Below the pieces are notes generated by a model. That model had not been told where the DNA came from, made no database searches, and was given only the letters and a program-made list of their open reading frames with translations. From assembly GCA_949319575.1 (NCBI GenBank), contig CASGHD010000056.1:1-62044 (forward strand): a DNA stretch of 62,044 nucleotides, in the 5' to 3' direction. The first letter of the stretch is position 1. Every line of letters begins with the position of its first letter. The stretch comes from an uncultured Anaerolineales bacterium (GTDB lineage Bacteria > Chloroflexota > Anaerolineae > Anaerolineales > Villigracilaceae). Position numbers and translations under genes: made by a program. Positions 1-62,044 of the stretch are shown one piece after another.

Positions 1-71
1 CGCTGGATGATCTCCGCGGCGCGTTGGGCGGCTTCCTGTGCTCGTTCGGTAAAGCGGTCAAATCGCATCAT
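1..71 (-). CDS. ClpC/ClpB-type AAA+ ATPase, N-terminus only (partial)
   Basis: Only the first 23 codons are present; the gene runs leftwards out of the window. The reverse strand reads MMRFDRFTERAQEAAQRAAE and onward, the typical opening of the Clp_N repeat domain of Clp ATPases that unfold proteins for ClpP or act as disaggregases. A good ribosome-binding site (AGGAGG, complement of 82-87) lies 10 nt before the ATG at 71, so the first of the two tandem ATGs is preferred. The match is to the N-domain only, so ClpC and ClpB cannot be separated here. Confidence 0.7.
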   Translation of the reverse strand, partial: MMRFDRFTERAQEAAQRAAEIIQ

Positions 72-90
72 GGGGTGTGTTCCTCCTGAC

Positions 91-155
91 CGTGGACAAT
101 GGACGATTGACCTGATTTCATGGTCGGTGGTCAATGGTCTATGGTCATTGTTAGA
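91..155. repeat. Degenerate 7-bp tandem repeat
   Basis: Imperfect units of the form TGGTCAA / TGGTCTA / TGGTCAT, preceded by GTGGACAATGGACGATTGAC, fill the gap between the Clp gene and the acetyltransferase. The same style of heptamer array recurs at other gaps in this window and inside recJ. Confidence 0.5.
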
Positions 156-258
156 GTGGCATTATAACAAACACCGCATCGGCGGTCTGTCAATGCGGCG
201 TAAGAGGAACGTTGGAATTCATGAAGCAAAAATCTTCCTTGCATTGCAACAACGGTAC

Positions 259-264
259 TATAAT
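259..264 (+). promoter_or_regulatory. Candidate -10 box for a leaderless mRNA
   Basis: A consensus TATAAT ends 8 nt before the ATG at 273 and no Shine-Dalgarno lies between them. If it is used, transcription would begin at or next to the start codon. No convincing -35 element is visible. Confidence 0.35.
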
Positions 265-272
265 CCCCATCG

Positions 273-1286
273 ATGACCACCATCACCCTGCCGGTCAAAG
301 CCAAAGATCATCCGCACATGCGGCCCCTAAATATGTTGCGCGACCTCTCGAAGGTGGCGGATCTGATCGAGTTGTGTTTCTCGAACACGATGGACAACGA
401 CGGTCAACGCTACGTCAACGATATGCGGAAAGCGGGCGGGGATGAAGGCTTTTTACGCTGGGCAAACTATGTGGCAGAGACCACCTCCATGCCGTTGATG
501 GGCTACGTCTGGGAGGAGGATAACCGCATCGTCGGCAATGCCAGCCTCATCCCGTTCCGCGACAAAGGCAAACGCGTACATCTCATTGCGAATGTGGCGG
601 TGCATCCCGATCATCGTCGCCGCGGCATTGCGCGCGCTCTCACTGAACGCACGATGCAACACGCCCGCGAAAAAAATACCACCGCCCTCTGGCTTCACGT
701 CCGCGACGATAACCCCGGCGCGGTCAAACTCTATGCAGATCTTGGATTTCACGAGATCACGCGCCGCTCTGCCTGGATCGCCACCCCCGACTCGACGCTC
801 CCCGCACTCGATTCCGATATTCACATCGTCCCACGCCACGCCGATTTCTGGACCCAACAACAGGATTGGCTTCGCCGCGTCTACCCCGACGTGATCGCCT
901 GGTACCACCACTGGGGCTTTCACTCCCTGCGACCAGGGTTCTGGGCGTGGCTCTCCAACCTTTTCACGGACAGCGAAATTGCGCAATGGGCGGCAATACA
1001 GAATGGCGAACTAGCCGCAACACTCTCGTCTGCTCCGCGCGGGACAAGGCTCGCATCCTTGTTTCTTGCCGCCGCTGGCGAATCAACTGTACGGGAGGCA
1101 GAAGCGGTGAAGTCCCTTCTCGTCCACGCCCGGCGCGCTCTGCGACATCATTCGTCCCTCTCGCTCGATTTTCCCGGCGGCGAATTGACCGATGCCATCG
1201 CCTCCGCGGGCTTCAAACTCCGCCGCACACTGATCTGGATGCGCGCGGATGCAACCCAGCTTTCACTCTCTCGTATAAAGACTTGA
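273..1286 (+). CDS. GNAT family N-acetyltransferase
   Basis: A 337-residue protein whose first half (about residues 25-160) is a GNAT acetyltransferase domain. The acetyl-CoA-binding motif A is clear: VAVHPDHRRRGIARAL, with RRRGIA at residues 115-120, followed by the NPGAVKLYADLGF motif typical of the C-terminal part of the fold. The second half (about 175-330) is less typical and may be a degenerate second GNAT unit or a substrate-specific extension; the substrate cannot be told. The ATG at 273 has no Shine-Dalgarno but follows a TATAAT box closely, which suggests a leaderless message. The next gene begins 14 nt after its stop and has its own strong ribosome-binding site, so the two are probably co-transcribed. 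Confidence 0.85.
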   Translation: MTTITLPVKAKDHPHMRPLNMLRDLSKVADLIELCFSNTMDNDGQRYVNDMRKAGGDEGFLRWANYVAETTSMPLMGYVWEEDNRIVGNASLIPFRDKGKRVHLIANVAVHPDHRRRGIARALTERTMQHAREKNTTALWLHVRDDNPGAVKLYADLGFHEITRRSAWIATPDSTLPALDSDIHIVPRHADFWTQQQDWLRRVYPDVIAWYHHWGFHSLRPGFWAWLSNLFTDSEIAQWAAIQNGELAATLSSAPRGTRLASLFLAAAGESTVREAEAVKSLLVHARRALRHHSSLSLDFPGGELTDAIASAGFKLRRTLIWMRADATQLSLSRIKT

Positions 1287-1300
1287 AAAGAGGAGCACCC

Positions 1301-1684
1301 ATGACAAAATTTATCCTACGACTTTGCATCAACGCGATCGCCTTGTATCTGGCGGCATTGCTTCTGCCCGGCATCGCGCTGAACGGCGAACCTGTTTCCA
1401 TACTCTGGCTGGCGTTGATCTTCGGTCTGGTCAACGCGCTGGTCAGACCTCTGATCAGCATTTTGACCTGCCCATTGATCATTCTCACGCTGGGCTTGTT
1501 CACGGTGGTGATCAACACCTTCTTGTTCTGGCTGACGAGTGTGATCGGGCAATCGTTCGGCATCATGCTGTCCATCAGCGACCCCGTCTGGTGGAACGCT
1601 TTCCTCGGCGGGTTGGTGGTCAGCGTGGTCAGCGTGGTGTTGACTTTGATCTTGAAAGATGAGTTGAAGGGAAGAAAAAGTTAA
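1301..1684 (+). CDS. Small integral membrane protein, YvlD/phage-holin-like family (PF04020 type)
   Basis: A 127-residue hydrophobic protein with four predicted membrane segments and the motif GLVNALVRPLISILTCPLII, which marks the widespread YvlD-like family (often labelled 'phage holin family', PF04020). Its role is unknown; it is not evidence of a phage here. The ATG at 1301 is preceded by GAGGAG at good spacing. An overlapping in-frame ORF extends far upstream inside the acetyltransferase gene, but that part is a shadow. The gene sits 14 nt after the acetyltransferase and ends just before a strong hairpin terminator, so the pair is likely a two-gene operon. Confidence 0.85.
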   Translation: MTKFILRLCINAIALYLAALLLPGIALNGEPVSILWLALIFGLVNALVRPLISILTCPLIILTLGLFTVVINTFLFWLTSVIGQSFGIMLSISDPVWWNAFLGGLVVSVVSVVLTLILKDELKGRKS

Positions 1685-1701
1685 TTTACTTGAGAATCAA
1701 A

Positions 1702-1735
1702 AAAACTCTGGACGATCAACCCAGAGTTTTTTTGA
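1702..1735 (+). terminator. Intrinsic terminator
   Basis: A perfect 10-bp stem (AAAACTCTGG at 1702-1711, CCAGAGTTTT at 1721-1730) with a 9-nt loop is followed by a T run. It lies 17 nt after the stop of the small membrane protein. Confidence 0.85.
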
Positions 1736-1817
1736 TTTTACCTCTTGCGAAAGCGCTTTTAGCCACGGATACTTCGACAGGCTCAGCACAAGATTCACAG
1801 ATTTTCACTGATTTATA

Positions 1818-1972
1818 GTAACTGCTCAGGCATGTCGTTGCGAGGAGGGCTCTTGCTCGCCTGCCCCGATGTTTTTTCGGGGTCCCGACGAAGCAATCTC
1901 CCGGTATGGGGAGACTGCTTCGGCAAAACAAAGAGCGCCTCGCAGCGATATGTTCCGAGGCTGAGGAGTTAC
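1818..1972. mobile_element. MITE-like element with terminal inverted repeats
   Basis: The ends GTAACTGCTCAG and CTGAGGAGTTAC are inverted repeats with one mismatch. Inside are TGTCGTTGCGAGGAGGGC, GAAGCAATCTC and a mirrored GCTTCGG block. A related copy in the opposite orientation at 26385-26561 has perfect 12-bp ends. There is no coding capacity. Degenerate arms (CACGGAT/ATTCACAGATT and GTGAAATCCGTGGCG) flank it at 1755-1815 and 1985-2012, and I see no gene in the whole gap 1736-2072. Confidence 0.65.
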
Positions 1973-2072
1973 GATTTATATAACAAGTCGCGCGAATTCG
2001 TGAAATCCGTGGCGCAGAATTTGATCGTGCCTCAATGTTATAGACTTATACAAGAGGTCTGTTTGACAAATT

Positions 2073-3752
2073 TTATCCATAAAAAGGCAGGACGGCGTTC
2101 AATAGCTCGCGGAATAGATTCAGGTTGTTGATCATCAAGCCAAGTAGGAAGATCAACAGCATGGATTGCGCCCATTTCTTTTCAGAGAAACTTTCATACG
2201 AAATGCCGAAGAAAAATACAAGCGCGTAGGTCCAATCTGGGGAATAGAGCATGAAGTCGTCACCGTAATTCATGTGCAGGGTGAAATTGAACAGCATAGT
2301 GAGCGCTAACGCCGTTGATAGCGCAAAGGCTTTGGGCGCGACGCGGAAATTTTTGAAAAAGAGCCAGCCCGCTGTTGCGAGCAGGATCAACCAGCCAAAC
2401 ACAAGTCCTTTTCCAAAACCTTCGTACGAGCTGATGCGATACACCCCGTCTTTGTCGAAATAATACACCATGGAGCACGGGAAGCTACAGCCCGTTTCCT
2501 CCAGCAAGATGAGCGGCTGGGGCGCCACTACGCTGAACATCAGCATCGAACGCGCCAGCGCGTTGGCGCGGCCGCCCACGCTTTGGGGTTGCGCCTCGAA
2601 GAGGTTGAATCGATAATCCTGCTCCTGCGAATACGACAACGGACGATAAAATGGATCGCTGGATGGATAGAGGCTGTCTTGAATAAAAGCGAGGAACACT
2701 GCAAGGATCAGGACACTCAAAACATATTTGAAGATGGTTTTGATCCGCGGGGTTGTGATAAAAAACAAGATACAAGTCTGTATAAAGTTCGTCATGGTGA
2801 TGCCGAAGGAGAAAAGCCCGGCAGGCACAAGATGCGCCAGCGGTTTTTCCTCCTGTTGGATCAAAAGCAAAAAGACGATGAGAGCCACAGCCGAGAACAT
2901 GTACGACTCAAGAAAGACGCTCAAGATCAGATGCGAATTCGACAGACCCAACAGTCCTGCCATCAACAGCGCGTACGTTGAATTCTTTGTTCTTTGTTTG
3001 AAGAATGCCCACGTCAGGAAAACGCACACTCCGCCCAACATGGAATTGAACAGGAGCGCCGCGTAGAATTTATTCCCGTTCAGAACTAACGAAAGTAACC
3101 ATACCGGCGGGCGAAAAATGAGGAAGGCGAGAGGGTGAACGGGCCGCATGACTGTCGCCTGATCCATATCGGCGGTCAGGCGGTTCATCCAGTCTCCCGG
3201 GTCAGTGTCAAAATAATTATCCGATAATATAAATTCGGGGCGGCTGAATGCGGTTGCAAGGGCGAATGTTGCGATTATCACGGTTGATGCAAGGAGTAGC
3301 CCGGGCAGGTTTTGAAATAACCATGCCGAGAAACGCGACTCGCGCCAACGACTCCCGTCCTGTTTTTGGAAGAGGAAAACCATCCCCGCCTTTGTCGCCA
3401 TGGTCAGACCCAAAAACGCGACGATGAGAGTAGGCGCAAGTGAAAAGAATTCGCCCGCGAATAATTTTGGGTAATGAGACAAGAGTCGCAGGGAGAGAAA
3501 AAGGAACACGACGCCCGCGCCTAATACAAAAAAAACAAGTATGTTCTCCCGCCAACGATCCTTCGGCGCAGCGATCACGCGTTCTCTGATGAGTTCAAAA
3601 AAATAGGCGCACAGTATGTTGAGAAGAATTGTCAGCAGGATGAATCCCCAAAAAGATGGATAAAAGTTTTGAAGGAAGGCTACGGCAAAGAAAGAAACGA
3701 TTCCGCCCAAAAACAGGGAAACAAACTCCCAACTTTTATTGTTGATGTTCAT
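2073..3752 (-). CDS. Polytopic membrane protein, possibly GT-C-like
   Basis: A 559-residue protein with about a dozen hydrophobic segments over its whole length and no soluble domain of note. The long loop after the fifth or sixth segment contains acidic residues followed by MRPVHPLAFLIF, a layout reminiscent of GT-C glycosyltransferases and their relatives. I do not recognise a diagnostic motif, so the function is open. Its ATG at 3752 shares one base with the stop codon of the upstream P1 peptidase (TAATG), so the two are probably translationally coupled in one minus-strand operon. No functional link between a peptidase and this membrane protein is evident. Confidence 0.7.
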   Translation of the reverse strand: MNINNKSWEFVSLFLGGIVSFFAVAFLQNFYPSFWGFILLTILLNILCAYFFELIRERVIAAPKDRWRENILVFFVLGAGVVFLFLSLRLLSHYPKLFAGEFFSLAPTLIVAFLGLTMATKAGMVFLFQKQDGSRWRESRFSAWLFQNLPGLLLASTVIIATFALATAFSRPEFILSDNYFDTDPGDWMNRLTADMDQATVMRPVHPLAFLIFRPPVWLLSLVLNGNKFYAALLFNSMLGGVCVFLTWAFFKQRTKNSTYALLMAGLLGLSNSHLILSVFLESYMFSAVALIVFLLLIQQEEKPLAHLVPAGLFSFGITMTNFIQTCILFFITTPRIKTIFKYVLSVLILAVFLAFIQDSLYPSSDPFYRPLSYSQEQDYRFNLFEAQPQSVGGRANALARSMLMFSVVAPQPLILLEETGCSFPCSMVYYFDKDGVYRISSYEGFGKGLVFGWLILLATAGWLFFKNFRVAPKAFALSTALALTMLFNFTLHMNYGDDFMLYSPDWTYALVFFFGISYESFSEKKWAQSMLLIFLLGLMINNLNLFRELLNAVLPFYG

Positions 3753-4765
3753 TACAAAAAATTTTCGCGCGCTGAATCCATCAAGCCCGGCAACCCGCCC
3801 GCAGATGTTGCCGTTCGCGCCGCGCGGACGATTGCCTCTGCCGTCACCTCGGCGGCGAACGCGCCGACGGTGGAGACATCCGCTTTCTTCGTTCCCACCG
3901 AGAGGGCAAAGATCGTATCGCCATCGAGCATGGTGTGCGCGGGTCGAATGGTTCGCGCGAGTCCATCGTGCGCCATTTGCGCCACCTTCGTCGCCTGCGC
4001 TTTGGTCAAACCCGCGTTGGTCGCCACAATGCCGATGACCGTGTTTCCGCGCGAGGCAAAGCCAACGATGCCCCGCCCGATGGGTGTTTTCATCATAGCG
4101 AGCGTATCGGCAAATTGACTCTTTCCTCCCACGCGCAACGGACCCACCCTGCCCGAACGCAGACCCGTGATAATTTGCCCGGAGTGCGGATCGACGATAT
4201 CGCCAAACGCGTTGACCGCCACCAGCGCGCCGACGATCACGCCTCCTCCCACGTGGAGGCTGGCTGTGCCCACCCCGGCTTTCATCGCCAGTGACGCGCC
4301 GAACATCTTGCCCACCGACGCGCCTGTGCCAACACCTACATTCCCCTCAGCAGGCGCGGAGGAGGTGGCGCGGGATGCCGCGAGATAGCCCATGGCTGAA
4401 TCAGGCCGAACGTCGGCGCGACCGAGATTGAGGTCGTAGAGAATCGCCGCAGGGACGATGGGCACTCTTGCCGCGCCGGTGTTGAATCCGATCTTCTTTT
4501 CATCGAGATATTTCATCACGCCGGAAGCCGCGTCGAGTCCGAAGGCAGACCCGCCTGCCAAAACGACAGCGTGAACTTTTTGAACGAGATTGATGGGATT
4601 CAATAAATCGGTTTCGCGCGTGCCGGGTCCGCCGCCGCGCACATCCACGCCCGCCACCGCGCCTTTGCGGCAGAGGATGGCTGTGCAACCGGTGAGCGCA
4701 TCGTCATCCTGCGCGTGTCCCACCTCGATCCCGCGGATGTCGGTGATGGCGTTGTTGAGTTTCAT
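3752..4765 (-). CDS. P1 family peptidase (DmpA/L-aminopeptidase-D-esterase type)
   Basis: A 337-residue Ntn-hydrolase of the P1/DmpA family. Family signatures are ITDIRGIEVGHAQD at the start, GVDVRGGGPGTRETDLL near residues 39-55, GGSAFGLDAASGVM near 71-84, and GNTVIGIVATNAGLTKAQA near 240-256. In this family the precursor is cut into two subunits just before the nucleophile. By alignment that would be Thr242, after Asn241; the nucleophile is therefore Thr rather than the Ser of DmpA. The likely activity is hydrolysis of N-terminal residues from small peptides or amides; the substrate is not predictable. The ATG at 4765 has only a weak AGGT upstream. The gene heads a pair with the membrane protein at 2073-3752. 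Confidence 0.88.
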   Translation of the reverse strand: MKLNNAITDIRGIEVGHAQDDDALTGCTAILCRKGAVAGVDVRGGGPGTRETDLLNPINLVQKVHAVVLAGGSAFGLDAASGVMKYLDEKKIGFNTGAARVPIVPAAILYDLNLGRADVRPDSAMGYLAASRATSSAPAEGNVGVGTGASVGKMFGASLAMKAGVGTASLHVGGGVIVGALVAVNAFGDIVDPHSGQIITGLRSGRVGPLRVGGKSQFADTLAMMKTPIGRGIVGFASRGNTVIGIVATNAGLTKAQATKVAQMAHDGLARTIRPAHTMLDGDTIFALSVGTKKADVSTVGAFAAEVTAEAIVRAARTATSAGGLPGLMDSARENFL

Positions 4766-4844
4766 AAATAGATAAGACCTGACACCTTGTTTTTGCCCAA
4801 AATGGGCTATATCTCATCGGGCTATCGGGTTGCTCGTCAGGCTC

Positions 4845-4948
4845 GCGGGGCTGAAGCCACCTGCTCAGAACATGGAAGCCCCTTCGGGGCTGGCGCAACG
4901 AGTCCGCTTGAGCGGACTTTCATGAACTGAGGCAGGGCTTCAGCCCGC
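4845..4948. repeat. Palindromic repeat element, ~105 bp
   Basis: The ends GCGGGGCTGAAGCC and AGGGCTTCAGCCCGC are inverted. Inside are two more hairpins, AGCCCCTTCGGGGCT near 4876-4890 and AGTCCGCTTGAGCGGACT near 4901-4918. It resembles small non-autonomous palindromic elements and has no coding capacity. Confidence 0.6.
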
Positions 4949-5021
4949 CGAATCAGCGAACCCTCAAGCCTTTCTTACTCAACGTTCAATGACTTGTCGG
5001 TTATTTTGCACAAAATTTAGT

Positions 5022-5237
5022 GACAGGTTTTATCGTGACCTGAGTCGGTCATAACTCCTGCGTGGACGTAGGTTCTGGTTAATCACGGTTCTGTGGAGAC
5101 CTGTCAGGTTTTTTATATATCTTATACCAAACCTGACAGGTTTTCTTGTGACCTGAGTCGGATATGGCTTATGAGCGGACAAGAGTTCGGGTCGGACGCG
5201 GTTCTGATGAAACCTGTCAGGTTTTTTGATTATCTTA
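5022..5237. repeat. Two tandem units of ~116 bp carrying AACCTGTCAGGTT palindromes
   Basis: The block GACAGGTTTT...GTGACCTGAGTCGG ... GGTTCTG...ACCTGTCAGGTTTTTT...ATCTTA occurs twice with a period of about 116 bp (GTGACCTGAGTCGG near 5035 and near 5151). Between the units lies AAACCTGACAGGTTTT. The second unit ends at the hsdR stop codon, so its palindrome and T run may act as the hsdR terminator. Confidence 0.65.
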
Positions 5238-5239
5238 TT

Positions 5240-8200
5240 TTACATCCCCTGATACTCATTCAAATATTCCCGCACCAGCGCGTTATTGATAAAGCGCGCC
5301 GAGTCGGGCTCGAGTTGCACCTTAATCTTATCAAAGGCGCTCACCACCAATTGAATCACCTGCTGAGAGAAATAACCTTCGTTGTTCAAGATCGGCATGT
5401 TGATCAATACCTTCTCATCCGTTTTTTGCTTGATGTCGAGCAGCGCCTCCCGCACTTCGCTTTCGCGCTTTGAGATCACGCCCTGTTCCATAATGCGCTT
5501 GTGTAAGCGGGCGTATTTCGCGTCGCTTTCATACTTTGCCCGCAATAAATTGTTCTTGCGGTTGAGTTCCAAGACCTTCTCGTAGATTTTTTCCAGCACG
5601 CCGATGTTCGCGCGCATTTCATCTTGCGAGACCTCATCCAGATTGCGGTTGGCAAACAGGCGTTTGAGTTCGTCGTACAGGTTCACAAATTGCGGGTCTT
5701 TCTGGTCGAAGTTGGCGTTGAAGGCTTCGCGCGTCTTGCTCAACGTGTCGCGCAACTGATCGGCGATCACCAATTCTTCTTCAGAGCGTTTCCAGAATTT
5801 GAAGACTACATTTTCCAGCGCCACGTTCAGCAGGTTGGTCGTGTTCACATCGTTTTGCAGGGCTTCCTTCAAGTTGAGCAGGTCGAGATGGCGCGAAGTT
5901 TCATCCAGCATCTGGCGCAGTTTGTTGAAGTCTAATTTCTCGAGCAGGTCAAAGTGTCCATACAGGCGGATCAAGTTGTAAATACTGCGCGCGTTCTCCA
6001 GTGCCTTTTTGATCTCCAAAACGATCTTGCGGTCTTCGATCTTGCTGATCTCCTGCGAGAAGATTTCCGCGTTGCTCAGGTCGTAGATGAACAACCTGTC
6101 TTTGATCGTCGCAATATCCTGTTCGATCTCCTCGCGCGATTTGAACATCGCGGAATAATTCTGCATTTCATCGCCGAGTTCCCCCTGCAATTCGTCGAAA
6201 TAAGCTTTGTTGGTCTTTTTGAATTGCTCCTGAATATCGGCGAAGTCCACCACATAACCATACCTGAACTTTTTGTACGGGCGGTTGACGCGCGTCAGCG
6301 TTTGCAGAAGGTTATGGTCTTTGACCAAACGGGCAAGATAGAGTTTTTTGAGGCGGGCGGAATCGAAACCCGTCAACAGCATGTTGTAGACGAAGAGCAG
6401 GTCAATCTTTCCGTTCTTGAAGTTTTCCACTTCCTCTTTGCGGTCGTCGGTGTCGCCGATGTTGTGCAAAATAAGCGAAGCGGTTAATTTTTTACCTTGC
6501 CGCTCTGTATATTCGCCGTAAAGCGGGGCGGGTTCTTTGATGGCGCGATATCCTTCAACAGGCTGGATGACCTTTTGTTCGGGGCTGTACTTGTTGACGA
6601 ATATTTCAAACAACTTCTCCGCCTGCGCCGAACTATCGCAGACCACCATCCCGCCGACGGTGTCGTCGCCAAAGACTCCTTTGCGGCTGGCGATGAAATC
6701 CTCCACGATGTAGTCGAGCATCGGCTCCACAAAACGTTCATGCGAATACAGTTCTTTTCGGTCAATGTCGCCTTTGCGGATTAGGATTTCCAACTCATCC
6801 AAAATCTTCTTCATTTGCAGGGCGTAACCCGTTTCGATATCTTCGCGGATCAAACGCAGGGTGTAGCCGTCCGCAATCGAACGGTTGTAATAATATTTGT
6901 GAATGTAATTTCCGAAAACGTCGCGCGATTTCACGTCGCCGAAGATGAGCGGCGTGCCTGTCAAGCCGATCAAAATCGCGTTGCGGTCTGAGGCGAACAG
7001 GTTCGCCAGAAAACTGCCTTCGGGGTTGTAACTGCGATGCGCTTCATCCAGAAAATAGACGCGCTGGGTTTGCAGGTCGTAATCGGCTTCCTTCAATACA
7101 TCGCTGTCATCCTTGAACTTCTGGATGTTGACAACCGTGATTTCGCGCTGTCCCTCGGTGTTGTGAATGGATTGATGCGACCTGAAATGTTTAATCAGGT
7201 CATCTTTTGAATTGACCAAATTCACTTTCAATCCGCGGCTCGAAAATTCCTTCGTTGCCTGTGTCATCAGGTCGAGCCGATCCACAATAAAATAAAACTT
7301 CGGCACAATATTCTTGCGCTGGAAGTAATCCGTCAGGTAATGGACGTTATAGAACGCGAGCGCGGTCTTGCCACTGCCCTGCGTGTGCCAGATGATTCCT
7401 TTTTTGACGTCCTTGTCAACGGTCCGCTCGATGGCTTTCATCGCAAAGAACTGCGGGTAACGCAGGATGTGTTTTTCAAGACCCGAAGTTCCGTGAACGT
7501 AAGCAAATCCATATTGCAGGAACGTCTTCAATCGTTCGCGGCTAAAGAGCGAAGTCAAGACGCGGTTGGTGGGCGCGCGCGGGTCTTTGTTGGTGAGAAA
7601 CTCAGGCGAATGTTTGATGGACGACAGGTTGTTGTCTTTGAGGATGAAATTTTCCAGCGCATCGTCCTCTGGCTTCAATAACGTTACGAGATCGAATTTC
7701 TCCTCTTCCCTGAAATAATTGAAAGCGGCTTCGTGATAAGACGTGGTGGAGTAAAACGCTCCCTGAATGGGTTCGATGTCGTCCGAGTCGTATTCCATGT
7801 TGTTGGAGAAGACCAGGATTTGAGAGATGTTGATAAACTTCCTGAACGCTTTTTTCGTGAAGCGGTCATTGATTCGTTCGCGCTCCGCCAGAATGCCGTC
7901 GCGGTTGTTGGGCTTTTTCACTTCAATGAACGCCAGCGGCATTCCATTAATTAACAAAATTACATCGGGGCGGAACTCATCCTCCCCGTTTTGATAGGTC
8001 AATTCGGTCACGACGTGAAAGGAGTTGTTGTCGAAGTTTTTGAAATCAATTAATCGCGTGCCTGAGGCGGCGGTCAACCTGTTGTAAAACGCTTCCCCCA
8101 GGTCTTCATTGTCGAGCGCGAGCGAAACGTCTTGCAAAACCCTGCGAGCCTCAGCCTCTTCAATCCCAGCATTGATGCGCAGAATGGACTCGATGAAGAT

Positions 8201-8323
8201 GTCGGTAAAGATATTCGTGTCCTTGTCCCATTCCGATTTCGACAGCGACAAATACTCGTAGCCGAGTCTGGCGAGATGCAGAATTGCGGGAATTTTTACT
8301 CTGGTGTTTTCGTTGAAGCTCAT
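5240..8323 (-). CDS. hsdR: Type I restriction endonuclease subunit R (HsdR), orphan
   Basis: A 1027-residue protein with the full HsdR layout. A PD-(D/E)xK nuclease domain has Asp120 and the E-V-K core at 134-136 (FRPDVILLIN, AFIEVKKPNN). A superfamily 2 translocase follows, with Walker A HTQGSGKT near 313-320, the DEAH box in VYFLDEAHRS near 415 and the LIGLTGTPL motif. The helicase C-lobe (LTGFDSARL, LLQTLTRVNRPY) comes next, then a long helical C-terminus. I chose the ATG at 8323 (MSFNENTR), which has AAGGA upstream, over an in-frame TTG at 8341. HsdR cuts DNA only with the HsdM and HsdS subunits; neither is encoded in this window, so it is an orphan here. Frame and motifs look intact. Confidence 0.92.
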   Translation of the reverse strand: MSFNENTRVKIPAILHLARLGYEYLSLSKSEWDKDTNIFTDIFIESILRINAGIEEAEARRVLQDVSLALDNEDLGEAFYNRLTAASGTRLIDFKNFDNNSFHVVTELTYQNGEDEFRPDVILLINGMPLAFIEVKKPNNRDGILAERERINDRFTKKAFRKFINISQILVFSNNMEYDSDDIEPIQGAFYSTTSYHEAAFNYFREEEKFDLVTLLKPEDDALENFILKDNNLSSIKHSPEFLTNKDPRAPTNRVLTSLFSRERLKTFLQYGFAYVHGTSGLEKHILRYPQFFAMKAIERTVDKDVKKGIIWHTQGSGKTALAFYNVHYLTDYFQRKNIVPKFYFIVDRLDLMTQATKEFSSRGLKVNLVNSKDDLIKHFRSHQSIHNTEGQREITVVNIQKFKDDSDVLKEADYDLQTQRVYFLDEAHRSYNPEGSFLANLFASDRNAILIGLTGTPLIFGDVKSRDVFGNYIHKYYYNRSIADGYTLRLIREDIETGYALQMKKILDELEILIRKGDIDRKELYSHERFVEPMLDYIVEDFIASRKGVFGDDTVGGMVVCDSSAQAEKLFEIFVNKYSPEQKVIQPVEGYRAIKEPAPLYGEYTERQGKKLTASLILHNIGDTDDRKEEVENFKNGKIDLLFVYNMLLTGFDSARLKKLYLARLVKDHNLLQTLTRVNRPYKKFRYGYVVDFADIQEQFKKTNKAYFDELQGELGDEMQNYSAMFKSREEIEQDIATIKDRLFIYDLSNAEIFSQEISKIEDRKIVLEIKKALENARSIYNLIRLYGHFDLLEKLDFNKLRQMLDETSRHLDLLNLKEALQNDVNTTNLLNVALENVVFKFWKRSEEELVIADQLRDTLSKTREAFNANFDQKDPQFVNLYDELKRLFANRNLDEVSQDEMRANIGVLEKIYEKVLELNRKNNLLRAKYESDAKYARLHKRIMEQGVISKRESEVREALLDIKQKTDEKVLINMPILNNEGYFSQQVIQLVVSAFDKIKVQLEPDSARFINNALVREYLNEYQGM

Positions 8324-8454
8324 CTGGTATTCCTTGATCAACGCCCTACTTTATCGGCTGTCGCAAGCATACAGCCAAAATCCACCTTGCGCAAGGAGAA
8401 ATGCCGAATCGAAATGCAATTCAAATCTCTCTGGGGTACTTGTTACGCATTTTT

Positions 8455-8563
8455 GCCGCGGAGTCGCAGAGACGCTGAGAAAATCCTGTTATTTTTTCCA
8501 CCTGCCCAGAACGTGATTTGCCTGGCAAATCATGCGGGCTCTGTGACTCCGCGTCTCTGTGGC
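8455..8563. repeat. Paired degenerate arms (GCCGCGGAGTCGCAGAGAC type)
   Basis: GCCGCGGAGTCGCAGAGACG at the left end and a related inverted sequence (GTGACTCCGCGTCTCTGTGG) at the right end form an imperfect long palindrome. Similar arms occur at 11163-11232 and 17445-17640. I see no gene in 8324-8595. Confidence 0.5.
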
Positions 8564-8595
8564 TAGACTGCGTACCATCAGTTAATAAAAACAAA

Positions 8596-8626
8596 GCCCT
8601 CCGAAGGACAAAATCCCTCGGAGGGC
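8596..8626 (-). terminator. glnA terminator
   Basis: GCCCTCCGA (8596-8604) pairs with TCGGAGGGC (8618-8626), extended by GG/CC inside. On the minus strand it is followed by TTTGTTTTT, so it terminates leftward transcription from glnA. Confidence 0.8.
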
Positions 8627-8628
8627 AG

Positions 8629-8662
8629 TCTCTAATCTCCAGTCTCTAATCTCTAATTCTCT
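8629..8662. repeat. Heptamer array (AGTCTCT / AATCTCC)
   Basis: About five degenerate 7-bp units (AGTCTCTAATCTCCAGTCTC and onward) lie between the glnA stop and its terminator. They are the inverse of the NGAGACT array found before gatC. Confidence 0.55.
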
Positions 8663-8683
8663 GTTCCTCAATTTCCGCCTTCC

Positions 8684-10024
8684 TTACGCCGTCTCCAAAT
8701 ACCTCTCGATCTCATAATCCGAAACGCGCAAGCGGAAGTCGTCCCACTCTGCCCACTTCGCGCGGGTAAAGGCTTCATACGTAGACTCGCCCAGCGCGGA
8801 CTTGATAACTTCGTCGTTGTCGAGTTCGGTCAAGGCTTCGGCGAGCGAGCCTGGCAATTCTTCCACGCCCAGTTTGACGCGCTCCGCTTTATCGAGGTGA
8901 TACAAGTTGATGTTGTTGAGCGGCTTCGGCGCTTGCATGTTCTTTTCGATTCCATCCAACGCGGCGGCGAGCATGACAGCAAATGCCAAATACGGATTCG
9001 CAGACGGATCGGGGAAGCGCAATTCGGCGCGCACGGCTTTGTCGCGTCCTTCGGTGTAGCGCGGGATGCGAATCAACGCCGAACGATTCTGTTGCGCCCA
9101 ACCGATGTACACGGGCGCTTCGTAACCTGGGACGAGTCGCTTGTACGAGTTAACAGTCGGCGCGACGATGGCGGCTAAGGCGCGGGCGTGTGCCAACTGT
9201 CCCGCGATGAATCCATACGCAAGCGGGGAAAGATGCGCTGTGTCGTTTTTATCGAAGAATAAATTGGTTCCCGATTTGTTATCGAAGAGACTCTGATGGC
9301 AGTGCATCCCTGAACCGTTGATGCCGAAGACGGGCTTGGGCATGAACGAGGCGGTCAATCCGTGTTGCGCGGCGATTGCCTTCACGGTGTACTTCAACGT
9401 CAACACATTGTCGGCGGTCTTGAGCGCGTCGGCAAAACGGAAATCAATTTCGTGTTGCCCGATCGCCACTTCGTGATGACCGACTTCCACATCGAGTCCC
9501 ATGGCGTCGAGCGCGCTCATCAACGCGGTGCGTACGGTAACGGCTTCATCGAACGACGAGAAGTCGAAGTATCCGCCCGCATCATGCGGGACGGGATGTA
9601 CGCCGTGTCCGTTCGTGCCTTTGAAGAGGAAGAACTCAGGTTCAGGTCCGAGGTTGAACGTCCAGCCTTTTTCTTCGATGCGCTTCAACTGTCGCTTCAA
9701 CGTCCCGCGCGGATCGCCCTCGAACGGATCGCCATTCGGCATGTGGATGTCGCAAAATACACGCGCGCGTTTCGAATCCGCCGCCGACCACGGCAACACC
9801 GCGTACGTGTCGGGGTCAATCAACAGGCGCATATCGCTTTCCTGAATGCGCGCGAAACCTTCCACCGACGAGCCGTCGAACCACGCGCCGTCTTTCAAAA
9901 TATCCTCCAGATGTCGCACGGGCATGTCCAAACTTTTGACCGCGCCCGTCACATCCGAGAACTGCAACGAAAGAAACTTTACGCCATCTTCTTTTACTTT
10001 CTTGATCAAATCCTTGCCGTCCAT
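8684..10024 (-). CDS. glnA: Glutamine synthetase type I
   Basis: A 446-residue glutamine synthetase, which joins ammonia to glutamate using ATP as a dodecamer in the cytosol. Visible motifs include FDGSSVEGFARIQESDM, the glutamate-binding/metal region LGPEPEFFLF, the ATP-binding NGSGMHCHQSLF, and RIPRYTEGRDKAVRAELRFP near the C-terminal active site. The region where adenylylated enzymes carry NLYDLP reads NLYHLDKAERVKLGVEEL, which resembles GSI-alpha (Bacillus-like) enzymes and suggests it is not regulated by adenylylation. I chose the ATG at 10024 with AAGGAG just upstream; the longer frame begins inside a repeat. The gene is monocistronic, with its own terminator. Confidence 0.95.
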   Translation of the reverse strand: MDGKDLIKKVKEDGVKFLSLQFSDVTGAVKSLDMPVRHLEDILKDGAWFDGSSVEGFARIQESDMRLLIDPDTYAVLPWSAADSKRARVFCDIHMPNGDPFEGDPRGTLKRQLKRIEEKGWTFNLGPEPEFFLFKGTNGHGVHPVPHDAGGYFDFSSFDEAVTVRTALMSALDAMGLDVEVGHHEVAIGQHEIDFRFADALKTADNVLTLKYTVKAIAAQHGLTASFMPKPVFGINGSGMHCHQSLFDNKSGTNLFFDKNDTAHLSPLAYGFIAGQLAHARALAAIVAPTVNSYKRLVPGYEAPVYIGWAQQNRSALIRIPRYTEGRDKAVRAELRFPDPSANPYLAFAVMLAAALDGIEKNMQAPKPLNNINLYHLDKAERVKLGVEELPGSLAEALTELDNDEVIKSALGESTYEAFTRAKWAEWDDFRLRVSDYEIERYLETA

Positions 10025-10032
10025 TTTTTTCT

Positions 10033-10085
10033 CCTTTTTATGTCGTTGCGAGGAGTGGCGCCTCGCGCCACGACGAAGCAATCTC
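10033..10085. repeat. Short copy of the TGTCGTTGCGAGG...GAAGCAATCTC family
   Basis: TGTCGTTGCGAGGAGTGGCG and GACGAAGCAATCTCC lie directly upstream of the glnA ribosome-binding site, around an inner GGCGCCTCGCGCC-like palindrome. It is the same family as the cores of the elements at 1818-1972 and 26385-26561, without their terminal repeats. Confidence 0.6.
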
Positions 10086-10103
10086 CTCGTTATTGAATAA
10101 TAG

Positions 10104-10215
10104 ACTTTTTACATAATAAACCGAAAACATATTGGACGCTGATCCACGCTGAAAAACGCAGACTTTCTTTTTTTCAATCAGCGCGATCAGCGTTTATCTG
10201 CGTCCCAATAATATG
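10104..10215. repeat. Paired arms of the TTGGACGCTGATCCACGCTGA type
   Basis: TTGGACGCTGATCCACGCTG... is mirrored by ...GATCAGCGTTTATCTGCGTCC about 60 bp later, forming a long imperfect palindrome between the EamA gene and glnA. No gene or clear promoter was seen here. Confidence 0.5.
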
Positions 10216-10225
10216 GATTAGAAAT

Positions 10226-11152
10226 TTATTCTCCGCTCGACGCGGACTGCAACGGCTCTGTCTTGACCTTGACCTGCCTCGCCCAATTGATGAAGATCAC
10301 CGACCCGATGATGATTCCCGCCGCGGCGAGCGTGCGCGACGTGAGCGGTTCGCTAGCAAACCAGGCTCCGAGCAACACCGCCACCAGCGGATTCACATAC
10401 GCGTATGTCGCCACGAGCGAGATCGGCGCGTTTTGCAACAACCAGATGTACGCGACAAATCCGATCATCGAACCGAAGGTGATGAGATAGATCAAGCCAA
10501 GCCAAGATTGAGTTGAAACCTGTGCGATGCTGAAGCCATTCCATTCGCCCAGTGTGATGCTCACTAAAAATAGCGGAACACTTCCCGCGAGCATCTCTCC
10601 GCCCGTCGTCATCAACGCGGACTTGGGTAACTCCGCGCTTCGGCTGTAAATGGAACCGAGCGCCCATAAAAACGAAGCGCAAAGAACGGCAATCGTGCCA
10701 ATCGAATCGAATTGTAGTTCACCCGTTAATTCGGACGGACCGACCAGCAGATAAATGCCGCCAAAGCCTACGATCAATCCAACGATGGACAGCCACGTGG
10801 GTTTGACTCCGTTCCTGCGCAAGGCTTCGATCAACACCAGCCACAGCGGAGTCGTTCCAACGATCAGCGCCGCAACGCCCGATGCGATGCGTTGTTCGGC
10901 AAACGAGACGAGGCCGTTTCCGCCGAGCAATAAAAGCGTGCCGATGATCGCCAGCGACTTCCACTGAATCCGCGTCGGCATTTCATCTCCCGCCGCGCGC
11001 CGCCAGAGGACAAGGATCAAGCCTGAGATGAGGAAGCGCATCCCCGCGTGCATAAACGGAGGGATTGTTTCCACCGCGAATCGAATCGCAAGATAGGTCG
11101 AACCCCACACAATGTACAACGCGATCAAAGCAATCCATATTTTTGTTTTCAT
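10226..11152 (-). CDS. EamA/DMT superfamily transporter
   Basis: A 308-residue membrane protein with ten predicted segments arranged as two EamA repeats (about residues 5-140 and 150-290). The opening IALYIVWGSTYLAIRFAVE, with WGST, is typical of the drug/metabolite transporter superfamily (YedA-like exporters). It would export small metabolites across the inner membrane; the substrate is unknown. The ATG at 11152 has AAGGA upstream. It follows the Ada-like gene on the same strand with a 70-bp repeat between them. Confidence 0.88.
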   Translation of the reverse strand: MKTKIWIALIALYIVWGSTYLAIRFAVETIPPFMHAGMRFLISGLILVLWRRAAGDEMPTRIQWKSLAIIGTLLLLGGNGLVSFAEQRIASGVAALIVGTTPLWLVLIEALRRNGVKPTWLSIVGLIVGFGGIYLLVGPSELTGELQFDSIGTIAVLCASFLWALGSIYSRSAELPKSALMTTGGEMLAGSVPLFLVSITLGEWNGFSIAQVSTQSWLGLIYLITFGSMIGFVAYIWLLQNAPISLVATYAYVNPLVAVLLGAWFASEPLTSRTLAAAGIIIGSVIFINWARQVKVKTEPLQSASSGE

Positions 11153-11162
11153 TTATTCCTTT

Positions 11163-11232
11163 TGCCACAGAGCCACAGAGACTCGGAGATTCTTTATAGT
11201 TCTCTCTCCGTGTCTCAGCATCTCTGAGGCTA
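11163..11232. repeat. Paired degenerate arms (CCACAGAGACTCGGAGA type)
   Basis: GCCACAGAGCCACAGAGACT and the inverted CTCCGTGTCTCAGCATCTCT face each other around a short spacer. This is the family seen at 8455-8563, and it occupies the whole gap between two minus-strand genes. Confidence 0.5.
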
Positions 11233-12090
11233 TTATGTTCCTTGTGTACTGACAAACTCTCTCGCCAACAACGCCTTCTTCCTTAACGCGCCATAACGAT
11301 ACTGCCCAAACTCGCCAGCCTTGCGGATCACGCGATGACACGGGATCAACACGGCAATCGGGTTGTGTCCAATAGCAGTTCCAACCGCGCGGGTCGCGCT
11401 TGGGTTGCCGATGCGTGAGGCAATCCCTTCATAGGTGGATACCTGTCCCGCAGGGATTTGCAACAACGCCTCCCACACCTTCAATTGGAAGTTTGTGCCG
11501 CGCAGGTGCAGTGTCAATGGCTTGATGCGCGTGTTGAATTGCAGGTTGAAGATCGGTTCTACCAACGAAGCAGTGGCTCGATAATCTTCGATCATCTTGG
11601 CTTCCTTCCACTCGTCCACGAGATTATCAATCGCCTCGCCTTCGCTTCCCTGCACGAAGCCGAGGTGACAAATTCCGCGCTCGGTCAATCCGATCAGACA
11701 TTTGCCGAACGGGGTGAGATGGATTCCGTATCGAATGGTCACGCCTTCGCCGCGCGATTTGTACTCGCCAGGCGACATCGCCTCCGTGTTGACAAAAAGA
11801 TCATGGAGGCGGCCCAGACTCGACAGTCCGATTTGATGCGTGGTGTCGAGTAGATTTTCCGACTTGTCGAGTAAATCCTTTGCGCTTTCCTTTGTCACGA
11901 ATTGCAAGAATCGTTTTGGGCTGACTCCCGCCCAGCGTGTGAACAGTCGCTGAAAGTGGTATTCGCTCAACCCGACGTTCGCCGCAACTTCGTCAAGGCT
12001 GGGCTGGTCTTTGAAATGGTTTTCAAGGTACAGGATCGCCTGCTCGATACGCAGGTAATCTTCGGACGATTGTTTGAAATCGGTGTTCAT
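11233..12090 (-). CDS. AraC-HTH / O6-methylguanine-DNA methyltransferase (Ada-like, without the N-terminal Ada domain)
   Basis: A 285-residue two-domain protein. Residues 10-115 form an AraC-type helix-turn-helix (VAANVGLSEYHFQRLFTRWA). The C-terminal part (about 190-280) is the alkyltransferase with the active-site motif PCHRVIR and the upstream QIPAGQVSTYEGIA. It would take the methyl group from O6-methylguanine onto the cysteine of PCHR. The N-terminal zinc-cysteine domain of E. coli Ada, which repairs phosphotriesters and switches Ada into an activator, is missing, so any regulatory action must use another signal. The start ATG at 12090 is followed by an uninterrupted frame. Confidence 0.9.
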   Translation of the reverse strand: MNTDFKQSSEDYLRIEQAILYLENHFKDQPSLDEVAANVGLSEYHFQRLFTRWAGVSPKRFLQFVTKESAKDLLDKSENLLDTTHQIGLSSLGRLHDLFVNTEAMSPGEYKSRGEGVTIRYGIHLTPFGKCLIGLTERGICHLGFVQGSEGEAIDNLVDEWKEAKMIEDYRATASLVEPIFNLQFNTRIKPLTLHLRGTNFQLKVWEALLQIPAGQVSTYEGIASRIGNPSATRAVGTAIGHNPIAVLIPCHRVIRKAGEFGQYRYGALRKKALLAREFVSTQGT

Positions 12091-12165
12091 AGGTTCTCCT
12101 TTTGTTGACGATATTCTATGAACATCCTTACCATCTGCCGACCCGATTCTTGCTTTCCTTTGCCT

Positions 12166-12201
12166 CCCTTCTCCCTGAGGGAGAAGGGCTGGGGATGAGG
12201 G
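12166..12201. repeat. Short palindromic repeat (CCCTGAGGGAGAAGGG type)
   Basis: TTCTCCCTGAGGGAGAAGGGCTGGGGATGAGGG is a small hairpin of a common intergenic family. Related sequences sit at about 12487-12513 and 40384-40415. Confidence 0.5.
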
Positions 12202-12246
12202 TTGCGCTTCGACTTCGCTATCGCTCCGCTCAGCGCGGAAAAATAA

Positions 12247-12445
12247 AAACAGGCATGCGTGGGCATGCCTGTTAACGACTCAGCATTAAAAAAGACAGCC
12301 CTTCCAAATATAAACAGATGGAATCCACCTGCATCACTTGCGCTTCCCTTGTCCCAAAGATTTCTCTCTGGATTTCGGGCGAGCAACAGAGTTTTTTTAA
12401 ACCTGTTGCCTTTCGCTTGTTTCGGAAGGGAGAAAGGAGTCTGTG
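12247..12445 (-). ncRNA. Candidate structured non-coding RNA with terminator
   Basis: On the minus strand a closing stem (CCCTTCC-AAA, complement pairs 12420-12430 with 12299-12308) encloses three hairpins: 12383-12409 (GCAACAG/CTGTTGC), 12354-12371 (7 bp capped by a GAAA tetraloop) and 12315-12331 (7 bp, 3-nt loop). A perfect terminator follows. There is no convincing ORF. A TTGACA/TATACA promoter lies about 240 bp upstream at 12692-12721. This looks like a multibranched RNA. I could not match it to a family; 6S-like RNA or a riboswitch-type leader remain possible. Confidence 0.4.
12248..12273 (-). terminator. Intrinsic terminator (minus strand)
   Basis: A perfect 11-bp stem AACAGGCATGC / GCATGCCTGTT with loop GTGG. 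On the minus strand it is followed by TTTTATTTTT. No coding gene on this strand ends here, which is why a non-coding transcript is proposed. Confidence 0.8.
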
Positions 12446-12561
12446 ACAAACTCCAGAGGCATCCGCTGATCAATCCGATTTTCAGACCTCACCCTCTCCT
12501 GAAGGAGAGGGGAAGTCCTTAGCATCCCGTTCGCACGGGGGAACCTCCACCTCGTGATCTC

Positions 12562-12645
12562 TCATGTCATTGCGAGGCGTTAGCCCGAAGCAATCTCGTA
12601 TTTCGCAGGTAGACTGCTTCGCAACGTACGCTCGCGGTGACATCA
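12562..12645. repeat. TGTCATTGCGAGG...GAAGCAATCTC family copy
   Basis: TGTCATTGCGAGGCGTTAGC, GAAGCAATCTCG, GACTGCTTCGCAACG and GGTGACATC follow in order, an imperfect palindrome of the dispersed family also found at 1818, 10033, 16612 and 26385. Confidence 0.6.
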
Positions 12646-12691
12646 AAGACCCAGCCGCTAAATCTCCACTATTCAATTGTTAATGGCGAAG

Positions 12692-12721
12692 ATTGTATAC
12701 TGCATGGCGCGCCTTTGTCAA
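12692..12721 (-). promoter_or_regulatory. Strong sigma-70-type promoter on the minus strand
   Basis: The minus strand reads TTGACA (complement of 12716-12721), a 16-nt spacer, then TATACA (12694-12699); read as TACAAT the spacer is 18. No minus-strand gene starts downstream before the terminator at 12248-12273, so it probably drives the candidate RNA. Confidence 0.55.
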
Positions 12722-12823
12722 GCACAATATTGGGACTTGCCCTGCGACCAACGGGAGTGTCGAAGGGTTGTGTTTTATTTGGATGTTCGATAAGATTCGT
12801 CCACTTCAACTTTGGAGGCTCCG

Positions 12824-14257
12824 ATGCAATCCGCGCATTCGATTCAAGATTATCTCGACATTGTGAAGCAAGGGATCGTGAAAAAATTTGGAGGCGGCAA
12901 ACCGAAGCGCGTCGCCATCGTGGGGGCGGGTCTCGCGGGACTTGCGGCTGGGTACGAACTTAAGCGAGCGGGTCACACCCCGATCATTCTCGAAGCCCAA
13001 CAGCGCGTCGGCGGACGCGTCTACACCCTGCGCGATCCGTTCACCGATGGTTTGTACGCGGAAGTCGGCGCGATGCGCATTCCCCGCGCGCACACGCTGA
13101 CCATGTCTTACGTCGAAAAGTTCGGGCTCAAAACCAACGACTTCACGATGGATAACCTCAACGCATACCATTACATGGGCGGACGGAAAGTCCGCGCGTC
13201 GGAAGCCGCGAAAGACCCGTCGTTGCTTGGCTTTGATGTGTCTGAAAAAGAGAAAGGCAAAACAGCGGGGAAGATGTACGAAGCCGCGCTCAAACCTTTG
13301 CTTGATCTGCTTGAAAGAGACGGAGACAAAGCCTGGGACGAGATCATCGCAAAATATGACCAATATTCCACGCGCGAGTTTCTCGAATTGAACGGCTGGT
13401 CGGAGGGCATGATCGAAATGTTCGGTTTGCTGGCGAATCAAGAGTCGGTCATGAATTCATCCTTTCTTGAACTGTTCCGCGAAGATTCGGGCAACTACTA
13501 CACGGACATGCTCGAACTCGAAGGCGGCACGGACCGTCTGCCTCGCGCATTTCTCCCTGAATTGAAAGAGAACATCCGCTTCGGCGCGAAGATGATCGCG
13601 ATGGATCAATCGCCTGATGATGTGACGATTCACTATCAAACTCATGCGGGTAAATTTGAGGAGAAGGGCGATTACGCCATCCTGACGATTCCGTTCCCCG
13701 TCATGCGCCACGTGGAAGTTCTCAAGCCTTTCACGCGATCCAAACAGCGCGCGATACGCCAGTTGCATTACGATGCGTCTGCGAAAATTTTGTTTCAATG
13801 CAAACGTAGATTTTGGGAAGAGGACGACGGCATCTTCGGCGGCGGCACGATGACCGACTTGCCGATCCGCAATTTGTATTATCCCGATCATGGGCGCGAA
13901 ACGGGACGCGGCGTCATCCTCGCAAGTTACACATGGTCGGAGGACGCGCAGAGGTGGGGCTCGCTCAAACCCGATGATCGAATCATTCAGGCTCTCGATG
14001 ATGTCGCAGAGATTCATCCGCAGATCACGAAAGAATTCGAAGTGGGCGCATCGTGGATGTGGCACGACGATGAATTTGCAGGCGGCGCGTTCGCGTTGTT
14101 CGATCCCGGTCAACACACGTTGCTCCATGATGAAATTGTGAAGCCCGAAGGACGAATCCATTTTGCGGGCGAGCACGCGTCGCTGTATCACGCGTGGATT
14201 CAAGGCGCGTTTGAATCAGGTCTGCGCGCGGCGATTGCGATACACCAATCACCATAA
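12824..14257 (+). CDS. Flavin-containing amine oxidase (monoamine/L-amino acid oxidase-like)
   Basis: A 477-residue FAD enzyme. Near residues 30-60 is the dinucleotide-binding fold VAIVGAGLAGLAAGYELKRA followed by the FAD-ribose-binding ILEAQQRVGGR, then AEVGAMRIP. The C-terminus has the FAD-contacting stretch GRIHFAGEHASLYHAWIQGA. This is the flavin amine oxidase family, which oxidises amines or L-amino acids to imines with release of hydrogen peroxide; the substrate is not predictable. No secretion signal precedes the FAD fold. I chose the ATG at 12824 with GGAG 7 nt upstream over a TTG at 12812. It stands alone and is followed by a strong inverted repeat. Confidence 0.88.
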   Translation: MQSAHSIQDYLDIVKQGIVKKFGGGKPKRVAIVGAGLAGLAAGYELKRAGHTPIILEAQQRVGGRVYTLRDPFTDGLYAEVGAMRIPRAHTLTMSYVEKFGLKTNDFTMDNLNAYHYMGGRKVRASEAAKDPSLLGFDVSEKEKGKTAGKMYEAALKPLLDLLERDGDKAWDEIIAKYDQYSTREFLELNGWSEGMIEMFGLLANQESVMNSSFLELFREDSGNYYTDMLELEGGTDRLPRAFLPELKENIRFGAKMIAMDQSPDDVTIHYQTHAGKFEEKGDYAILTIPFPVMRHVEVLKPFTRSKQRAIRQLHYDASAKILFQCKRRFWEEDDGIFGGGTMTDLPIRNLYYPDHGRETGRGVILASYTWSEDAQRWGSLKPDDRIIQALDDVAEIHPQITKEFEVGASWMWHDDEFAGGAFALFDPGQHTLLHDEIVKPEGRIHFAGEHASLYHAWIQGAFESGLRAAIAIHQSP

Positions 14258-14265
14258 ATTAAAAA

Positions 14266-14298
14266 AGACCTCACAGGTCTTTAAGACCTGTGAGGTCT
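14266..14298 (+). terminator. Perfect 15-bp inverted repeat with 3-nt spacer; likely terminator
   Basis: AGACCTCACAGGTCT, spacer TTA, AGACCTGTGAGGTCT, preceded by A6. The same two arms recur at 43070-43102. It lies just after the amine oxidase and probably ends that transcript. It also belongs to a repeat family. Confidence 0.65.
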
Positions 14299-14319
14299 GC
14301 TTTATTCGATTCCCCGCCA

Positions 14320-14436
14320 ATGCCGTGTGCTACGAGGTTTTGAACCTGCATTCGCAGGTGGGTCCTTACCCAGAAACGCCGCCTTGGCTCAGGCCTATCG
14401 CGTTATTTCTTTAGGAGTTAAAGACCCCTTTTTAAA
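14320..14436 (+). ncRNA. Candidate structured RNA (possibly 6S-like)
   Basis: There is no ORF here, but compact hairpins follow each other: ACCTGC-ATTC-GCAGGT (14345-14360), GGGT-CCTT-ACCC (about 14360-14371) and GCCTTGGCTCAGGC (about 14381-14394). CTTTA..TAAAG and CCCCTTTTT follow at 14409-14432. Stretches such as TTTTGAACCTGC and GGGTCCTTACCC remind me of 6S RNA, but I cannot confirm this without a covariance search. Confidence 0.3.
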
Positions 14437-14549
14437 GTATTGGCTCAAAACGGAAGGGCAACATCACGAGCACAGCAGGGACATGTTTTATATACCATAA
14501 ACGCAAGGGGAAAGGGAGGGATATATTAATTGCGAAATTATCAGGCTGG

Positions 14550-14578
14550 TTGATTTTGTTGATGGTTTGTGCTACCCT
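14550..14578 (+). promoter_or_regulatory. Candidate promoter of the lysozyme gene
   Basis: TTGATT, a 17-nt spacer, then TACCCT, about 28 nt before the lysozyme ATG. Confidence 0.4.
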
Positions 14579-14606
14579 CGTCTTGACAACTTGAAAGGAG
14601 AGGTGT

Positions 14607-15617
14607 ATGGCGACAGTTCCGGGTATCGACGTTTCCTATTGGGATGCGGGCATCGACTGGCCCAAGGTTCGCGCGACGGGTCAACGATTTGTTTTTGCGA
14701 AAGCCACCGAAGGCGATTTTCATTCGGATCAAACGTTTGGGGCGAATTGGTCCGGCGCGAAGGCGGCGGGACTCTTGCGCGGGGCATATCACTTCTTTCG
14801 CGCCAATGTGGATGGAAAGAAACAAGCCGCGCGTTTTATCGATTACGTTAAATCGGTGAATGACCTTGGCGAACTGCCGCCCGTGCTCGATCTTGAAACG
14901 CACGATGGGCAAAAGAAAGAGAAAATCATCGAACGCGCGAAGGTGTGGCTCGATCTCGTCGAAGCCGCGTTTGGAAAAAAGCCGATCATTTACTCGGCTC
15001 AATATTTTTTGCAGGATTATTTTTCCGAAGCGGGAGGCGGACCTCCCATATGGGCGAAGGATTATCCGTTGTGGCTGGCGCAATACCCGAATAATTATTC
15101 AGAAGACTCGAAGCCGTTTTTGCCGCGCGGTTGGTTCAAGTGGACGTTCTGGCAGTACAGCGAGAAGGGGCGCGTCAACGGCATCAATGCCAGTGTGGAT
15201 ATGAACTTGTTCAATGGAGCGTTGGAGGAGTTGTATCAACTTGCGGGCGTGAAACCGGTCACCGCCGATTCGTCGAAGCCGAAGAGACATTCTGTGGCGG
15301 CGGGTGATTCGTTTGAATCTATTGCGAACAAATATGGCGTGACGGTGAGGGAACTGGTCAGCGCGAACCCGCAGTTGTTGAAGACAGGCGACTCGCTGAC
15401 GGTCCCCATCGCGGTGGCGATTCCTGCCGAGGGCGAGGCAGGCTCCACTGGCGGGCGAAGCGGTTCTTCATCCCCAAGAATGTACACAGTTAAATCGGGC
15501 GATTCGTTGTATGCGATCGCGATCAAATACAGCACGACCGTTGCGGCGATCGCTTCGGCGAATAATATTTCGAATGTGAACAATATCAGTGTGGGACAGG
15601 TGTTGGTAATACCGTAA
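14607..15617 (+). CDS. Glycoside hydrolase family 25 lysozyme with two LysM domains
   Basis: A 336-residue peptidoglycan hydrolase. Residues 5-205 form a GH25 (Chalaropsis-type) muramidase: GIDVSYWDAGIDW at the start carries the first catalytic Asp, and PPVLDLETHDG near 91-101 carries the DxE pair. Two LysM peptidoglycan-binding domains follow, near 232-275 (HSVAAGDSFESIANKYGVT) and 292-336 (YTVKSGDSLYAIAIKYSTT), joined by a Gly/Ser linker. It should cleave N-acetylmuramic acid linkages in the cell wall. The ATG at 14607 has an excellent GGAGAGG upstream, yet no signal peptide is visible, so how it reaches the wall is unclear. It is monocistronic. Confidence 0.9.
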   Translation: MATVPGIDVSYWDAGIDWPKVRATGQRFVFAKATEGDFHSDQTFGANWSGAKAAGLLRGAYHFFRANVDGKKQAARFIDYVKSVNDLGELPPVLDLETHDGQKKEKIIERAKVWLDLVEAAFGKKPIIYSAQYFLQDYFSEAGGGPPIWAKDYPLWLAQYPNNYSEDSKPFLPRGWFKWTFWQYSEKGRVNGINASVDMNLFNGALEELYQLAGVKPVTADSSKPKRHSVAAGDSFESIANKYGVTVRELVSANPQLLKTGDSLTVPIAVAIPAEGEAGSTGGRSGSSSPRMYTVKSGDSLYAIAIKYSTTVAAIASANNISNVNNISVGQVLVIP

Positions 15618-15619
15618 TT

Positions 15620-16600
15620 TTACAAAGAGGTCAACAGCCAGTAGAACCCTGCCGCAAATGCCGCGCTGACCGGGATCGTGATCAGCCATGCTGTGAGGAT
15701 GTCGCCTGCCACGCTCCAGCGGACTTTGCTGAGGCGCTCGGATGCGCCGACGCCGATGATGGCGGAACTCACGACGTGCGAGGTGCTGACCGGCGCGCCG
15801 AAGAATGACGCGCTGAGGATGACGATGCCGGAAGTCAGTTGCGTTGCAAAACTGTGAAGCGGGCGGATCTTATAAAATTTTCCACCAAGCGTGCGGATGA
15901 TTTTCCAGCCCGCGAGGCTTGTTCCGATCGCCATGGAAGCCGCGCTGGCAACAGTGACCCAGAGCGGCACCTCGAATGATTGTAGGCGACCGCTAATTAC
16001 CAACCCGAGAACGATGATGCCCATGGATTTTTGCGCGTCGTTCGTGCCGTGACTCAAGCCGAGGATGATGGCTGTGACGAGTTGACTCCGTTTGAAAAAA
16101 TCGTTGATCCTGGGCGTTGCGTGTTGCGCCAGGAAATAGATTAGGCGGGTGAAGATAAAGCCAGACGCGAACCCAATGAGCGGGAAGATGAACAATGCAA
16201 CCAGCACTTTGGTTAAGCCTGGCAGTTTGATCGCTTCCCAGCCTGCGGAGACCATGACCGCGCCGATAATTCCCCCGATCAATGTGTGCGATGAACTGCC
16301 GGGGATTCCGAAGAAGCCGTTGATCATGTTCCACGCGATCGCGCCCAGTAGCGCGGCGATGATCACGGTGAGCGTCAACGCGCCGGCTTGGACGGTCTGC
16401 GCGCCGATGGTGCGCGCCACCCCAACCCCGAATAAAAACGGACCTGCAAATTCCGCCAACGCAGCGATGGTCAACGCGGTGCGCGGGGCGAAGGCGCGCG
16501 AAGAGATCACGGTGGCGACGATGTTTGCCGCGTCGCGGACTCCGTTCAGGAATCCGTAGAACAATGCAAGCGCGATGACGATGAGGAGGTCGAGGGGCAT
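15620..16600 (-). CDS. pit: Inorganic phosphate transporter, Pit family
   Basis: A 326-residue membrane protein with two homologous halves, each carrying the Pit signature: GFLNGVRDAANIVATVISSR near residues 16-35 and GLSHGTNDAQKSMGIIVLGL near 180-200. SSHTLIGG and STSHVVSS motifs accompany them. Pit proteins import phosphate, usually as a metal-phosphate complex driven by the proton gradient. The gene upstream on the same strand encodes a DUF47 protein, the usual Pit partner, so the two form an operon split by a 95-bp repeat. The ATG at 16600 lacks a clear Shine-Dalgarno, possibly because of that repeat. Confidence 0.92.
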   Translation of the reverse strand: MPLDLLIVIALALFYGFLNGVRDAANIVATVISSRAFAPRTALTIAALAEFAGPFLFGVGVARTIGAQTVQAGALTLTVIIAALLGAIAWNMINGFFGIPGSSSHTLIGGIIGAVMVSAGWEAIKLPGLTKVLVALFIFPLIGFASGFIFTRLIYFLAQHATPRINDFFKRSQLVTAIILGLSHGTNDAQKSMGIIVLGLVISGRLQSFEVPLWVTVASAASMAIGTSLAGWKIIRTLGGKFYKIRPLHSFATQLTSGIVILSASFFGAPVSTSHVVSSAIIGVGASERLSKVRWSVAGDILTAWLITIPVSAAFAAGFYWLLTSL

Positions 16601-16611
16601 TAAATTATTCC

Positions 16612-16706
16612 GTCATTGCGAGTGGCGCTGAAAGCGCAACGAAGCAATCTCCAACACAGCAACGGGGATTGCTTCGTCAGCCCTTCGGGCTTCCTCGCAA
16701 CGACAT
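16612..16706. repeat. Palindromic repeat between the DUF47 and pit genes
   Basis: GTCATTGCGAGTGGCGCTGA, CGAAGCAATCTCC, GGGGATTGCTTCGTC and CCTCGCAACGACAT form an inverted pair, the best-preserved palindromic copy of the dispersed family. It sits inside a presumed operon. Confidence 0.7.
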
Positions 16707-16707
16707 A

Positions 16708-17328
16708 TCAGGTTTTCTTCACCACAATATCGGCGATAATGTTTGCGGCTTCGTCGCCGCGGTCCGCCGCGTTGGAGAGGTGGCGATAGACTTCGCGCAG
16801 TTTCAACATTTCCACCACGTGATGCACATCCTCAGGGCCGCGGAATAGATCCGCGATGGCTTCTCGGTAGACGCCTTCCACGCGGTTTTCGAGCGCCTTG
16901 GCGCGTTGGGCGTGTTCGGTGGCAACGGCTGGATTTTTCTGCAATCGCAACACTGCCTGATGGATCTCATACGCCGCGTCTTTGAGAAGTGAAGCCATGC
17001 GGGTCATGTAGGATGTGGGCGAAACATTCAGAATCGACATTTCGCTCACGGTGCTGTCGGCGTAGTCAATCACATCGTCAATGGAGCGCGAGAGGGAAAA
17101 GATGTCTTCGCGGTCAAACGGCGTGACGAAGGTGCGATTCAATTCGTCAATGAGGATGCGGCGGGATTCATCCGCTTCTTTTTCTTTAAGTGAAAGTTGC
17201 TCGGCGATCTCAGGCGCTGGCGCCTTCAGATATTCGACGAGCAGTTTCAATCCCTCGAAGGTGACTGCCGCCTGTTCTTGAATAAGTTTGTTGAATATTT
17301 CTTCGCGCTTCTTGAAAAAACTGAACAT
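16708..17328 (-). CDS. DUF47 family protein (Pit accessory, PhoU-like)
   Basis: A 206-residue, mostly helical protein of the DUF47/TIGR00153 family, PhoU-like proteins encoded beside Pit transporters and thought to modulate them. The opening MFSFFKKREEIFNKLIQEQA and the central RSIDDVIDYADSTVSEM are typical. I chose the ATG at 17328, which has AGAGGT upstream, over the longer frame beginning at 17361. It is upstream of pit on the same strand. The metal-binding acidic residues in the helices fit a soluble cytosolic regulator; a direct role with Pit is inferred from gene order. Confidence 0.88.
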   Translation of the reverse strand: MFSFFKKREEIFNKLIQEQAAVTFEGLKLLVEYLKAPAPEIAEQLSLKEKEADESRRILIDELNRTFVTPFDREDIFSLSRSIDDVIDYADSTVSEMSILNVSPTSYMTRMASLLKDAAYEIHQAVLRLQKNPAVATEHAQRAKALENRVEGVYREAIADLFRGPEDVHHVVEMLKLREVYRHLSNAADRGDEAANIIADIVVKKT

Positions 17329-17444
17329 GAAAGACCTCTGGCTGGGTATTTTGTCCGCCAATCATACCACTGGCAGGAAGAATTGCCTGCCGCGCGTAAC
17401 CTGTTGATCTGCTTTGCCGAGCCATTGTGGGAGAGCTCAACAGA

Positions 17445-17640
17445 CTAACCACGGAGACACCGAGTCACGGAGTTTTTTTGGGTCTTTAGGAGTTGCCGTG
17501 ATGAACCGCCTGTTCCGGCGGTAGTTGCGCTGCCGCCCGCCAGCAGTGCGACTGCTGGCGTAACAATCACGGCAATTCCCAGAGAGCCGTTTTTTTAATT
17601 GCTTTTCGCCGTGTTTCCGCGTCTCAGTGGTTAGGGTTTC
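17445..17640. repeat. Nested repeats; inner element shared with 42778-42863
   Basis: Outer arms AACCACGGAGACACCGAGTC and GTGTTTCCGCGTCTCAGTGG are inverted. Between them, 17480-17588 holds GGTCTTTAGGAGTTGCCGTG ... ATCACGGCAATTCCCAGAGA, which recurs in opposite orientation at 42778-42863. An inner CCAGCAGTGCGACTGCTGG palindrome is present. I see no gene from 17362 to 17745. Confidence 0.6.
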
Positions 17641-17745
17641 CTGCCTGTGGTGAAACCCATCTGCAAACTTTTAGCGTACTCGCCGTTGTCGTTCATCCCC
17701 GAAAACAGGATTTAATCGTACAATCGACTTGTCATTGGAGACCGA

Positions 17746-17805
17746 ATGGCTAACAGGGGGAACGTCAGGCTCGCTACCCAAGATTTGACAAAAAATCAAA
17801 TTTAG
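17746..17805 (+). CDS. Possible 19-codon upstream ORF before the tryptophanase gene
   Basis: ATG at 17746 with GGAG 6 nt before it; the frame gives a 19-residue basic peptide (starts MANRGNVRL) and stops with TAG inside the Shine-Dalgarno of the next gene. It contains no tryptophan, so it is not a TnaC-type sensor. It may be chance, or a short ORF whose translation opens the adjacent hairpin ATTTGA/TCAAAT (17783-17801) in front of the ribosome-binding site. Confidence 0.3.
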   Translation: MANRGNVRLATQDLTKNQI

Positions 17806-17813
17806 GAGAAAAA

Positions 17814-19193
17814 ATGACTACCACCTATCCCCCCGAACCGTTCCGTATTAAAGTGACGGAACCGATCCGCCTCATTTCGCGTGAAGAACGCGAAAGTAAA
17901 CTCAAAGAGGCGGGCTACAATCTCTTTTCGCTCAAAGCGGAAGATATTTTCATTGACCTGCTCACAGACTCAGGCACCGGCGCGATGAGTCAAGATCAAT
18001 GGGCGGCGATCATGCGCGGCGACGAGTCCTACGCGGGCGCGCGTTCGTATCAACGCCTCAAGGCCGCTGTGGAAGATATTTTCGGTTTCAAGTATTTCGT
18101 CCCTACGCATCAGGGACGCGCGGCTGAAAATATTTTGTCCGCGTGTTTGGTGAAGCCGAATCAATATATTCCAAGTAATATGCACTTCGACACCACCGAC
18201 GCCAACATCCGCGCGCGCGGCGGACAGCCGGCAAACCTCGTCATTGACGAAGCCGCCGATCCTGCAAATCCGCATCCGTTCAAAGGGAATATGGACATCG
18301 CCAAACTCAAAGCCTTCATCGCCGAACACGGGCGCGAAAATATTCCCTTTGGGATGATCACGGTCACGAACAACGGGGGAGGCGGGCAACCCGTCTCGAT
18401 GGAGAATCTCAAGGCGGTATCCGCTGTCTATGGCGAGGCAGGCATCCCCTTCGTCATTGACGCGGCGCGTTACGCGGAAAACTGCTATTTCATCCAACAG
18501 CGCGAGTCGGGTTATCAAAATAAATCCGTCAAAGAAATTGCGCGTGAGATGTTCGCGCTCGCCGACGGCATGACCATGTCCGCGAAAAAAGACGCTATCG
18601 TCAACATCGGCGGTTTGTTGTGCGTGAATGATGAAACGCTATTCCAAAATATCAAAAATGAACTGATCCTGCGCGAAGGATTCCCTACTTACGGCGGACT
18701 CGCCGGGCGCGATCTCGACGCGATGGCGGTTGGACTCTACGAAGGTTTGGACGAATCGTATCTCTCCTATCGCATCGCGCAGACCGCGTATCTCGCACAA
18801 CGACTCAATGACAACGACATTCCCACCATCCAACCCGCAGGCGGACATGCCGTCTATGTGGTGGCGAATCAACTTCTGGCGCATATCCCCAATTATGAAT
18901 TCCCCGCGCAATCCCTCGGCGTGGAACTCTACCGCGAAGGCGGCATCCGTGGCGTGGAAATCGGTTCGGTCATGTTCGCGTGCCTCGATGCTGAAACAAA
19001 TCAATGGCATTATCCCGCGCTTGAATTGTTACGATTAACCATTCCGCGCCGCGTGTATACGCAGAGTCATTTTGATTATGTGGTGGAGACCCTTCGCAGA
19101 ATCAAAGCGCGCGCGAATGAATTGCGCGGATACAAACTGACCTACGCGCCTGAATTGCTCCGTCACTTTACCGCACAATTTGAACCGATCTAA
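17814..19193 (+). CDS. tnaA: Tryptophanase / tyrosine phenol-lyase family enzyme (probably tryptophanase)
   Basis: A 459-residue PLP-dependent beta-eliminating lyase. Shared family motifs are SYAGARSYQRLKAAVEDIFG, PTHQGRAAENIL, the PLP-lysine motif MSAKKDAIVNIGG, FPTYGGLAGRD and the C-terminal LRHFTAQFEPI. Tryptophanases cleave tryptophan to indole, pyruvate and ammonia; tyrosine phenol-lyases release phenol from tyrosine. The local sequence RGVEIGS matches tryptophanases at a spot where tyrosine phenol-lyases carry an Arg used for substrate recognition (RSMERG), and NDNDIPTIQPAGGHAV is tryptophanase-like. FPTYGGLAGRD resembles the lyases instead, so the call is probable, not certain. The ATG at 17814 follows a strong TTAGGAGA. 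A palindrome at 19213-19241 follows it. Confidence 0.8.
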   Translation: MTTTYPPEPFRIKVTEPIRLISREERESKLKEAGYNLFSLKAEDIFIDLLTDSGTGAMSQDQWAAIMRGDESYAGARSYQRLKAAVEDIFGFKYFVPTHQGRAAENILSACLVKPNQYIPSNMHFDTTDANIRARGGQPANLVIDEAADPANPHPFKGNMDIAKLKAFIAEHGRENIPFGMITVTNNGGGGQPVSMENLKAVSAVYGEAGIPFVIDAARYAENCYFIQQRESGYQNKSVKEIAREMFALADGMTMSAKKDAIVNIGGLLCVNDETLFQNIKNELILREGFPTYGGLAGRDLDAMAVGLYEGLDESYLSYRIAQTAYLAQRLNDNDIPTIQPAGGHAVYVVANQLLAHIPNYEFPAQSLGVELYREGGIRGVEIGSVMFACLDAETNQWHYPALELLRLTIPRRVYTQSHFDYVVETLRRIKARANELRGYKLTYAPELLRHFTAQFEPI

Positions 19194-19212
19194 GCGCGAA
19201 AACTGAATGTCA

Positions 19213-19241
19213 AACATCCTTGACATATTGTCAAGGATGTT
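19213..19241. promoter_or_regulatory. Perfect 13-bp-arm palindrome; operator and/or terminator
   Basis: AACATCCTTGACA-TAT-TGTCAAGGATGTT. It overlaps the -35 box and spacer of the next promoter, as an operator would. It is also followed by TTTAT and could terminate the tryptophanase transcript. The encoded XRE repressor three genes on is the natural candidate ligand. Confidence 0.7.
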
Positions 19242-19248
19242 TTATACT
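19220..19248 (+). promoter_or_regulatory. Near-consensus promoter
   Basis: TTGACA (19220-19225), exactly 17 nt, TATACT (19243-19248), 33 nt before the ATG of the small glycine-rich protein. The -35 box lies inside the palindrome. Confidence 0.85.
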
Positions 19249-19281
19249 CCCGAAAGTCAAGTAAACTTTACAGGAGTACAC

Positions 19282-19452
19282 ATGAAAAAGAAGAATCCAA
19301 TGGCAGGTTTTGCAATGGGAATCGCGATCGGGGTTGGGATCGGTGTAGCGCTGGATAATATGGGCATGGGAATTGCAATTGGCGTTGCGTTAGGTTCTGC
19401 GTTTGGAGCGGCATTCAATAAAGAAAATGATCAAACCGGAGACAAGTCATGA
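19282..19452 (+). CDS. Small glycine-rich membrane protein (glycine-zipper-like)
   Basis: A 56-residue peptide: a KKK-rich start, one or two hydrophobic segments made of repeating G-x-G-x-A-x (GIAIGVGIGVALDN, GIAIGVALGSAFGAAF), and a charged tail. The repeats resemble glycine-zipper proteins that pack in membranes. The ATG at 19282 has CAGGAG at good spacing, and the stop overlaps the next start (ATGA at 19449-19452). It is the first gene of a three-gene operon with a membrane protein and an XRE regulator. Function unknown. Confidence 0.75.
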   Translation: MKKKNPMAGFAMGIAIGVGIGVALDNMGMGIAIGVALGSAFGAAFNKENDQTGDKS

Positions 19453-19835
19453 ATCGAGAAGTTCAGAAAAGATATTTCAAAGAATTTGGCGCCTCCATGG
19501 GATCTTATGTTGTATTGCTGATAGCAAGCATTTCGGTATTAACCAATTTCGAACTCCCGAAAAGCGCTCAAGTTATCGTCACATTGATCCCTGTTATCCC
19601 AACCGTCTTTGTTGTGATCGCGGTGATGCGCGCATTAAGAGACAGCGACGAACTGCAACAAAAAATACAACTGCAAGCCGTGACCTTCTCCGCCATCGTC
19701 ACCGGGTTGATTACCTTTAGTTATGGCTTTCTTGAAAATGTAGGCTTTCCGCGCTTCCCGACGCTTTTTGTTTTTCCCCTTATGATTTTGCTGTGGGGAA
19801 TCGGCGCGGGTATTTTCGCAGGGAAATACAAATGA
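19449..19835 (+). CDS. Four-helix membrane protein in the XRE operon
   Basis: A 128-residue protein with a charged, soluble start and four hydrophobic segments (about 17-32, 40-60, 78-97 and 105-125). Between segments 2 and 3 lies MRALRDSDELQQKIQLQAVT. Pairs of such proteins with a 65-residue Cro/C1-like regulator are common in bacteria; their function is not established. Both ends overlap neighbours by 4 nt (ATGA), so translation of the three genes is coupled. Confidence 0.78.
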   Translation: MNREVQKRYFKEFGASMGSYVVLLIASISVLTNFELPKSAQVIVTLIPVIPTVFVVIAVMRALRDSDELQQKIQLQAVTFSAIVTGLITFSYGFLENVGFPRFPTLFVFPLMILLWGIGAGIFAGKYK

Positions 19836-20029
19836 AAAACACTCTCAAAGTATTGCGGGCTGAAAGGAATTGGTCGCAAGCCGACCTTGCCGATAAACTC
19901 TCCGTCTCGCGCCAAACCATCAACGCCATTGAGACAGAGAAATACGATCCCAGTCTGCCGCTGGCGTTCAAGATCGCGGAGTTGTTCGGCAAAACGATAG
20001 AAGAGATATTTGAACCAGATAAAAAATAA
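19832..20029 (+). CDS. XRE-family transcriptional regulator (short, Cro/C1-like)
   Basis: A 65-residue helix-turn-helix protein. WSQADLADKLSVSRQTINAI is the DNA-binding unit, followed by EKYDPSLPLAFKIAELFGKT and the EEIFEPDKK end typical of the small YozG-like group of XRE proteins. I chose the ATG at 19832 that overlaps the preceding stop; the frame extends upstream but inside the previous gene. It probably represses its own operon by binding the 13-bp-arm palindrome over the -35 box (inference from position). A 15-bp-stem terminator follows. Confidence 0.88.
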   Translation: MKNTLKVLRAERNWSQADLADKLSVSRQTINAIETEKYDPSLPLAFKIAELFGKTIEEIFEPDKK

Positions 20030-20035
20030 AGGATC

Positions 20036-20078
20036 GAATCAAACGACCTTGGGGGATTACCCGAAGGTCGTTTGATTC
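20036..20078. terminator. Bidirectional terminator-like hairpin
   Basis: GAATCAAACGACCTT (20036-20050) pairs perfectly with AAGGTCGTTTGATTC (20064-20078). It separates the XRE operon from the convergent cytochrome gene. It has no long T run. Confidence 0.75.
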
Positions 20079-20092
20079 ATATCGCCTCAGGG

Positions 20093-21070
20093 CTACGGCG
20101 TGGCGGTCAAATACGCGAACAGCGCGGCGAGATCTTCATCCGTCATCTTGGAGGCGTTTTGCCACGGCATCGACTCGGTAAAGGGTGTGCCGTTGGGCCG
20201 TATGCCCGTCCGAAATGCCTGTATGAACTCTTCCTGTGTCAGCGTCCCAACGAACGGACGCGGGTTCGGGACGGCGGGCCCAAACGGAGAGGCAGGCATC
20301 CCTGTCATGTCTGAGCCGTGACATCCGCGGCATTCGCCGAAGGTGGCGACGTATTGTCCATATTCAGGAGTCATTCCTGCGGGCGGCGCGGTGATCACGC
20401 CAGTGACAGGTTCGGGCTCGGGAATAAGCCCCGCTCCGGCAAATAAAACGCCGACGAAACTAAATCTGTCGCCGGTCGGTCCGCTTGAAGATTCCGCGGG
20501 AAGCGAACGGAGGTAGGCGACAATTGCCTTCAAATCATCGTCGCTCAGCTGGTTGTATGGCAGGCTCGACATGACGCCCAGCCCGGCGCCGTTCTTGTCC
20601 ACGCCAGCGCGCAAGACACGGAAAATTTCGCCGTCTGTGTATTCGGCTAGTTTTCCGCCGGGAGTCAGATTTTCGGTGATCATGTCTCCAATGAAGCCGA
20701 AGCCTTCAGATTGGGCGATATTCCAACCGCCGGTCAGGGGTTGCGCGCGGCTTGGTTGCCCATCTTCACCTATTGCGCTGTGACAACCCAGGCAGGCAAT
20801 ATTGACGATGTATTCGCCGCGCGCTACCTGTTCAGGCGTTCCCTCTACGGTGAACTCCGGGGCGGGATCTGCGCCGGGAAAATAGCCTGTGATGAATCCG
20901 CGCGCGCCAGCAAACGAAACCGCCGCAAAGACCAGCGTCAGCAATCCCGCGCCGAGCCCGCCGAGAATCTTGACCCACATCCGTTGCGCTTTGATGGCGC
21001 GATAGGTGAGGCGACCGAAGAAAAAGGTGATGGCAAGAACGATGAGTAGAACGAGCAGGTTTATGAACAT
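20093..21070 (-). CDS. Membrane-anchored dihaem cytochrome c
   Basis: A 325-residue protein with two N-terminal hydrophobic segments (about 3-20 and 33-60) and two cytochrome c domains. The haem motifs are CLGCH (near 94-98) and CRGCH (near 250). Candidate axial methionines lie in DMITENLTPGG and in ESMPWQNASKMTDEDL. The layout resembles the cytochrome subunits that take electrons from membrane or periplasmic dehydrogenases. The function would be electron transfer outside the membrane; the partner is not encoded nearby. The ATG at 21070 has AAAGGAGA upstream. Confidence 0.88.
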   Translation of the reverse strand: MFINLLVLLIVLAITFFFGRLTYRAIKAQRMWVKILGGLGAGLLTLVFAAVSFAGARGFITGYFPGADPAPEFTVEGTPEQVARGEYIVNIACLGCHSAIGEDGQPSRAQPLTGGWNIAQSEGFGFIGDMITENLTPGGKLAEYTDGEIFRVLRAGVDKNGAGLGVMSSLPYNQLSDDDLKAIVAYLRSLPAESSSGPTGDRFSFVGVLFAGAGLIPEPEPVTGVITAPPAGMTPEYGQYVATFGECRGCHGSDMTGMPASPFGPAVPNPRPFVGTLTQEEFIQAFRTGIRPNGTPFTESMPWQNASKMTDEDLAALFAYLTATP

Positions 21071-21098
21071 TGTTTATTCTCCTTTGGTAAACTTTTTA

Positions 21099-21180
21099 AA
21101 CACGAAGGACACAAAGGGGAAAGGCAAGGATCGCGGCGTTACGTGATTTCCTTCGTGACCCTTGCGCCCTTTGTGTTTGA
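21099..21180. repeat. Paired arms AAACACGAAGGACACAAAG / CTTTGTGTTT
   Basis: AACACGAAGGACACAAAGGG at the left and CCTTTGTGTTTGA-like sequence at the right are inverted, with GTGATTTCCTTCGTGACCC between. A related pair is at 27142-27226. Confidence 0.55.
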
Positions 21181-21186
21181 GAGGTT

Positions 21187-21615
21187 TTATCCCTCCAACA
21201 ATTTCTTCAACGTCTCGAGATTCCCTGCAAACTGCTTCTCCATCTGACTCATCATCAACCCCTCCGCCAGTTTAAAGAAACCGCCAGGCGTCGCCTCTGT
21301 AAAAAGTGTGACCAGTGTGCCGCTTCCATCCGCCTGGAATTTCATCCCGCCTGCCAGCGGGAACGCGGACTTGGTCGCTTTCCATTCGTACGCGAAGGGC
21401 GGACTCCAGACGGTCACTTCGCCGAGCGTCTCCATCGTCTGACCGAGGGCTTTTGCCTTCCACGAGTACGTGGAGCCGACGCCAAACGCGCCCGTGGATG
21501 TGACCTTCGCTTCGATGACGCCCTCCTGCCACATCCCTTCTTTATCGAAGTCCGTTGCGAACGCGAAGGCTTTCTCAGGCGCGCAGTTGACGTGGATTGA
21601 TTTTTCGAGTTTCAT
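21187..21615 (-). CDS. SRPBCC superfamily protein (polyketide cyclase/dehydrase-like)
   Basis: A 142-residue protein of the START/SRPBCC fold, which makes a hydrophobic ligand pocket. Typical features are the opening EKSIHVNCAPEKAFAFATDF, the central GVGSTYSWKAKALGQTMETL, SGTLVTLFTEATPGGFFKLA and the C-terminal amphipathic helix LMMSQMEKQFAGNLETLKKL. The ligand is unknown. The ATG at 21615 has AAAGGAGA upstream. It belongs to a run of minus-strand genes (21070, 21615, 22159, 22633) sharing the same CCAAAGGAG leader, possibly co-expressed. Confidence 0.88.
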   Translation of the reverse strand: MKLEKSIHVNCAPEKAFAFATDFDKEGMWQEGVIEAKVTSTGAFGVGSTYSWKAKALGQTMETLGEVTVWSPPFAYEWKATKSAFPLAGGMKFQADGSGTLVTLFTEATPGGFFKLAEGLMMSQMEKQFAGNLETLKKLLEG

Positions 21616-21660
21616 TTTTTCTCCTTTGGTGAAATGATCTGGTCACATTCTACAAAGCCG

Positions 21661-21790
21661 CCGTTTAGAAATCGTTTATTTTTGGGGAGTCTTCGGCAGT
21701 ACCGCGAGATTATCTCGCCCCAAAAGCGACATGAATGTCGCGGTACTGTGAGATTTATCTCGCTGGCGCAATCGCAAAATGAACTTTGCG
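21661..21790. repeat. REP-like palindromes: GCGACATGAATGTCGC and relatives
   Basis: GTACCGCGAGATTATCTCGC, AAAGCGACATGAATGTCGCG and GGTACTGTGAGATTTATCTC follow each other, then GCGCAATCGCAAAATGAACT. Next to them GTTTAGAAATCGTTTATTTT (21663-21682) is identical to 22928-22947 beside the REP-associated transposase. Confidence 0.6.
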
Positions 21791-21793
21791 GTA

Positions 21794-22159
21794 CTACTTC
21801 GCTTGAAACAACGTGACCTGCAACCCATCGGGATACTGGAGGCGGACGTTGAGATCGCCCCAGGGAGTTTCGACGGGCGCGTGGACGAGGGTCGCGCCGT
21901 TGGCAAGCGCCCGCTTCAGCGCGGACTGGAGGTCTGGCGCCTGCAGCGCGAAGCGGATCTGCCCGCTGACTCGTTTCTCCGCTTCGAACTGGTCTATCAC
22001 TTCCGCCTGGCGCTCGTCGAACAGTTCGAGCATGAAGCGTATCTTTTGCGGGTCGCGTTCCGTTTTGAGGGAGAACGCCACGATCACCGAAACGCCGTGC
22101 GCCAGCAGAAATCCGATGACGAAGATGATGTGCGGGAAGACAACGAGTTGGTAAAGCAT
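21794..22159 (-). CDS. Apparent chimera: membrane-protein N-terminus fused to a VOC (glyoxalase-like) C-terminal half
   Basis: The 121-residue product joins two unlike parts. Residues 1-38 are a membrane segment (FVIGFLLAHGVSVIVAFSLK, then ERDPQ) like the start of DUF2269-type membrane proteins. From about residue 40 on (RFMLELFDERQ ... GATLVHAPVETPWGDLNVRL, PDGLQVTLFQ) it is the second half of a vicinal-oxygen-chelate domain, with its usual ending. A VOC fold needs both halves and the first is missing. The simplest reading is a deletion that fused two adjacent genes in frame. The ATG at 22159 keeps a good AAAGGAG. Whether the protein is stable or functional is doubtful. Confidence 0.6.
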   Translation of the reverse strand: MLYQLVVFPHIIFVIGFLLAHGVSVIVAFSLKTERDPQKIRFMLELFDERQAEVIDQFEAEKRVSGQIRFALQAPDLQSALKRALANGATLVHAPVETPWGDLNVRLQYPDGLQVTLFQAK

Positions 22160-22288
22160 GAGAGACTCCTTTGGCGAAAGTTTGAACTATTGACTTTTGA
22201 AAATTAAAAGTCCGTTTATTAGCCCAAAACACGAGAGAAAATGCATGGGTTTTCGGACTTACTTTATTCAAAAATCAATAAGTACTGT

Positions 22289-22633
22289 TTATTTCATATT
22301 CGCGCGCCCAACGAGAAAGAACCCGATGGCAACGATCAACCACAACGTCGGCGGGATATAGCCTGCGGGTGAGTCCATGAAGAGTCCGCTCCACTGGGCG
22401 TAATAGGCGACGAGGCTGATGCCGAGCGTTGCCAGAAGTCCCGTCTGAAAAACGGCGTTGCGCGCGTTGGACACGGGCTCGTTGCGGGTCAGCAGGCAGA
22501 GAATACCCATCGTGATACTGAATACATTGAACCCGAATGTGAAAAAGTCGAAGCCGCCGCCCATGAAGAATCCCGTGACACCTTCAATCAGGAACCAGGC
22601 GCCAGCGATGGTGAGGAAGAGTTTTGGTTTCAT
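22289..22633 (-). CDS. Small four-helix membrane protein
   Basis: A 114-residue protein with four hydrophobic segments, Gly-rich near the first loop (GFFMGGGFDFFTFG) and ending in LVGRANMK. I do not recognise the family. The ATG at 22633 has AAAGGAGA upstream and overlaps the preceding stop by 4 nt (ATGA), so it is translationally coupled to the small protein at 22630-22890. Confidence 0.7.
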   Translation of the reverse strand: MKPKLFLTIAGAWFLIEGVTGFFMGGGFDFFTFGFNVFSITMGILCLLTRNEPVSNARNAVFQTGLLATLGISLVAYYAQWSGLFMDSPAGYIPPTLWLIVAIGFFLVGRANMK

Positions 22634-22890
22634 TTTGTCTTCTCCTTTGGTGAAAAATCAGTTTGTGAGTCTTCGGATGAATCCTTCATCCACTTTTCGA
22701 GAAACCCTGTGAGTTCTGCCAGATTTTTAAATCCAATACGATCCTCCTTCTGCGAATCCTGCAAACTAAGCCGCCACGCCGCGTGGCTTCCATCCGCGCC
22801 GCGCTCCTCCCACACGAGCAGGACGAAATGGTGATAATGCGGCGGGCGGGGTTGGGAGATCGTTGTCATGGAATCTGGCAGCCCAGTCAT
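22630..22890 (-). CDS. Small conserved-looking protein, function unknown
   Basis: An 86-residue soluble protein. The core HYHHFVLLVWEERGADGSHA, followed by AAWRLSLQDSQKEDRIGFKN, looks like a compact beta-rich domain, and a Glu/Lys-rich tail follows. The start at 22890 or the internal ATG at 22869 (MTTISQPRP) are both possible; neither has a strong Shine-Dalgarno. It lies next to the BTAD regulator region but on the other strand. No function can be assigned. Confidence 0.6.
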   Translation of the reverse strand: MTGLPDSMTTISQPRPPHYHHFVLLVWEERGADGSHAAWRLSLQDSQKEDRIGFKNLAELTGFLEKWMKDSSEDSQTDFSPKEKTK

Positions 22891-22910
22891 AATTGGGATA
22901 AACTTACGCC

Positions 22911-23010
22911 CATTATAGAAAGCCAGCGTTTAGAAATCGTTTATTTTCCGTACCGCAAACTTCAGTTTGCGCCTCGTCCCCCAAGGGACAAACTGAAGTT
23001 TGTCGTACCC
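22911..23010. repeat. REP palindromes upstream of the transposase
   Basis: GTTTAGAAATCGTTTATTTT, then GTACCGCAAACTTCAGTTTG (22951-22970) and GACAAACTGAAGTTTGTC (22987-23004) with GTACCC after it. They are oriented as an outward pair and match the palindrome downstream of the transposase at 23684-23701. Confidence 0.75.
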
Positions 23011-23040
23011 GCTCCCCAACCGTACCCGCCCCCCAACCGT

Positions 23041-23680
23041 CATGGACACCATCTACTACCGCCGCAAACTGCCGCACATCCACCCGCAGAACAACCCGCT
23101 GTTTATCACCTTCTCGCTGGTGGATTCGCTCCCTGCCGCCGTGGTTGCCGAGTTAAAAACCCAGCGCGAAAAAGAACTACAAGCCGCCAAAAGCGCCGAA
23201 GAACGCTACACCATCCAGAAAAAATATTTTGGGCATTACGACGAATGGCTTGACCGCTGCGAACATGGGCATGACTGGCTCAGGCAGGAATCCATCGCGC
23301 AAATTGTGGCGGACGAAATTCATCAGGCAGCCAGTCATCATTACGAACTCTACGCGTATTGCATCATGCCCAATCACGTTCACCTGCTCATCCTCTCACT
23401 CATTGAAAAATTCCCGCCTTCCAATATGAAGAGCGCCATCTCCCCCATCGCCGAGATCATGCGCCTACTCAAAGGACGCACTGCCCGTTATTGCAACCTT
23501 GCGCTCAACCGCATGGGCGCATTCTGGCATCACGAATATTACGATCATTATGTCCGCGATGAAAAGGAGATGGAACGAATCATTCTGTACATCTTGAATA
23601 ACCCCGTCAAAGCGGGGCTGGTGAATGAGTGGAAAGATTGGAAGTTCGCCTATGTCACCCCCGAATTCGGCGAGTGGTAG
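23041..23680 (+). CDS. REP-associated tyrosine transposase (RAYT, Y1_Tnp/HUH)
   Basis: A 212-residue transposase-like protein. It has the HUH metal-binding motif in YCIMPNHVHLLILSL (near 122-136) and the C-terminal RMGAFWHHEYYDHYVRDEKE-ILYILNNPVKAGLV region, where a Tyr is the nucleophile in this family. RAYTs are domesticated relatives of IS200/IS605 transposases that process REP palindromes. Here GACAAACTGAAGTTTGTC lies just before the gene and GACAAACTTAAGTTTGTC just after, as expected. I use the ATG at 23041 (MDTIYYRRKL); the longer frame runs into the REP. The gene looks intact. It sits directly against the start of the BTAD regulator. Confidence 0.88.
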
Positions 23681-26366
23681 TAAGACAAACTTAAGTTTGT
23701 CCTACCTCGGCGCCCCGCAAATCACCCGCGCCAATTCCCCCATCACCAATTTCATCTCCAACAAAGTCCCTGCTTTGCTGGCGTATCTCGCCGTCACCCG
23801 CCGCGCCCACTCGCGCGACAAACTCGCCGCGCTCCTCTGGGGCGAGATGTCCGACGCGGACGCGAAAAATAATCTTCGGCAAGCCCTCGCCAACTTGAAA
23901 AAATATTTTGAAGATGAACTGACCATCACCCGCGATGCGATTGAATTCACGGGCGATGCCTTTGTGGACTCAATTGAATTCGACTCCGCCCTCCGTTCCG
24001 CTTCTTCTTCTGACTTGGAGCGGGTCGCGGTTATTCTGACGGATTCCCTGCGCCTGTATCGCGGCGACTTTCTCGAAGGTTTCCATATCCGCGAGGCCCC
24101 CGACTTCGAAGATTGGATGCTGACCGAACGCGCCCGCCTGCGCGAACTCGCCCTGCAAGCCATCCACCGACTCGCTGAAATCCAAATGAGCCGCGCGGAC
24201 TATCCCGCCGCGCTCGAAGCCACCTCCCGCCTGCTCGCCTTCGACCCGTGGCGAGAAGAGGCGCATCGTCAACGTATGTCTGCCCTCGCCCGCGCGGGTC
24301 AACGTTCCGCCGCGCTCGCGCAGTATCAGTCGTGCCGCCGCGTTCTCGAAAAAGAGTTGGGCGTCGAACCCGCCGCTGAGACGACCGCGCTCTACGAGCA
24401 GATCCGCAACGCGGAGAATGTGTCCCTGCACAACCTGCCTGTCAGCGCCACGTCGTTCGTCGGGCGCGAAGCGGAATTGGCGGAGATACGCGTCAGGTTG
24501 GCAAATGCCGATTGCCGCCTCATCAGCCTCGTGGGAGAGGGAGGCGTGGGCAAGTCCCGTTTGGCGCTGCAAGCCGCGCAGGGACTCGTCCAGCAGTTCA
24601 TCAACGGCGCGTGGTTCGTCCCGCTTGCCCCCATCAAAGATATCGAAGGGATGTTCCTCGCGATTGCCAACGCATTGAAGATCAACGCGACGGGCGGCGA
24701 ACAGGTTCGTGAATTTTTGCGCGATAAAAATCTCCTGCTCATTCTCGACAACATGGAGCAGTTGATCGGTGACGCGGCGCTGAAATGGATCGGCGAAACG
24801 ATCCGCGCCGCGCCGCAGGTGAAGATTTTGGTCACTTCGATCGCGCGGTTGAACGTGCAGGCGGAGACCCTGCTCGAGGTGCGCGGACTCGCGCACGCGG
24901 AAAATTCATCGCCCGCCGCGAAACTGTTTATCGAGCGGGCGCGGCAGATCAAGCCCGACTTCAACCCCAGCGCGGACGATCTCGCCGCGATTGCGTGTCT
25001 ATGTGAACTCGTTGGCGGTTCGCCGCTGGCGCTCGAACTTGCCGCCGCCTGGGTGCGCGGACTCTCCGTTTCAGACATCGTGAGGGAGATCGAGCGCAAT
25101 CTCGATATTTTGGCAACGGCGCAACAAGACCTGCCACCGCGTCATCGCAGTATCCGCGCGGTCTTCGATCATTTTTGGAATTTGCTCTCGCCCGAAGAAC
25201 GAATTGTCTTTCAAAAACAAGCCGTCTTTCGCGGCGGATTCACGCGGGAGGCGTTCGAAGCCATCACGGGCGCGAATTTATCCATGCTGGCGCGCTTCGT
25301 AGATAAGTCGGCCGTCCACTTCAGCGAAGACGGGCGCTACCGCCGCCATTCGCTGATGGTTCAATATGGTACACTGCGCCTGAGCAAAAACGACGCGCTC
25401 TGCGCGCAAGTCCGCGAGACGCACGCGCTGTATTTCAGTAAATTCGTCAACCAGTTGGAAAAGGAATTCATCGGCGGACAGCCGCAAAAAGCCATGCCCC
25501 TCTTTTTAGCCGACCTGCCCAACATCCGTCTCGCGTGGGAGTGGGCGGTCGAGAATCACGACGCAAGCGTGTTCAACGATATGTCCGATTCGGTCATGCA
25601 GGGGTTCGACCTGGCGGGGTTGTATGGCGAAGCGCTTCAAATGGCGGAACACGCGGCTGGGTCGCTGGAGCCGTTGCCCAAATCTGCCAAACGCGAAACG
25701 GTCATCGCCAGAGGCAAGGTGATGGGACTGGCGGGCGCGTTCCTATTTCGGCTGGGCGAATACGGACAGGCGATGGAGAAATGTGAGGCGTCCATGCAGA
25801 CGCTGGAGAAATACCGTCCGCACATTGCGTACGCGCACACGCTCGTCTACGCGGGCGCGGCGCAATTCGGGTTGGGCGACATGAACGCCGCCACCCAGTT
25901 TTGGGAGCGGGCGATCCGGGAATATCACGCGGCGGGTTCGCTCTGGGGCGAGACAACCAGCCGCAACAATCTCGCGGAAGCGTTGATCGCGGCGGGAAAT
26001 TTGTTCGACGCCAAAATACATTCGCGCGAGGCGCTCGCGTTGGGACAGAGAATGAACAACGCCGAAATGGCTGGCAGTTCATTTATCAATCTCGCCCTGA
26101 TCGCGTTGCAGGAAGGAGCTGTCTCCGACGCGGCGCGATTTGCCGAAGAGTCGCTTTCCCGCTTTCAGCAATCGGGGCACGACGCCCATATCGCCAATTC
26201 CATGTCCATCCTGGCGCGGGTCGCGGCGAAACATAATAACGCTGCCGAGGCGCGCCGCCTGCTGGAGGAAAGTATCGGCATTTTGAAGCGCGTCGGCAAT
26301 CGGCTGTACCTGGAGCAGTGCGAGCAGGAACTGGCGGAGGTGGTGTCCGCGTTGGGGAAAGACTGA
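23652..26366 (+). CDS. BTAD-domain transcriptional regulator with NB-ARC-like ATPase and TPRs (AfsR/SARP-like)
   Basis: A very long regulator of about 900 residues. In order: an OmpR-like winged helix (about 20-110; LLAYLAVTRRAHSRDKLAAL, KNNLRQALANLKKYF); a BTAD domain (about 110-255; LYRGDFLEGFHI, RRVLEKELGVEPAAETTALY); an NB-ARC-like ATPase with Walker A GEGGVGKSRLA near 300-310, LLLILDNMEQL as Walker B and GGSPLALELAAAW; and about six TPR-like repeats to the end. Such proteins act as ATP-dependent regulators of secondary or catabolic genes; targets are unknown. The start is uncertain. The RAYT stop lies inside the frame at 23678-23680 (different frame), and the 18-bp REP encodes part of the N-terminus. 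ATG 23652 or TTG 23697 are candidates; both overlap or follow the transposase. Confidence 0.85.
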   Translation: MSPPNSASGSKTNLSLSYLGAPQITRANSPITNFISNKVPALLAYLAVTRRAHSRDKLAALLWGEMSDADAKNNLRQALANLKKYFEDELTITRDAIEFTGDAFVDSIEFDSALRSASSSDLERVAVILTDSLRLYRGDFLEGFHIREAPDFEDWMLTERARLRELALQAIHRLAEIQMSRADYPAALEATSRLLAFDPWREEAHRQRMSALARAGQRSAALAQYQSCRRVLEKELGVEPAAETTALYEQIRNAENVSLHNLPVSATSFVGREAELAEIRVRLANADCRLISLVGEGGVGKSRLALQAAQGLVQQFINGAWFVPLAPIKDIEGMFLAIANALKINATGGEQVREFLRDKNLLLILDNMEQLIGDAALKWIGETIRAAPQVKILVTSIARLNVQAETLLEVRGLAHAENSSPAAKLFIERARQIKPDFNPSADDLAAIACLCELVGGSPLALELAAAWVRGLSVSDIVREIERNLDILATAQQDLPPRHRSIRAVFDHFWNLLSPEERIVFQKQAVFRGGFTREAFEAITGANLSMLARFVDKSAVHFSEDGRYRRHSLMVQYGTLRLSKNDALCAQVRETHALYFSKFVNQLEKEFIGGQPQKAMPLFLADLPNIRLAWEWAVENHDASVFNDMSDSVMQGFDLAGLYGEALQMAEHAAGSLEPLPKSAKRETVIARGKVMGLAGAFLFRLGEYGQAMEKCEASMQTLEKYRPHIAYAHTLVYAGAAQFGLGDMNAATQFWERAIREYHAAGSLWGETTSRNNLAEALIAAGNLFDAKIHSREALALGQRMNNAEMAGSSFINLALIALQEGAVSDAARFAEESLSRFQQSGHDAHIANSMSILARVAAKHNNAAEARRLLEESIGILKRVGNRLYLEQCEQELAEVVSALGKD
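23684..23701. repeat. REP palindrome downstream of the transposase
   Basis: A perfect 18-bp palindrome GACAAACTTAAGTTTGTC. It is read in frame as part of the N-terminal coding sequence of the next ORF. Confidence 0.8.
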
Positions 26367-26384
26367 TATTAACAGCGTTTTTTG

Positions 26385-26561
26385 GTAACTACTCAGCCTC
26401 GAACATGTCGCTGCGAGGCGGTCTTGGTTTTGCCGAAGCAGTCTCTCCATGCCGGGAGATTGCTTCCCTTCGACAGGCTCAGGACAGGCGTCGGGACCCC
26501 GAAAAAACATCGGGGCAAGCGAGCAAGAGCCCTCCTCGCAACGACAGGTCTGAGTAGTTAC
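26385..26561. mobile_element. MITE-like element with perfect 12-bp terminal inverted repeats
   Basis: GTAACTACTCAG and CTGAGTAGTTAC are exact inverted ends 177 bp apart. The interior contains TGTCGCTGCGAGG, GAAGCAGTCTC, GGGAGATTGCTTC, GACCCCGAAAAAACATCGGG and CCTCCTCGCAACGACA. It is the inverse relative of 1818-1972. No ORF is carried. Confidence 0.75.
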
Positions 26562-26593
26562 GTTTTTTGCAGATATTCAAAAAGGAGAATGCC

Positions 26594-27112
26594 ATGACAG
26601 AAACTGATGTTGCGCGTTGGATCATAATGTTTTGCGTTGCGCCGATCCTCCTGGGCGGATTGTTAATCACAGACGGGATATTTGGCGTCGTTTTGTTCCT
26701 GAATCTACGCGCGCTGCGGGCGGCGAAAGATTGGGTTTCGACGAGAGGCACGATCATTACTTCCAAAATAAAGGTAATGGGGATACGCTCAAGAGGCGGC
26801 AGGACGCAGACCAACATCCCCGTGGTGGAATATTCGTACCAGGTGGGTGGGCAATCGTACCAGAACGACAAGTTGTATGCGGGTCACGCCTTTGGAGGGG
26901 ATAAAAAACAGGCGACGGAAAAGTTTCTGGAGCAATATCCCGAAGGCGGTTCGGTGGAGGTTTTTTATAACCCAAACAACCCCGCGGAATCGGCGTTGCA
27001 CAAGAACAATCCCAATGTTCGGGGCATTGTCGTCATCTTGATCGTCGCCAACCTGGTCTTATGCGGGATGCTTCCCATTTTCTGGCTGATCATAGGAATG
27101 GTTTCGCCATGA
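26594..27112 (+). CDS. DUF3592 domain membrane protein
   Basis: A 172-residue protein: an N-terminal hydrophobic segment (about 8-32), a soluble beta-rich DUF3592 domain (NIPVVEYSYQVGGQSYQNDK, EGGSVEVFYNPNNPAESAL) and a C-terminal membrane segment (about 148-168). The family's function is unknown. A paralogue lies at 42250-42669 with the same IPVV-Y-YQV-G...Y and V-YNP-NP-ESAL signatures. I chose the ATG at 26594 with AAAGGAGA upstream over the in-frame extension from 26567. Confidence 0.82.
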   Translation: MTETDVARWIIMFCVAPILLGGLLITDGIFGVVLFLNLRALRAAKDWVSTRGTIITSKIKVMGIRSRGGRTQTNIPVVEYSYQVGGQSYQNDKLYAGHAFGGDKKQATEKFLEQYPEGGSVEVFYNPNNPAESALHKNNPNVRGIVVILIVANLVLCGMLPIFWLIIGMVSP

Positions 27113-27141
27113 CGACTCTTCCGTAACAAGCGGGAAAGAGC

Positions 27142-27226
27142 CTAAACACGAAGGACACCATGCGCACAAAGGAAAAAAAGGTACGATCGTTTTTTCTGCG
27201 TGACCTCTGTGTACTTTGTGTTTGAA
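27142..27226. repeat. Paired arms TAAACACGAAGGACACCATG / ACTTTGTGTTTGA
   Basis: Same family as 21099-21180: AACACGAAGGACACC on the left, CTTTGTGTTTGAAA on the right, around an AAAGG / TTTTT core. Confidence 0.5.
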
Positions 27227-27283
27227 AAGGGTTTTCCCGTTAATAACGGTAAAACCTCCTCGACCCAATCTTCTGGAGGCAAC

Positions 27284-28345
27284 ATGAACACAATCGCAAC
27301 AATCCACTCGCGCGGGATTCGATTTCTTTTGGCGATCATCATCGCCGTAAGCATGGCGCTCGCAGTGACGCCCGCGCAAGCCTGCGCCTGCGGCATTTAC
27401 GTCCCGCTGGACGGCGAGGCGAGCGTCACTGAGGAACTTGTCCTGATCCGCTGGGACGGTCAGACCGAAGACATCGTCATGACGCTGGGCGTGCTGGGCA
27501 GTTCGAGCGAGGCGGCGGTCGTCTTCCCCGTCCCCGCGCGGGCGGAGGTTCAACTCGCGGACGCCGAAATCTTCGACGCGTTGCAGGAGTTGACGAAGCC
27601 CATCGTCGAAAAGCAGATCGCGTTGTTCCCGATGGTGGGCGGCACAGATGGCGCGCCTGGCGGAGCCGCCGTGACTTTGCTCGAACGCCAGACGCTCGGT
27701 CCCTTCGACGTGTCCACGCTCGCCGCAACGGACGCGGACGCGCTCGGCAACTGGCTCGCCGAAAACGGCTACAATCTCGCGCCCGAAGTCGCCGCCGCGC
27801 TCGAACCGTACGTCCAGCAGAATTGGTACTATGTCGCAGTGCGCCTCTCCCCCGGCGCGGGCTCGGACGAATTGACGGGCGAACTCGACCCGTTGTGGAT
27901 CACCTTCGACTACGACAAGATCGTTTACCCCATGCGGCTCTCGGCGTTGGCGCGCGACTCGCTCACGGTCTTCATGTACGTCCTGGCGGATCACCGCGTC
28001 CAAAAGCCGATGTCGTACGGATACGAAGACGTTCAATACGCCGATTGGATTGACCCCGCCTCTCTGGAAAACGATTCGCCTCTCGCATCCTTCGTCACGA
28101 AGAAAATGTTCCTGACCAAAATCGTCGAGGATATTCACCAGCCCGAAACCATCACGGACGATTACGTCTTCGAGTTCGCCGCCTCCGACGAAACGTATCA
28201 CATCGTCCGCTACGAATACACGTACGGCATTGCGGGGATTCCCTTTTTTATCCTGATTCCCGGCGGTATTTTGCTTGGCGCGTTTGTTATCGGGGCGTTC
28301 GTTGTCTTGAGTCTCCGGAGCAAATCTCCGCTTCCAAAAGCCTGA
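27284..28345 (+). CDS. DUF2330 domain protein, secreted with C-terminal anchor
   Basis: A 353-residue exported protein. Residues 1-33 form a signal peptide (FLLAIIIAVSMALAVTPAQA), followed at once by CACGIYVPLDGEASVTEEL, the Cys-rich start characteristic of DUF2330 proteins. The middle is a soluble domain with EAAVVFPVPARAEVQLADAE, and the end has one membrane helix (PFFILIPGGILLGAFVIGAF) with a short basic tail. The function of the family is unknown. The ATG at 27284 has TGGAGG upstream. The next gene, recJ, begins 58 nt later across a heptamer repeat. Confidence 0.85.
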   Translation: MNTIATIHSRGIRFLLAIIIAVSMALAVTPAQACACGIYVPLDGEASVTEELVLIRWDGQTEDIVMTLGVLGSSSEAAVVFPVPARAEVQLADAEIFDALQELTKPIVEKQIALFPMVGGTDGAPGGAAVTLLERQTLGPFDVSTLAATDADALGNWLAENGYNLAPEVAAALEPYVQQNWYYVAVRLSPGAGSDELTGELDPLWITFDYDKIVYPMRLSALARDSLTVFMYVLADHRVQKPMSYGYEDVQYADWIDPASLENDSPLASFVTKKMFLTKIVEDIHQPETITDDYVFEFAASDETYHIVRYEYTYGIAGIPFFILIPGGILLGAFVIGAFVVLSLRSKSPLPKA

Positions 28346-28375
28346 GCCGCGTCAGCCAAAACGAAATCATACAAC

Positions 28376-28403
28376 TTGACGCCTGAAACCTGATACTTGA
28401 AAC
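28376..28403. repeat. Heptamer array CTTGACG/CCTGAAA/CCTGATA/CTTGAAA
   Basis: Four degenerate 7-bp units run right up to the recJ ATG and leave no Shine-Dalgarno there. Confidence 0.6.
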
Positions 28404-30710
28404 ATGACTCGCTGGCTCAACCCTCCTCCCGTAGACGTTTCGCCTCTTTCGACCCTCGACCTGCCTCTCCTCCTCCAGCAGACTCTCATCCGACGCGGCA
28501 TCGTCACACCTGACGCCGCCCGCGCCTTCCTCCACCCCGACGAAACTCCATCCACGCCATTCCCCAATATCGAATCGGCAACAGAAATTATTCAAGCCGC
28601 CATCCAACGCAAGGATCGCATCTGCGTCTGGGGTGACTTCGACGTGGACGGGCAAACCTCCACCGCCCTGCTTGTGCAAACGCTTCAATCCCTCAGCGCG
28701 GATGTTGTTTATTACATTCCGATTCGCGGCAAAGAGAGTCACGGCGTTCACATCGAATCGCTTGCGCCGATTATTGATAATGGAATCAAACTCATCATCA
28801 CCTGTGATACAGGCATCACCGCGCACGAAGCGATTGAGTACGCCAACTCGCGCGGTGTAGATGTTGTCATCACCGATCATCACGATCTGAGCGAAACATT
28901 ACCGAATGCAAAAGCAATTATCAATCCAAAGTTATTGCCTCCAGAACACCCGCTCAAAAATCTCGCAGGTGTTGGCGTTGCATACACACTCGCCGAAGCG
29001 CTGTTAGACGATAGACCGCAGACCATTGACCATGAAGCATCGTCCGTTGTCCATCGTCCATCGTCAGAAGAACTACTCGACCTCGTTGCCCTCGGACTTA
29101 TCGCCGACGTCGCCCTCCTTCAAAGGGAAACACGTTCGCTCGCACAAAGGGGAATTCAACAACTTCGCAAAACGAATCGCATTGGTTTGAAAGTGATGGC
29201 GGAACTCTCGAACACGAATCTCGAATCGCTGACCGAAGAAACCATCGGCTTCACGTTTGCGCCCCGCTTGAACGCGCTCGGCAGATTGAGTGATGCCAAC
29301 CCCGCCGTTGAATTACTAAACACCAATAACCCCGCACGCGCCAGAGTCCTCGCCGCGCAAATTGAAGGCTTGAACGCGCAACGAAGATTGTTGACGAGTC
29401 AAGTCACCGAAGCGGCGGAGGCGCAGTTGCGTGAACATCCCGAATTGTTGAACGAGCCAGCCATTGTTTTGTCTCACCCCAACTGGCCCGGTGGAGTTGT
29501 CGGCATTGTGGCAAACCGTCTCGTGGATCGTTATCACAAACCCGCGCTACTTCTCACCGAATCGGACGATGGCATCTTGCGCGGTTCAGCGCGTTCTATC
29601 GAAGGACTGCATATCACCGAGGCGATCTCATCGCAAAAAGAATCGCTACTGAACTTCGGCGGTCATCCCATGGCGGCGGGACTATCGCTCAAAAAAGATA
29701 ATTTCACTTCTTTTCGTCGCGGACTTGGCAAGGCAATCGAGAAGCAACTCGGTGAAATTATCCGCGAAGAGCCGACGCTTCAAATTGACTCATGGCTCGG
29801 CTTGGATGAAATCAACTTAGAATTGGCAGGCGCGATTGAAATGCTTGCCCCGTTCGGCGCAGGAAACCCGAAATTGACATTCGCCTCGCGCGGCGTGACG
29901 TTGAAGTCGGTGGCGGAGATCGGCAAGACAAAAGAACATTTACGTTTGGCGGTGGAAGATGAAAACGGAAATGTGCAAAGGGTTTTATGGTGGGGTGGCG
30001 CAGGCGAAGACTTGCCAGAAACGGGAACCCAAATTGACATCGCCTATTCTGTGCGAGCCTCCACGTTTCGCGGCGAAAAGCAAGTCAATGCGACGTTCGA
30101 GGAATTGCGTCTTGTCGAAAACAAAGTTATTGAAATTCAAAAAACAAAACTTGAAATCGTTGACTTGCGCTTGAAACCTGCGACATTTGACCTTCGACCT
30201 TCAACTTTGATTTGGGCAGAAGGCGCGGATAAATCAAAAGGCAAATCACGCTACGAGTTGTATCCCGCCGACGAGCTTGTGATTTATACAACACCCGCAT
30301 CACCCTCAGACCTTCGCGCTGTGTTGGAAGTTGTCAAACCGAAGATCGTCCACGTGTTAGCAGTTTCACCCGCGAAAGAAAAAACAGACGAGTTCCTCGC
30401 GCGACTGGCGGGCATGGCAAAGTTTGCGATCAACAACAAAGGCGGGAAAGTTTCGGTGAACGAGCTGGCTGTCGCAACCGCGCAACGCGTCAACGCCGCG
30501 CGGATCGGTTTGGAGTGGCTGGCGGCTGGGGGTCACGTATCAGCCGTCCCCGAGGGCGAAGCGGTTCTTTTATCCGCCGGGAATGGCGCGGCGAATCAAT
30601 ATCTCCAAAAGGAATTGTTCATCGCTGTGAGGGGCATCCTTGAAGAGACAGCCGCGTTCCGCGAATATTTTGCGCAAGCCGATTTGGAGCAGGCGTTTGG
30701 CGGTATGTAA
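28404..30710 (+). CDS. recJ: Single-stranded-DNA-specific exonuclease RecJ
   Basis: A 768-residue DHH-superfamily 5'-3' exonuclease for recombination and mismatch repair. Motifs: VWGDFDVDGQTSTALL (near 75), LIITCDTGI, the DHH motif VVITDHHDLSETLPNAKAII, GLIADVALL, then DHHA1 with GVVGIVANRLVDRY and the NFGGHPMAAGLSL signature, and an OB-like RecJ domain after 450. Two segments look foreign: residues near 206-222 (DRPQTIDHEASSVVHRPSS) and near 578-602 (EIVDLRLKPATFDLRPSTL). Their DNA (29019-29066 and 30129-30212) is built of degenerate heptamer repeats, so repeats seem to have been inserted in frame. The first lies between motifs III and IV, the second in the C-terminal part. Confidence 0.93.
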   Translation: MTRWLNPPPVDVSPLSTLDLPLLLQQTLIRRGIVTPDAARAFLHPDETPSTPFPNIESATEIIQAAIQRKDRICVWGDFDVDGQTSTALLVQTLQSLSADVVYYIPIRGKESHGVHIESLAPIIDNGIKLIITCDTGITAHEAIEYANSRGVDVVITDHHDLSETLPNAKAIINPKLLPPEHPLKNLAGVGVAYTLAEALLDDRPQTIDHEASSVVHRPSSEELLDLVALGLIADVALLQRETRSLAQRGIQQLRKTNRIGLKVMAELSNTNLESLTEETIGFTFAPRLNALGRLSDANPAVELLNTNNPARARVLAAQIEGLNAQRRLLTSQVTEAAEAQLREHPELLNEPAIVLSHPNWPGGVVGIVANRLVDRYHKPALLLTESDDGILRGSARSIEGLHITEAISSQKESLLNFGGHPMAAGLSLKKDNFTSFRRGLGKAIEKQLGEIIREEPTLQIDSWLGLDEINLELAGAIEMLAPFGAGNPKLTFASRGVTLKSVAEIGKTKEHLRLAVEDENGNVQRVLWWGGAGEDLPETGTQIDIAYSVRASTFRGEKQVNATFEELRLVENKVIEIQKTKLEIVDLRLKPATFDLRPSTLIWAEGADKSKGKSRYELYPADELVIYTTPASPSDLRAVLEVVKPKIVHVLAVSPAKEKTDEFLARLAGMAKFAINNKGGKVSVNELAVATAQRVNAARIGLEWLAAGGHVSAVPEGEAVLLSAGNGAANQYLQKELFIAVRGILEETAAFREYFAQADLEQAFGGM

Positions 30711-30711
30711 T

Positions 30712-31536
30712 TCACTGCGTGGGGGTTGGCGTGGGGGTGAGGATGGGGTCGGGGACGATGAGCGAATCAAGGTTAATCGCGCCGCCCGAGAGATGGGTGA
30801 TGGCGACGCTGTGCGTGCCATTGATCAAGATCGGTGAAACCCATTCTGCGATACTTATCGCGCCGGAGGTCTGATTCAAGTCAAAATCCAATCCGTCGAG
30901 CGAGACGCGCGTTATCCCAAGCCCGGGACCTTCCTGGTAAAAGATTCGAATCTGTTCGCCGATGAAGCGGAAGGAGAGCGAATTATTCAATACGTTTGAA
31001 ACATGCAGTGTGTCCTCGAAGGCATCGGGTACATCCACTTGTTCGATCCAATTCCCTGCATATTGAATGTGCGCGTCGAAATCGTCGTAGGTGCCGGGGT
31101 TGAGCGGCGCGTTGGATGGCGAGGTGGTGGGTTTGGAGGACGACGCGCTGGTCGGCGCAGATGATGGTTTGGTTGGCTTGGAGGGGGCGGGTTTGGTCAA
31201 CACGGAGGATGGTTTGGTGGGAACGCGTGGTTCCTCGACATCCTCAGTCTCCTCGGTTTGGGTCGGTTGCAAAATGTCCAAGTCGAACGGCGTGACGGTG
31301 GGTTCGGAGGTTGCTTCACCTTCCGCCGCGCTTTCATCGGGGGTGAGTGTCGTGAACCCCGGTTCGGTTCCAAGAAGCAGATATTTAAATGGAGTGAAGG
31401 TTTCGTTCGCGACAGAAACGGATCGAAACGAAATTAACTGCCCAAGGAGCAAGACGAGGCAAATACCAAACACAGCGAAGACGCCAAACGTGATTGGAAT
31501 AATGAAAGCGCGATCGAAAGTTGGCTTGTTATCCAT
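30712..31536 (-). CDS. Membrane-anchored extracellular protein with a Pro/Thr/Ser linker
   Basis: A 274-residue protein with a short cytosolic start, one membrane helix (about 10-38), a long low-complexity stretch rich in Thr, Pro, Ser and Lys (about 60-150; TKPAPSKPTKPSSAPTSAS), and a C-terminal beta-rich domain (about 152-262; FDAHIQYAGNWIEQ, SLSFRFIGEQIRIFYQEGPG). That domain resembles carbohydrate-binding or jelly-roll modules seen in such secreted proteins. It ends in TPTPTPTQ. It overlaps the end of the aminotransferase gene by 8 nt, so it is co-transcribed with it. The role is unknown. Confidence 0.75.
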   Translation of the reverse strand: MDNKPTFDRAFIIPITFGVFAVFGICLVLLLGQLISFRSVSVANETFTPFKYLLLGTEPGFTTLTPDESAAEGEATSEPTVTPFDLDILQPTQTEETEDVEEPRVPTKPSSVLTKPAPSKPTKPSSAPTSASSSKPTTSPSNAPLNPGTYDDFDAHIQYAGNWIEQVDVPDAFEDTLHVSNVLNNSLSFRFIGEQIRIFYQEGPGLGITRVSLDGLDFDLNQTSGAISIAEWVSPILINGTHSVAITHLSGGAINLDSLIVPDPILTPTPTPTQ

Positions 31537-32881
31537 GCGTTTCTTTGTCTGTAATTTCCAACGCCTTGTCCAAAATATCGATCCCCTCCTTGAGTTGCTC
31601 CTCAGAGATGATCAGCGGCGGAATGACCAACACAGTATGCCAGTGTGCGTACAGGAACAACCCGTGATCGAGGCAATATTTTTTCAACGCGTTCATTGCC
31701 GGCGATGAGCTGTTCCATGGCGCCATCGGTTCTTTGGTTTTTCGATCCTTGACTAATTCAAGGATTCCGAACAACCCGATCGAGCGGACTTCGCCAACGG
31801 AGGGATGCGCCTCGCCCAGATCGGTCAACATGCGCTTCAAGACCGGACCCATGCCTGCCACTCGTTGGACGATTTGATCGTCCCTCATCGCCTGAATGTT
31901 GGCGACAGCCGCCGCCAGCGAGACCGGATGCGATGTGTAGGTCAATCCACTTTCGAATGGCGTCTCGTTGAACGCGGCGGCGATCTCCGGCTTCATGGCA
32001 ACCGCCCCCAGCGGCGCGTACGCGGAGGTGAGTCCTTTTGCCATGGTGATAATGTCCGGGACAACATCCCAATGTTCAACGGCGAACCATTTGCCGGTGC
32101 GGCCGAATCCGCTCATCACTTCGTCGCAGATCATCACGATTCCATATTTGTCGCACAGGGCGCGCGCGCCTTGCATATATCCATCAGGCGGGATGATGAC
32201 GCCGTTGGCGCCGGTGACCGATTCCATCAGGATGGCGGCAATGGTTTCGGGTCCCTCGTATTGGATGATCTCTTCAAGGTGGTTGAGGTAATCCCGCGCA
32301 AAGTCCTGCTCTGAGATGTCGTTGTTGTTCCGGTGAAAATTGGAGCGGTAGCGATACGGGTCGAGAAAATGAACCACGCCGGTCATGAGATTTGGCTCCC
32401 AGACGACGCGACGGGGGTCGCCGGTCGCCGCCATGGCGCCGGCAGTTGCCCCATGGTAAGACCGGTAGCGCGTCAGGATTTTGTGTCGCCCGGTATATCC
32501 GCGCGCGAGTTTGATGGCGTTCTCGTTGGCGTCCGCGCCGCCGAGGGTGAACAGAATCTTCGTCAGGGCTTGATGCGGGGTTACCTCTGCGATTGTTTTG
32601 GCGGCAAGCGCGCGGATTTTGGTCGTCATGCCCGGCGCGGCGTAGGGGAGTTCCGCCGCTTGCTCTTGCATGGCTTTGATAACGCGCTCGTCTCCGTGCC
32701 CGATGTTGACGCACATGGTCATCGAATTGAAGTCGAGGTAACGCTTGTCGTCCACGTCCCAGAAATACACGCCCTTGGCGCGCCTCACCGCGATCGGGTT
32801 CACCTTTGCTTGCGCCGACCATGTAAAAAAGACATGGTCTTTTGTCAATTGTAGAATTTCATGATCCGGCAGATCGAACAT
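31529..32881 (-). CDS. Class III pyridoxal-phosphate aminotransferase
   Basis: A 450-residue fold-type I aminotransferase of class III. Signatures: GVYFWDVDDKRYLDFNSMTM at the start, LFTLGGADANENAIKLARGY, YRSYHGATAGAMAATGD, IVMICDEVMSGFGRTGKWFA and the PLP lysine in ITMAKGLTSAYAPLGAVAM. The sequence is close in style to taurine- or omega-amino-acid:pyruvate aminotransferases, which remove the terminal amine of compounds such as beta-alanine, taurine or GABA. The exact substrate is not predictable. The ATG at 32881 has AGGTGA upstream. It shares an operon with the membrane-anchored protein downstream. Confidence 0.87.
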   Translation of the reverse strand: MFDLPDHEILQLTKDHVFFTWSAQAKVNPIAVRRAKGVYFWDVDDKRYLDFNSMTMCVNIGHGDERVIKAMQEQAAELPYAAPGMTTKIRALAAKTIAEVTPHQALTKILFTLGGADANENAIKLARGYTGRHKILTRYRSYHGATAGAMAATGDPRRVVWEPNLMTGVVHFLDPYRYRSNFHRNNNDISEQDFARDYLNHLEEIIQYEGPETIAAILMESVTGANGVIIPPDGYMQGARALCDKYGIVMICDEVMSGFGRTGKWFAVEHWDVVPDIITMAKGLTSAYAPLGAVAMKPEIAAAFNETPFESGLTYTSHPVSLAAAVANIQAMRDDQIVQRVAGMGPVLKRMLTDLGEAHPSVGEVRSIGLFGILELVKDRKTKEPMAPWNSSSPAMNALKKYCLDHGLFLYAHWHTVLVIPPLIISEEQLKEGIDILDKALEITDKETHG

Positions 32882-32898
32882 TATTCACCTCTGAGTAA

Positions 32899-32978
32899 GT
32901 ATACAAGTAGACAGGTAAACACGTAGACACGTAGACACGTGGATGCGCAAATACTTGTTTACCTGTTTCCTTGTTTAC
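32899..32978. repeat. Octamer array, inverted pair (GTANACAN ... NTGTNTAC)
   Basis: Units GTATACAA, GTAGACAG, GTAAACAC, GTAGACAC, GTAGACAC, then a short spacer, then TTGTTTAC, CTGTTTCC, TTGTTTAC. It lies between the divergent aminotransferase and rpsF. Confidence 0.85.
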
Positions 32979-33070
32979 CTTCTTTCCCCCGAATTATAAC
33001 CCTCCACATTTTTACTTTCCTGTGATAAACTCCGCCCGCTTTACAACAGGCGCTTAACACGTGCCTTTCC

Positions 33071-33102
33071 GCTCCCGGCAGACCCACGGTCTGAACAGGA
33101 GC
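33071..33102 (+). promoter_or_regulatory. Candidate S6:S18 autoregulatory RNA motif in the rpsF leader
   Basis: GCTCC (33071-33075) pairs with GGAGC (33098-33102) and CAGACC (33079-33084) with GGTCTG (33088-33093). An internal loop CGG/AACA leaves a CCGG run at the junction. The known S6:S18-binding leader is a hairpin with a conserved CCG in its internal loop just upstream of rpsF, so shape and place fit. It starts 59 nt before the ATG. Confidence 0.55.
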
Positions 33103-33129
33103 AATCCCATGGAAAGGAGGAATACCCTC

Positions 33130-33411
33130 ATGCGAAATTATGAATTGGTTTGTATTATCCAGCCTGACCTGGACGAAGCCGCGTTTAAAGGCGCGGTTGA
33201 AAAGATTCAAGGCTGGGTGACAGAAGCCGGCGGAACAGTGGAAAAAGTGGATATTTGGGGACGTCGCCGATTGGCGTACATCATCCGCAAACAACGCGAA
33301 GGTCAATATGTTCTCTTGAACCTAACCATCAACCCCAAATCCACGTCTGACCTGGAGCGCAATATCCGCTTCCTGGAGCCGGTCATGCGCCATATGCTGA
33401 CGGTGGTATAG
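33130..33411 (+). CDS. rpsF: 30S ribosomal protein S6
   Basis: A 93-residue S6, which binds the central domain of 16S rRNA as a dimer with S18. The sequence opens MRNYELVCIIQPDLDE and carries VDIWGRRRLAYIIRKQREGQ, both diagnostic. The ATG at 33130 is preceded by AAGGAGG. It heads rpsF-ssb-rpsR, a conserved bacterial order, with a structured leader that may bind S6:S18. The frame can be extended upstream to 33061, but the Shine-Dalgarno decides for 33130. Confidence 0.96.
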   Translation: MRNYELVCIIQPDLDEAAFKGAVEKIQGWVTEAGGTVEKVDIWGRRRLAYIIRKQREGQYVLLNLTINPKSTSDLERNIRFLEPVMRHMLTVV

Positions 33412-33450
33412 AGTCGATCTTTTTTTCTGGTTGGAACACAAGGAGTTGAA

Positions 33451-33873
33451 ATGAGCCGCGGATTGAACAAAGTTCAGATCATTGGTCATCTCGGGCGCGA
33501 CCCCGAAATGCGCTACACGCCTTCCGGGAAACCCGTCACCACCTTCACTGTGGCGGTCAGCCGCACGTGGAATACCAATGACGGCGAGCGTCACAATGAG
33601 ACCGAATGGTTCAACATCGTAGCCTTTGGGAGCCTGGCAGAAACCTGCAAGCAGTATCTCAACAAAGGCAGGCAGGTGTACATCGATGGGCGGTTGCAAA
33701 CCCGCCGCTGGGACGACAAAGAAGGCGTCAAGCACACCAGCGTGGAGATCGTCGCCAATGAGATGATTATGCTGGGCGACCGCCGCGACCATACCCAGCA
33801 CGGAAGCGCTCCTTCAGAGTCTGAACCGCGCGACACAGACTTGCCTACCCAGGAAGACGAATTTCCATTTTAA
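33451..33873 (+). CDS. ssb: Single-stranded DNA-binding protein
   Basis: A 140-residue SSB. The OB fold spans about 1-108 (NKVQIIGHLGRDPEMRYTPS, FTVAVSRTWNTNDGERHNET, EWFNIVAFGSLAETCKQYL, KGRQVYIDGRLQTRRW). A short flexible tail ends in the acidic EDEFPF motif that recruits DNA repair and replication proteins. The tail is short compared with E. coli SSB. It lies between rpsF and rpsR as usual; the ATG at 33451 has AAGGAG upstream. Confidence 0.96.
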   Translation: MSRGLNKVQIIGHLGRDPEMRYTPSGKPVTTFTVAVSRTWNTNDGERHNETEWFNIVAFGSLAETCKQYLNKGRQVYIDGRLQTRRWDDKEGVKHTSVEIVANEMIMLGDRRDHTQHGSAPSESEPRDTDLPTQEDEFPF

Positions 33874-33930
33874 CGATACAGAAGCAGGCATCGCATCGAT
33901 GTTTGCCGAAAGAAATAACGGAGTACTATC

Positions 33931-34227
33931 ATGGCTGAAGAAAGAGAACAACGTAGGTCGTACGACGGCGGAGAAGGCGGGGGCGGCGAGCGCCGCTTTT
34001 TTGCCAAACCCAAGTTTTGCCAGTTCTGCGCCGACAAATCCCTGACGATCGATTACAAAAAGATCGACTTGCTGAGAAAATACATTGGCGATGATGGGCG
34101 CATCCGCCCGCGCCGCCAGACCGGCGCATGCGCGCGTCACCAGCGCGTGGTCGCCGCGGCGATCAAACAAGCGCGCCAGATTGCCTTGATTCCTTTCACA
34201 GGCTCGCAAGCAGACACGAACCGATAA
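33931..34227 (+). CDS. rpsR: 30S ribosomal protein S18
   Basis: A 98-residue S18. The core FCQFCADKSLTIDYKKIDLL and RIRPRRQTGACARHQRVVAA are diagnostic. Cysteines in CQFC and ACARH place it among the cysteine-containing (zinc-binding C+) forms. The N-terminus is extended and rich in Glu, Arg and Gly. S18 pairs with S6 in the platform of the small subunit. It lies 57 nt after ssb and 6 nt before the PPIase gene. Confidence 0.95.
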   Translation: MAEEREQRRSYDGGEGGGGERRFFAKPKFCQFCADKSLTIDYKKIDLLRKYIGDDGRIRPRRQTGACARHQRVVAAAIKQARQIALIPFTGSQADTNR

Positions 34228-34233
34228 GCGCGT

Positions 34234-35526
34234 ATGAGCAATCAAAGCCACACACCACGCATCGTTACCAAAAAACACATTGCCCGCCTCGAGCGCGAAC
34301 GTCAGCAAGCGCGCCTGGCTCGCTGGATCGCCTTGGGCGGAATTGTTCTGGTGGCGCTGATCATCGGGTATGGATATCTAAACCTGAATTACTTGCAATT
34401 GAACGACCCGGTCATGACGATCAACGGACAAGACGTCTCCACAAAAGAATTTCAGGAACGCGTGCAGGTGCAACGGTTGATCCTCTTGAACGAATATCAA
34501 AACCTGCAATTCCAACAAAATTTCGGCTTGGATACCACCCAGCAAATGCAGTCGGTCGCTTTCACATTACAGAACCCGACCCTCCTGGGCCAGCAAACAT
34601 TGGATAACCTCAAGACTGAGATCCTCGTGCGACAACAAGCCGAGAAGATGGGCATCGTTGTGACAAAGGACGAAGTAGATTCGGCAATTCAAGCGGCGTA
34701 TGGATTTTTCCCAAATGGGACCAAGACTCCCACGGTCACGCCGACCGCGGTCGAATTCCCGACCCTCTCCTCGCAACAATTGACGTTATACCCATCCACG
34801 TTTACACCGTCGCCCGCGCCGACATCCGCAAACGCCCCAACGGGAACGCCGGATCCTGCCGTGTCTGCAACTGCCACCACCACCTCGGCGCCCGCCACCC
34901 CCACGTTCGTCCCCTTGCCGGCAACAGCGACTGCCACGCCCTACACTCTCGATGGCTATAATCAGCAATACGCCACAGCGATGGCGAACTTCAAAGCTAA
35001 CAGCGGCTTCAGTGAAGCGACCTTGTACTCCGTCTACGAGTATGGCTTGATCCGCGACAAGGTGTTTGAAAAAATAACCGCCGACGTTCCCCGCGCGCAA
35101 GAGCAGGTCTGGGCGCGTCACATTTTGGTGGATAACCTCACCGGGGTCAGCAACGCGCAAGCCTATTTCGATCTCGGTTACGATTTTGCCGATGTTGCCC
35201 GCAAGGTATCGAAGGATACCGGCTCGGCAGTCAACGGCGGCGACCTGGGCTGGTTCGGCAAGGGCATGATGGTGCCCGAATTCGAGAATGCCGCTTTTAG
35301 TCAGGAGGTTGGCGTGATCGGCGAGCCGGTCAAAAGCCAGTTCGGATATCACATCATTCAAGCGCTCGGTCGTGCCGAACTGCCATTGAACGCAAGCCAG
35401 TATCGCCAGGCGCAGGATACCGCCTTCACCGAATGGTTGGCAAAAGTCGAAGAAGAATCCAAGATCGAGATCTTCGATACATGGCAGGAGCGGGTTCCGC
35501 CTGAGCCGGCCGGGTTCGGTCAATAA
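34234..35526 (+). CDS. Membrane-anchored peptidylprolyl isomerase (SurA-N/PpiC type)
   Basis: A 430-residue protein. After a basic cytosolic start, one membrane helix (about 30-50; WIALGGIVLVALIIGYGYL) anchors it outside. A SurA-like N-terminal chaperone region follows (about 60-165; MTINGQDVSTKEFQERVQVQ), then a Thr/Pro/Ala-rich linker (about 165-235), and a parvulin-type rotamase domain (about 290-385; VWARHILVDNL, GSAVNGGDLGWFGKGMMVPE, SQFGYHIIQALG). It should help fold exported proteins. It begins 6 nt after rpsR without a clear Shine-Dalgarno, so translation may depend on rpsR. The linker inserted between chaperone and rotamase regions is unusual. A strong terminator follows. Confidence 0.88.
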   Translation: MSNQSHTPRIVTKKHIARLERERQQARLARWIALGGIVLVALIIGYGYLNLNYLQLNDPVMTINGQDVSTKEFQERVQVQRLILLNEYQNLQFQQNFGLDTTQQMQSVAFTLQNPTLLGQQTLDNLKTEILVRQQAEKMGIVVTKDEVDSAIQAAYGFFPNGTKTPTVTPTAVEFPTLSSQQLTLYPSTFTPSPAPTSANAPTGTPDPAVSATATTTSAPATPTFVPLPATATATPYTLDGYNQQYATAMANFKANSGFSEATLYSVYEYGLIRDKVFEKITADVPRAQEQVWARHILVDNLTGVSNAQAYFDLGYDFADVARKVSKDTGSAVNGGDLGWFGKGMMVPEFENAAFSQEVGVIGEPVKSQFGYHIIQALGRAELPLNASQYRQAQDTAFTEWLAKVEEESKIEIFDTWQERVPPEPAGFGQ

Positions 35527-35540
35527 CAGTTTTACTCAGA

Positions 35541-35579
35541 ATCAAATCGCCCCGCTTAACACGAGCGGGGCGATTTGAT
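35541..35579 (+). terminator. Terminator of the rpsF operon
   Basis: A perfect 16-bp stem ATCAAATCGCCCCGCT / AGCGGGGCGATTTGAT with a 7-nt loop, 15 nt after the PPIase stop. A/T flanks make it potentially active in both directions. Confidence 0.85.
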
Positions 35580-35599
35580 TTAGGCGCTATCCGAAATAA

Positions 35600-35830
35600 A
35601 ATGGGATGCAGGCCCCCCCCCCGCTGAAAAACGCAGATTTTTCTAGCTCCGCCGTTTTTAACGGGAAAGCCCAAAACCTCAGCCACGGATTCGCGCGGAT
35701 TGTTCTAAAAATTCGTGAAATCCGCGGCGAAGAATCTTTGTGAGCGTTTTAATCCCGCCCAAAACGAGAGAGTTATTTTTCTTCAATCTCCGCGAACTCG
35801 GCATTCTCTGTGGCTGAAACTCTTTCTCAT
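35600..35830. repeat. Degenerate repeat arms and a C10 tract
   Basis: The gap between the rpsF operon and smc holds a run of ten C (35613-35622), a CGCTGAAAAACGCAGATTTTTC fragment of the family at 10104-10215, and AGCCACGGATTCGCGCGGAT / GTGAAATCCGCGGCGAAGAA arms like those around 1755-2012. No gene is seen. Confidence 0.45.
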
Positions 35831-35845
35831 GCCTTGAAAACCTCC

Positions 35846-38800
35846 CTAGCCTCGTTTCAACATATCCTCGGTTACCTGATCCAGCCGCAGGCTGATCATC
35901 TGGCTGGCCGAATCGCGCCCCATGGTGATGCCGTAGATCACATCCGCCGCCTGCACGGTATTGCGGTTATGCGTGATGATGATGAATTGCGTTTCCTTGC
36001 TCAACTCCTGCAACAAATCGCGGAAGCGACCCACGTTCGCCTCGTCGAGCATCGCGTCCACCTCATCCATCACGCAGACCGGGGTGGGCGACACTTTAAG
36101 CAATGCGAACACCAATGCGACAGCCGTCAAACTTCGCTCGCCGCCGGAGAGCAACGCCAACCCCTGCTCGCGCCGACCAGGCAAACGCGCCTCGATCTCG
36201 ATGCCTGTTTCAACGAGATTGTCAGGATCGGTCAACGCCAGTCGCGCCGACCCGCCGCCGAACAGACGCGTGAACATGGCGCGGAATTGTTTATCCACCA
36301 AGTCGAACGTCTTCGAGAACGATTGTTTCGTCAACTCATCAAGTTCAGCCATCACCTGTCGCAGGTCCGCTTCAGCTTTGCGCAAATCGTCCACTTGGGT
36401 CTTCATAAACGAATACCGCTCAGACTCCGCGTCGAATTCCTGCTTTGCCTCGGGATTCACGGGCCCTAACCTGCGCACGCGCGAGCGGTTCTGGGTCAAT
36501 TGCGCTTCCAGGTCAGGCGAGACCTCGGTCACCACCGGCAATTCCTCCACCATGCCTTCCAGCGGCAACGGCACAGGTCCCGAAACTTCCTCGGCGTACT
36601 CGAACATCACCAGCCCAAAATCGTCGGAAATTTTCTGGCGCAAATTATCGAGCGCCTCCTGTTTTCTCAATTGCTCCAATTGCGCCTGCCCCGCCAAACG
36701 TTCGGCGGTTGCCAACATCCTCTGCGCGTTCGCCTCGCTATCCTGTAAACGCGCCTCATCTTGTTCAGCGGTTTCCAATACCATCTCAGAGGGTTCGATC
36801 TGAATGCGCAGATCCTCGATTTGTTTTTGCAATTCACTTTCGCCCTCGCGGAACGCGGCTTTTGAACTTTCCAACTCGCTCAACGAGGTTTCAACATCCA
36901 GCGCCCTTGCGGAGATTTCAGCGCGGCGCGTATCGAACCGCTCCGCCTCGATTGACCGCTCCTCTTTCCGCGCGCGGGCATCGTCCAGGGCGCGTTCCAC
37001 AACCGCCACGCGCGTACCCCAATACGTCGCTTTCGATTGCGTCTCCGCCAGGTCGGTTTCAATCAATTGCGCGGCGAGCGCTTTCACTTCTTCTTGCGCG
37101 CCCGCAGAGCGCGTCTCGATTTCCGACAGCGCGCTCACGAGATTATTTTTTGCGGATGCCGCCTCGTCCGATTCCGTCTCCAGTTGACGCTGTTGCCCCT
37201 TCTGCCACTCCAACTGACGACGAGCCGCTTCCGATTCCAGCCCGGCTTGATTCTCCCGCGCCTGCGTTTCCTCCAGCCTGAGGCGCGATTCGCGCGACTC
37301 GCCCTCAGCGTGACTCAGCGCCCGCGCCGCATCCTCCATCCGCGCGGAAAGCGAATCGACTTCACCGTTCAGCAAAGCGATCTGCGCGCCCAACGCGTCC
37401 AGGGCTTCGGTCCACTCTCGCTTTTGGCGAGGCCGGCTGAGCGCGGAGGAAGAAGCGGTCTTCCCGGCGATGATCAGCCCATCGCCGCGGAAGACTTCCC
37501 CTTGCAATGTCACCACGCGCGCGCGCATCGGCAGTTCGCGGATCATCCGCCGGGCAGAGGGGCGATCGCGCGCGATCAAGGTATGCCCAAGCATCACGCG
37601 CGCCGCCGCCTGTAACTCGTCGCTGACATTGACAAGCTCCGAAGCGACGCCGATGCAATCGTCATCGTTTGGCTTCGACAGTATTTCACGCGAAAGATGT
37701 TCGATGGGGAGGAGCACGGCGCGCCCGGCTTCGTCGGCTTCGAGGAGTTTCAGCGCGTCTTCGATCTCGTCGGCGTCGAGCAAAATGGCGTCGAGCGTGT
37801 CGCCGAGCGCGGCAGAGATCGCCGTTTCGAGCTCCGCCGGCACATCGAGCAACGCGCTCAACGCGCCGCGCGTGCGTTTGAGTTTGAACTGTCGCGCCGC
37901 ATCGAGTAAAAAGCGGGCGCCTTCGGCATAGCCCGCCAACGATTGTTCAGCCTGCTCGATCACTTCAAGTTGCGTTTTGACGCGCGTATGCTCGCCGAGT
38001 TTTTCCGCGCGGTCTTCGTTTCTTGCGCGTCGTTCGCCTTCCAGTGAATTCGCTTTCAACTTCCCGCTTTCCACCTTCTCTTGCGCAACCTTGAATTGTT
38101 CCTCAGATTCTTCGCGATTCTTCCGCGCTTCTGAAAATTTTTCGCTGATTGCCTTTGCGTCCAATTCCGCAGAAGCCGCGCCCTTGCGTGTTTCTTCCAG
38201 CCGGGTCCGCAATGCTTCGGAGCGTATTGTTAATTCGTCGAACCTTGCCTGCGACTCAGCCCTCTGGGTGGTCCATTTTTCGATCTGCGCCCGGGCTGAT
38301 TGGATCTTTTCCTCGAGCGTGGCGCGGTCGAGTTGGCGGGTTTGTAATTTTTGTTGCGCGTCGCCAAGTTGTTGCTGCGCTTCGTTGTATTCGGTTTGCA
38401 GGCGCGCGAACTCGCGTTCGGTTTCTTCGATTCGCGCGCGCGCGAGATTTTCTTCATCCCCGGCGCGTTCTTTTTCGGTGAGCATGGAAGTCTGCGACGC
38501 GAGTAGTGAGCGCCGCCGTTCCTCGAGCACGGCGAGTTCGCGGCTCGCTTCCTCGCGCTGGCTGTGCAGTTCAGACGAAGCGCGATGCCAGGCGTTCAAC
38601 TCTGCCCGCAAGCCGACGAACTTTTCACGGAAAGCGTTGTATTCTGTTTGCGCCAGTTGATGCGCCTCGCGCGCTTCGACCACGCGCGTATCCTGTCCTT
38701 TCATCGCTTCGCGCGCGGTTGTAAGTTCCTGCTGGGCGCGATGCCAGTGATAGCCGTACCAATCGCGCAAAATGATTTTCAAATCTGCCTGGGCGCGCGA

Positions 38801-39451
38801 GAATTCGATGGCGCGTTTTGCCTGCCGTTCGAGGCTCCGCAAGCGCGGCTCCAATTCAGACATGATGTCGAGCACGCGTTCCAGGTTGCGTTGGGTGTTG
38901 TCGAGCCGTTTCATGGCGTCTTCGCGGCGGACGCGGTACAGACCCACTCCCGCCGCCTCCTCGAACAAGCGGCGACGTTCATCTGCCTTCAACGCCAGCG
39001 ACGCGTCCACGAGTCCCTGCCCCAGAATCGTGTACGTTCGTTCCGATAGCCCGGACGCGGCGAGGATTTCATTTAAATCGCGCAGTCGCACCTGTTGATC
39101 GTTCAACAGATAATCGTTGTGACCGTCGCGGTAGGCGCGGCGCGTCATACCCACTTCGGTGAAGTCGAGCGGCAACCAGTTTGCCGTGTTGTCGAACAAA
39201 ATGTGGGCAGAGGCCATACCCGCGCGGGCGCGGTGTTCTGAACCGTTGAATATCATGTCTTCGGTCTTTTTGCCGCGCAACAGCGCGTACGATTGTTCGC
39301 CCAGCACCCAACGGAGCGCGTCCGCGATGTTTGATTTGCCCGAACCGTTCGGTCCGACAATGGCGGTGATCCCACTCGCGAATTCGAAGGTAGTCTTCGA
39401 TGCGAATGTTTTATATCCTTGCAATTCGAGTGATTTAAGTCTGAGAGGCAT
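35846..39451 (-). CDS. smc: Chromosome segregation protein SMC
   Basis: A 1201-residue SMC ATPase, full length for the family. The N-terminal head has Walker A GPNGSGKSNIADALRWVLGE (residues 33 onward). Two coiled coils (about 165-500 and 660-1010) flank a hinge domain (about 505-645; GARFLLDAARQFKLKRTRGA, VRMIRELPMRARVVTLQGEV-like text). The C-terminal head has the ABC signature LALLSGGERSLTAVALVFAL and Walker B PVCVMDEVDAMLDEANVGRF. It compacts and separates sister chromosomes with ScpA and ScpB, which are not encoded here. The ATG at 39451 lacks a clear Shine-Dalgarno. The upstream gene on this strand is rnc, a frequent neighbour. Confidence 0.96.
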   Translation of the reverse strand: MPLRLKSLELQGYKTFASKTTFEFASGITAIVGPNGSGKSNIADALRWVLGEQSYALLRGKKTEDMIFNGSEHRARAGMASAHILFDNTANWLPLDFTEVGMTRRAYRDGHNDYLLNDQQVRLRDLNEILAASGLSERTYTILGQGLVDASLALKADERRRLFEEAAGVGLYRVRREDAMKRLDNTQRNLERVLDIMSELEPRLRSLERQAKRAIEFSRAQADLKIILRDWYGYHWHRAQQELTTAREAMKGQDTRVVEAREAHQLAQTEYNAFREKFVGLRAELNAWHRASSELHSQREEASRELAVLEERRRSLLASQTSMLTEKERAGDEENLARARIEETEREFARLQTEYNEAQQQLGDAQQKLQTRQLDRATLEEKIQSARAQIEKWTTQRAESQARFDELTIRSEALRTRLEETRKGAASAELDAKAISEKFSEARKNREESEEQFKVAQEKVESGKLKANSLEGERRARNEDRAEKLGEHTRVKTQLEVIEQAEQSLAGYAEGARFLLDAARQFKLKRTRGALSALLDVPAELETAISAALGDTLDAILLDADEIEDALKLLEADEAGRAVLLPIEHLSREILSKPNDDDCIGVASELVNVSDELQAAARVMLGHTLIARDRPSARRMIRELPMRARVVTLQGEVFRGDGLIIAGKTASSSALSRPRQKREWTEALDALGAQIALLNGEVDSLSARMEDAARALSHAEGESRESRLRLEETQARENQAGLESEAARRQLEWQKGQQRQLETESDEAASAKNNLVSALSEIETRSAGAQEEVKALAAQLIETDLAETQSKATYWGTRVAVVERALDDARARKEERSIEAERFDTRRAEISARALDVETSLSELESSKAAFREGESELQKQIEDLRIQIEPSEMVLETAEQDEARLQDSEANAQRMLATAERLAGQAQLEQLRKQEALDNLRQKISDDFGLVMFEYAEEVSGPVPLPLEGMVEELPVVTEVSPDLEAQLTQNRSRVRRLGPVNPEAKQEFDAESERYSFMKTQVDDLRKAEADLRQVMAELDELTKQSFSKTFDLVDKQFRAMFTRLFGGGSARLALTDPDNLVETGIEIEARLPGRREQGLALLSGGERSLTAVALVFALLKVSPTPVCVMDEVDAMLDEANVGRFRDLLQELSKETQFIIITHNRNTVQAADVIYGITMGRDSASQMISLRLDQVTEDMLKRG

Positions 39452-39585
39452 GAGGTGATTTTCGATTGACGAGTTTAGATTTACGATTTCAGATGGATGG
39501 TCGAGTCTTGTGTTGAGCCTGTTGAAACAAGCCCGAATACTTTTGGAGGGCGTATCGAGACTCGATTTTGGATTTACGATTTTTG

Positions 39586-39642
39586 CGTGTTTACTTGTCT
39601 ACGTGTTTCCTTGTTTACCTATCTGCTTATTTCCTGTCTATC
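39586..39642. repeat. Octamer array, one arm only (NTGTNTAC)
   Basis: GTGTTTAC, TTGTCTAC, GTGTTTCC, TTGTTTAC, CTATCTGC, TTATTTCC and onward, up to the rnc stop codon. No clear opposite arm is visible; heptamer-like text (GATTTACGATTTTTG) precedes it. Confidence 0.7.
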
Positions 39643-39643
39643 C

Positions 39644-40354
39644 TTACCCGATCTCAAGATTTTCCAACGCATCGTGCGCGGCGGCTTGTTCGGCGGTGTG
39701 TTTGCTGGTTCCACTCCCGCGCCCGGCAACTTGCCCGCCGACTTCCACCACCACTTCGAACTCTTTGGCGTGGTCGGGTCCCGTTGTAGAGATTGTTCTG
39801 TACCGCGGCGAGTGTAATTTCTGCGCCTGCGCCCACTCCTGTAATAAACTTTTCGAGTCGTGGATTTTTGAAAGGACAGACTCCCTCACATGTTCCAACA
39901 GCGGATTGACAAACGCCTCCACCGCCCCCAATCCTGAATCCAGATAAATGGCGCCGACCACCGCCTCGAACAATGAGCCGAGTAGCGCGTCACGCGAGTG
40001 ACCGCCGGAGAGGAATTCGCCGCGCCCCAGCCGGAGCGCCGGCCCGAGGTTTAGTGTCCGCGCGAATTTTGCCAGCTGGTCATTGCGCACAATGGCGGAG
40101 CGGACTTTGGTTAATTCGCCTTCGGGCATTTCCGGAAAGCGGTGATACACCCATGCCCCGACGATAAAATCGAGCACGGCATCGCCAAGAAATTCCAGCC
40201 GTTCGTTATCCTCCGAGGAGTTTTGATTCTCGTTGACGAAGGAACGGTGAGTGAGGGCGCGCGTCAGCAGGGATAAATTTGAAAAGGGCAGACCCAGCCT
40301 CCGGCTGAGGTCCGAAGCGGATTCAAAATCTCGCGATTCGGGTCTTGAGTTCAC
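39644..40354 (-). CDS. rnc: Ribonuclease III
   Basis: A 236-residue double-strand-specific endoribonuclease. The RNase III domain (about 15-145) carries the signature NERLEFLGDAVLDFIVGAWV and the second catalytic patch GSLFEAVVGAIYLDSGLG. A dsRNA-binding domain (about 165-232; DSKSLLQEWAQAQKLHSPRY, GSGTSKHTAEQAAAHDALE) follows. It matures rRNA and controls mRNA decay. The frame can start with TTG at 40384, but AGGAGG there is too close; GTG at 40354 has GGGAG with a 6-nt spacer, so I prefer it. smc lies about 190 bp downstream. Confidence 0.93.
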   Translation of the reverse strand: MNSRPESRDFESASDLSRRLGLPFSNLSLLTRALTHRSFVNENQNSSEDNERLEFLGDAVLDFIVGAWVYHRFPEMPEGELTKVRSAIVRNDQLAKFARTLNLGPALRLGRGEFLSGGHSRDALLGSLFEAVVGAIYLDSGLGAVEAFVNPLLEHVRESVLSKIHDSKSLLQEWAQAQKLHSPRYRTISTTGPDHAKEFEVVVEVGGQVAGRGSGTSKHTAEQAAAHDALENLEIG

Positions 40355-40543
40355 AGCGATCTCCCGGGAACTCAGGGGGAGCAAACCTCCTCTCCGATAG
40401 GGAGAGGAATGAGGCGAGGGATTTGCGCTCCATCAGTTCCAATGTTGGATAGGATGGCTGAATTTTATCCCGGATTGTCCGGGCTGGCTATGAGGCGTTC
40501 ATATTTTAAGATACAATGCCGCAGTTCTTTTGGAGATGAAACC

Positions 40544-41494
40544 TTGACAAACGTCAGTGACGAAACAAGATTTTTACACGCCATCGAGATGGGGTTGGGC
40601 GCCATGCAATGGGGAGACCGCGCGGTTTGGCAATACGGATATGGCTACGGCATGGAGGACGTGCGGCAGGCATTCGATACTTCCATTGATGAGGGCATCC
40701 GTTTCGTGGACACCGCCGAGTTGTACGGCAACGGGCTTTCAGAGAGGTTGCTTGGGCGCTTTATTAAGGAAACCGATCAACCTGTTTTAATTGCTACGAA
40801 ATTTTTCCCCTGGCCCTGGCGCTTCACAAAAGGCGCCCTCCCATATGCGCTCAAAGGCAGTCTTGCCCGTCTCGGCATCGAAAGCGTGGATTTGTACCAG
40901 ATCCACTGGCCCAGCCTTACAATGAGCACCGACCTGTTGATGGATGGCTTGGCAGAATGCGTAAAAAGCGGGATGACGCGCGCGGTTGGCGTATCAAACT
41001 TTGGGCATGCCCGCATGGTGGCGGCTTATTCTGCCCTGGCGCGAAACGGCGTTCAGCTCGCTTCGAACCAAGTTCACTATAGCTTGTTGAACCGCACCAT
41101 AGAAAAGCAAGGGGTGTTGGCGCGTTGTAAAGAACTGGGCGTCCGCCTCATTGCCTATTGCCCGCTCGAGCGCGGATTGCTGACAGGGAAGTACAACGCG
41201 CAGAATCTGCCAAGCGGCTCGCGCGCCCGGAAGTACAAAGACCTTATCCCAAAAATCCAACCCTTATTTACATTAATGACGGAGATCGGGCAGGATCACG
41301 GCGGAAAATCCTCCGCGCAGGTGGCGTTGAATTGGGTGATCTGCAAAGGAGCCATGCCCATCCCCGGCGCAAAGAATTCCGCGCAAGCCCAACAAAACGC
41401 CGGCGCCCTCGGATGGCGGCTAACCGAAGAACAAGTTGCCCGCCTCGACTTTGCCAGTCACGCCATCATGGAACCAACAATGACCGCGCATTAG
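40544..41494 (+). CDS. Aldo/keto reductase
   Basis: A 316-residue TIM-barrel NAD(P)H-dependent reductase. The catalytic tetrad is visible in order: Asp in FVDTAELYGNGLSE, Tyr in the same motif, Lys in LIATKFFPWP and His in DLYQIHWPSL. VGVSNFGHARM and the cofactor-binding IPGAKNSAQAQQNAGAL are typical. It reduces aldehydes or ketones; the substrate is unknown. I place the start at TTG 40544, which has TGGAG 8 nt before it. A nearby ATG is out of frame, and upstream in-frame codons run through a repeat. Its stop codon lies in the loop of its own terminator. Confidence 0.85.
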   Translation: MTNVSDETRFLHAIEMGLGAMQWGDRAVWQYGYGYGMEDVRQAFDTSIDEGIRFVDTAELYGNGLSERLLGRFIKETDQPVLIATKFFPWPWRFTKGALPYALKGSLARLGIESVDLYQIHWPSLTMSTDLLMDGLAECVKSGMTRAVGVSNFGHARMVAAYSALARNGVQLASNQVHYSLLNRTIEKQGVLARCKELGVRLIAYCPLERGLLTGKYNAQNLPSGSRARKYKDLIPKIQPLFTLMTEIGQDHGGKSSAQVALNWVICKGAMPIPGAKNSAQAQQNAGALGWRLTEEQVARLDFASHAIMEPTMTAH

Positions 41495-41513
41495 CGCGGT
41501 CATTGTCTTTTTA
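41477..41513 (+). terminator. Terminator overlapping the reductase stop codon
   Basis: ACAATGACCGCG (41477-41488) pairs perfectly with CGCGGTCATTGT (41495-41506), followed by CTTTTTAC. The TAG stop is in the loop, so the last codons form the left arm. Confidence 0.85.
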
Positions 41514-41539
41514 CTTCGTTATGTTTTGCGAACGATTGA

Positions 41540-41920
41540 CTACTTCATGCGGGGTTGCAGGAATAACACGAACACATAACCCAGACCGAAGGCGAACTCG
41601 ACCACGATCACGATCCAGCCGAAGTTGCGGATAATGCCATCGGCGGTAACGCCGATGATCGTGACGATCAGCGCGAGCACGGTGGCGCCGAGCATGGCAA
41701 AGCCGAGGTTACGTTGCACGCCCTCGTCCGAAGCATCCTTGGCGAACCATAACGCCGCGCCGAGCGCGATCAATGCGGCTCCGAGGAACCTTGCCATGTG
41801 CAGCTCAGGCACACGGGTCTCCGCTCCGAATTGGGTCAGGGTCGCGGCTGGCACGAACATCAGCCCCGCGCCCAACACAGCCACAACGATCGCATTCAAG
41901 ATGAACAAAACTTTTCCCAT
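41540..41920 (-). CDS. Small four-helix membrane protein
   Basis: A 126-residue hydrophobic protein with four membrane segments (about 4-28, 40-60, 70-92 and 98-120), reminiscent of DUF4345-type proteins. VPELHMARFLGAALIALGAA is the most characteristic stretch. The ATG at 41920 has AAAGGAGAG upstream. It converges on the aldo/keto reductase. Function unknown. The 330-bp gap upstream (41921-42249) holds no recognisable gene or repeat; short ORFs there are not convincing. Confidence 0.72.
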   Translation of the reverse strand: MGKVLFILNAIVVAVLGAGLMFVPAATLTQFGAETRVPELHMARFLGAALIALGAALWFAKDASDEGVQRNLGFAMLGATVLALIVTIIGVTADGIIRNFGWIVIVVEFAFGLGYVFVLFLQPRMK

Positions 41921-42249
41921 GTTTCTCTCCTTTGAAACTAGAATATGAAACGAGCGAAATTACTATACAATACCTTGCACCCAAATGGAAGAAAAATCAA
42001 GGCGATTCACCTTACACCATCCTTACATAATATTCGCCCAATCGGATGTTCGTCCACTCGACCGCTTCGCATCCTTCCCGCTTGAGGCTTGGTCGCAGTC
42101 TTCGGACGCGTTATCTGCAACAAATAGAGGCGACCCGCCCAGCGGAAGTAATATCCCTCATCTAGTCCTGACGGGTTGCCCCACATGGTTATGGGTAAAG
42201 TAAAATTGCAGGCACTCTACTTATCTCGAACATACTTCAGGAGAACACC

Positions 42250-42669
42250 ATGTTTGAAATTATGACCATCTTTTCATTCCTGCTTGGTATCGGCGGCGCG
42301 ATCTGTGCAATCGTGTTGCCTATTGTGATACTGGTCGCTTTTGGATATTTCATGTATCGCCGAAGCAAAATGCGCGATACGGCAAAGCAAGCCGCGCAAG
42401 ATTGGTCCAGCACGATGGGGGTGGTAATCACCTCCACGGTTCAAGTGAAGCGCAGTTACAAGAGCCGCTCCGAGATTCCTGTTGTGGTCTATCAATATCA
42501 AGTAAATGGAAAGCCCTACACCGGGCAGGTTGTCAAAGCGGGCGAACAATTCTTCAGCGTTCGCATCTACGGCGACGCGCAAAAGACGATTGCCCGTTAC
42601 CCTGTCGGAGCGCAGGTGATGGTGCATTACAACCCCGAGAATCCACAGGAATCTGCTTTGGAGAGATAA
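42250..42669 (+). CDS. DUF3592 domain membrane protein (paralogue of 26594-27112)
   Basis: A 139-residue protein with one N-terminal membrane helix (about 10-37), then a DUF3592 domain: EIPVVVYQYQVNGKPYTGQV and VGAQVMVHYNPENPQESALE. It matches the copy at 26594-27112 in these motifs but lacks that copy's C-terminal helix. The ATG at 42250 has CAGGAGA upstream. Function unknown. Confidence 0.82.
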   Translation: MFEIMTIFSFLLGIGGAICAIVLPIVILVAFGYFMYRRSKMRDTAKQAAQDWSSTMGVVITSTVQVKRSYKSRSEIPVVVYQYQVNGKPYTGQVVKAGEQFFSVRIYGDAQKTIARYPVGAQVMVHYNPENPQESALER

Positions 42670-42777
42670 GGGACCGTAAACTAATAACTTCCTGGATTTT
42701 TGTTCGTTCGCAGTTGTACTGCGAATGGGATGCACGATTTGCCAAGCAAATCGAACTGCATCCCCAACAAGGAAATT

Positions 42778-42863
42778 GGCTCTCTGGGAATTGCCGTGAT
42801 TGTTACGCCAGCAGTTGCACTGCCGCCGGAACTGGCGGTTCATCATGGCAACTCGTAAAGACC
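42778..42863. repeat. Inverse copy of the element at 17480-17588
   Basis: GGCTCTCTGGGAATTGCCGT ... CATCATGGCAACTCGTAAAG ACCC is the reverse complement of most of the other element, with a 24-bp deletion in the middle. It ends about 35 bp before the aspS promoter. Confidence 0.65.
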
Positions 42864-42896
42864 CAGGAAATTATATTTTTAAAAGCCTTAAGTCTG

Positions 42897-42905
42897 TGCT
42901 ATAAT
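42897..42905 (+). promoter_or_regulatory. Extended -10 promoter of the aspS leader
   Basis: TGCTATAAT is a perfect extended -10 box. The best -35 match is the poor TTTTAA, 17 nt upstream. Transcription should begin near 42912, only about 3 nt before the leader-peptide ATG, so that ORF would be nearly leaderless. Confidence 0.75.
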
Positions 42906-42914
42906 GCCGCCATT

Positions 42915-43001
42915 ATGAAATTCCAGTTTCGCTTCGCCAATAACAATAATAATGACGACAATGACGATCCCCGAATCGTTGGGCGAAGCACGGCTGGTTG
43001 A
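42915..43001 (+). CDS. Asn/Asp-rich leader peptide of the aspS attenuator
   Basis: A 28-codon ORF, start ATG at 42915 and stop TGA at 42999-43001. It reads MKFQFRFA, then ten consecutive Asn/Asp codons (NNNNNDDNDD; six Asn, four Asp, at 42939-42968), then PRIVGRSTAG. Pairing segment 1 (42931-42938) ends exactly where the Asn codons begin, and segment 2 (42977-42989) lies just after them. A ribosome waiting for charged tRNA-Asn or tRNA-Asp would cover segment 1 and free segment 2. The peptide itself needs no function. No Shine-Dalgarno fits the short leader, so initiation is presumably leaderless. This role is inferred from architecture, not from a known family. Confidence 0.75.
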   Translation: MKFQFRFANNNNNDDNDDPRIVGRSTAG

Positions 43002-43059
43002 CAGATTGAAATAAGTCAAATCAAATCGCCCGACGCATCTGCGAAGGGCGATTTATTTT
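42931..43059 (+). promoter_or_regulatory. Ribosome-mediated transcription attenuator upstream of aspS
   Basis: Three mutually exclusive pairings. 1:2 is GCTTCGCC (42931-42938) with GGCGAAGC (42982-42989), 8 bp perfect. 2:3 is CGTTGGGCGA (42977-42986) with TCGCCCGACG (43026-43035), 10 contiguous bp with one G-U. 3:4 is AAATCGCCC (43023-43031) with GGGCGATTT (43046-43054), plus inner CGC/GCG, followed by ATTTTATATA. Stalling at the Asn/Asp codons would favour 2:3 (antitermination); efficient translation or none favours 3:4 (termination). The logic is that of the trp and pheST attenuators. Confidence 0.75.
43023..43059 (+). terminator. Attenuator terminator hairpin before aspS
   Basis: A 9-bp stem with an inner 3-bp CGC/GCG helix and ATCT loop, separated by a GA/AA internal loop, then a U-rich tail. 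It lies 22 nt after the leader-peptide stop. Confidence 0.8.
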
Positions 43060-43069
43060 ATATACACCT

Positions 43070-43102
43070 AGACCTCACAGGTCTCAGAGACCTGTGAGGT
43101 CT
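43070..43102. repeat. Perfect 15-bp inverted repeat with 3-nt spacer
   Basis: AGACCTCACAGGTCT-CAG-AGACCTGTGAGGTCT: the same arms as at 14266-14298. It lies between the attenuator and the aspS ribosome-binding site. Confidence 0.85.
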
Positions 43103-43120
43103 GAAAAAACGGAGACTTAT

Positions 43121-44887
43121 ATGTACAGAACACACACTTGCGGAGAATTACGCGCCAGCCACGCGGGTCAAACCGTGACTCTGGCTGGCTGGGTGAATCG
43201 CCGCCGCGATCATGGCGGCGTGGCATTCTTCGATCTGCGCGACCGTTCGGGGACGGTTCAAGTCACCATCAATCCCGACCTGCCCAAAGAGACTCTCGAC
43301 CGCATTGCAGATGTCCGCTTTGAGTGGGTGCTGCAAATCGAGGGCGTCGTTCAAAAACGCCCCGAGGGAATGGCAAACCCAAAAATGGAAACGGGCGAGA
43401 TCGAGGTCATCGCTAAAAACGTGACCGTCCTCAATCCCGCCAAGACCCTGCCCTTCATGGTCAGCTCGGATGCGGATTTGCCCGATGAAAACACGCGCCT
43501 CAAATATCGCTATCTTGATTTACGCCGCGAACGCATGACGCACAATTTGGTTTTGCGCCACAAGGTCGTTAAATTCATGCGCGATTATCTCGACCAGCAA
43601 GGCTTTATCGAGATCGAAACGCCGATCATGTTCAAAGCGACTCCCGAAGGCGCGCGCGATTATCTTGTGCCGTCGCGCATCTACCCTGGACAGTTCTATG
43701 CGTTGCCACAATCACCGCAACAACTAAAACAATTGCTCATGGTCGCAGGCATGGACAAATATTTCCAGATCGCGCGTTGCTTCCGCGATGAAGACCTGCG
43801 CGGCGACCGTCAGCCTGAGTTCACACAACTCGATCTTGAAATGTCCTACGTCCACCGCGATGACGTGTTGAATCTTGTCGAGGGCTTGTTCACGGAGATG
43901 CTCCCTGAAGTTGCGCCGCACAAGAAGTTATTTTCTTCGCCGTGGCCCAAGTTTTCATATAAAGAAGTTCTTGAGCGCTTCGGCACAGATAAACCCGACC
44001 TGCGCTTCGACATGGAATTGATTGACGTGAGCGACATCTTTGCAAAGAGTGAGTTCAAAGTCTTTCAATCCGCGTTGAGCGCGGGAGGCGTTGTCAAATG
44101 TATCGTCGCGCCAAAATCAGCAGACCTGTCGCGCAAGGAAGTGGACGCGTTGACCGAATCCGCGAAGGGGTTGGGGGCGAAGGGACTCGCCACGTTGGCG
44201 ATCCAAGCCGAAGGTCCGAAGGGAACCGCCGCGAAGTTTGTCACAGCCGAAGAGGTGGAAGCGGTCAAATCCAAAACGGGCGCGAAGGACGGCGATCTCA
44301 TCCTGTTTGCGGCAGACGCGCGCGCGGTCGTCAATAAAGTGTTGGGCGGGCTGAGAGTCGTCTTGCGCGACAAATTGAATCTGGCAGATACTTCCATGAT
44401 GGCATTCGCGTGGGTGGTGGACTTTCCGTTCTTTGCGTGGAATGAAGAGGAAAAGAAATGGGAGTCGGAGCATCATCCGTTCACGATGCCGAAGTTGGAT
44501 GATTTGCCAAAGTTCGATACCAACCCTGGTGAAGTGTATTCGGATGCGTATGACATGGTTTGCAATGGTTACGAGACCGCGTCGGGTTCGATCCGTATTC
44601 ACCGCCGCGATATTCAAATGAAGATGTTCCAGATGCTCGGATTGAGCGACGAGGAAATTCAGACGAAGTTCGGTCACATGCTGGAGGCGTTCGAGTATGG
44701 CGCGCCGCCGCATGGAGGCATGGCGCCTGGCATTGACCGTTTAATCATGTTGCTTGCGGACGAGCCGAACATCCGCGAGGTGATCGCGTTCCCGAAAAAT
44801 CAAGCGGGACGCGATGTGATGGCGGATGCGCCGTCTGAAGTGGAGCCGAAGCAGTTGAAGGAATTGCATATTCAGATCAGAGACTAG
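43121..44887 (+). CDS. aspS: Aspartyl-tRNA synthetase, probably non-discriminating (Asp/Asn)
   Basis: A 588-residue bacterial-type class II synthetase. It has an OB-fold anticodon-binding domain (1-105), the catalytic core with motif 2 FRDEDLRGDRQPEFTQLDLE and motif 3 GMAPGIDRLIMLL, and the bacterial GAD insertion (about 290-410). Residues RRRDHGG with His31 and RPEG with Gly83 match those reported, as I recall, to make the Pseudomonas enzyme accept tRNA-Asn as well as tRNA-Asp; discriminating enzymes such as the E. coli one have Leu and Lys there. The product Asp-tRNA-Asn would be amidated by GatCAB, encoded next. The ATG at 43121 with GGAGA is the start; an in-frame GTG at 43094 lies in the repeat. 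Expression is probably controlled by the leader attenuator. Confidence 0.93.
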   Translation: MYRTHTCGELRASHAGQTVTLAGWVNRRRDHGGVAFFDLRDRSGTVQVTINPDLPKETLDRIADVRFEWVLQIEGVVQKRPEGMANPKMETGEIEVIAKNVTVLNPAKTLPFMVSSDADLPDENTRLKYRYLDLRRERMTHNLVLRHKVVKFMRDYLDQQGFIEIETPIMFKATPEGARDYLVPSRIYPGQFYALPQSPQQLKQLLMVAGMDKYFQIARCFRDEDLRGDRQPEFTQLDLEMSYVHRDDVLNLVEGLFTEMLPEVAPHKKLFSSPWPKFSYKEVLERFGTDKPDLRFDMELIDVSDIFAKSEFKVFQSALSAGGVVKCIVAPKSADLSRKEVDALTESAKGLGAKGLATLAIQAEGPKGTAAKFVTAEEVEAVKSKTGAKDGDLILFAADARAVVNKVLGGLRVVLRDKLNLADTSMMAFAWVVDFPFFAWNEEEKKWESEHHPFTMPKLDDLPKFDTNPGEVYSDAYDMVCNGYETASGSIRIHRRDIQMKMFQMLGLSDEEIQTKFGHMLEAFEYGAPPHGGMAPGIDRLIMLLADEPNIREVIAFPKNQAGRDVMADAPSEVEPKQLKELHIQIRD

Positions 44888-45002
44888 AGACTTGAGACTA
44901 GAGACTTGAGATTGGAGACTTGAGATTGGAGATTGGTTCTCTGTAACTGGTAAATAGTAATTGGTAATTGAGGATGTGAGAATTAGAGAATTGGAGAATT
45001 GG
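44884..45002. repeat. Heptamer array NGAGACT / NGAGATT then GAGAATT
   Basis: Units AGAGACT, TGAGACT, AGAGACT, TGAGATT, GGAGACT, TGAGATT, GGAGATT, later GAATTAGAGAATTGGAGAATT. It begins within the aspS stop codon region and supplies GGAG, the gatC ribosome-binding site. Confidence 0.8.
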
Positions 45003-45308
45003 ATGAGCAGTGAGATTCGGGTTGATGAAAAATTGGTTCAAGAGATAGCGTCTCTGGCGCGGTTGGATTTAACCGAGGACGAGACACGAGTGTTCGTTTC
45101 GCAATTCAAGGACATTCTGGATTACGTCAGCATCTTGAATGAAGTGGACACTGAAAACGTTTCGCCTGCGTATTTATCTTCTTCAAGCAAGAACGCGCCG
45201 CGAGAGGATGTGATTGAAGTGTCTGTGCCAACGGAGGAGTTCCTTGCCAACGCGCCTGAATCGAAAGATGATTACGTTTTGATTCCGCGAGTGCATATCG
45301 AACAATAG
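45003..45308 (+). CDS. gatC: Asp-tRNA(Asn)/Glu-tRNA(Gln) amidotransferase subunit C
   Basis: A 101-residue GatC, the small belt subunit that stabilises GatA and GatB in the amidotransferase. Family text: VQEIASLARLDLTEDETRVF near the start, FKDILDYVSILNEVDTENVS, and APREDVIEVSVPTEEFLANA near the end. I chose the ATG at 45003 because GGAG lies 7 nt before it; the longer frame from 44961 reads through the heptamer array. It is the first gat gene after aspS. Confidence 0.93.
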   Translation: MSSEIRVDEKLVQEIASLARLDLTEDETRVFVSQFKDILDYVSILNEVDTENVSPAYLSSSSKNAPREDVIEVSVPTEEFLANAPESKDDYVLIPRVHIEQ

Positions 45309-45310
45309 CA

Positions 45311-45404
45311 TGTCACCCTCCCGAAGGACATCGGGACGATGTGAGCGCCAGCGAAGGGTCTCTACGACAGTGTCAGAGATTCTTCGCTTCGCTCAGAATG
45401 ACAT
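45311..45404. repeat. GTCACCCTCCCGAAGG ... TTCGCTTCGCTCAGAATGAC repeat
   Basis: Fills the gatC-gatA gap. The end reads GCTTCGCTCAGAATGACAT, a widespread intergenic repeat type. It leaves gatA without a clear Shine-Dalgarno. Confidence 0.55.
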
Positions 45405-45412
45405 AAAACAGA

Positions 45413-46876
45413 ATGAAATTACACGAGTTAACCATCCGCGAAACACACGAACTACTTTCCAGCCGAAAGATTTCTTCGGAGGAACTCACGCGCGATTACC
45501 TCGAACGGATTCAACGACTCGATCCGCAAGTCAAATCGTACGTCACGGTTTCGGAAGATGTCGCTCTGGAGCAAGCCCAAAAAGCGGATGAATGCCTCAA
45601 GTCGGGCGAGGGGTTGACTCCGCTCACGGGCATTCCCTACTCTGCAAAAGATTCCATTTCGACGCGCGGCGTGAACACGACTTGCTCATCGAAAATTCTC
45701 GAAAATTACAAACCGTTTTACGACGCCACCGCGATCAAGAAATTAAATTCAGCGAATTCCGTTCTTCTTGGCAAAAACAACATGGATGAATTCGGCATGG
45801 GATCATCCACCGAAAACTCTGGCTTCTTCACCACGCGCAACCCGTGGAATTTCGATCACGTCCCTGGCGGTTCGAGCGGAGGTTCAGCCGCGACGGTCGC
45901 GGCAGGACTGGCTCCGTTCGCGCTCGGCGAAGACACGGGCGGATCGGTGCGTATGCCTGCTTCGTTTTGCGGGGTGACTGGACTTAAGACAACGTACGGA
46001 CGAGTCTCGCGTTATGGGTTGATTCCGCTGGTTTCATCGTTCGACACGATTGGTCCAATGGCGAGGAGCGCGTACGATGTCGCGCTTGTGCTGGAAGCGA
46101 TTGCAGGACATGATCCCAAAGACAGCACATCACGAGTTGAGTCAGTTCAAAGTTACTCCGAGAGTTTGAAGAAAACCGAAAACCTGCGTGGACTTCGCAT
46201 CGGCATACCCAAAGAATATTTCGTGGAGGGGCTGGATAAAGAAGTAGAGGCTTCTGTCCGAACCGCGATCAAGCAAATCGAGGGACTTGGCGCGGACGTT
46301 GTCGAAGTCTCGCTTCCGCACACGCAATACGCCATCCCTGTTTATTATTTGATTCTGTTTGCCGAAGCCAGTTCCAATCTCGCAAAATATGACGGGGTGC
46401 GATTTGGCTTGTCGGAACGCACAGGCGATTTGATGGATGTCTACTTGAAGACGCGCGAGGCGGGCTTCGGCGCGGAGGCAAAACGCCGCATCATGCTCGG
46501 CACGTTCGCGCTCTCCGCTGGATATTACGATGCCTACTATTTAAAAGCGCAGAAAGTCCGCGCGTTGATTCGACAGGATTTTCAAAAAGCATTTGAAACC
46601 TGCGACGCGCTCATCACGCCCGTCGCGCCGACGACCGCGTTTCGCATCGGCGAGAAGATCAGCAATCCGCTCGATATGTATTTGTCGGATGTGTTTGTTG
46701 TTGCTGTGAATCTTGCTGGCATTCCCGCGCTGTCGGTCCCGTGCGGCATTTCGAACGGATTACCCATCGGGATGCAGATCATAGGTCCGCATTTGTCGGA
46801 GGAGACGTTGCTTCGGATTGGTTATTTGTATCAAAGTCAAACGGATTGGCACACGAAACATCCGCCGTGTTGGTAA
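45413..46876 (+). CDS. gatA: Asp-tRNA(Asn)/Glu-tRNA(Gln) amidotransferase subunit A
   Basis: A 487-residue amidase-signature enzyme that releases ammonia from glutamine for the amidation of mischarged tRNA. The catalytic Ser-cisSer-Lys elements are present: [10 protein letters not shown] with the Lys, and [20 protein letters not shown] with [16 protein letters not shown] carrying the two serines. [17 protein letters not shown]-like text near the C-terminus (here [20 protein letters not shown]) is typical. The ATG at 45413 follows the repeat without a Shine-Dalgarno. It is part of aspS-gatCAB. Confidence 0.95.
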
Positions 46877-46913
46877 ATACCTATCGCCCTGAGCGGAGTC
46901 GAAGGGCAAGTTG

Positions 46914-46977
46914 TATCGCGACATTTATGTCGCCTGTGAGGTTGCATCTGGCAAAAGCGACATGAATGTCGCGATAC
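46914..46977. repeat. REP-like pair GCGACATTTATGTCGC / GCGACATGAATGTCGC
   Basis: Two palindromes 25 bp apart within the outer inverted ends TATCGCGACA and GTCGCGATA. They belong to the family at 21661-21790. Confidence 0.7.
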
Positions 46978-47059
46978 GGAAACTGACTATAGCTTATCTA
47001 CTGATCACTGTTCATTGATTACTCGTCCACCTTCTACTCCCCACTCACCAACCACGCGT

Positions 47060-47115
47060 CCATGAGACTATCAAACTACGAAACTAACCGACTATGCAAC
47101 TAACCTACGAACCCA
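47060..47115. repeat. Octamer array (ACTANNNA) covering the gatB start codon
   Basis: ACTATCAA, ACTACGAA, ACTAACCG, ACTATGCA, ACTAACCT and so on. The gatB ATG (47094) and its first codons (MQLTYEP) are inside the array, and there is no Shine-Dalgarno. Confidence 0.7.
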
Positions 47116-48542
47116 TCATCGGACTCGAAGTCCATGCGGAACTGCTCACAAAATCGAAAATGTTTTGTGGGTGCGAGGTCGTTGATTCGATCACCGCGAA
47201 ACCGAATCGGTATATCTGTCCCGTTTGCACGGGTCAGCCTGGCGCATTGCCTGTGTTGAATCAAAAGGCGGTTGAACTCGCTGTCCGCGTTGGGCTGGCG
47301 CTTGAATGTCAAATCCACGTTGAAAGTATTTTCGCGCGCAAGAATTATTTTTATCCCGACCTGCCGAAGGGCTATCAGATTTCGCAATACGACCAGCCGC
47401 TCGCCACAGATGGGAAACTGCTGATCGAAACTGAATCAGGCATAAAGAAGATTCGGATTCGCCGCGTCCATTTGGAAGAGGACACGGGCAAGTTATCCCA
47501 CGCCAACGCGCATTCGTTCATTGATTACAATCGCAGCGGCGTCCCGTTGTTGGAAATTGTCACCGAGCCCGATCTGCGCGCGCCCGATGAGGCAAAGGCA
47601 TACGCCGCGAAACTTCACGCCATTCTGCGTTATCTCGATGTGAATTCGGGCGACATGGAAAAAGGCGTCATCCGTTTTGAGGCGAATGTTTCGGTGCGTG
47701 AAGCGGGAACTGAAAAACTCAACAACAGAACCGAAATTAAAAATCTCAACTCGTTTCGTTCGCTCGCGCAGGGAATCGAATACGAGATCGCGCGCCAATC
47801 TGAAATTTATTCGCGCGGCGGAATCGTCGAGCAGGAAACGTTGGGGTTCAACGAAGCGACGGGCAAGACGTATTCACAACGCGGCAAAGAGGAAGCGCAC
47901 GACTATCGCTACTTCCCCGAACCTGATTTGCCTCCGCTTGTGTTGGATTCGGATTGGATCGAATCAATTCGCATGACTCTCCTCGAATTGCCCGACGCAA
48001 AAACAAAACGCTTCATCTCGGACTTCAACCTGAATCCGTCCGACGCGCGTTTTCTCACCTCCGAACTTTCCCTCGCGAACTACTTCGAGCGAGTCGCCGC
48101 CAAATCGAAAAGCTCTGCCAAGATTGTTCACTCGTGGATTGCAGGTGAATTTATGCGCTACGTCAACGAATCTGGAATTGATATTGCAGACATAACTCTT
48201 TCACCTGAATCGTTCGCTCAACTCATTGACATGGTCACATACAAAACCATCGGCGGCAACGCGGGCAAAACGGTTCTGGTTGAACTCCTCCAAAACGGCG
48301 GCGACCCCGCGCAGATCGTCAAAGAAAAAGGACTCACCCAAGTCTCTGACGAAAGTTTCATTCAAGAAGCCGTGACGAAAGTTCTGAATGACAATCCCTC
48401 CGAAGTGGAAAAATATCTCGCGGGCAAAGAGACTCTCCTGCAATGGTTCGTCGGTCAAGTCGCGCGCGCGACGAAGGGGAAGGCTGATCCGAATGTGACG
48501 AGGGAGTTGTTGGTGAAGGGGTTGGTGGAGAGAAAAAAGTAA
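47094..48542 (+). CDS. gatB: Asp-tRNA(Asn)/Glu-tRNA(Gln) amidotransferase subunit B
   Basis: A 482-residue GatB, the subunit that binds mischarged tRNA and phosphorylates its carboxyl group before amidation. Diagnostic text: YEPIIGLEVHAELLTKSKMF at the start, VCTGQPGALPVLNQKAVELA, PKGYQISQYDQPLATDGKLL, HLEEDTGKLSHA, SFIDYNRSGVPLLEIVTEPD, and a YqeY-like helical tail. The last 48 codons (from 48398) are duplicated at 49453-49597 beyond a two-gene cassette, so the current end may have come with the cassette. The start codon lies in a repeat. Confidence 0.95.
   Translation: MQLTYEPIIGLEVHAELLTKSKMFCGCEVVDSITAKPNRYICPVCTGQPGALPVLNQKAVELAVRVGLALECQIHVESIFARKNYFYPDLPKGYQISQYDQPLATDGKLLIETESGIKKIRIRRVHLEEDTGKLSHANAHSFIDYNRSGVPLLEIVTEPDLRAPDEAKAYAAKLHAILRYLDVNSGDMEKGVIRFEANVSVREAGTEKLNNRTEIKNLNSFRSLAQGIEYEIARQSEIYSRGGIVEQETLGFNEATGKTYSQRGKEEAHDYRYFPEPDLPPLVLDSDWIESIRMTLLELPDAKTKRFISDFNLNPSDARFLTSELSLANYFERVAAKSKSSAKIVHSWIAGEFMRYVNESGIDIADITLSPESFAQLIDMVTYKTIGGNAGKTVLVELLQNGGDPAQIVKEKGLTQVSDESFIQEAVTKVLNDNPSEVEKYLAGKETLLQWFVGQVARATKGKADPNVTRELLVKGLVERKK
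48398..48542. repeat. Direct repeat, copy 1: gatB 3' end
   Basis: 145 bp, repeated at 49453-49597 (offset exactly 1055 bp). The first ~118 bp differ at a single position that I can see (48410 A versus C); the last ~25 bp diverge clearly. Both copies end in an in-frame TAA. Confidence 0.9.
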
Positions 48543-48567
48543 GTTGTCTCTGGTGTAAAATAAAGCC

Positions 48568-49104
48568 ATGGGAACGTTTACTCGTAGTGAAATTGAAGGT
48601 GGCTTAAAACGACTTGGTGAACTAGCCCAAGTCAAAGGGTTTCATATTCAACTCACTTTGGTTGGCGGCGCAGTCATGGTACTTCGTTTCGACGCGCGCC
48701 CATCTACACGAGATATAGATGCGGTTATTCTCGAACCTCGTGAAGCGCGTCTGGTTCGGGAACTGGCAAAAAGAGTTGCCGACGAATTCGACTGGACAGA
48801 AGATTGGTTGAACGATGGCGCAAAAGGATATCTGGTGGGTATCAGTGACGGACCCATTGTATTTCAATCGCCTGGTATCGAGGCGCGTGCACCCTCTATG
48901 GAACAGTTGCTGGCGATGAAACTCTCTGCATGGCGCGACGATGTTGATATTTCAGACGCTCGACGGCTTTTACAGGAAGTTGGACAGGATAGAAAAAAAG
49001 GTGATGTTTGGCAAAGTATCGAACCCTTTATCGTAAAAGGCGATGAACTGACCGCACAATACGCTTTTTGGGACTTATGGGAGAACTTATATGGAACTGA
49101 TTGA
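48568..49104 (+). CDS. Nucleotidyltransferase-fold protein (DUF6036/AbiEii-like)
   Basis: A 178-residue protein with the minimal nucleotidyltransferase core: LTLVGGAVMVLRFDARPSTR followed by DIDAVI, that is the GG...DxD motif near residues 30-55. A helical half contains SMEQLLAMKLSAWRDDVDIS, as in AbiEii and MNT-type proteins. Such proteins serve as toxins or antitoxins that modify RNA or proteins; the role here is unknown. It overlaps the next gene by 14 nt. The pair is flanked by two copies of the gatB 3' end, so it looks like inserted cargo. Confidence 0.72.
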   Translation: MGTFTRSEIEGGLKRLGELAQVKGFHIQLTLVGGAVMVLRFDARPSTRDIDAVILEPREARLVRELAKRVADEFDWTEDWLNDGAKGYLVGISDGPIVFQSPGIEARAPSMEQLLAMKLSAWRDDVDISDARRLLQEVGQDRKKGDVWQSIEPFIVKGDELTAQYAFWDLWENLYGTD

Positions 49105-49447
49105 ACAACTTGCTCAAGCCGCGCTCGAACGAGATCATCTCAAATTACGCAGTCTCGTTCAAGATTTAACTCGTTCCAAAACGGACTTTAGCGTGCTTCC
49201 CCGCCCGTCTACTACAGACCAACGTCTATTGGTCGTCAGCGCCGCTTTAACCGAATTACTCGCTGAAAGAAACAATCAGCGTCCGCCTTCATGGACAAAA
49301 GAGATCGGCGCATTGAAAGAGCCGTTCTTCCTGCTCGAATCGGCGGCAACGATGAAACGCCTGCGAACGCTGTGCGAAACCCAATCTCCTGAGCCTATGC
49401 GGAAACGCTTGCTTTACGCGCCGCCACATTTTCTTGCATTTGCCTAA
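49091..49447 (+). CDS. Small protein paired with the nucleotidyltransferase
   Basis: A 118-residue soluble protein, helical in its first half (LIEQLAQAALERDHLKLRSL, LVVSAALTELLAERNNQRPP), then SWTKEIGALKEPFFLLESAA and a basic end with PEPMRKRLLYAPPHFLAFA. I do not recognise the family. The 14-nt overlap with the nucleotidyltransferase indicates coupled translation and suggests the two work together, perhaps as a toxin-antitoxin or defence pair. That is inference only. Confidence 0.65.
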   Translation: MELIEQLAQAALERDHLKLRSLVQDLTRSKTDFSVLPRPSTTDQRLLVVSAALTELLAERNNQRPPSWTKEIGALKEPFFLLESAATMKRLRTLCETQSPEPMRKRLLYAPPHFLAFA

Positions 49448-49452
49448 CTCCT

Positions 49453-49597
49453 CTCCGAAGTGGACAAATATCTCGCGGGCAAAGAGACTCTCCTGCAATG
49501 GTTCGTCGGTCAAGTCGCGCGCGCGACGAAGGGGAAGGCTGATCCGAATGTGACGAGGGAGTTGCTGGTGAAGGGGCTGCAAGAGCGGAGAAAATAA
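49453..49597. repeat. Direct repeat, copy 2: orphan gatB 3' end
   Basis: A 145-bp copy of the end of gatB, including an in-frame TAA, with no start of its own. Read in the gatB frame it ends GLQERRK instead of GLVERKK. It marks the right border of the nucleotidyltransferase cassette. Confidence 0.9.
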
Positions 49598-49633
49598 TTC
49601 GCTTTTGATGTAAAATCAAGGCAGAGGTGAACC

Positions 49634-49849
49634 ATGACCTTATTAGAGCGAATCCAAAAAGAAGTACGCTTGCTTCCCCTTGAAAAACAGGGCGAAGCCT
49701 TAGATTTCATTCTTTTCCTGCTTCAACACGACAAACCAAAGTTGGAGAAAAAGAATTCGTTGCGTAAACATCCCGCCTACGGTTCATGGCGCGGGAGGAA
49801 TGTTGACGCGCTCCAGTATCAAAACAATCTTCGTTCTGAATGGGGATAA
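49634..49849 (+). CDS. DUF2281-like antitoxin, partner toxin broken
   Basis: A 71-residue protein. The first half TLLERIQKEVRLLPLEKQGE, then ALDFILFLLQ, resembles DUF2281/VapB-type antitoxins; the second half KHPAYGSWRGRNVDALQYQN looks like the toxin-binding tail. Such genes normally precede a PIN-domain toxin. Here only a 19-codon stub beginning like a PIN domain follows. The ATG at 49634 has GAGGTGA upstream. It is probably a leftover of a toxin-antitoxin module. Confidence 0.68.
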   Translation: MTLLERIQKEVRLLPLEKQGEALDFILFLLQHDKPKLEKKNSLRKHPAYGSWRGRNVDALQYQNNLRSEWG

Positions 49850-49855
49850 CCATCT

Positions 49856-49912
49856 GTGATCGCCGTTTTTGATTCAAAGTGGGATGGAATACGAATTCCT
49901 TACGAAATCTAG
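49856..49912 (+). pseudogene. Possible remnant of a PIN-domain toxin
   Basis: GTG at 49856 opens VIAVFDSKWDGIRIPYEI and stops. The first residues match the usual start of PIN toxins (MIAVFDSN...), but the catalytic part is gone. Its position directly after the DUF2281-like gene supports a decayed toxin. Confidence 0.4.
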
Positions 49913-49970
49913 AAATTCTCATGCGAATTCATCTAACAGGTTGATTTATGTTGAAAGAAGGAGTGTTCCC

Positions 49971-50249
49971 ATGCGCTGGATGAACGTTCGTAAAACTTAT
50001 CCGAATCAATGGCTGGTGATCGAAGCTGTCAAAACGCATAGCGCCAGAACAAAGCGCGTGCTTGATAAAATCGCCGTTTTGGAATCGTGCGCAGATGGTT
50101 CATCTGCCATGCAGAAATACCGCGCGTTTCACAAGCAATATCCCGAACGTGAATTTTATTTCGTCCACACCAGCCGTCAAGAATTGAACATTCAAGAGAG
50201 GCAGTGGCTCGGCATTCGGAGGGGACGTGCGGCTACAGCTCAGGGATAA
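49971..50249 (+). CDS. Small hypothetical protein, 3' end probably altered
   Basis: A 92-residue protein: MRWMNVRKTYPNQWLVIEAV, then KTHSARTKRVLDKIAVLESC, MQKYRAFHKQYPEREFYFVH and HTSRQELNIQERQWLGIR. In similar loci a protein of this kind precedes a retropepsin-like aspartic protease. The last residues (RGRAATAQG) look out of frame with a natural ending, and the protease remnant begins at once, so a deletion has probably joined the two. The ATG at 49971 has GAAGGAG upstream. Confidence 0.5.
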   Translation: MRWMNVRKTYPNQWLVIEAVKTHSARTKRVLDKIAVLESCADGSSAMQKYRAFHKQYPEREFYFVHTSRQELNIQERQWLGIRRGRAATAQG

Positions 50250-50400
50250 CCTTCCATTCGTTATTGAAATCGGCGGCATGGACTACGGTTTCGACATTCA
50301 GGGAATCCTTGGAATGGACTTTTTGACCACTGCTGGCGCGAAGATTGATCTGGAAAAAATGGAAATCGAATTTTCAAAATTAAGAGGCATTCATGGCTGA
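50224..50400 (+). pseudogene. C-terminal remnant of a retropepsin-like aspartic protease
   Basis: The frame encodes DVRLQLRDNLPFVIEIGGMD, then YGFDIQGILGMDFLTTAGAK and IDLEKMEIEFSKL. GILGMDFL followed by GAKIDL is the typical end of the small retroviral-type protease fold. The N-terminal half with the DTGA catalytic motif is absent. It overlaps the first 8 nt of asnS, which has no other gap upstream. Confidence 0.6.
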
Positions 50401-51736
50401 ACAAATCAGCGTCTCGCAAATTTCAAAATACATTGGACAAGAAGTAACCATCAAAGGCTGGGTCTATAACCGCACGGACAAGGGCAAGTTATGCTTTTTG
50501 CTAGTCCGTGACGGCTCAGGCTTTATACAATGCGTCGCCTTCAAAGGCGACCTTCAACCTGAAACCTTTGACCTGCTAACCCACCTGCCGCAAGAGTCGG
50601 CGGTGATTGTCACGGGCGCGGTGCGTGAGGATAAGCGCGCGCCTGGCATCCCTGGCGGATATGAACTCGGCGTGAAGCAAATCGAAATCGTGCAGGAAGC
50701 GGGACTCGATTACCCAATGTCGCTGAAGGATCACGGTCCCGATTTCGCGCTCGATCATCGTCACTTGTGGATACGGATGCAGAGTCAGTGGGCGATATTG
50801 CGCGTGCGCGCCGTAGTCATGGCGGCGACTCGCGCGTGGCTCGACTCCAACGGCTTCTTTGAAATGAGCGCTCCGATCCTCACCCCCGCCGCCGCCGAAG
50901 GGACGACGACACTTTTTGAAACTGAATACTTTGATGAAGGAAAAGCCTATCTCGCGCAGACGGGTCAACTCTACAACGAAGCCAACATCTTTGCGTTTGG
51001 AAAAGTCTACTGCTTCGGTCCCACCTTCCGCGCCGAGAAATCAAAGACGCGGCGTCACCTCACCGAGTTTTGGATGCTCGAACCTGAGATCGCCTTCTGC
51101 GATTTGGGCGGCTTGATGGAAGTGGAAGAGGGACTCATTACACATATCGCTCAAACTGTATTGCGCGATTGCGCGGCGGAGTTGAAATTCCTTGGGCGTG
51201 ATGTGAGCAAACTCGAAAATGTGACTGGCGCATTCCCGCGCATGTCGTATGACGACGCGGCAAAATATCTCATTGACTTATACGAAAAAGAAACTGACTC
51301 CGAGCGCAAGGAACTCCTCAAATTCGAATGGGGCATGGACTTCGGCGCTCCGCATGAGGCTGAACTCACAAAGTTACACGATAAACCCTTGTTCGTTTAT
51401 GGCTATCCAAGCGCAGTCAAAGCATTTTATATGGAGCCGTGGCCCGGGCGACCCGAAGTTTGCAAGTCTGTGGATTTGCTCGCGCCCGAAGGCTACGGCG
51501 AAATCTGCGGCGGCTCGGAACGTATTTCCGATCATGATGCCTTGCTTGCGCGAATTCATAAAGAGGGATTACCCGAAGAAGCGTTCAAGTGGTATCTCGA
51601 ACTTCGCAAGTATGGCTCTGTCCCACATTCAGGATTCGGCATGGGCGTGGAAAGAGTCGTCGCGTGGATTTGCGGAATCGAACACATCCGCGAAGCGATT
51701 CCGTTCCCGAGGACGATCAAGCGCGTTTATCCGTAG
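50393..51736 (+). CDS. asnS: Asparaginyl-tRNA synthetase
   Basis: A 447-residue class II synthetase attaching asparagine directly to tRNA-Asn. The N-terminal OB domain (about 1-105; VTIKGWVYNRTDKGKLCFLL) is followed by the catalytic core. Motif 1 is around SAPILTPAAAEGTTTLFETE, motif 2 is TFRAEKSKTRRHLTEFWMLE and motif 3 is HSGFGMGVERVVAWICGIEH. The mid-region LAQTGQLYNEANIFAFGKVY is characteristic of AsnRS. Its presence means the cell has both the direct route to Asn-tRNA and, if AspRS is non-discriminating, the GatCAB route. The start overlaps the protease remnant. Confidence 0.95.
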   Translation: MAEQISVSQISKYIGQEVTIKGWVYNRTDKGKLCFLLVRDGSGFIQCVAFKGDLQPETFDLLTHLPQESAVIVTGAVREDKRAPGIPGGYELGVKQIEIVQEAGLDYPMSLKDHGPDFALDHRHLWIRMQSQWAILRVRAVVMAATRAWLDSNGFFEMSAPILTPAAAEGTTTLFETEYFDEGKAYLAQTGQLYNEANIFAFGKVYCFGPTFRAEKSKTRRHLTEFWMLEPEIAFCDLGGLMEVEEGLITHIAQTVLRDCAAELKFLGRDVSKLENVTGAFPRMSYDDAAKYLIDLYEKETDSERKELLKFEWGMDFGAPHEAELTKLHDKPLFVYGYPSAVKAFYMEPWPGRPEVCKSVDLLAPEGYGEICGGSERISDHDALLARIHKEGLPEEAFKWYLELRKYGSVPHSGFGMGVERVVAWICGIEHIREAIPFPRTIKRVYP

Positions 51737-51739
51737 GAG

Positions 51740-51846
51740 GTACACAAGTACACATGTAGACAGGTAGGCAAGGCAAAACATAATCTACTTGTTTCCTTGT
51801 TTACGTGTTTACCTGTATACGTGTCTACTTGTTTCCATGTCTACCT
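51740..51846. repeat. Octamer array, inverted pair
   Basis: GTACACAA, GTACACAT, GTAGACAG, GTAGGCAA, spacer, then TTGTTTCC, TTGTTTAC, GTGTTTAC, CTGTATAC, GTGTCTAC, TTGTTTCC, ATGTCTAC. It begins 4 bp after the asnS stop. Confidence 0.85.
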
Positions 51847-51914
51847 CTTTTACCGATATAATCAGCCGCAATACCTGAACGCGCCAACTCAAACCCCTTG
51901 CGGAGGACACCACC

Positions 51915-52856
51915 GTGACCAAACTGTTTTTTGCGACAGATATTCATGGTTCGGATATTTGCTGGAACAAGTTTTTGAACGCGGGGAAATTTTACGAAGT
52001 GGATGTGCTGATCCTTGGGGGAGATATGACCGGTAAGGCGGTCGTGCCATTTATTCATCAGGGTGGGGTTAATTACAAAGTTACGTTACTCGAACAGGAA
52101 TTTCCAATTACAAATGCGGACGAACTCGCTGAAATGAAGAAGCGTGTGCGCAGTCGCGGCTATTATCCGTATCTCACCAATCCCGACGAGATGGCTGAAC
52201 TGGAAAAGAATCCGAGTCACGTGACGGAAATATTCAACGCCGAGGTGTTGAAGGTTGTTCAGCAGTGGATGGACATCGCCGAGAAAAAACTGGGCGGCAC
52301 GGATATGAAAGTCTATTGCTCGCCGGGCAACGATGATATGGATGAAGTGGATAGTGTCATCCGCGCGTCGAAGCGGGTGTTGTTGGTCGAGGGGCAGGTG
52401 ACGCAGTTGGATGAGCATCACGAGATGATTGCCTCCGGGTGGAGCAATCGAACGCCATGGGATACGCACCGGGAAGAGGGTGAGGACCAGCTCAAGGTCC
52501 GGTATGAAGCGATGATCTCCCGGTTGAAGAATCCGAAGAACGCCGTCTTCAACGTCCACGTGCCGCCGTATCGTTCGGGATTGGACGAGGCTCCCGAACT
52601 GGACAAGGATCTGCGTCCAGTGCTGGCGGGGCAGTCGCTCAAACCGGTTGGCTCAACGGCTTTGCGCGAAGAAATCGAAAAATATGAGCCGCTTCTGGGT
52701 TTGCATGGACACATCCATGAGGGGCGCGGGGCGATGAAGGTGGGCAAAACGCTGTGCATCAACCCCGGCTCGATGTACGAGCAGGGGACTCTGTTGGGGG
52801 CAATTGTGAAACTTGGGAAGAACAAAATCGAGAATTATGTGCTGACATCAGGATAA
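51915..52856 (+). CDS. Calcineurin-like metallophosphoesterase
   Basis: A 313-residue phosphoesterase with the binuclear-metal motifs in order: FFATDIHGSD (D-x-H), VDVLILGGDMTGKA (GD), VYCSPGNDDMDEVD (GN-D in place of GNH-E), a His in FNVHVPPYRSGL, and LLGLHGHIHEGRGAMKVG (GHxH). It probably hydrolyses a phosphodiester or phosphomonoester; the substrate is unknown. The GND variant is also seen in related phosphoesterases. The ATG/GTG start near 51915 (GTGACC) has GCGGAGGAC upstream. It lies alone between the octamer array and a GC-rich hairpin. Confidence 0.88.
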   Translation: MTKLFFATDIHGSDICWNKFLNAGKFYEVDVLILGGDMTGKAVVPFIHQGGVNYKVTLLEQEFPITNADELAEMKKRVRSRGYYPYLTNPDEMAELEKNPSHVTEIFNAEVLKVVQQWMDIAEKKLGGTDMKVYCSPGNDDMDEVDSVIRASKRVLLVEGQVTQLDEHHEMIASGWSNRTPWDTHREEGEDQLKVRYEAMISRLKNPKNAVFNVHVPPYRSGLDEAPELDKDLRPVLAGQSLKPVGSTALREEIEKYEPLLGLHGHIHEGRGAMKVGKTLCINPGSMYEQGTLLGAIVKLGKNKIENYVLTSG

Positions 52857-52891
52857 ATTGCTCCAGCCGCCGTCCCCGGCGCAAGGAGCAA
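52857..52891 (+). terminator. GC-rich hairpin after the phosphoesterase
   Basis: ATTGCTCC ... GGAGCAAT encloses GCCG...CGGC, directly after the stop. There is no T run. The text around the stop, GCTGACATCAGGATAA, is repeated at 52904-52919 (GCTGACAACAGGATAA), as if a small duplication created the hairpin. Confidence 0.5.
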
Positions 52892-52984
52892 TGTGATTAC
52901 GCGCTGACAACAGGATAACTCTCACTCGTTTTCCGTGTTATGTAAAGTAGCCGACGGATGGCAGGTTTCTCCCGCCCGGCAAAA

Positions 52985-53000
52985 GCGAAATAAATTTCGC
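52985..53000. repeat. REP-like palindrome GCGAAATAAATTTCGC
   Basis: Followed by GGTACGAC and preceded by AAAA, as in the family at 21661-21790 and 46914-46977. It lies 33 bp before the permease start. Confidence 0.6.
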
Positions 53001-53032
53001 GGTACGACTCAATTCAACAGAGGAGATGTGAT

Positions 53033-54700
53033 ATGAGTAACTTGTTTGTCCGTAAGGCGACCGGCATGGTACGTTCGTGGTCGGTCATGGACGCGTTCAT
53101 CTACGCGTTCTTTTCGATCAATCTGGTGACGTTGGGATTCTATAGTTTCAGCCAGATGTATTACTTCGGCGGAGGGATGATTCCCGCGTTGCTCGTCAGC
53201 GCGGCGTTCATCATCTTTGAAGTAGTAGTCTACGCTTCATTGATCGCGGTGATGCCTCGCTCTGGCGGCGATTACGTCTGGCAGACGCGCATCTTCGGCG
53301 GCGGCATCGGCTTCATCCTCTCCATCACGGGTTGGTGGTTCACGCTCTGGTTGTGGACTCCGATCTATGGCGATATGCTCCGCCAGATCGTGATCACTCC
53401 GTTACTCGGCGCGTTTGGTTTGCAGAAAGCCGCAGTGTGGTTCGCGGGACAGGGAAATGCCCTATTTCTTTGTTCCTTGCTCACCCTCGGGTTCGTCGCA
53501 TTGGTCATCTTCCTGGGGATGAAGAATTACGCGCGCGTTCAGAAATATTCCTTTTACGCCGGCATGTTGGGGTTGTTGATCGTGATCGTCTTGTTGTTCA
53601 CCGGTTCGCCGGATGCGTTCAAAGCGGGACTCGCTTCCAACTCTGCCGCGTATTTTGGGACTCAAGGCGAACTCTATGACGCGACTGCCCAAGCCGGCGT
53701 GGATGCGTTCGCTTCCACCCCGTTGACGGGCGGTTCGTTCGGACTCATCATGCTGACTCTCCCGTATCTGGTTTTCTTCAACTTGTGGCCCAACTGGGGC
53801 GCGACGTTGTACGGGGAAGTGCGCGGCGCGACCGATTACAAACGCAACTTTGCGGGCATGGCTTGGGCGCTGGGCATCACAACTTTGCTCGGCATTGTGT
53901 TCTTCCTTGGCATTGCCAGAACCATCGGCTGGGATTTCTATGTGCAAGCGAATGCCGCCTGGTGGAACTACGCGTGGGGATACGTGACCGAAGCGCCTCC
54001 GCTCCCGGTCTGGCCCAACCCGGCGATGTTGGCGGTCTTCCTCACCGACAACCGCCTCGTGCAGATCGTGGTGTTGTTGTTGATGAGCACCTGGTGGTTC
54101 GGTTGGGCAGGGACGTTGTTCCTCTCCTCGACCCGCGTGATCTTCGCCGCCGCGTTTGACCGCTTGCTCCCGGAAAAAGCCGCCGAGTTGAACAAAAACG
54201 GCACGCCGGTGAATGCCATGTTGTACATGATTATCCCTGCCATGCTGGTTTCGGCGTTGTATGCATACAACATCGGGGCGGCGCCAGATGGTACTGGCGG
54301 CTTTAAGTCTATAACCCTTGCCGCCACGCAGGGCATTGCCATCATGTACTTTGGCACAGCCATTGCCGCGATCATCCTGCCGTTTAAAAAGAAGGCGTTA
54401 TACGAAGCATCGCCCATTGCGCAGATGAAGGTTTTGGGCATCCCGCTCATCACTGTTGCCGGATTGATCTTCGGCGGATTCCTTCTGTTCCTGCTGGTCG
54501 AATGGTTCTTTGATCCATGGTTGAATCCTGCATACGCCCCCGCTGGTTTGTATGGCATCAGTTTTGCAAATACCAACTCGATCATCTTCCTCGGCGCGTG
54601 TTATGCGACTGCCGCGGCGATCTACTACGGCTTCAAAGCCCGCCGTAAGAGCGAAGGCATTGACCTCGATAAAGTGCAGGCTGAAATCCCGGCTGAATAA
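53033..54700 (+). CDS. APC-superfamily permease
   Basis: A 555-residue membrane protein with about twelve hydrophobic segments. The start VMDAFIYAFFSINLVTLGFY and VMPRSGGDYVWQTRIFGGGI (residues 75-95) are the typical first helix and the PRSGGDYV signature of amino-acid-polyamine-organocation permeases. Between helices lies a long insert (about 190-240). It should import an amino acid or amine by cation symport or exchange. The ATG at 53033 has GAGGAG upstream. It opens the series of amine-uptake genes that follow, although a nucleotidyltransferase-like gene lies between. Confidence 0.88.
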   Translation: MSNLFVRKATGMVRSWSVMDAFIYAFFSINLVTLGFYSFSQMYYFGGGMIPALLVSAAFIIFEVVVYASLIAVMPRSGGDYVWQTRIFGGGIGFILSITGWWFTLWLWTPIYGDMLRQIVITPLLGAFGLQKAAVWFAGQGNALFLCSLLTLGFVALVIFLGMKNYARVQKYSFYAGMLGLLIVIVLLFTGSPDAFKAGLASNSAAYFGTQGELYDATAQAGVDAFASTPLTGGSFGLIMLTLPYLVFFNLWPNWGATLYGEVRGATDYKRNFAGMAWALGITTLLGIVFFLGIARTIGWDFYVQANAAWWNYAWGYVTEAPPLPVWPNPAMLAVFLTDNRLVQIVVLLLMSTWWFGWAGTLFLSSTRVIFAAAFDRLLPEKAAELNKNGTPVNAMLYMIIPAMLVSALYAYNIGAAPDGTGGFKSITLAATQGIAIMYFGTAIAAIILPFKKKALYEASPIAQMKVLGIPLITVAGLIFGGFLLFLLVEWFFDPWLNPAYAPAGLYGISFANTNSIIFLGACYATAAAIYYGFKARRKSEGIDLDKVQAEIPAE

Positions 54701-54726
54701 GATTGAGGAGATAGTAACAACGATAC

Positions 54727-54755
54727 CCTTGCGAAGGCTCTAAGCCTTCGCAAGG
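54727..54755. repeat. Perfect 13-bp inverted repeat with 3-nt spacer
   Basis: CCTTGCGAAGGCT-CTA-AGCCTTCGCAAGG. It has the same design (long perfect arms, 3-nt spacer) as 14266-14298 and 43070-43102 but a different sequence. It may terminate the permease transcript. Confidence 0.75.
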
Positions 54756-54777
54756 TTCGTACCTATCGCCTTCCCGT

Positions 54778-55530
54778 ATGCAAACCCAAATAAACGTTTT
54801 CGAAGAAATGAATCGCCTGATCGAAGCCGCGCGCGAGCGCGAGATATTTTTGCGCGTCTTGGGCGGGCTGGCGGTGCGAGCGCATCACAAATCGAGTCAT
54901 CCGGCGTTCGCGCGCGAGTTTGAAGATTTGGATTTTGCGATCGTCGGCAGGCAGCGCCGGGAATTCGAATCGTTCATGCCCCAAGCGGGTTATTCGCCTC
55001 ACAAACATTTCAACGTGCTGAACGGGGCGCAGAGACAGATCTATTATCACAACGAGACCGACATGAAAGTGGATATTTTCGTCGGCTCCTTTGAGATGTG
55101 TCACAAGATCCCGCTCGAAGACCGCTTGCATATTCACCCGGTCACGATCCCGCCCGCCGAATTATTGTTGACGAAAGCCCAGATCGTCGAATTCAACCGC
55201 AAAGACGCGCTGGACATCGCGTCGCTTCTGCTCTACGTGGGGACGGGTTCCAGTGACGAAGATTGCATCAACCTGACGCGCGTCGCGCAATTGTGCGGCG
55301 CGGATTGGGGCTTGTACAAAACGACCTCCATCAACCTGGGGCGCGTCGAGGAGATTATCAACGGGGAAGATGTCGCATTGACTGAACCAGAACGAAGTTT
55401 GATCAAGAAGCGGATTGGGGAAATCCTGCAGGCGTTTGAATCCATGCCGAAATCCGTCCAATGGAAAATGCGCGACAAGGTCGGCACGCGCATGCGCTGG
55501 TATGAGGAGGTGGAGGAGGTGGCGCGCTAA
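54778..55530 (+). CDS. Nucleotidyltransferase-fold protein (AbiEii-like)
   Basis: A 250-residue protein. Residues about 25-55 contain RVLGGLAVRAHHKSSHPAFA and EDLDFAIVG, the GG...DxD core of nucleotidyltransferases, and later TDMKVDIFVGSFEMCHK supplies the third acidic residue. PPAELLLTKAQIVEFNRKDA corresponds to the Lys-containing helix seen in AbiEii-like proteins. The second half is helical. Substrate and role are unknown. No antitoxin-like partner is adjacent. The ATG at 54778 has no clear Shine-Dalgarno; the preceding gap carries the 13-bp inverted repeat. Confidence 0.72.
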   Translation: MQTQINVFEEMNRLIEAAREREIFLRVLGGLAVRAHHKSSHPAFAREFEDLDFAIVGRQRREFESFMPQAGYSPHKHFNVLNGAQRQIYYHNETDMKVDIFVGSFEMCHKIPLEDRLHIHPVTIPPAELLLTKAQIVEFNRKDALDIASLLLYVGTGSSDEDCINLTRVAQLCGADWGLYKTTSINLGRVEEIINGEDVALTEPERSLIKKRIGEILQAFESMPKSVQWKMRDKVGTRMRWYEEVEEVAR

Positions 55531-55573
55531 ATTGGTCTTTACAAATGATTAACCGCCTTTGTGTTGTTCAGTA

Positions 55574-55608
55574 TATAATCGAATTCGATGGAGAGCATGT
55601 GGCTCTCC
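55574..55608 (+). promoter_or_regulatory. -10 box and 5' leader hairpin of the ABC operon
   Basis: TATAAT at 55574-55579; no good -35 is visible. Ten bases on, GGAGAGC-ATGTG-GCTCTCC (55590-55608) makes a 7-bp hairpin near the 5' end of the predicted mRNA, 27 nt before the start codon; it may protect the message. Confidence 0.5.
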
Positions 55609-55635
55609 ACAGTCAATTAATCCAAAGGAGAGAGA

Positions 55636-56829
55636 ATGAAGACCAGAAAGAGTTTGTTTACGCTGTTCTCGTTGTTGCTTCTCGCGAGCCTCGCGCTAGC
55701 CGCGTGCGGACCCGCCGCGACCGAAGCGCCGCCCGCCGCAACGGAACCGCCTGCCGCCACCGAAGCCCCTGCCACGGCGGCGCCAGCCACTGAGGCGCCC
55801 GCCGCCGACCCGATGGCGGATTTGATCGCCGCCGCGCAAGCGGAAGGTATGCTCACTACCATCGCGCTCCCGCATGATTGGTGCAATTATGGCGAAGCCA
55901 TTGAAACCTTCAAGACAAAATACGGACTCGAAGTCAATGAATTGAACCCCGATGCCGGCTCCGGCGATGAGATCGAAGCCATCAAAGCGAACAAGGATAA
56001 CCCCGGTCCGCAGGCTCCTGATGTCATCGACGTTGGTTTCGCATTCGGTCCTTCCTCCAAGGCTGAGGGCTTGATCCAGCCGTACAAAGTTTCCACGTGG
56101 GATTCCATCCCCGCCGACGCCAAAGATGCCGAAGGCTACTGGTATGGCGACTATTACGGCGTGTTGTCCTTCCTCGTGAACACCGATGTTCAGCCTGAAG
56201 TGCCGCAAGATTGGGCTGACTTGCTTGACCCGAAATATAACGGACAGGTCGCTCTGTCTGGCGATCCCCGCGCTTCGAACCAGGCGATTCAATCCGTCTT
56301 CGCGGCGTCTCTCGCCAACGGCGGCTCGCTTGATGATGCCCAGCCCGGTCTCGATTACTTCGCCCAGTTGAACTCGGCTGGTAACCTCGTTCCGCTGATC
56401 GCCAATAACGGTTTGGTTGCCACCGGTGAAACTGCTGTCCGCATTACGTGGGACTACAATGCCCTCGCCGCCATCGATTCGTTCGAAGGCAACCCCGCCG
56501 CTCAAGTGGTGATCCCCGCTTCCGGTCGTTTTGCTGGCGTGTATGTTCAGGCGATCAGCGCGTACGCTCCGCACCCGAACGCCGCCAAGTTATGGATGGA
56601 ATTCCTCTACTCGGATGAAGGTCAGACGATCTGGATGAAGGGCTACTGCCACCCGATCCGCGAGCAAGACATGCGCGATCGTGGCGTGATCCCGGCGGAC
56701 CTGCTCGCCAAACTGCCTGATGTGACTGGCGCAGTATTCCCGACCGTCGCCCAGTTGGACGCCGCCAAGGCGCTCATCACCGCGAATTGGGATGCGGCTG
56801 TCGGCGCGAACATTCAAGCCGCTCCGTAA
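55636..56829 (+). CDS. ABC transporter substrate-binding lipoprotein
   Basis: A 397-residue lipoprotein. The signal peptide ends in the lipobox LALAACG (Cys near 25). A low-complexity Ala/Pro/Thr/Glu linker follows (about 25-58), then a two-lobed extracellular solute-binding domain of the polyamine/iron/phosphonate type (ANKDNPGPQAPDVIDVGFAF, DYYGVLSFLVNTDVQPEVPQ, AVRITWDYNALAAIDSFEGN, YAPHPNAAKLWMEFLYSDEG). Its ligand is probably a small cation or organic amine, judging by the neighbours. The ATG at 55636 has AAAGGAGAG upstream. A 13-bp hairpin separates it from the permease genes. Confidence 0.9.
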   Translation: MKTRKSLFTLFSLLLLASLALAACGPAATEAPPAATEPPAATEAPATAAPATEAPAADPMADLIAAAQAEGMLTTIALPHDWCNYGEAIETFKTKYGLEVNELNPDAGSGDEIEAIKANKDNPGPQAPDVIDVGFAFGPSSKAEGLIQPYKVSTWDSIPADAKDAEGYWYGDYYGVLSFLVNTDVQPEVPQDWADLLDPKYNGQVALSGDPRASNQAIQSVFAASLANGGSLDDAQPGLDYFAQLNSAGNLVPLIANNGLVATGETAVRITWDYNALAAIDSFEGNPAAQVVIPASGRFAGVYVQAISAYAPHPNAAKLWMEFLYSDEGQTIWMKGYCHPIREQDMRDRGVIPADLLAKLPDVTGAVFPTVAQLDAAKALITANWDAAVGANIQAAP

Positions 56830-56851
56830 GTAAACTTTCTGCTCTAAAAAC

Positions 56852-56881
56852 GCGAGACCCTGCCATATGGCAGGGTCTCGC
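56852..56881 (+). terminator. Intercistronic hairpin after the binding-protein gene
   Basis: GCGAGACCCTGCC-ATAT-GGCAGGGTCTCGC, a perfect 13-bp stem without a T run. Such hairpins commonly stabilise the binding-protein message relative to the permease genes, or cause partial termination. Confidence 0.7.
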
Positions 56882-56915
56882 CCAATTGCACGAAGATTGT
56901 TTGAGGACTCCTGAC

Positions 56916-57803
56916 ATGGCTCAAACTTCATTGCCCCTTCCAAACGCAAAAGAACCGTCAAACCTGAAGAACTGGCTGGGCGTGTCTCCGTTTTTCTTGT
57001 TCGCTATATTATTCATCCTTTTTCCATCGTTGTATCTGGTGGAAGGAAGTTTTATCAACCAGGAAGGTCAGTTCACCCTTCAAAATTATGCAGACCTCCT
57101 TCGATCGCCGGCAATCGTCAACGCGTATAAGTTGAGCATTCAAATTAGCGCGGCAACCGCGATTGGCGGCGGGATTTTTGGTTTCTTGCTGGCATATTCG
57201 ATCACGGTGGGCGGTCTGCCGCGGCAGTTGCGCTCGGCGTTGATCACGTTCTCGGGGGTTGCCTCGAACTTCGCCGGCGTTCCCCTGGCGTTTGCTTTCA
57301 TCGCCACACTCGGCAGGCGCGGATTTGTCACACTCCTGTTGAAAGACAACTTGAATATTGACTTATATCAAGCAGGCTTCGACTTGTACACTTTCTGGGG
57401 GCTGACCGCCATCTATATGTTCTTTCAATTCCCATTGATGGTGTTGGTGATGGTCCCCGCGCTGGATGGGCTGAAGCGCGAGTGGCGCGAAGCGGCTGAA
57501 AATTTGGGCGCGAGCTATTTCCAATATTGGACGCGAGTCGCCATGCCGATTCTACTCCCCTCCATTCTCGGTTCGATGATCCTTCTATTTGGCAACGCCT
57601 TTGGAGCCTACGCCACCGCCTACGCGTTGACTGGCGGCAGGCTGGGAATCATAACCATACAAATCGGCGCGCAGATCCGCGGGGATGTGCTACACAACCC
57701 CGGCCTGGGGTATGCCATGGCAATGGGAATGGTCATCATCATGGCTGTGTCGCTGATCGGATATTCATGGCTTCAAAAGGTCTCCGAAAGGTGGTTGCGA
57801 TGA
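56916..57803 (+). CDS. ABC transporter permease 1
   Basis: A 295-residue inner-membrane permease with six hydrophobic segments. It has the cytosolic EAA loop REAAENLGASYFQYWTRVAM-PILLPSILG that contacts the ATPase, as in PotB-type permeases. I chose the ATG at 56916 (MAQTSLPLP), with GAGGA upstream. The stop overlaps the next start by 4 nt (ATGA). Confidence 0.9.
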   Translation: MAQTSLPLPNAKEPSNLKNWLGVSPFFLFAILFILFPSLYLVEGSFINQEGQFTLQNYADLLRSPAIVNAYKLSIQISAATAIGGGIFGFLLAYSITVGGLPRQLRSALITFSGVASNFAGVPLAFAFIATLGRRGFVTLLLKDNLNIDLYQAGFDLYTFWGLTAIYMFFQFPLMVLVMVPALDGLKREWREAAENLGASYFQYWTRVAMPILLPSILGSMILLFGNAFGAYATAYALTGGRLGIITIQIGAQIRGDVLHNPGLGYAMAMGMVIIMAVSLIGYSWLQKVSERWLR

Positions 57804-58684
57804 GCGATACACCCTTTGATGTTTCGGCGGGTCAGGGCGGACCTGGCAAAAAACGCTGGTCATTGTTGCGGATCGGCGGTCGTTTTTGGAGTTGGGTTTG
57901 GTTCATCCTCGGCGCGGTCTATTTCCTCGTGCCATTGTTCGCCACCCTGAGACATTCCCTCCGCATGGAGCGGGATGTGATTGGCTTCAAGGCGTATGAA
58001 CGCGCTTTTGAAGACCCAAGTTTTCTGGAAACCTTTTTGTTGTCTAACGCGCTCGCAGTCGCAACGATCGTATGTAGCGCTCTTTTGATCGTCCCCACCG
58101 CCTATTGGATTCGCCTGCGTTTGCCGCAAGCGCGGCGCATCGCGGAATTCATCACGCTATTGCCATTCGTCATTCCCGCGATCATTCTCGTGTTCGGTCT
58201 TATCCGAACCTATAGCACGCATTTCACCATACCCTTTACCGATATTGAATTGTTCCAGCCTTTAACTACGACCAAATTTGGAACATATGCCTTGATCACC
58301 GCCGGCTACATGGTGCTTGCCATGCCCTACATGTACCGCTCGGTGGATACCGGCATGCGCGTGGTGGACATCCGCACGTTGACTGAAGCCGCGCAAAGTT
58401 TGGGCGCGGGCTGGTTCACCATTATCACGCAGGTAATTCTGCCCAACGTCCGATCCGCGTTGTTGAGCGGGGCATTGCTCACGTTTGCCATCGTGGTCGG
58501 CGAGGTAACGTTAGCCTCGTTCCTCGGCGTCGACGCCTTCGGTCCATACTTGTTTTTGATCGGTCAGCATAAAGCGTATGAGCCTGCCGCGCTGTCGTTT
58601 GTCACCTTCCTGATGACCTGGTTTGCCATGGGCATGATCCAATTTGTCACCGGCGGGCAGGGACAAGCCACAGGCGCGCACTAG
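57800..58684 (+). CDS. ABC transporter permease 2
   Basis: A 294-residue permease, PotC-like, with six hydrophobic segments and the EAA loop LTEAAQSLGAGWFTIITQVI, then LPNVRSALLSGALLTFAI. The ATG at 57800 overlaps the stop of permease 1 (ATGA), so the two are coupled and probably form the heterodimeric channel. The longer upstream frame is a shadow of permease 1. Confidence 0.9.
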   Translation: MSDTPFDVSAGQGGPGKKRWSLLRIGGRFWSWVWFILGAVYFLVPLFATLRHSLRMERDVIGFKAYERAFEDPSFLETFLLSNALAVATIVCSALLIVPTAYWIRLRLPQARRIAEFITLLPFVIPAIILVFGLIRTYSTHFTIPFTDIELFQPLTTTKFGTYALITAGYMVLAMPYMYRSVDTGMRVVDIRTLTEAAQSLGAGWFTIITQVILPNVRSALLSGALLTFAIVVGEVTLASFLGVDAFGPYLFLIGQHKAYEPAALSFVTFLMTWFAMGMIQFVTGGQGQATGAH

Positions 58685-58708
58685 AGAAATTTGTAGCGGA
58701 GAATCCTC

Positions 58709-59767
58709 ATGTCTTATTTGTCCCTCGAAAAAGTGACCAAGCAATTTGGAGACGCGGTGGTGGTGGATAACTTCAACCTCGGTATCGAGAAAGGCGAGTT
58801 CGTTTCTTTTCTGGGTCCATCGGGTTGCGGGAAGACAACCACGCTTCGAATGGTGGCGGGGTTTGAACTCCCCACTTCCGGCAGAATCACGTTGGATGGT
58901 GTTGATATTACAGATAAAGCCCCGAACCAACGCAATGTCGGGATGATCTTTCAGGCATACGCCTTGTTCCCGAACATGACCGTCGCGCAAAACATTGGCT
59001 TCGGGTTGCGCATTCGCAAGACGAATTCTGCCGATATCCACGCCCGTGTGGAAGAGATGCTCAACCTCGTGAACCTCGAGAAACACGCCAACAAATATCC
59101 CTACCAACTTTCAGGCGGACAGCAGCAACGGGTCTCGCTCGCCCGCGCGCTTGCCATCCGACCTGAGGTGTTATTGCTCGATGAGCCTCTCTCCGCGTTA
59201 GACGCGAAGATTCGCGTGTCATTGCGGGCAGAAATCCGCGCGATTCAAAAACGACTCGGCATCACTGCCATTTTCGTGACGCACGACCAAGAAGAAGCAT
59301 TATCCATTTCAGATCGAATCGTCGTGATGAATGTCGGCGAGATGGAACAGGTCGGCACGCCGTTTGAAATTTACAATTTTCCCAAAACGCAATTTGTGGC
59401 GAACTTCGTCGGTTCGTTGAACAATGCCGACGCCGAAGTGGTTGACCCCGCGAATGGCATCCTTGCGATGGATGGCGTCCACTTCAAGACTGCCGAAGAG
59501 GATTTTTCAAGCCGCAGAAAAGGCGATAAGGTCAAAATTTCCGTTCGCCCCGAGCGTTTTAGTTTCGCCATTGAACCGAAGAAGGATAATGTTGTGGACT
59601 GCCTAATCGAAAGTATCACCTTCCTTGGTTCGGTTGTGCGCATCCAAATAAAAATCGGCAACACTAACTTCAACATGGATACGTTCAACAATCCCTTCCT
59701 CGAGCTTCCCGCTATTGGAGCGAAGGAGCAGGTGATGTGTTCGAAGGAAGCGGTGCTGGTGCTCTGA
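58709..59767 (+). CDS. ABC transporter ATP-binding protein
   Basis: A 352-residue ATPase. Walker A is GPSGCGKTTTLRM, the Q-loop is in GMIFQAYALFPNMTVAQNIG, the signature is QLSGGQQQRVSLARALAIRP, Walker B is EVLLLDEPLSALDAKIRVSL, and the H-loop is in AIFVTHDQEEALSISDRIVV. A TOBE domain follows (about 240-350; KVKISVRPERFSF). It energises the importer with the two permeases and the lipoprotein. The ATG at 58709 follows permease 2 by 24 nt. Confidence 0.94.
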   Translation: MSYLSLEKVTKQFGDAVVVDNFNLGIEKGEFVSFLGPSGCGKTTTLRMVAGFELPTSGRITLDGVDITDKAPNQRNVGMIFQAYALFPNMTVAQNIGFGLRIRKTNSADIHARVEEMLNLVNLEKHANKYPYQLSGGQQQRVSLARALAIRPEVLLLDEPLSALDAKIRVSLRAEIRAIQKRLGITAIFVTHDQEEALSISDRIVVMNVGEMEQVGTPFEIYNFPKTQFVANFVGSLNNADAEVVDPANGILAMDGVHFKTAEEDFSSRRKGDKVKISVRPERFSFAIEPKKDNVVDCLIESITFLGSVVRIQIKIGNTNFNMDTFNNPFLELPAIGAKEQVMCSKEAVLVL

Positions 59768-59773
59768 ACGAGC

Positions 59774-59845
59774 GTATACAAGTACACAAGTAAACAGGTA
59801 AACATGTGGGCGCGCGCGTGCGCGTTTACTTGTTTACCTGTCTAC
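59774..59845. repeat. Octamer array, inverted pair
   Basis: GTATACAA, GTACACAA, GTAAACAG, GTAAACAT, a GC-alternating loop (GTGGGCGCGCGCGTGCGC), then GTTTAC, TTGTTTAC, CTGTCTAC. The arms can form a long hairpin between the ATPase and kinase genes. Confidence 0.88.
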
Positions 59846-59861
59846 ATTAACCGAGGCGAAC

Positions 59862-60761
59862 ATGGCTGTTATTGATGAAGTGGTCGCAAAAATTTCAGAT
59901 TGGAATGGAAAGAATATTTCGATCACTCCTCTTTCAGGCGGGTTGACCAACTCCAATTTCAAAGTGGAAGTGGATGGCGCGCCGTATTTTGTGCGCGTGC
60001 CTGGGGCGAGTACCGAGCTCCTTGCCATTGACCGCGCCAACGAATACCACAACACCAAAGCCGCATCTGAAGCAGGCGTCGCGCCGAAAATTATTCATCA
60101 CTTGCCTGAATATAATGTGATGGTGATCGAATTCCTGAACGGACAAACCATGTCGAAGGATTCGTTGAATCAGCCGGGGATGCCGTCGCGGATGTCTCGC
60201 GCCATCAAGCGACTCCACGCCGCTCCACGCTTCTTGCGGGACTTCAACATGTTCCGCCTCACGGAATATTATCTCAGCCTTTGCAAAGACCGCGCCATCA
60301 AAACCCCTGATGGCTACAGGGAACGTATGTTAACAGTCAGCGTGATAGAAGATGCAATGAATGTCAAACCGCTTGCAACCGTTCCGTGCAACAATGACCT
60401 GCTCGCCGAAAACTACATTGACGATGGGAATCAACTTTGGCTGATTGACTACGAATACAGCGGCAACAACGACCCAACGTTTGAGTTGGGCAACACCTGC
60501 CAGGAAATGCAATTCTCTAATTCTCAGATCGAAGAAGTCTGCGCCGCGTATTTTGGAAATGTCTCTCCCGCCATGATCGCCCGCATGAAACTCAACATGA
60601 TCATGTCCGATGTCGGCTGGGGACTCTGGGCGGCGATTCAAGCAAACATCTCCACGATTGACTTCGACTTCTGGGGCTGGGCAATTGAAAGATGGGGCAG
60701 GGCGGAGGAGAAGATGGATTCGGAAGAGTTCGAGGGGTGGTTGAGGGAAGTGAGACAGTAG
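59862..60761 (+). CDS. Choline/ethanolamine-kinase-like phosphotransferase (APH fold)
   Basis: A 299-residue kinase of the aminoglycoside phosphotransferase/choline kinase superfamily. The N-lobe has PLSGGLTNSNFKVEVDGAPY, with YFVRVPGAST supplying the ATP-binding region. The C-lobe has the catalytic CNNDLLAENYID (Brenner-like motif, here NND instead of HxD) and LWLIDYEYSGNNDPTFELGN with the metal-binding Asp. In choline kinases this pattern (C-N-D-x-x-x-x-N, then IDYEY) is the rule, so choline, ethanolamine or a related amino alcohol is a likely substrate. It follows the ABC importer across an octamer array. The stop codon is the TAG of the next array's first unit. Confidence 0.83.
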   Translation: MAVIDEVVAKISDWNGKNISITPLSGGLTNSNFKVEVDGAPYFVRVPGASTELLAIDRANEYHNTKAASEAGVAPKIIHHLPEYNVMVIEFLNGQTMSKDSLNQPGMPSRMSRAIKRLHAAPRFLRDFNMFRLTEYYLSLCKDRAIKTPDGYRERMLTVSVIEDAMNVKPLATVPCNNDLLAENYIDDGNQLWLIDYEYSGNNDPTFELGNTCQEMQFSNSQIEEVCAAYFGNVSPAMIARMKLNMIMSDVGWGLWAAIQANISTIDFDFWGWAIERWGRAEEKMDSEEFEGWLREVRQ

Positions 60762-60805
60762 ACACGGAAACAAGTACACAAGTAGACACGTGTTTACTTG
60801 TGTAC
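60758..60805. repeat. Octamer array, inverted pair (short)
   Basis: GTAGACAC, GGAAACAA, GTACACAA, GTAGACAC, then GTGTTTAC, TTGTGTAC. The first unit supplies the stop codon of the kinase gene. Confidence 0.85.
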
Positions 60806-60826
60806 CATCTTCCCAAAGGATGCATA

Positions 60827-61345
60827 ATGAGCGAGAGAAAACCACTGTATGAATCCCCAGGAGTGAAAGGCAAACGCGGATTTGAGGATTTAGAATGTTA
60901 TCAACTCGCGGTGGAAGTGATGGCAAAAATACATGCATTTTCTAAAACCTTGCCTCCCAATGAGAAATTCGATATGTATGCCCAAATCAGACGCGCATCT
61001 AAAAACGCGACTGGAAATATCGGCGAAGCCTACGGGCGTTATCATTATCTCGACAGTTTGCACTATTATTCCATTGCTCGCGGCGAGTTGAACGAAACGC
61101 TGGCAAGGCTGATTGATGCGCGAGTGTTGGAATACATCAATCAACCTGATTTCGAATCGCTTTACAAGCTCATTCGTCAGGCAGAACAAACTTTAAACGG
61201 CTATATGAGTTATGTCCGCCGTCAACGCGCTGGCTCACAAGAGTATGGGGATAAGAAGTTGAGTGAGGATTCCGCAGAGTATGAAGTAGATTTGCTGGAT
61301 GATGAGAACGTAGACACGGAAACTGGTAAACAAGGAAACACGTAG
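60827..61345 (+). CDS. Four-helix-bundle protein (23S rRNA-IVP/S23 type)
   Basis: A 172-residue helical protein of the S23 four-helix-bundle family: FEDLECYQLAVEVMAKIHAF, QIRRASKNATGNIGEAYGRY, then HYYSIARGELNETLARLIDA and SLYKLIRQAEQTLNGYMSYV. These proteins are scattered through bacterial genomes, often as lone genes or inside rRNA intervening sequences; the function is unknown. I chose the ATG at 60827 with AAGGA upstream. The last dozen residues (NVDTETGKQGNT) and the stop are encoded by octamer-repeat units, so the natural C-terminus was probably altered by the repeat. Confidence 0.82.
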   Translation: MSERKPLYESPGVKGKRGFEDLECYQLAVEVMAKIHAFSKTLPPNEKFDMYAQIRRASKNATGNIGEAYGRYHYLDSLHYYSIARGELNETLARLIDARVLEYINQPDFESLYKLIRQAEQTLNGYMSYVRRQRAGSQEYGDKKLSEDSAEYEVDLLDDENVDTETGKQGNT

Positions 61346-61404
61346 ACGCATAAAGCCTGTGTGCTTACCCATTTGTTTACCTGTCTACATGTGTACCTGT
61401 ATAC
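61310..61404. repeat. Octamer array, inverted pair
   Basis: GTAGACAC, GGAAACTG, GTAAACAA, GGAAACAC, GTAGACGC, spacer, then TTGTTTAC, CTGTCTAC, ATGTGTAC, CTGTATAC. The left arm is translated as the end of the four-helix-bundle protein. Confidence 0.85.
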
Positions 61405-61423
61405 TTCTCTCCGAAGGAGACCC

Positions 61424-62044
61424 ATGAAAACCCAAGCAGAAATAGTCGTCATCGGCGGCGGGATTTACGGAACAAGCGTCGCATATCATTTACATAAACT
61501 CGGCAAGCGCGATATTGTCCTTCTCGAAAAAGGCGATATCGCCAGCGGAGAATCGTCGCACGCGGCGGGGGTGGTGACACAATTCGCCACATCCAAGACG
61601 ATGATGCAGTTCCGCAAATATTCCATCGAGTTGTGGAGTGAGCTTGGGTTCTTCCACCACGTCGGGAGTTTGAGGGTGGCGTCCAGCGCGGACCAGCTCA
61701 AAGAGTTGGAAAGAAGCGTGAGTCGGGCGCGGGCAATCGGCATGGAGGTGGAAATCATCTCCCCAGCGGAGGCGCTCAAGATCATGCCGCAGATCACGGA
61801 CAAGGATCTCTACGGCGCGATCTATCTTCCGCGCGATGGTCATCTTTCGCCGTACGACACGACGACGGGCTTGGCGCGCATCATCAAAGAGATGGGCGTG
61901 GAGGTGAACACGAACACGCGCGTCACGGGGATCGAGCTTTCGCCGCGCGGAGAAATTCAAGCAGTGATTACAGATAAAGGTGTTATCAAAACAAATATTG
62001 TTGTGAATGCCGCGGGCATGTGGGCGCCGCGACTCACTGCAATG
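61424..62044 (+). CDS. FAD-dependent oxidoreductase, sarcosine/dimethylglycine-dehydrogenase-like (partial)
   Basis: 207 codons are open to the end of the window. The N-terminus MKTQAEIVVIGGGIYGTSVA, then YHLHKLGKRDIVLLEKGDIA, is the dinucleotide-binding fold of the DAO family. SGESSHAAGVVTQFATSKTM is the motif next to the flavin in dimethylglycine and sarcosine dehydrogenases, and GAIYLPRDGHLSPYDTTTGL and NIVVNAAGMWAPRL fit the same group. Such enzymes demethylate N-methylated glycines, often with a folate-binding C-terminal part, which would lie outside. The ATG at 61424 has AAGGAGA upstream. With the importer and the choline-kinase-like gene it suggests an amine or betaine catabolic locus. 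Confidence 0.85.
   Translation, partial: MKTQAEIVVIGGGIYGTSVAYHLHKLGKRDIVLLEKGDIASGESSHAAGVVTQFATSKTMMQFRKYSIELWSELGFFHHVGSLRVASSADQLKELERSVSRARAIGMEVEIISPAEALKIMPQITDKDLYGAIYLPRDGHLSPYDTTTGLARIIKEMGVEVNTNTRVTGIELSPRGEIQAVITDKGVIKTNIVVNAAGMWAPRLTAM

Follow-up and report, generated by a model that had tools for sequence, protein, structure and literature searches.

The aspartyl-tRNA synthetase gene, aspS, of this uncultured Anaerolineales bacterium is preceded by a short reading frame with a long unbroken run of asparagine and aspartate codons, and the question that the locus raises is what such a reading frame does there. We address it using the window, i.e. the whole stretch of 62,044 nucleotides, which is contig 56 of a 3.65 Mb genome assembly in 227 contigs, and the corresponding loci of other genomes. 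We will argue that ribosome-mediated attenuation of the trp/his/pheST type very probably acts on transcription here, with charged tRNA-Asn and tRNA-Asp as the signals sensed. As judged from its sequence, the region has the features of that class, namely a leader ORF, codons matching the downstream function, and mutually exclusive 2:3 and 3:4 pairings.

Anatomy of the leader and the genes behind it

All features described here lie on the plus strand. The putative promoter (42878–42905) consists of a weak −35-like TTTAAA at 42878–42883 and an extended −10, TGC-TATAAT, at 42897–42905; the −10 with its TG is also present in the family consensus tgTGCTATAAT, derived from an alignment of 66 leaders. 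The leader ORF of 28 codons (42915–43001) starts with the ATG at 42915 and ends with the stop codon TGA at 42999–43001, and its translation is MKFQFRFANNNNNDDNDDPRIVGRSTAG. Since the ATG is only 9 nt past the −10, the leader ORF would be nearly leaderless, with transcription presumably beginning a few bases 5′ of the start codon. Of 70 family leaders, 49 have this distance at 9 or 10 nt, which would suit the leaderless start put forward in a preliminary description of this DNA, but a Shine-Dalgarno-like sequence, GAGGCAAG, is found before the leader ORF in some relatives.

The ten regulatory codons, NNNNNDDNDD, occupy 42939–42968. This is the sole Asn/Asp run of at least five codons in the six frames of the window, and in 60 first-order random windows such runs occurred 0.1 times on average, with none of six or more. 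The run starts immediately 3′ of segment 1 (42931–42938) and ends 12 bases short of the GGGCG core of segment 2, CGTTGGGCGAAGC (42977–42989), which has either segment 1 or segment 3 as its partner. Segment 1 pairs with 42982–42989 at 8/8 positions, and 42977–42986 of segment 2 pairs with 43026–43035 at 10/10, one of the pairs being U-G. Segment 3 (43023–43036) is thus both the antiterminator partner and the 5′ arm of the terminator, whose stem joins 43023–43031 to 43046–43054 (9/9 paired) and, after two mismatches, continues as an inner stem of 3 bp (43034–43036 with 43041–43043), followed by a TTTATTTTATATA-type tail; segment 4, the 3′ arm, together with the T-rich tail spans 43041–43064. The promoter box, the ATG shortly after it, the reading frame, the ten codons, the three pairings and the location of the run between segments 1 and 2 had all been pointed out in the preliminary description, and all are borne out by the sequence and its translation.

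The leader (42911–43062) folds with a z-score of −4.47, and none of 200 dinucleotide shuffles is as stable. Its minimum-energy fold combines 1:2 with 3:4, the alternative being 2:3. Compared with shuffles, the 2:3 duplex has a p-value of 0.004, while 1:2, taken by itself, gives a marginal value (p 0.054). A simple terminator scan gave 0 terminator-like sites in 42660–43130, its rule being one that does not cover the hairpin type present here.

In the proposed mechanism, a ribosome supplied with both charged tRNAs would pass through the run, reach the stop codon and mask segment 2, so that the 3:4 terminator could form and aspS would not be transcribed. When charged tRNA is scarce, the ribosome would halt in the run and mask segment 1, leaving segment 2 unpaired; segment 2 would then pair with segment 3, the terminator would be blocked, and aspS and the genes behind it would be transcribed. 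These would here be gatCAB and perhaps asnS. If the leader is not translated at all, 1:2 would form, leading to termination.

The gene that would be controlled in this way, aspS (43121–44887), encodes a protein of 588 aa that matches NCBIfam TIGR00459 with 753 bits (cut-off 374). It is followed by gatC (44961–45308; TIGR00135, 86 bits, cut-off 47), for which the match covers 45009–45305 and the start codon is uncertain, by gatA (45413–46876; TIGR00132, 611 bits, cut-off 481) and by gatB (47094–48542; TIGR00133, 568 bits, cut-off 315). After a gap of 1.85 kb on the same strand, with three ORFs without assigned function, comes the asparaginyl-tRNA synthetase gene asnS (50393–51736; TIGR00457, 447 bits, cut-off 343). 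Among relatives, aspS is followed by gatCAB in many, by asnS in others, or by both, asnS being its direct neighbour in several genera. In six genomes the aspS and asnS matches are separated by only 27–134 bases, and in three named records (L180–L182) asnS adjoins aspS and gatCAB is absent there. Within the family, AsnS is present in 118 of 150 genomes and GatB in 116 of 150 at the threshold applied. A separate Asn leader before asnS was also sought, and none was seen in the 18 regions read ahead of that gene, one of which spans just 168 nt.

The aspartyl-tRNA synthetase (AspRS) of the window carries RRRDHGG and RPEG, as do the PDB chains 4wj3 and 4rmf, which are named Aspartate-tRNA(Asp/Asn) ligase; at the same positions 1efw and 6hhv have RRRDLGG and a gap. 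We take these positions to be markers of the non-discriminating enzyme, and on this basis the AspRS of the window is probably non-discriminating. An indirect route to Asn-tRNA through GatCAB therefore stays plausible in the host. The mixed codons had been said to suit an operon that makes Asp-tRNA and, through GatCAB, Asn-tRNA; the residues of the AspRS agree with this, but asnS, also encoded in the window, offers a route to Asn-tRNA besides GatCAB. Such a combination has precedent, as one bacterium has AsnRS, GatCAB and a single non-discriminating AspRS together, according to the accessible part of PMC4206432.

Conservation of the run and of the pairings

We now consider how the leader is kept among relatives. 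Of 18 genomes from the same genus, 17 gave an aspS match, in every case preceded by the promoter, the leader ORF with 7–10 Asn/Asp codons in a run, segment 2 and the terminator. In the family, 132 of 150 genomes have an aspS match, and 83 upstream regions were read. Seventeen of these are the ones of the genus, 26 came from the list of best matches, and 40 were picked to cover different genera. Of the 83, 67 contain a short ORF in which five or more Asn/Asp codons stand in a row, and a criterion of five Asn/Asp codons out of seven is satisfied in 71. The preliminary description had proposed that relatives be compared for the run, and that its absence would speak against the attenuator. The majority do keep it; some do not, with runs of 0–5 in genomes that lack AsnS. 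Most family loci without a clear run still possess the promoter, scattered Asn/Asp codons in the ORF, and the terminator; L068 is without a clear ORF, and L027 is cut off by a contig end. No such leader is found at L078, one of two aspS copies in G037, or at the same-order loci L093 and L109. In two further genomes (G031 and G050) aspS is present twice, and a leader precedes either copy.

The composition of the run was counted from the first to the last Asn or Asp in a strict set of 71 unique leaders with runs of at least four. Of 616 residues, 605 are Asn or Asp (396 Asn, 209 Asp), and the 11 others are Ser (3), Arg, Ala and Leu (2 each), Thr and Gly (1 each); Lys, Glu, His and Tyr are absent. 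When the definition is relaxed (75 leaders), the runs include 5 Tyr, 2 His and 2 Lys, and still 0 Glu. Both third bases are used, for Asn as AAT (274) and AAC (122) and for Asp as GAT (109) and GAC (100). This, together with the absence of Lys and Glu codons from the strict runs, means that it is the amino acids that persist, the bases being free to move, and an origin of the run as a DNA repeat is rejected on these grounds. The positions at which Asn and Asp are exchanged are free within the run. In runs of at least seven codons (59 family leaders), the first codon, beside segment 1, is Asn in 59/59 and the last, on the side of segment 2, is Asp in 52/59. Where CTTCGCC is exact (40 leaders), the run directly adjoins segment 1 in 37.

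Segment 2 behaves differently from the run. It is read in the usual frame (VGRSxAG) in 55 of the 71 leaders, in the +1 frame (YRWAKPC) in 11 and in the remaining frame in 3, and 2 leaders are without a match; in two of the three, the match is an earlier GGGC and VGRS is read in the usual frame. Since the sequence is kept even when it is read in different frames, it is conserved as RNA: a function of the peptide could hardly explain the frame swap, whereas RNA pairing explains it easily.

The pairings themselves were scored on alignment A1 of 28 diverse family leaders, with the partner slid by 1–3 columns as a control. The fraction of cells able to pair is 97.5% for 2:3 (slid control 22–44%), 84.7% for 1:2 (35–51%) and 93.5% for 3:4 (35–38%). 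Among 17 family leaders tested against shuffles, the 2:3 duplex energy is better in all 17 (p 0.002–0.014), while that of 1:2 is better (p ≤ 0.05) in 3. We therefore grade 2:3 and 3:4 as well supported by these comparisons, and 1:2 as likely, it being the weakest element of the attenuator. The compensatory changes that the preliminary description had also looked to are few, even if the stems are kept: one pair in 2:3, one in 3:4 and, in 1:2, three that each occur in a single sequence, with two-sided changes in 1:2 equally numerous in the slid controls. One leader (L021) is instructive, since in it segment 2 is GGGCAAAAT and segment 1 is altered to TTTTTTGCCC. Segments 2 and 3 each take part in two pairings, which restricts free covariation; with so few two-sided changes, covariation was set aside as proof of the pairings.

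Outside the family, an ATG-started ORF with five of seven Asn/Asp codons precedes aspS in 9 of 76 upstream regions from other Anaerolineae. The nine belong to the groups f6 (Ca. Roseilinea and relatives), f23 (Thermoflexales), f11 and f49; two named records (L187 and L194) add to these. Such leaders are weaker than those of the family. They differ in peptide and terminator sequence but again combine the run with a −10-like box and with a G+C hairpin and its T-run. In f6 genomes such as G336, asnS is distant from aspS. It is important to note that some control pairs of amino acids reach equal or higher counts in the same 76 loci, with Ala/Arg at 14, Arg/Ser at 12 and Ala/Thr at 10, which reflects base composition; other pairs are lower, with Asp/Glu at 1 and His/Asn and Lys/Asn at 2 each. 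Two tests of the 2:3 pairing outside the family each gave 1 of 14 loci with individual significance, and the eight f6 leaders combined, which are related to one another, give p 0.002; we regard the pairing as weakly supported there. No Asn/Asp leader was seen in 50 loci from other Chloroflexota classes or in 50 from other phyla. A looser scan (four of seven, other starts) flagged 3 of the 50 other Chloroflexota loci and one other-phylum locus, which we take as chance.

Codon identity and alternative explanations

The strongest argument that the run reports the amino acid of the regulated gene comes from a second target. A covariance model of the leader, R1, was used to search the 150 family genomes (E 0.01) and matches in 121 of them. 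The extra matches beyond aspS lead to a 345-aa gene, asnA, which encodes aspartate-ammonia ligase (NCBIfam TIGR00669, 376–385 bits, cut-off 293). This gene is present in 7 of the 150 genomes, with such a leader upstream in 7/7, of which R1 detects 6. The asnA-leader runs contain 47 Asn and 3 Asp, compared to 396 and 209 in the aspS leaders (Fisher p 6e-6, a value that overstates the contrast because codons within one leader are not independent). Five of the seven asnA runs are without any Asp, that of G067 being nine Asn; the exceptions are G082, with one Asp, and G099, with two and a mixed run. In two genomes (G067 and G091) an asnA leader with Asn only is followed one gene further on by a mixed aspS leader. 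The codon identity of the run is thus seen to follow the product of the downstream gene, and the nearly pure Asn run before asnA lends independent support to codon-specific sensing. The R1 search also gave one match unrelated to aspS (G084:C307), which is without an ORF of at least 120 aa.

The length of the run was compared with the presence of AsnS. The median is 9 in 65 loci from AsnS genomes and 2 in 10 loci without AsnS (p 5e-6), the runs in the 10 AsnS-less genomes being reduced to 0–5. The 65 include the second aspS copy of G037 and the contig-end-cut L027, and 5 AsnS-negative loci were excluded as fragmentary, G120 and G136 without a contig-end check; with all 15 AsnS-negative loci counted, the median is 3 and p is 4e-4. 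The 2:3 pairing is not significant in the 3 AsnS-negative leaders tested (of 8). We regard the correlation suggested by these loci as weak, because the AsnS-less genera may form one clade.

Several other explanations were weighed against the attenuator. The hairpin could be a constitutive or otherwise regulated terminator, with an ORF that is no sensor and instead sets a fixed readthrough or aids the translation of aspS. The terminator and the −10 are indeed the best-kept parts of the leader, and the AsnS-less genomes retain the terminator sequence while the run shrinks. Asn and Asp codons would, however, be needless in such a device, yet they make up nearly all of the run, and the shift towards Asn before asnA would have no place in it; we therefore consider it improbable. 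A T-box or another ligand-binding leader RNA, with the ORF as an incidental feature, is harder still to reconcile with the data. Elsewhere, the synthetase genes under T-box control include those for asparagine and aspartate, as stated in the accessible part of PMC2494555, but segment 2 and the terminator offer too little length for a T-box core, and no Rfam family reaches its cut-off here. The Rfam scan of the whole window at gathering cut-offs gave only 6S RNA, with no T-box and no known leader family, and a relaxed E-value scan of the leader gave only two microRNA models, far under their cut-offs. We give this option practically no weight.

Two further possibilities retain the stalled ribosome and change what it responds to. 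The tRNAs for Asn, Asp, His and Tyr are the ones modified with queuosine, and the run might sense this modification rather than charging, unmodified tRNA being decoded slowly and causing the stall. The run draws on two of the four NAY codon sets, and His codons do occur in one family leader (L066, G027) and in the aspS leader of G067. Against this, neither Tyr nor His enters the strict runs, and the targets are aspS and asnA, not queuosine genes, so that modification sensing is very unlikely. Long homopolymeric or acidic stretches are also able to slow ribosomes, and the run might thus act as an arrest peptide or a slow polyanionic or polyamide stretch that stalls irrespective of charging, for example to sense the state of the ribosome. 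The different Asn:Asp ratios of the asnA and aspS leaders and the free placement of Asn/Asp swaps argue against this, and we judge the chance of it to be just as slight.

Within the charging-dependent attenuator, the order of the codons may itself carry information. It is possible, if rather doubtful, that the leader has two inputs for which position acts as weight: a stall at Asn would mask segment 1 and give strong antitermination, and a stall at the terminal Asp would expose segment 1 and give a weaker response. If true, the leader would read two tRNA pools at different gains, which would suit an operon in which both pools are supplied by GatCAB, AsnS and a probably non-discriminating AspRS.

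Implications and relation to known systems

The proposed attenuator would extend ribosome-mediated attenuation to Asn and Asp, and to a phylum for which the literature searched describes no such leader. It would also reach a branch point, where Asn-tRNA is formed either directly by AsnS or through GatCAB, which amidates Asp-tRNA-Asn. The mixed run before aspS, the nearly pure Asn run before asnA and the shrunken run where AsnS is absent constitute a natural series, which makes the codon specificity of an attenuator testable by comparison and offers a ready reporter set. The leader further provides a sequence signature by which short leader genes and operons of uncultured Anaerolineae can be annotated.

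Regarding precedent, the preliminary description knew of no such leader for aspS or for a mixed Asn/Asp signal, and we likewise found no Asn/Asp leader-peptide attenuator in the open-access literature, a search that leaves subscription papers mostly outside and does not prove absence in print. Canestrari et al. (2020) reportedly described leaderless poly-cysteine attenuators in mycobacteria. Such attenuators appear in the accessible parts of PMC9031893 and PMC13236596, so that a leaderless start, earlier presented as a further novelty, is not new in itself. They share with the present leader a short ORF at or near the 5′ end and a codon run for the sensed amino acid; they differ in that they respond to cysteine and regulate downstream translation (PMC9031893, accessible part), while here Asn/Asp codons are combined with a predicted transcription terminator.

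The T-box control of asn and asp genes in Firmicutes is similar in its outcome, uncharged tRNA-Asn or tRNA-Asp raising synthetase expression, as is predicted here. There, according to the accessible part of PMC2494555, the RNA binds the tRNA directly and without a leader peptide; no T-box match is found at the present locus. In Shewanella (Proteobacteria), a structured 5′ leader is likewise predicted upstream of aspS and classed as a tRNA synthetase leader, with no Asn/Asp leader peptide given in the accessible part of PMC2659441.

The closest relatives are the ribosome-mediated trp, his, leu and pheST attenuators of Proteobacteria, on which PMC1183508, accessible in part, is a model paper. 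With these the Anaerolineales leader has in common a leader ORF with regulatory codons, segments 1–4 with exclusive 2:3 and 3:4 pairings, and codons cognate to the downstream function, pheST too being a synthetase operon. It differs from them in having two amino acids in one run, in its targets (aspS/asnS/gatCAB and asnA), in the nearly leaderless start in most family members, in a stop codon past segment 2, in belonging to another phylum, and in having no detectable Rfam leader match. The attenuation class is thus already known, and the Asn/Asp specificity, the targets and the phylum would be new.

The window around the leader

Across the window, 6S RNA is the only Rfam family that reaches its gathering cut-off (RF00013, 77.8 bits; 14307-14484, minus strand). 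Between the terminator of the leader and aspS, a perfect-looking palindromic repeat (AGACCTCACAGGTCT...AGACCTGTGAGGTCT) occupies positions 43070-43102. Palindromic repeats are also present in this interval in other relatives, but they differ from that of the window. Further downstream, two ORFs at 48568-49447, in the interval between gatB and asnS, gave no match in the NCBIfam search.

Synthetase and amidotransferase genes in related genomes

At least two GatB matches of unequal similarity were found in ten genomes of the host's family that have no AsnS match (G028, G033, G035, G041, G049, G052, G060, G062, G071 and G078). In three near-complete genomes of f2, another family of the same order, the AspS search at 1e-100 gave no match (G314, G349 and G364), which suggests that their AspRS is of another type.

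Variant aspS leaders

Two aspS leaders have His codons amid the Asn/Asp codons, the runs being NIHNANHHD (L066, genome G027) and NINDDHDN (L335, genome G067), respectively. At positions 366-447 of L168, a locus from a genome of f6 (Ca. Roseilinea and relatives), the ATG of the Asn/Asp leader follows a tRNA-Lys gene at a distance of 9 bases, so that this leader may be freed through tRNA processing.
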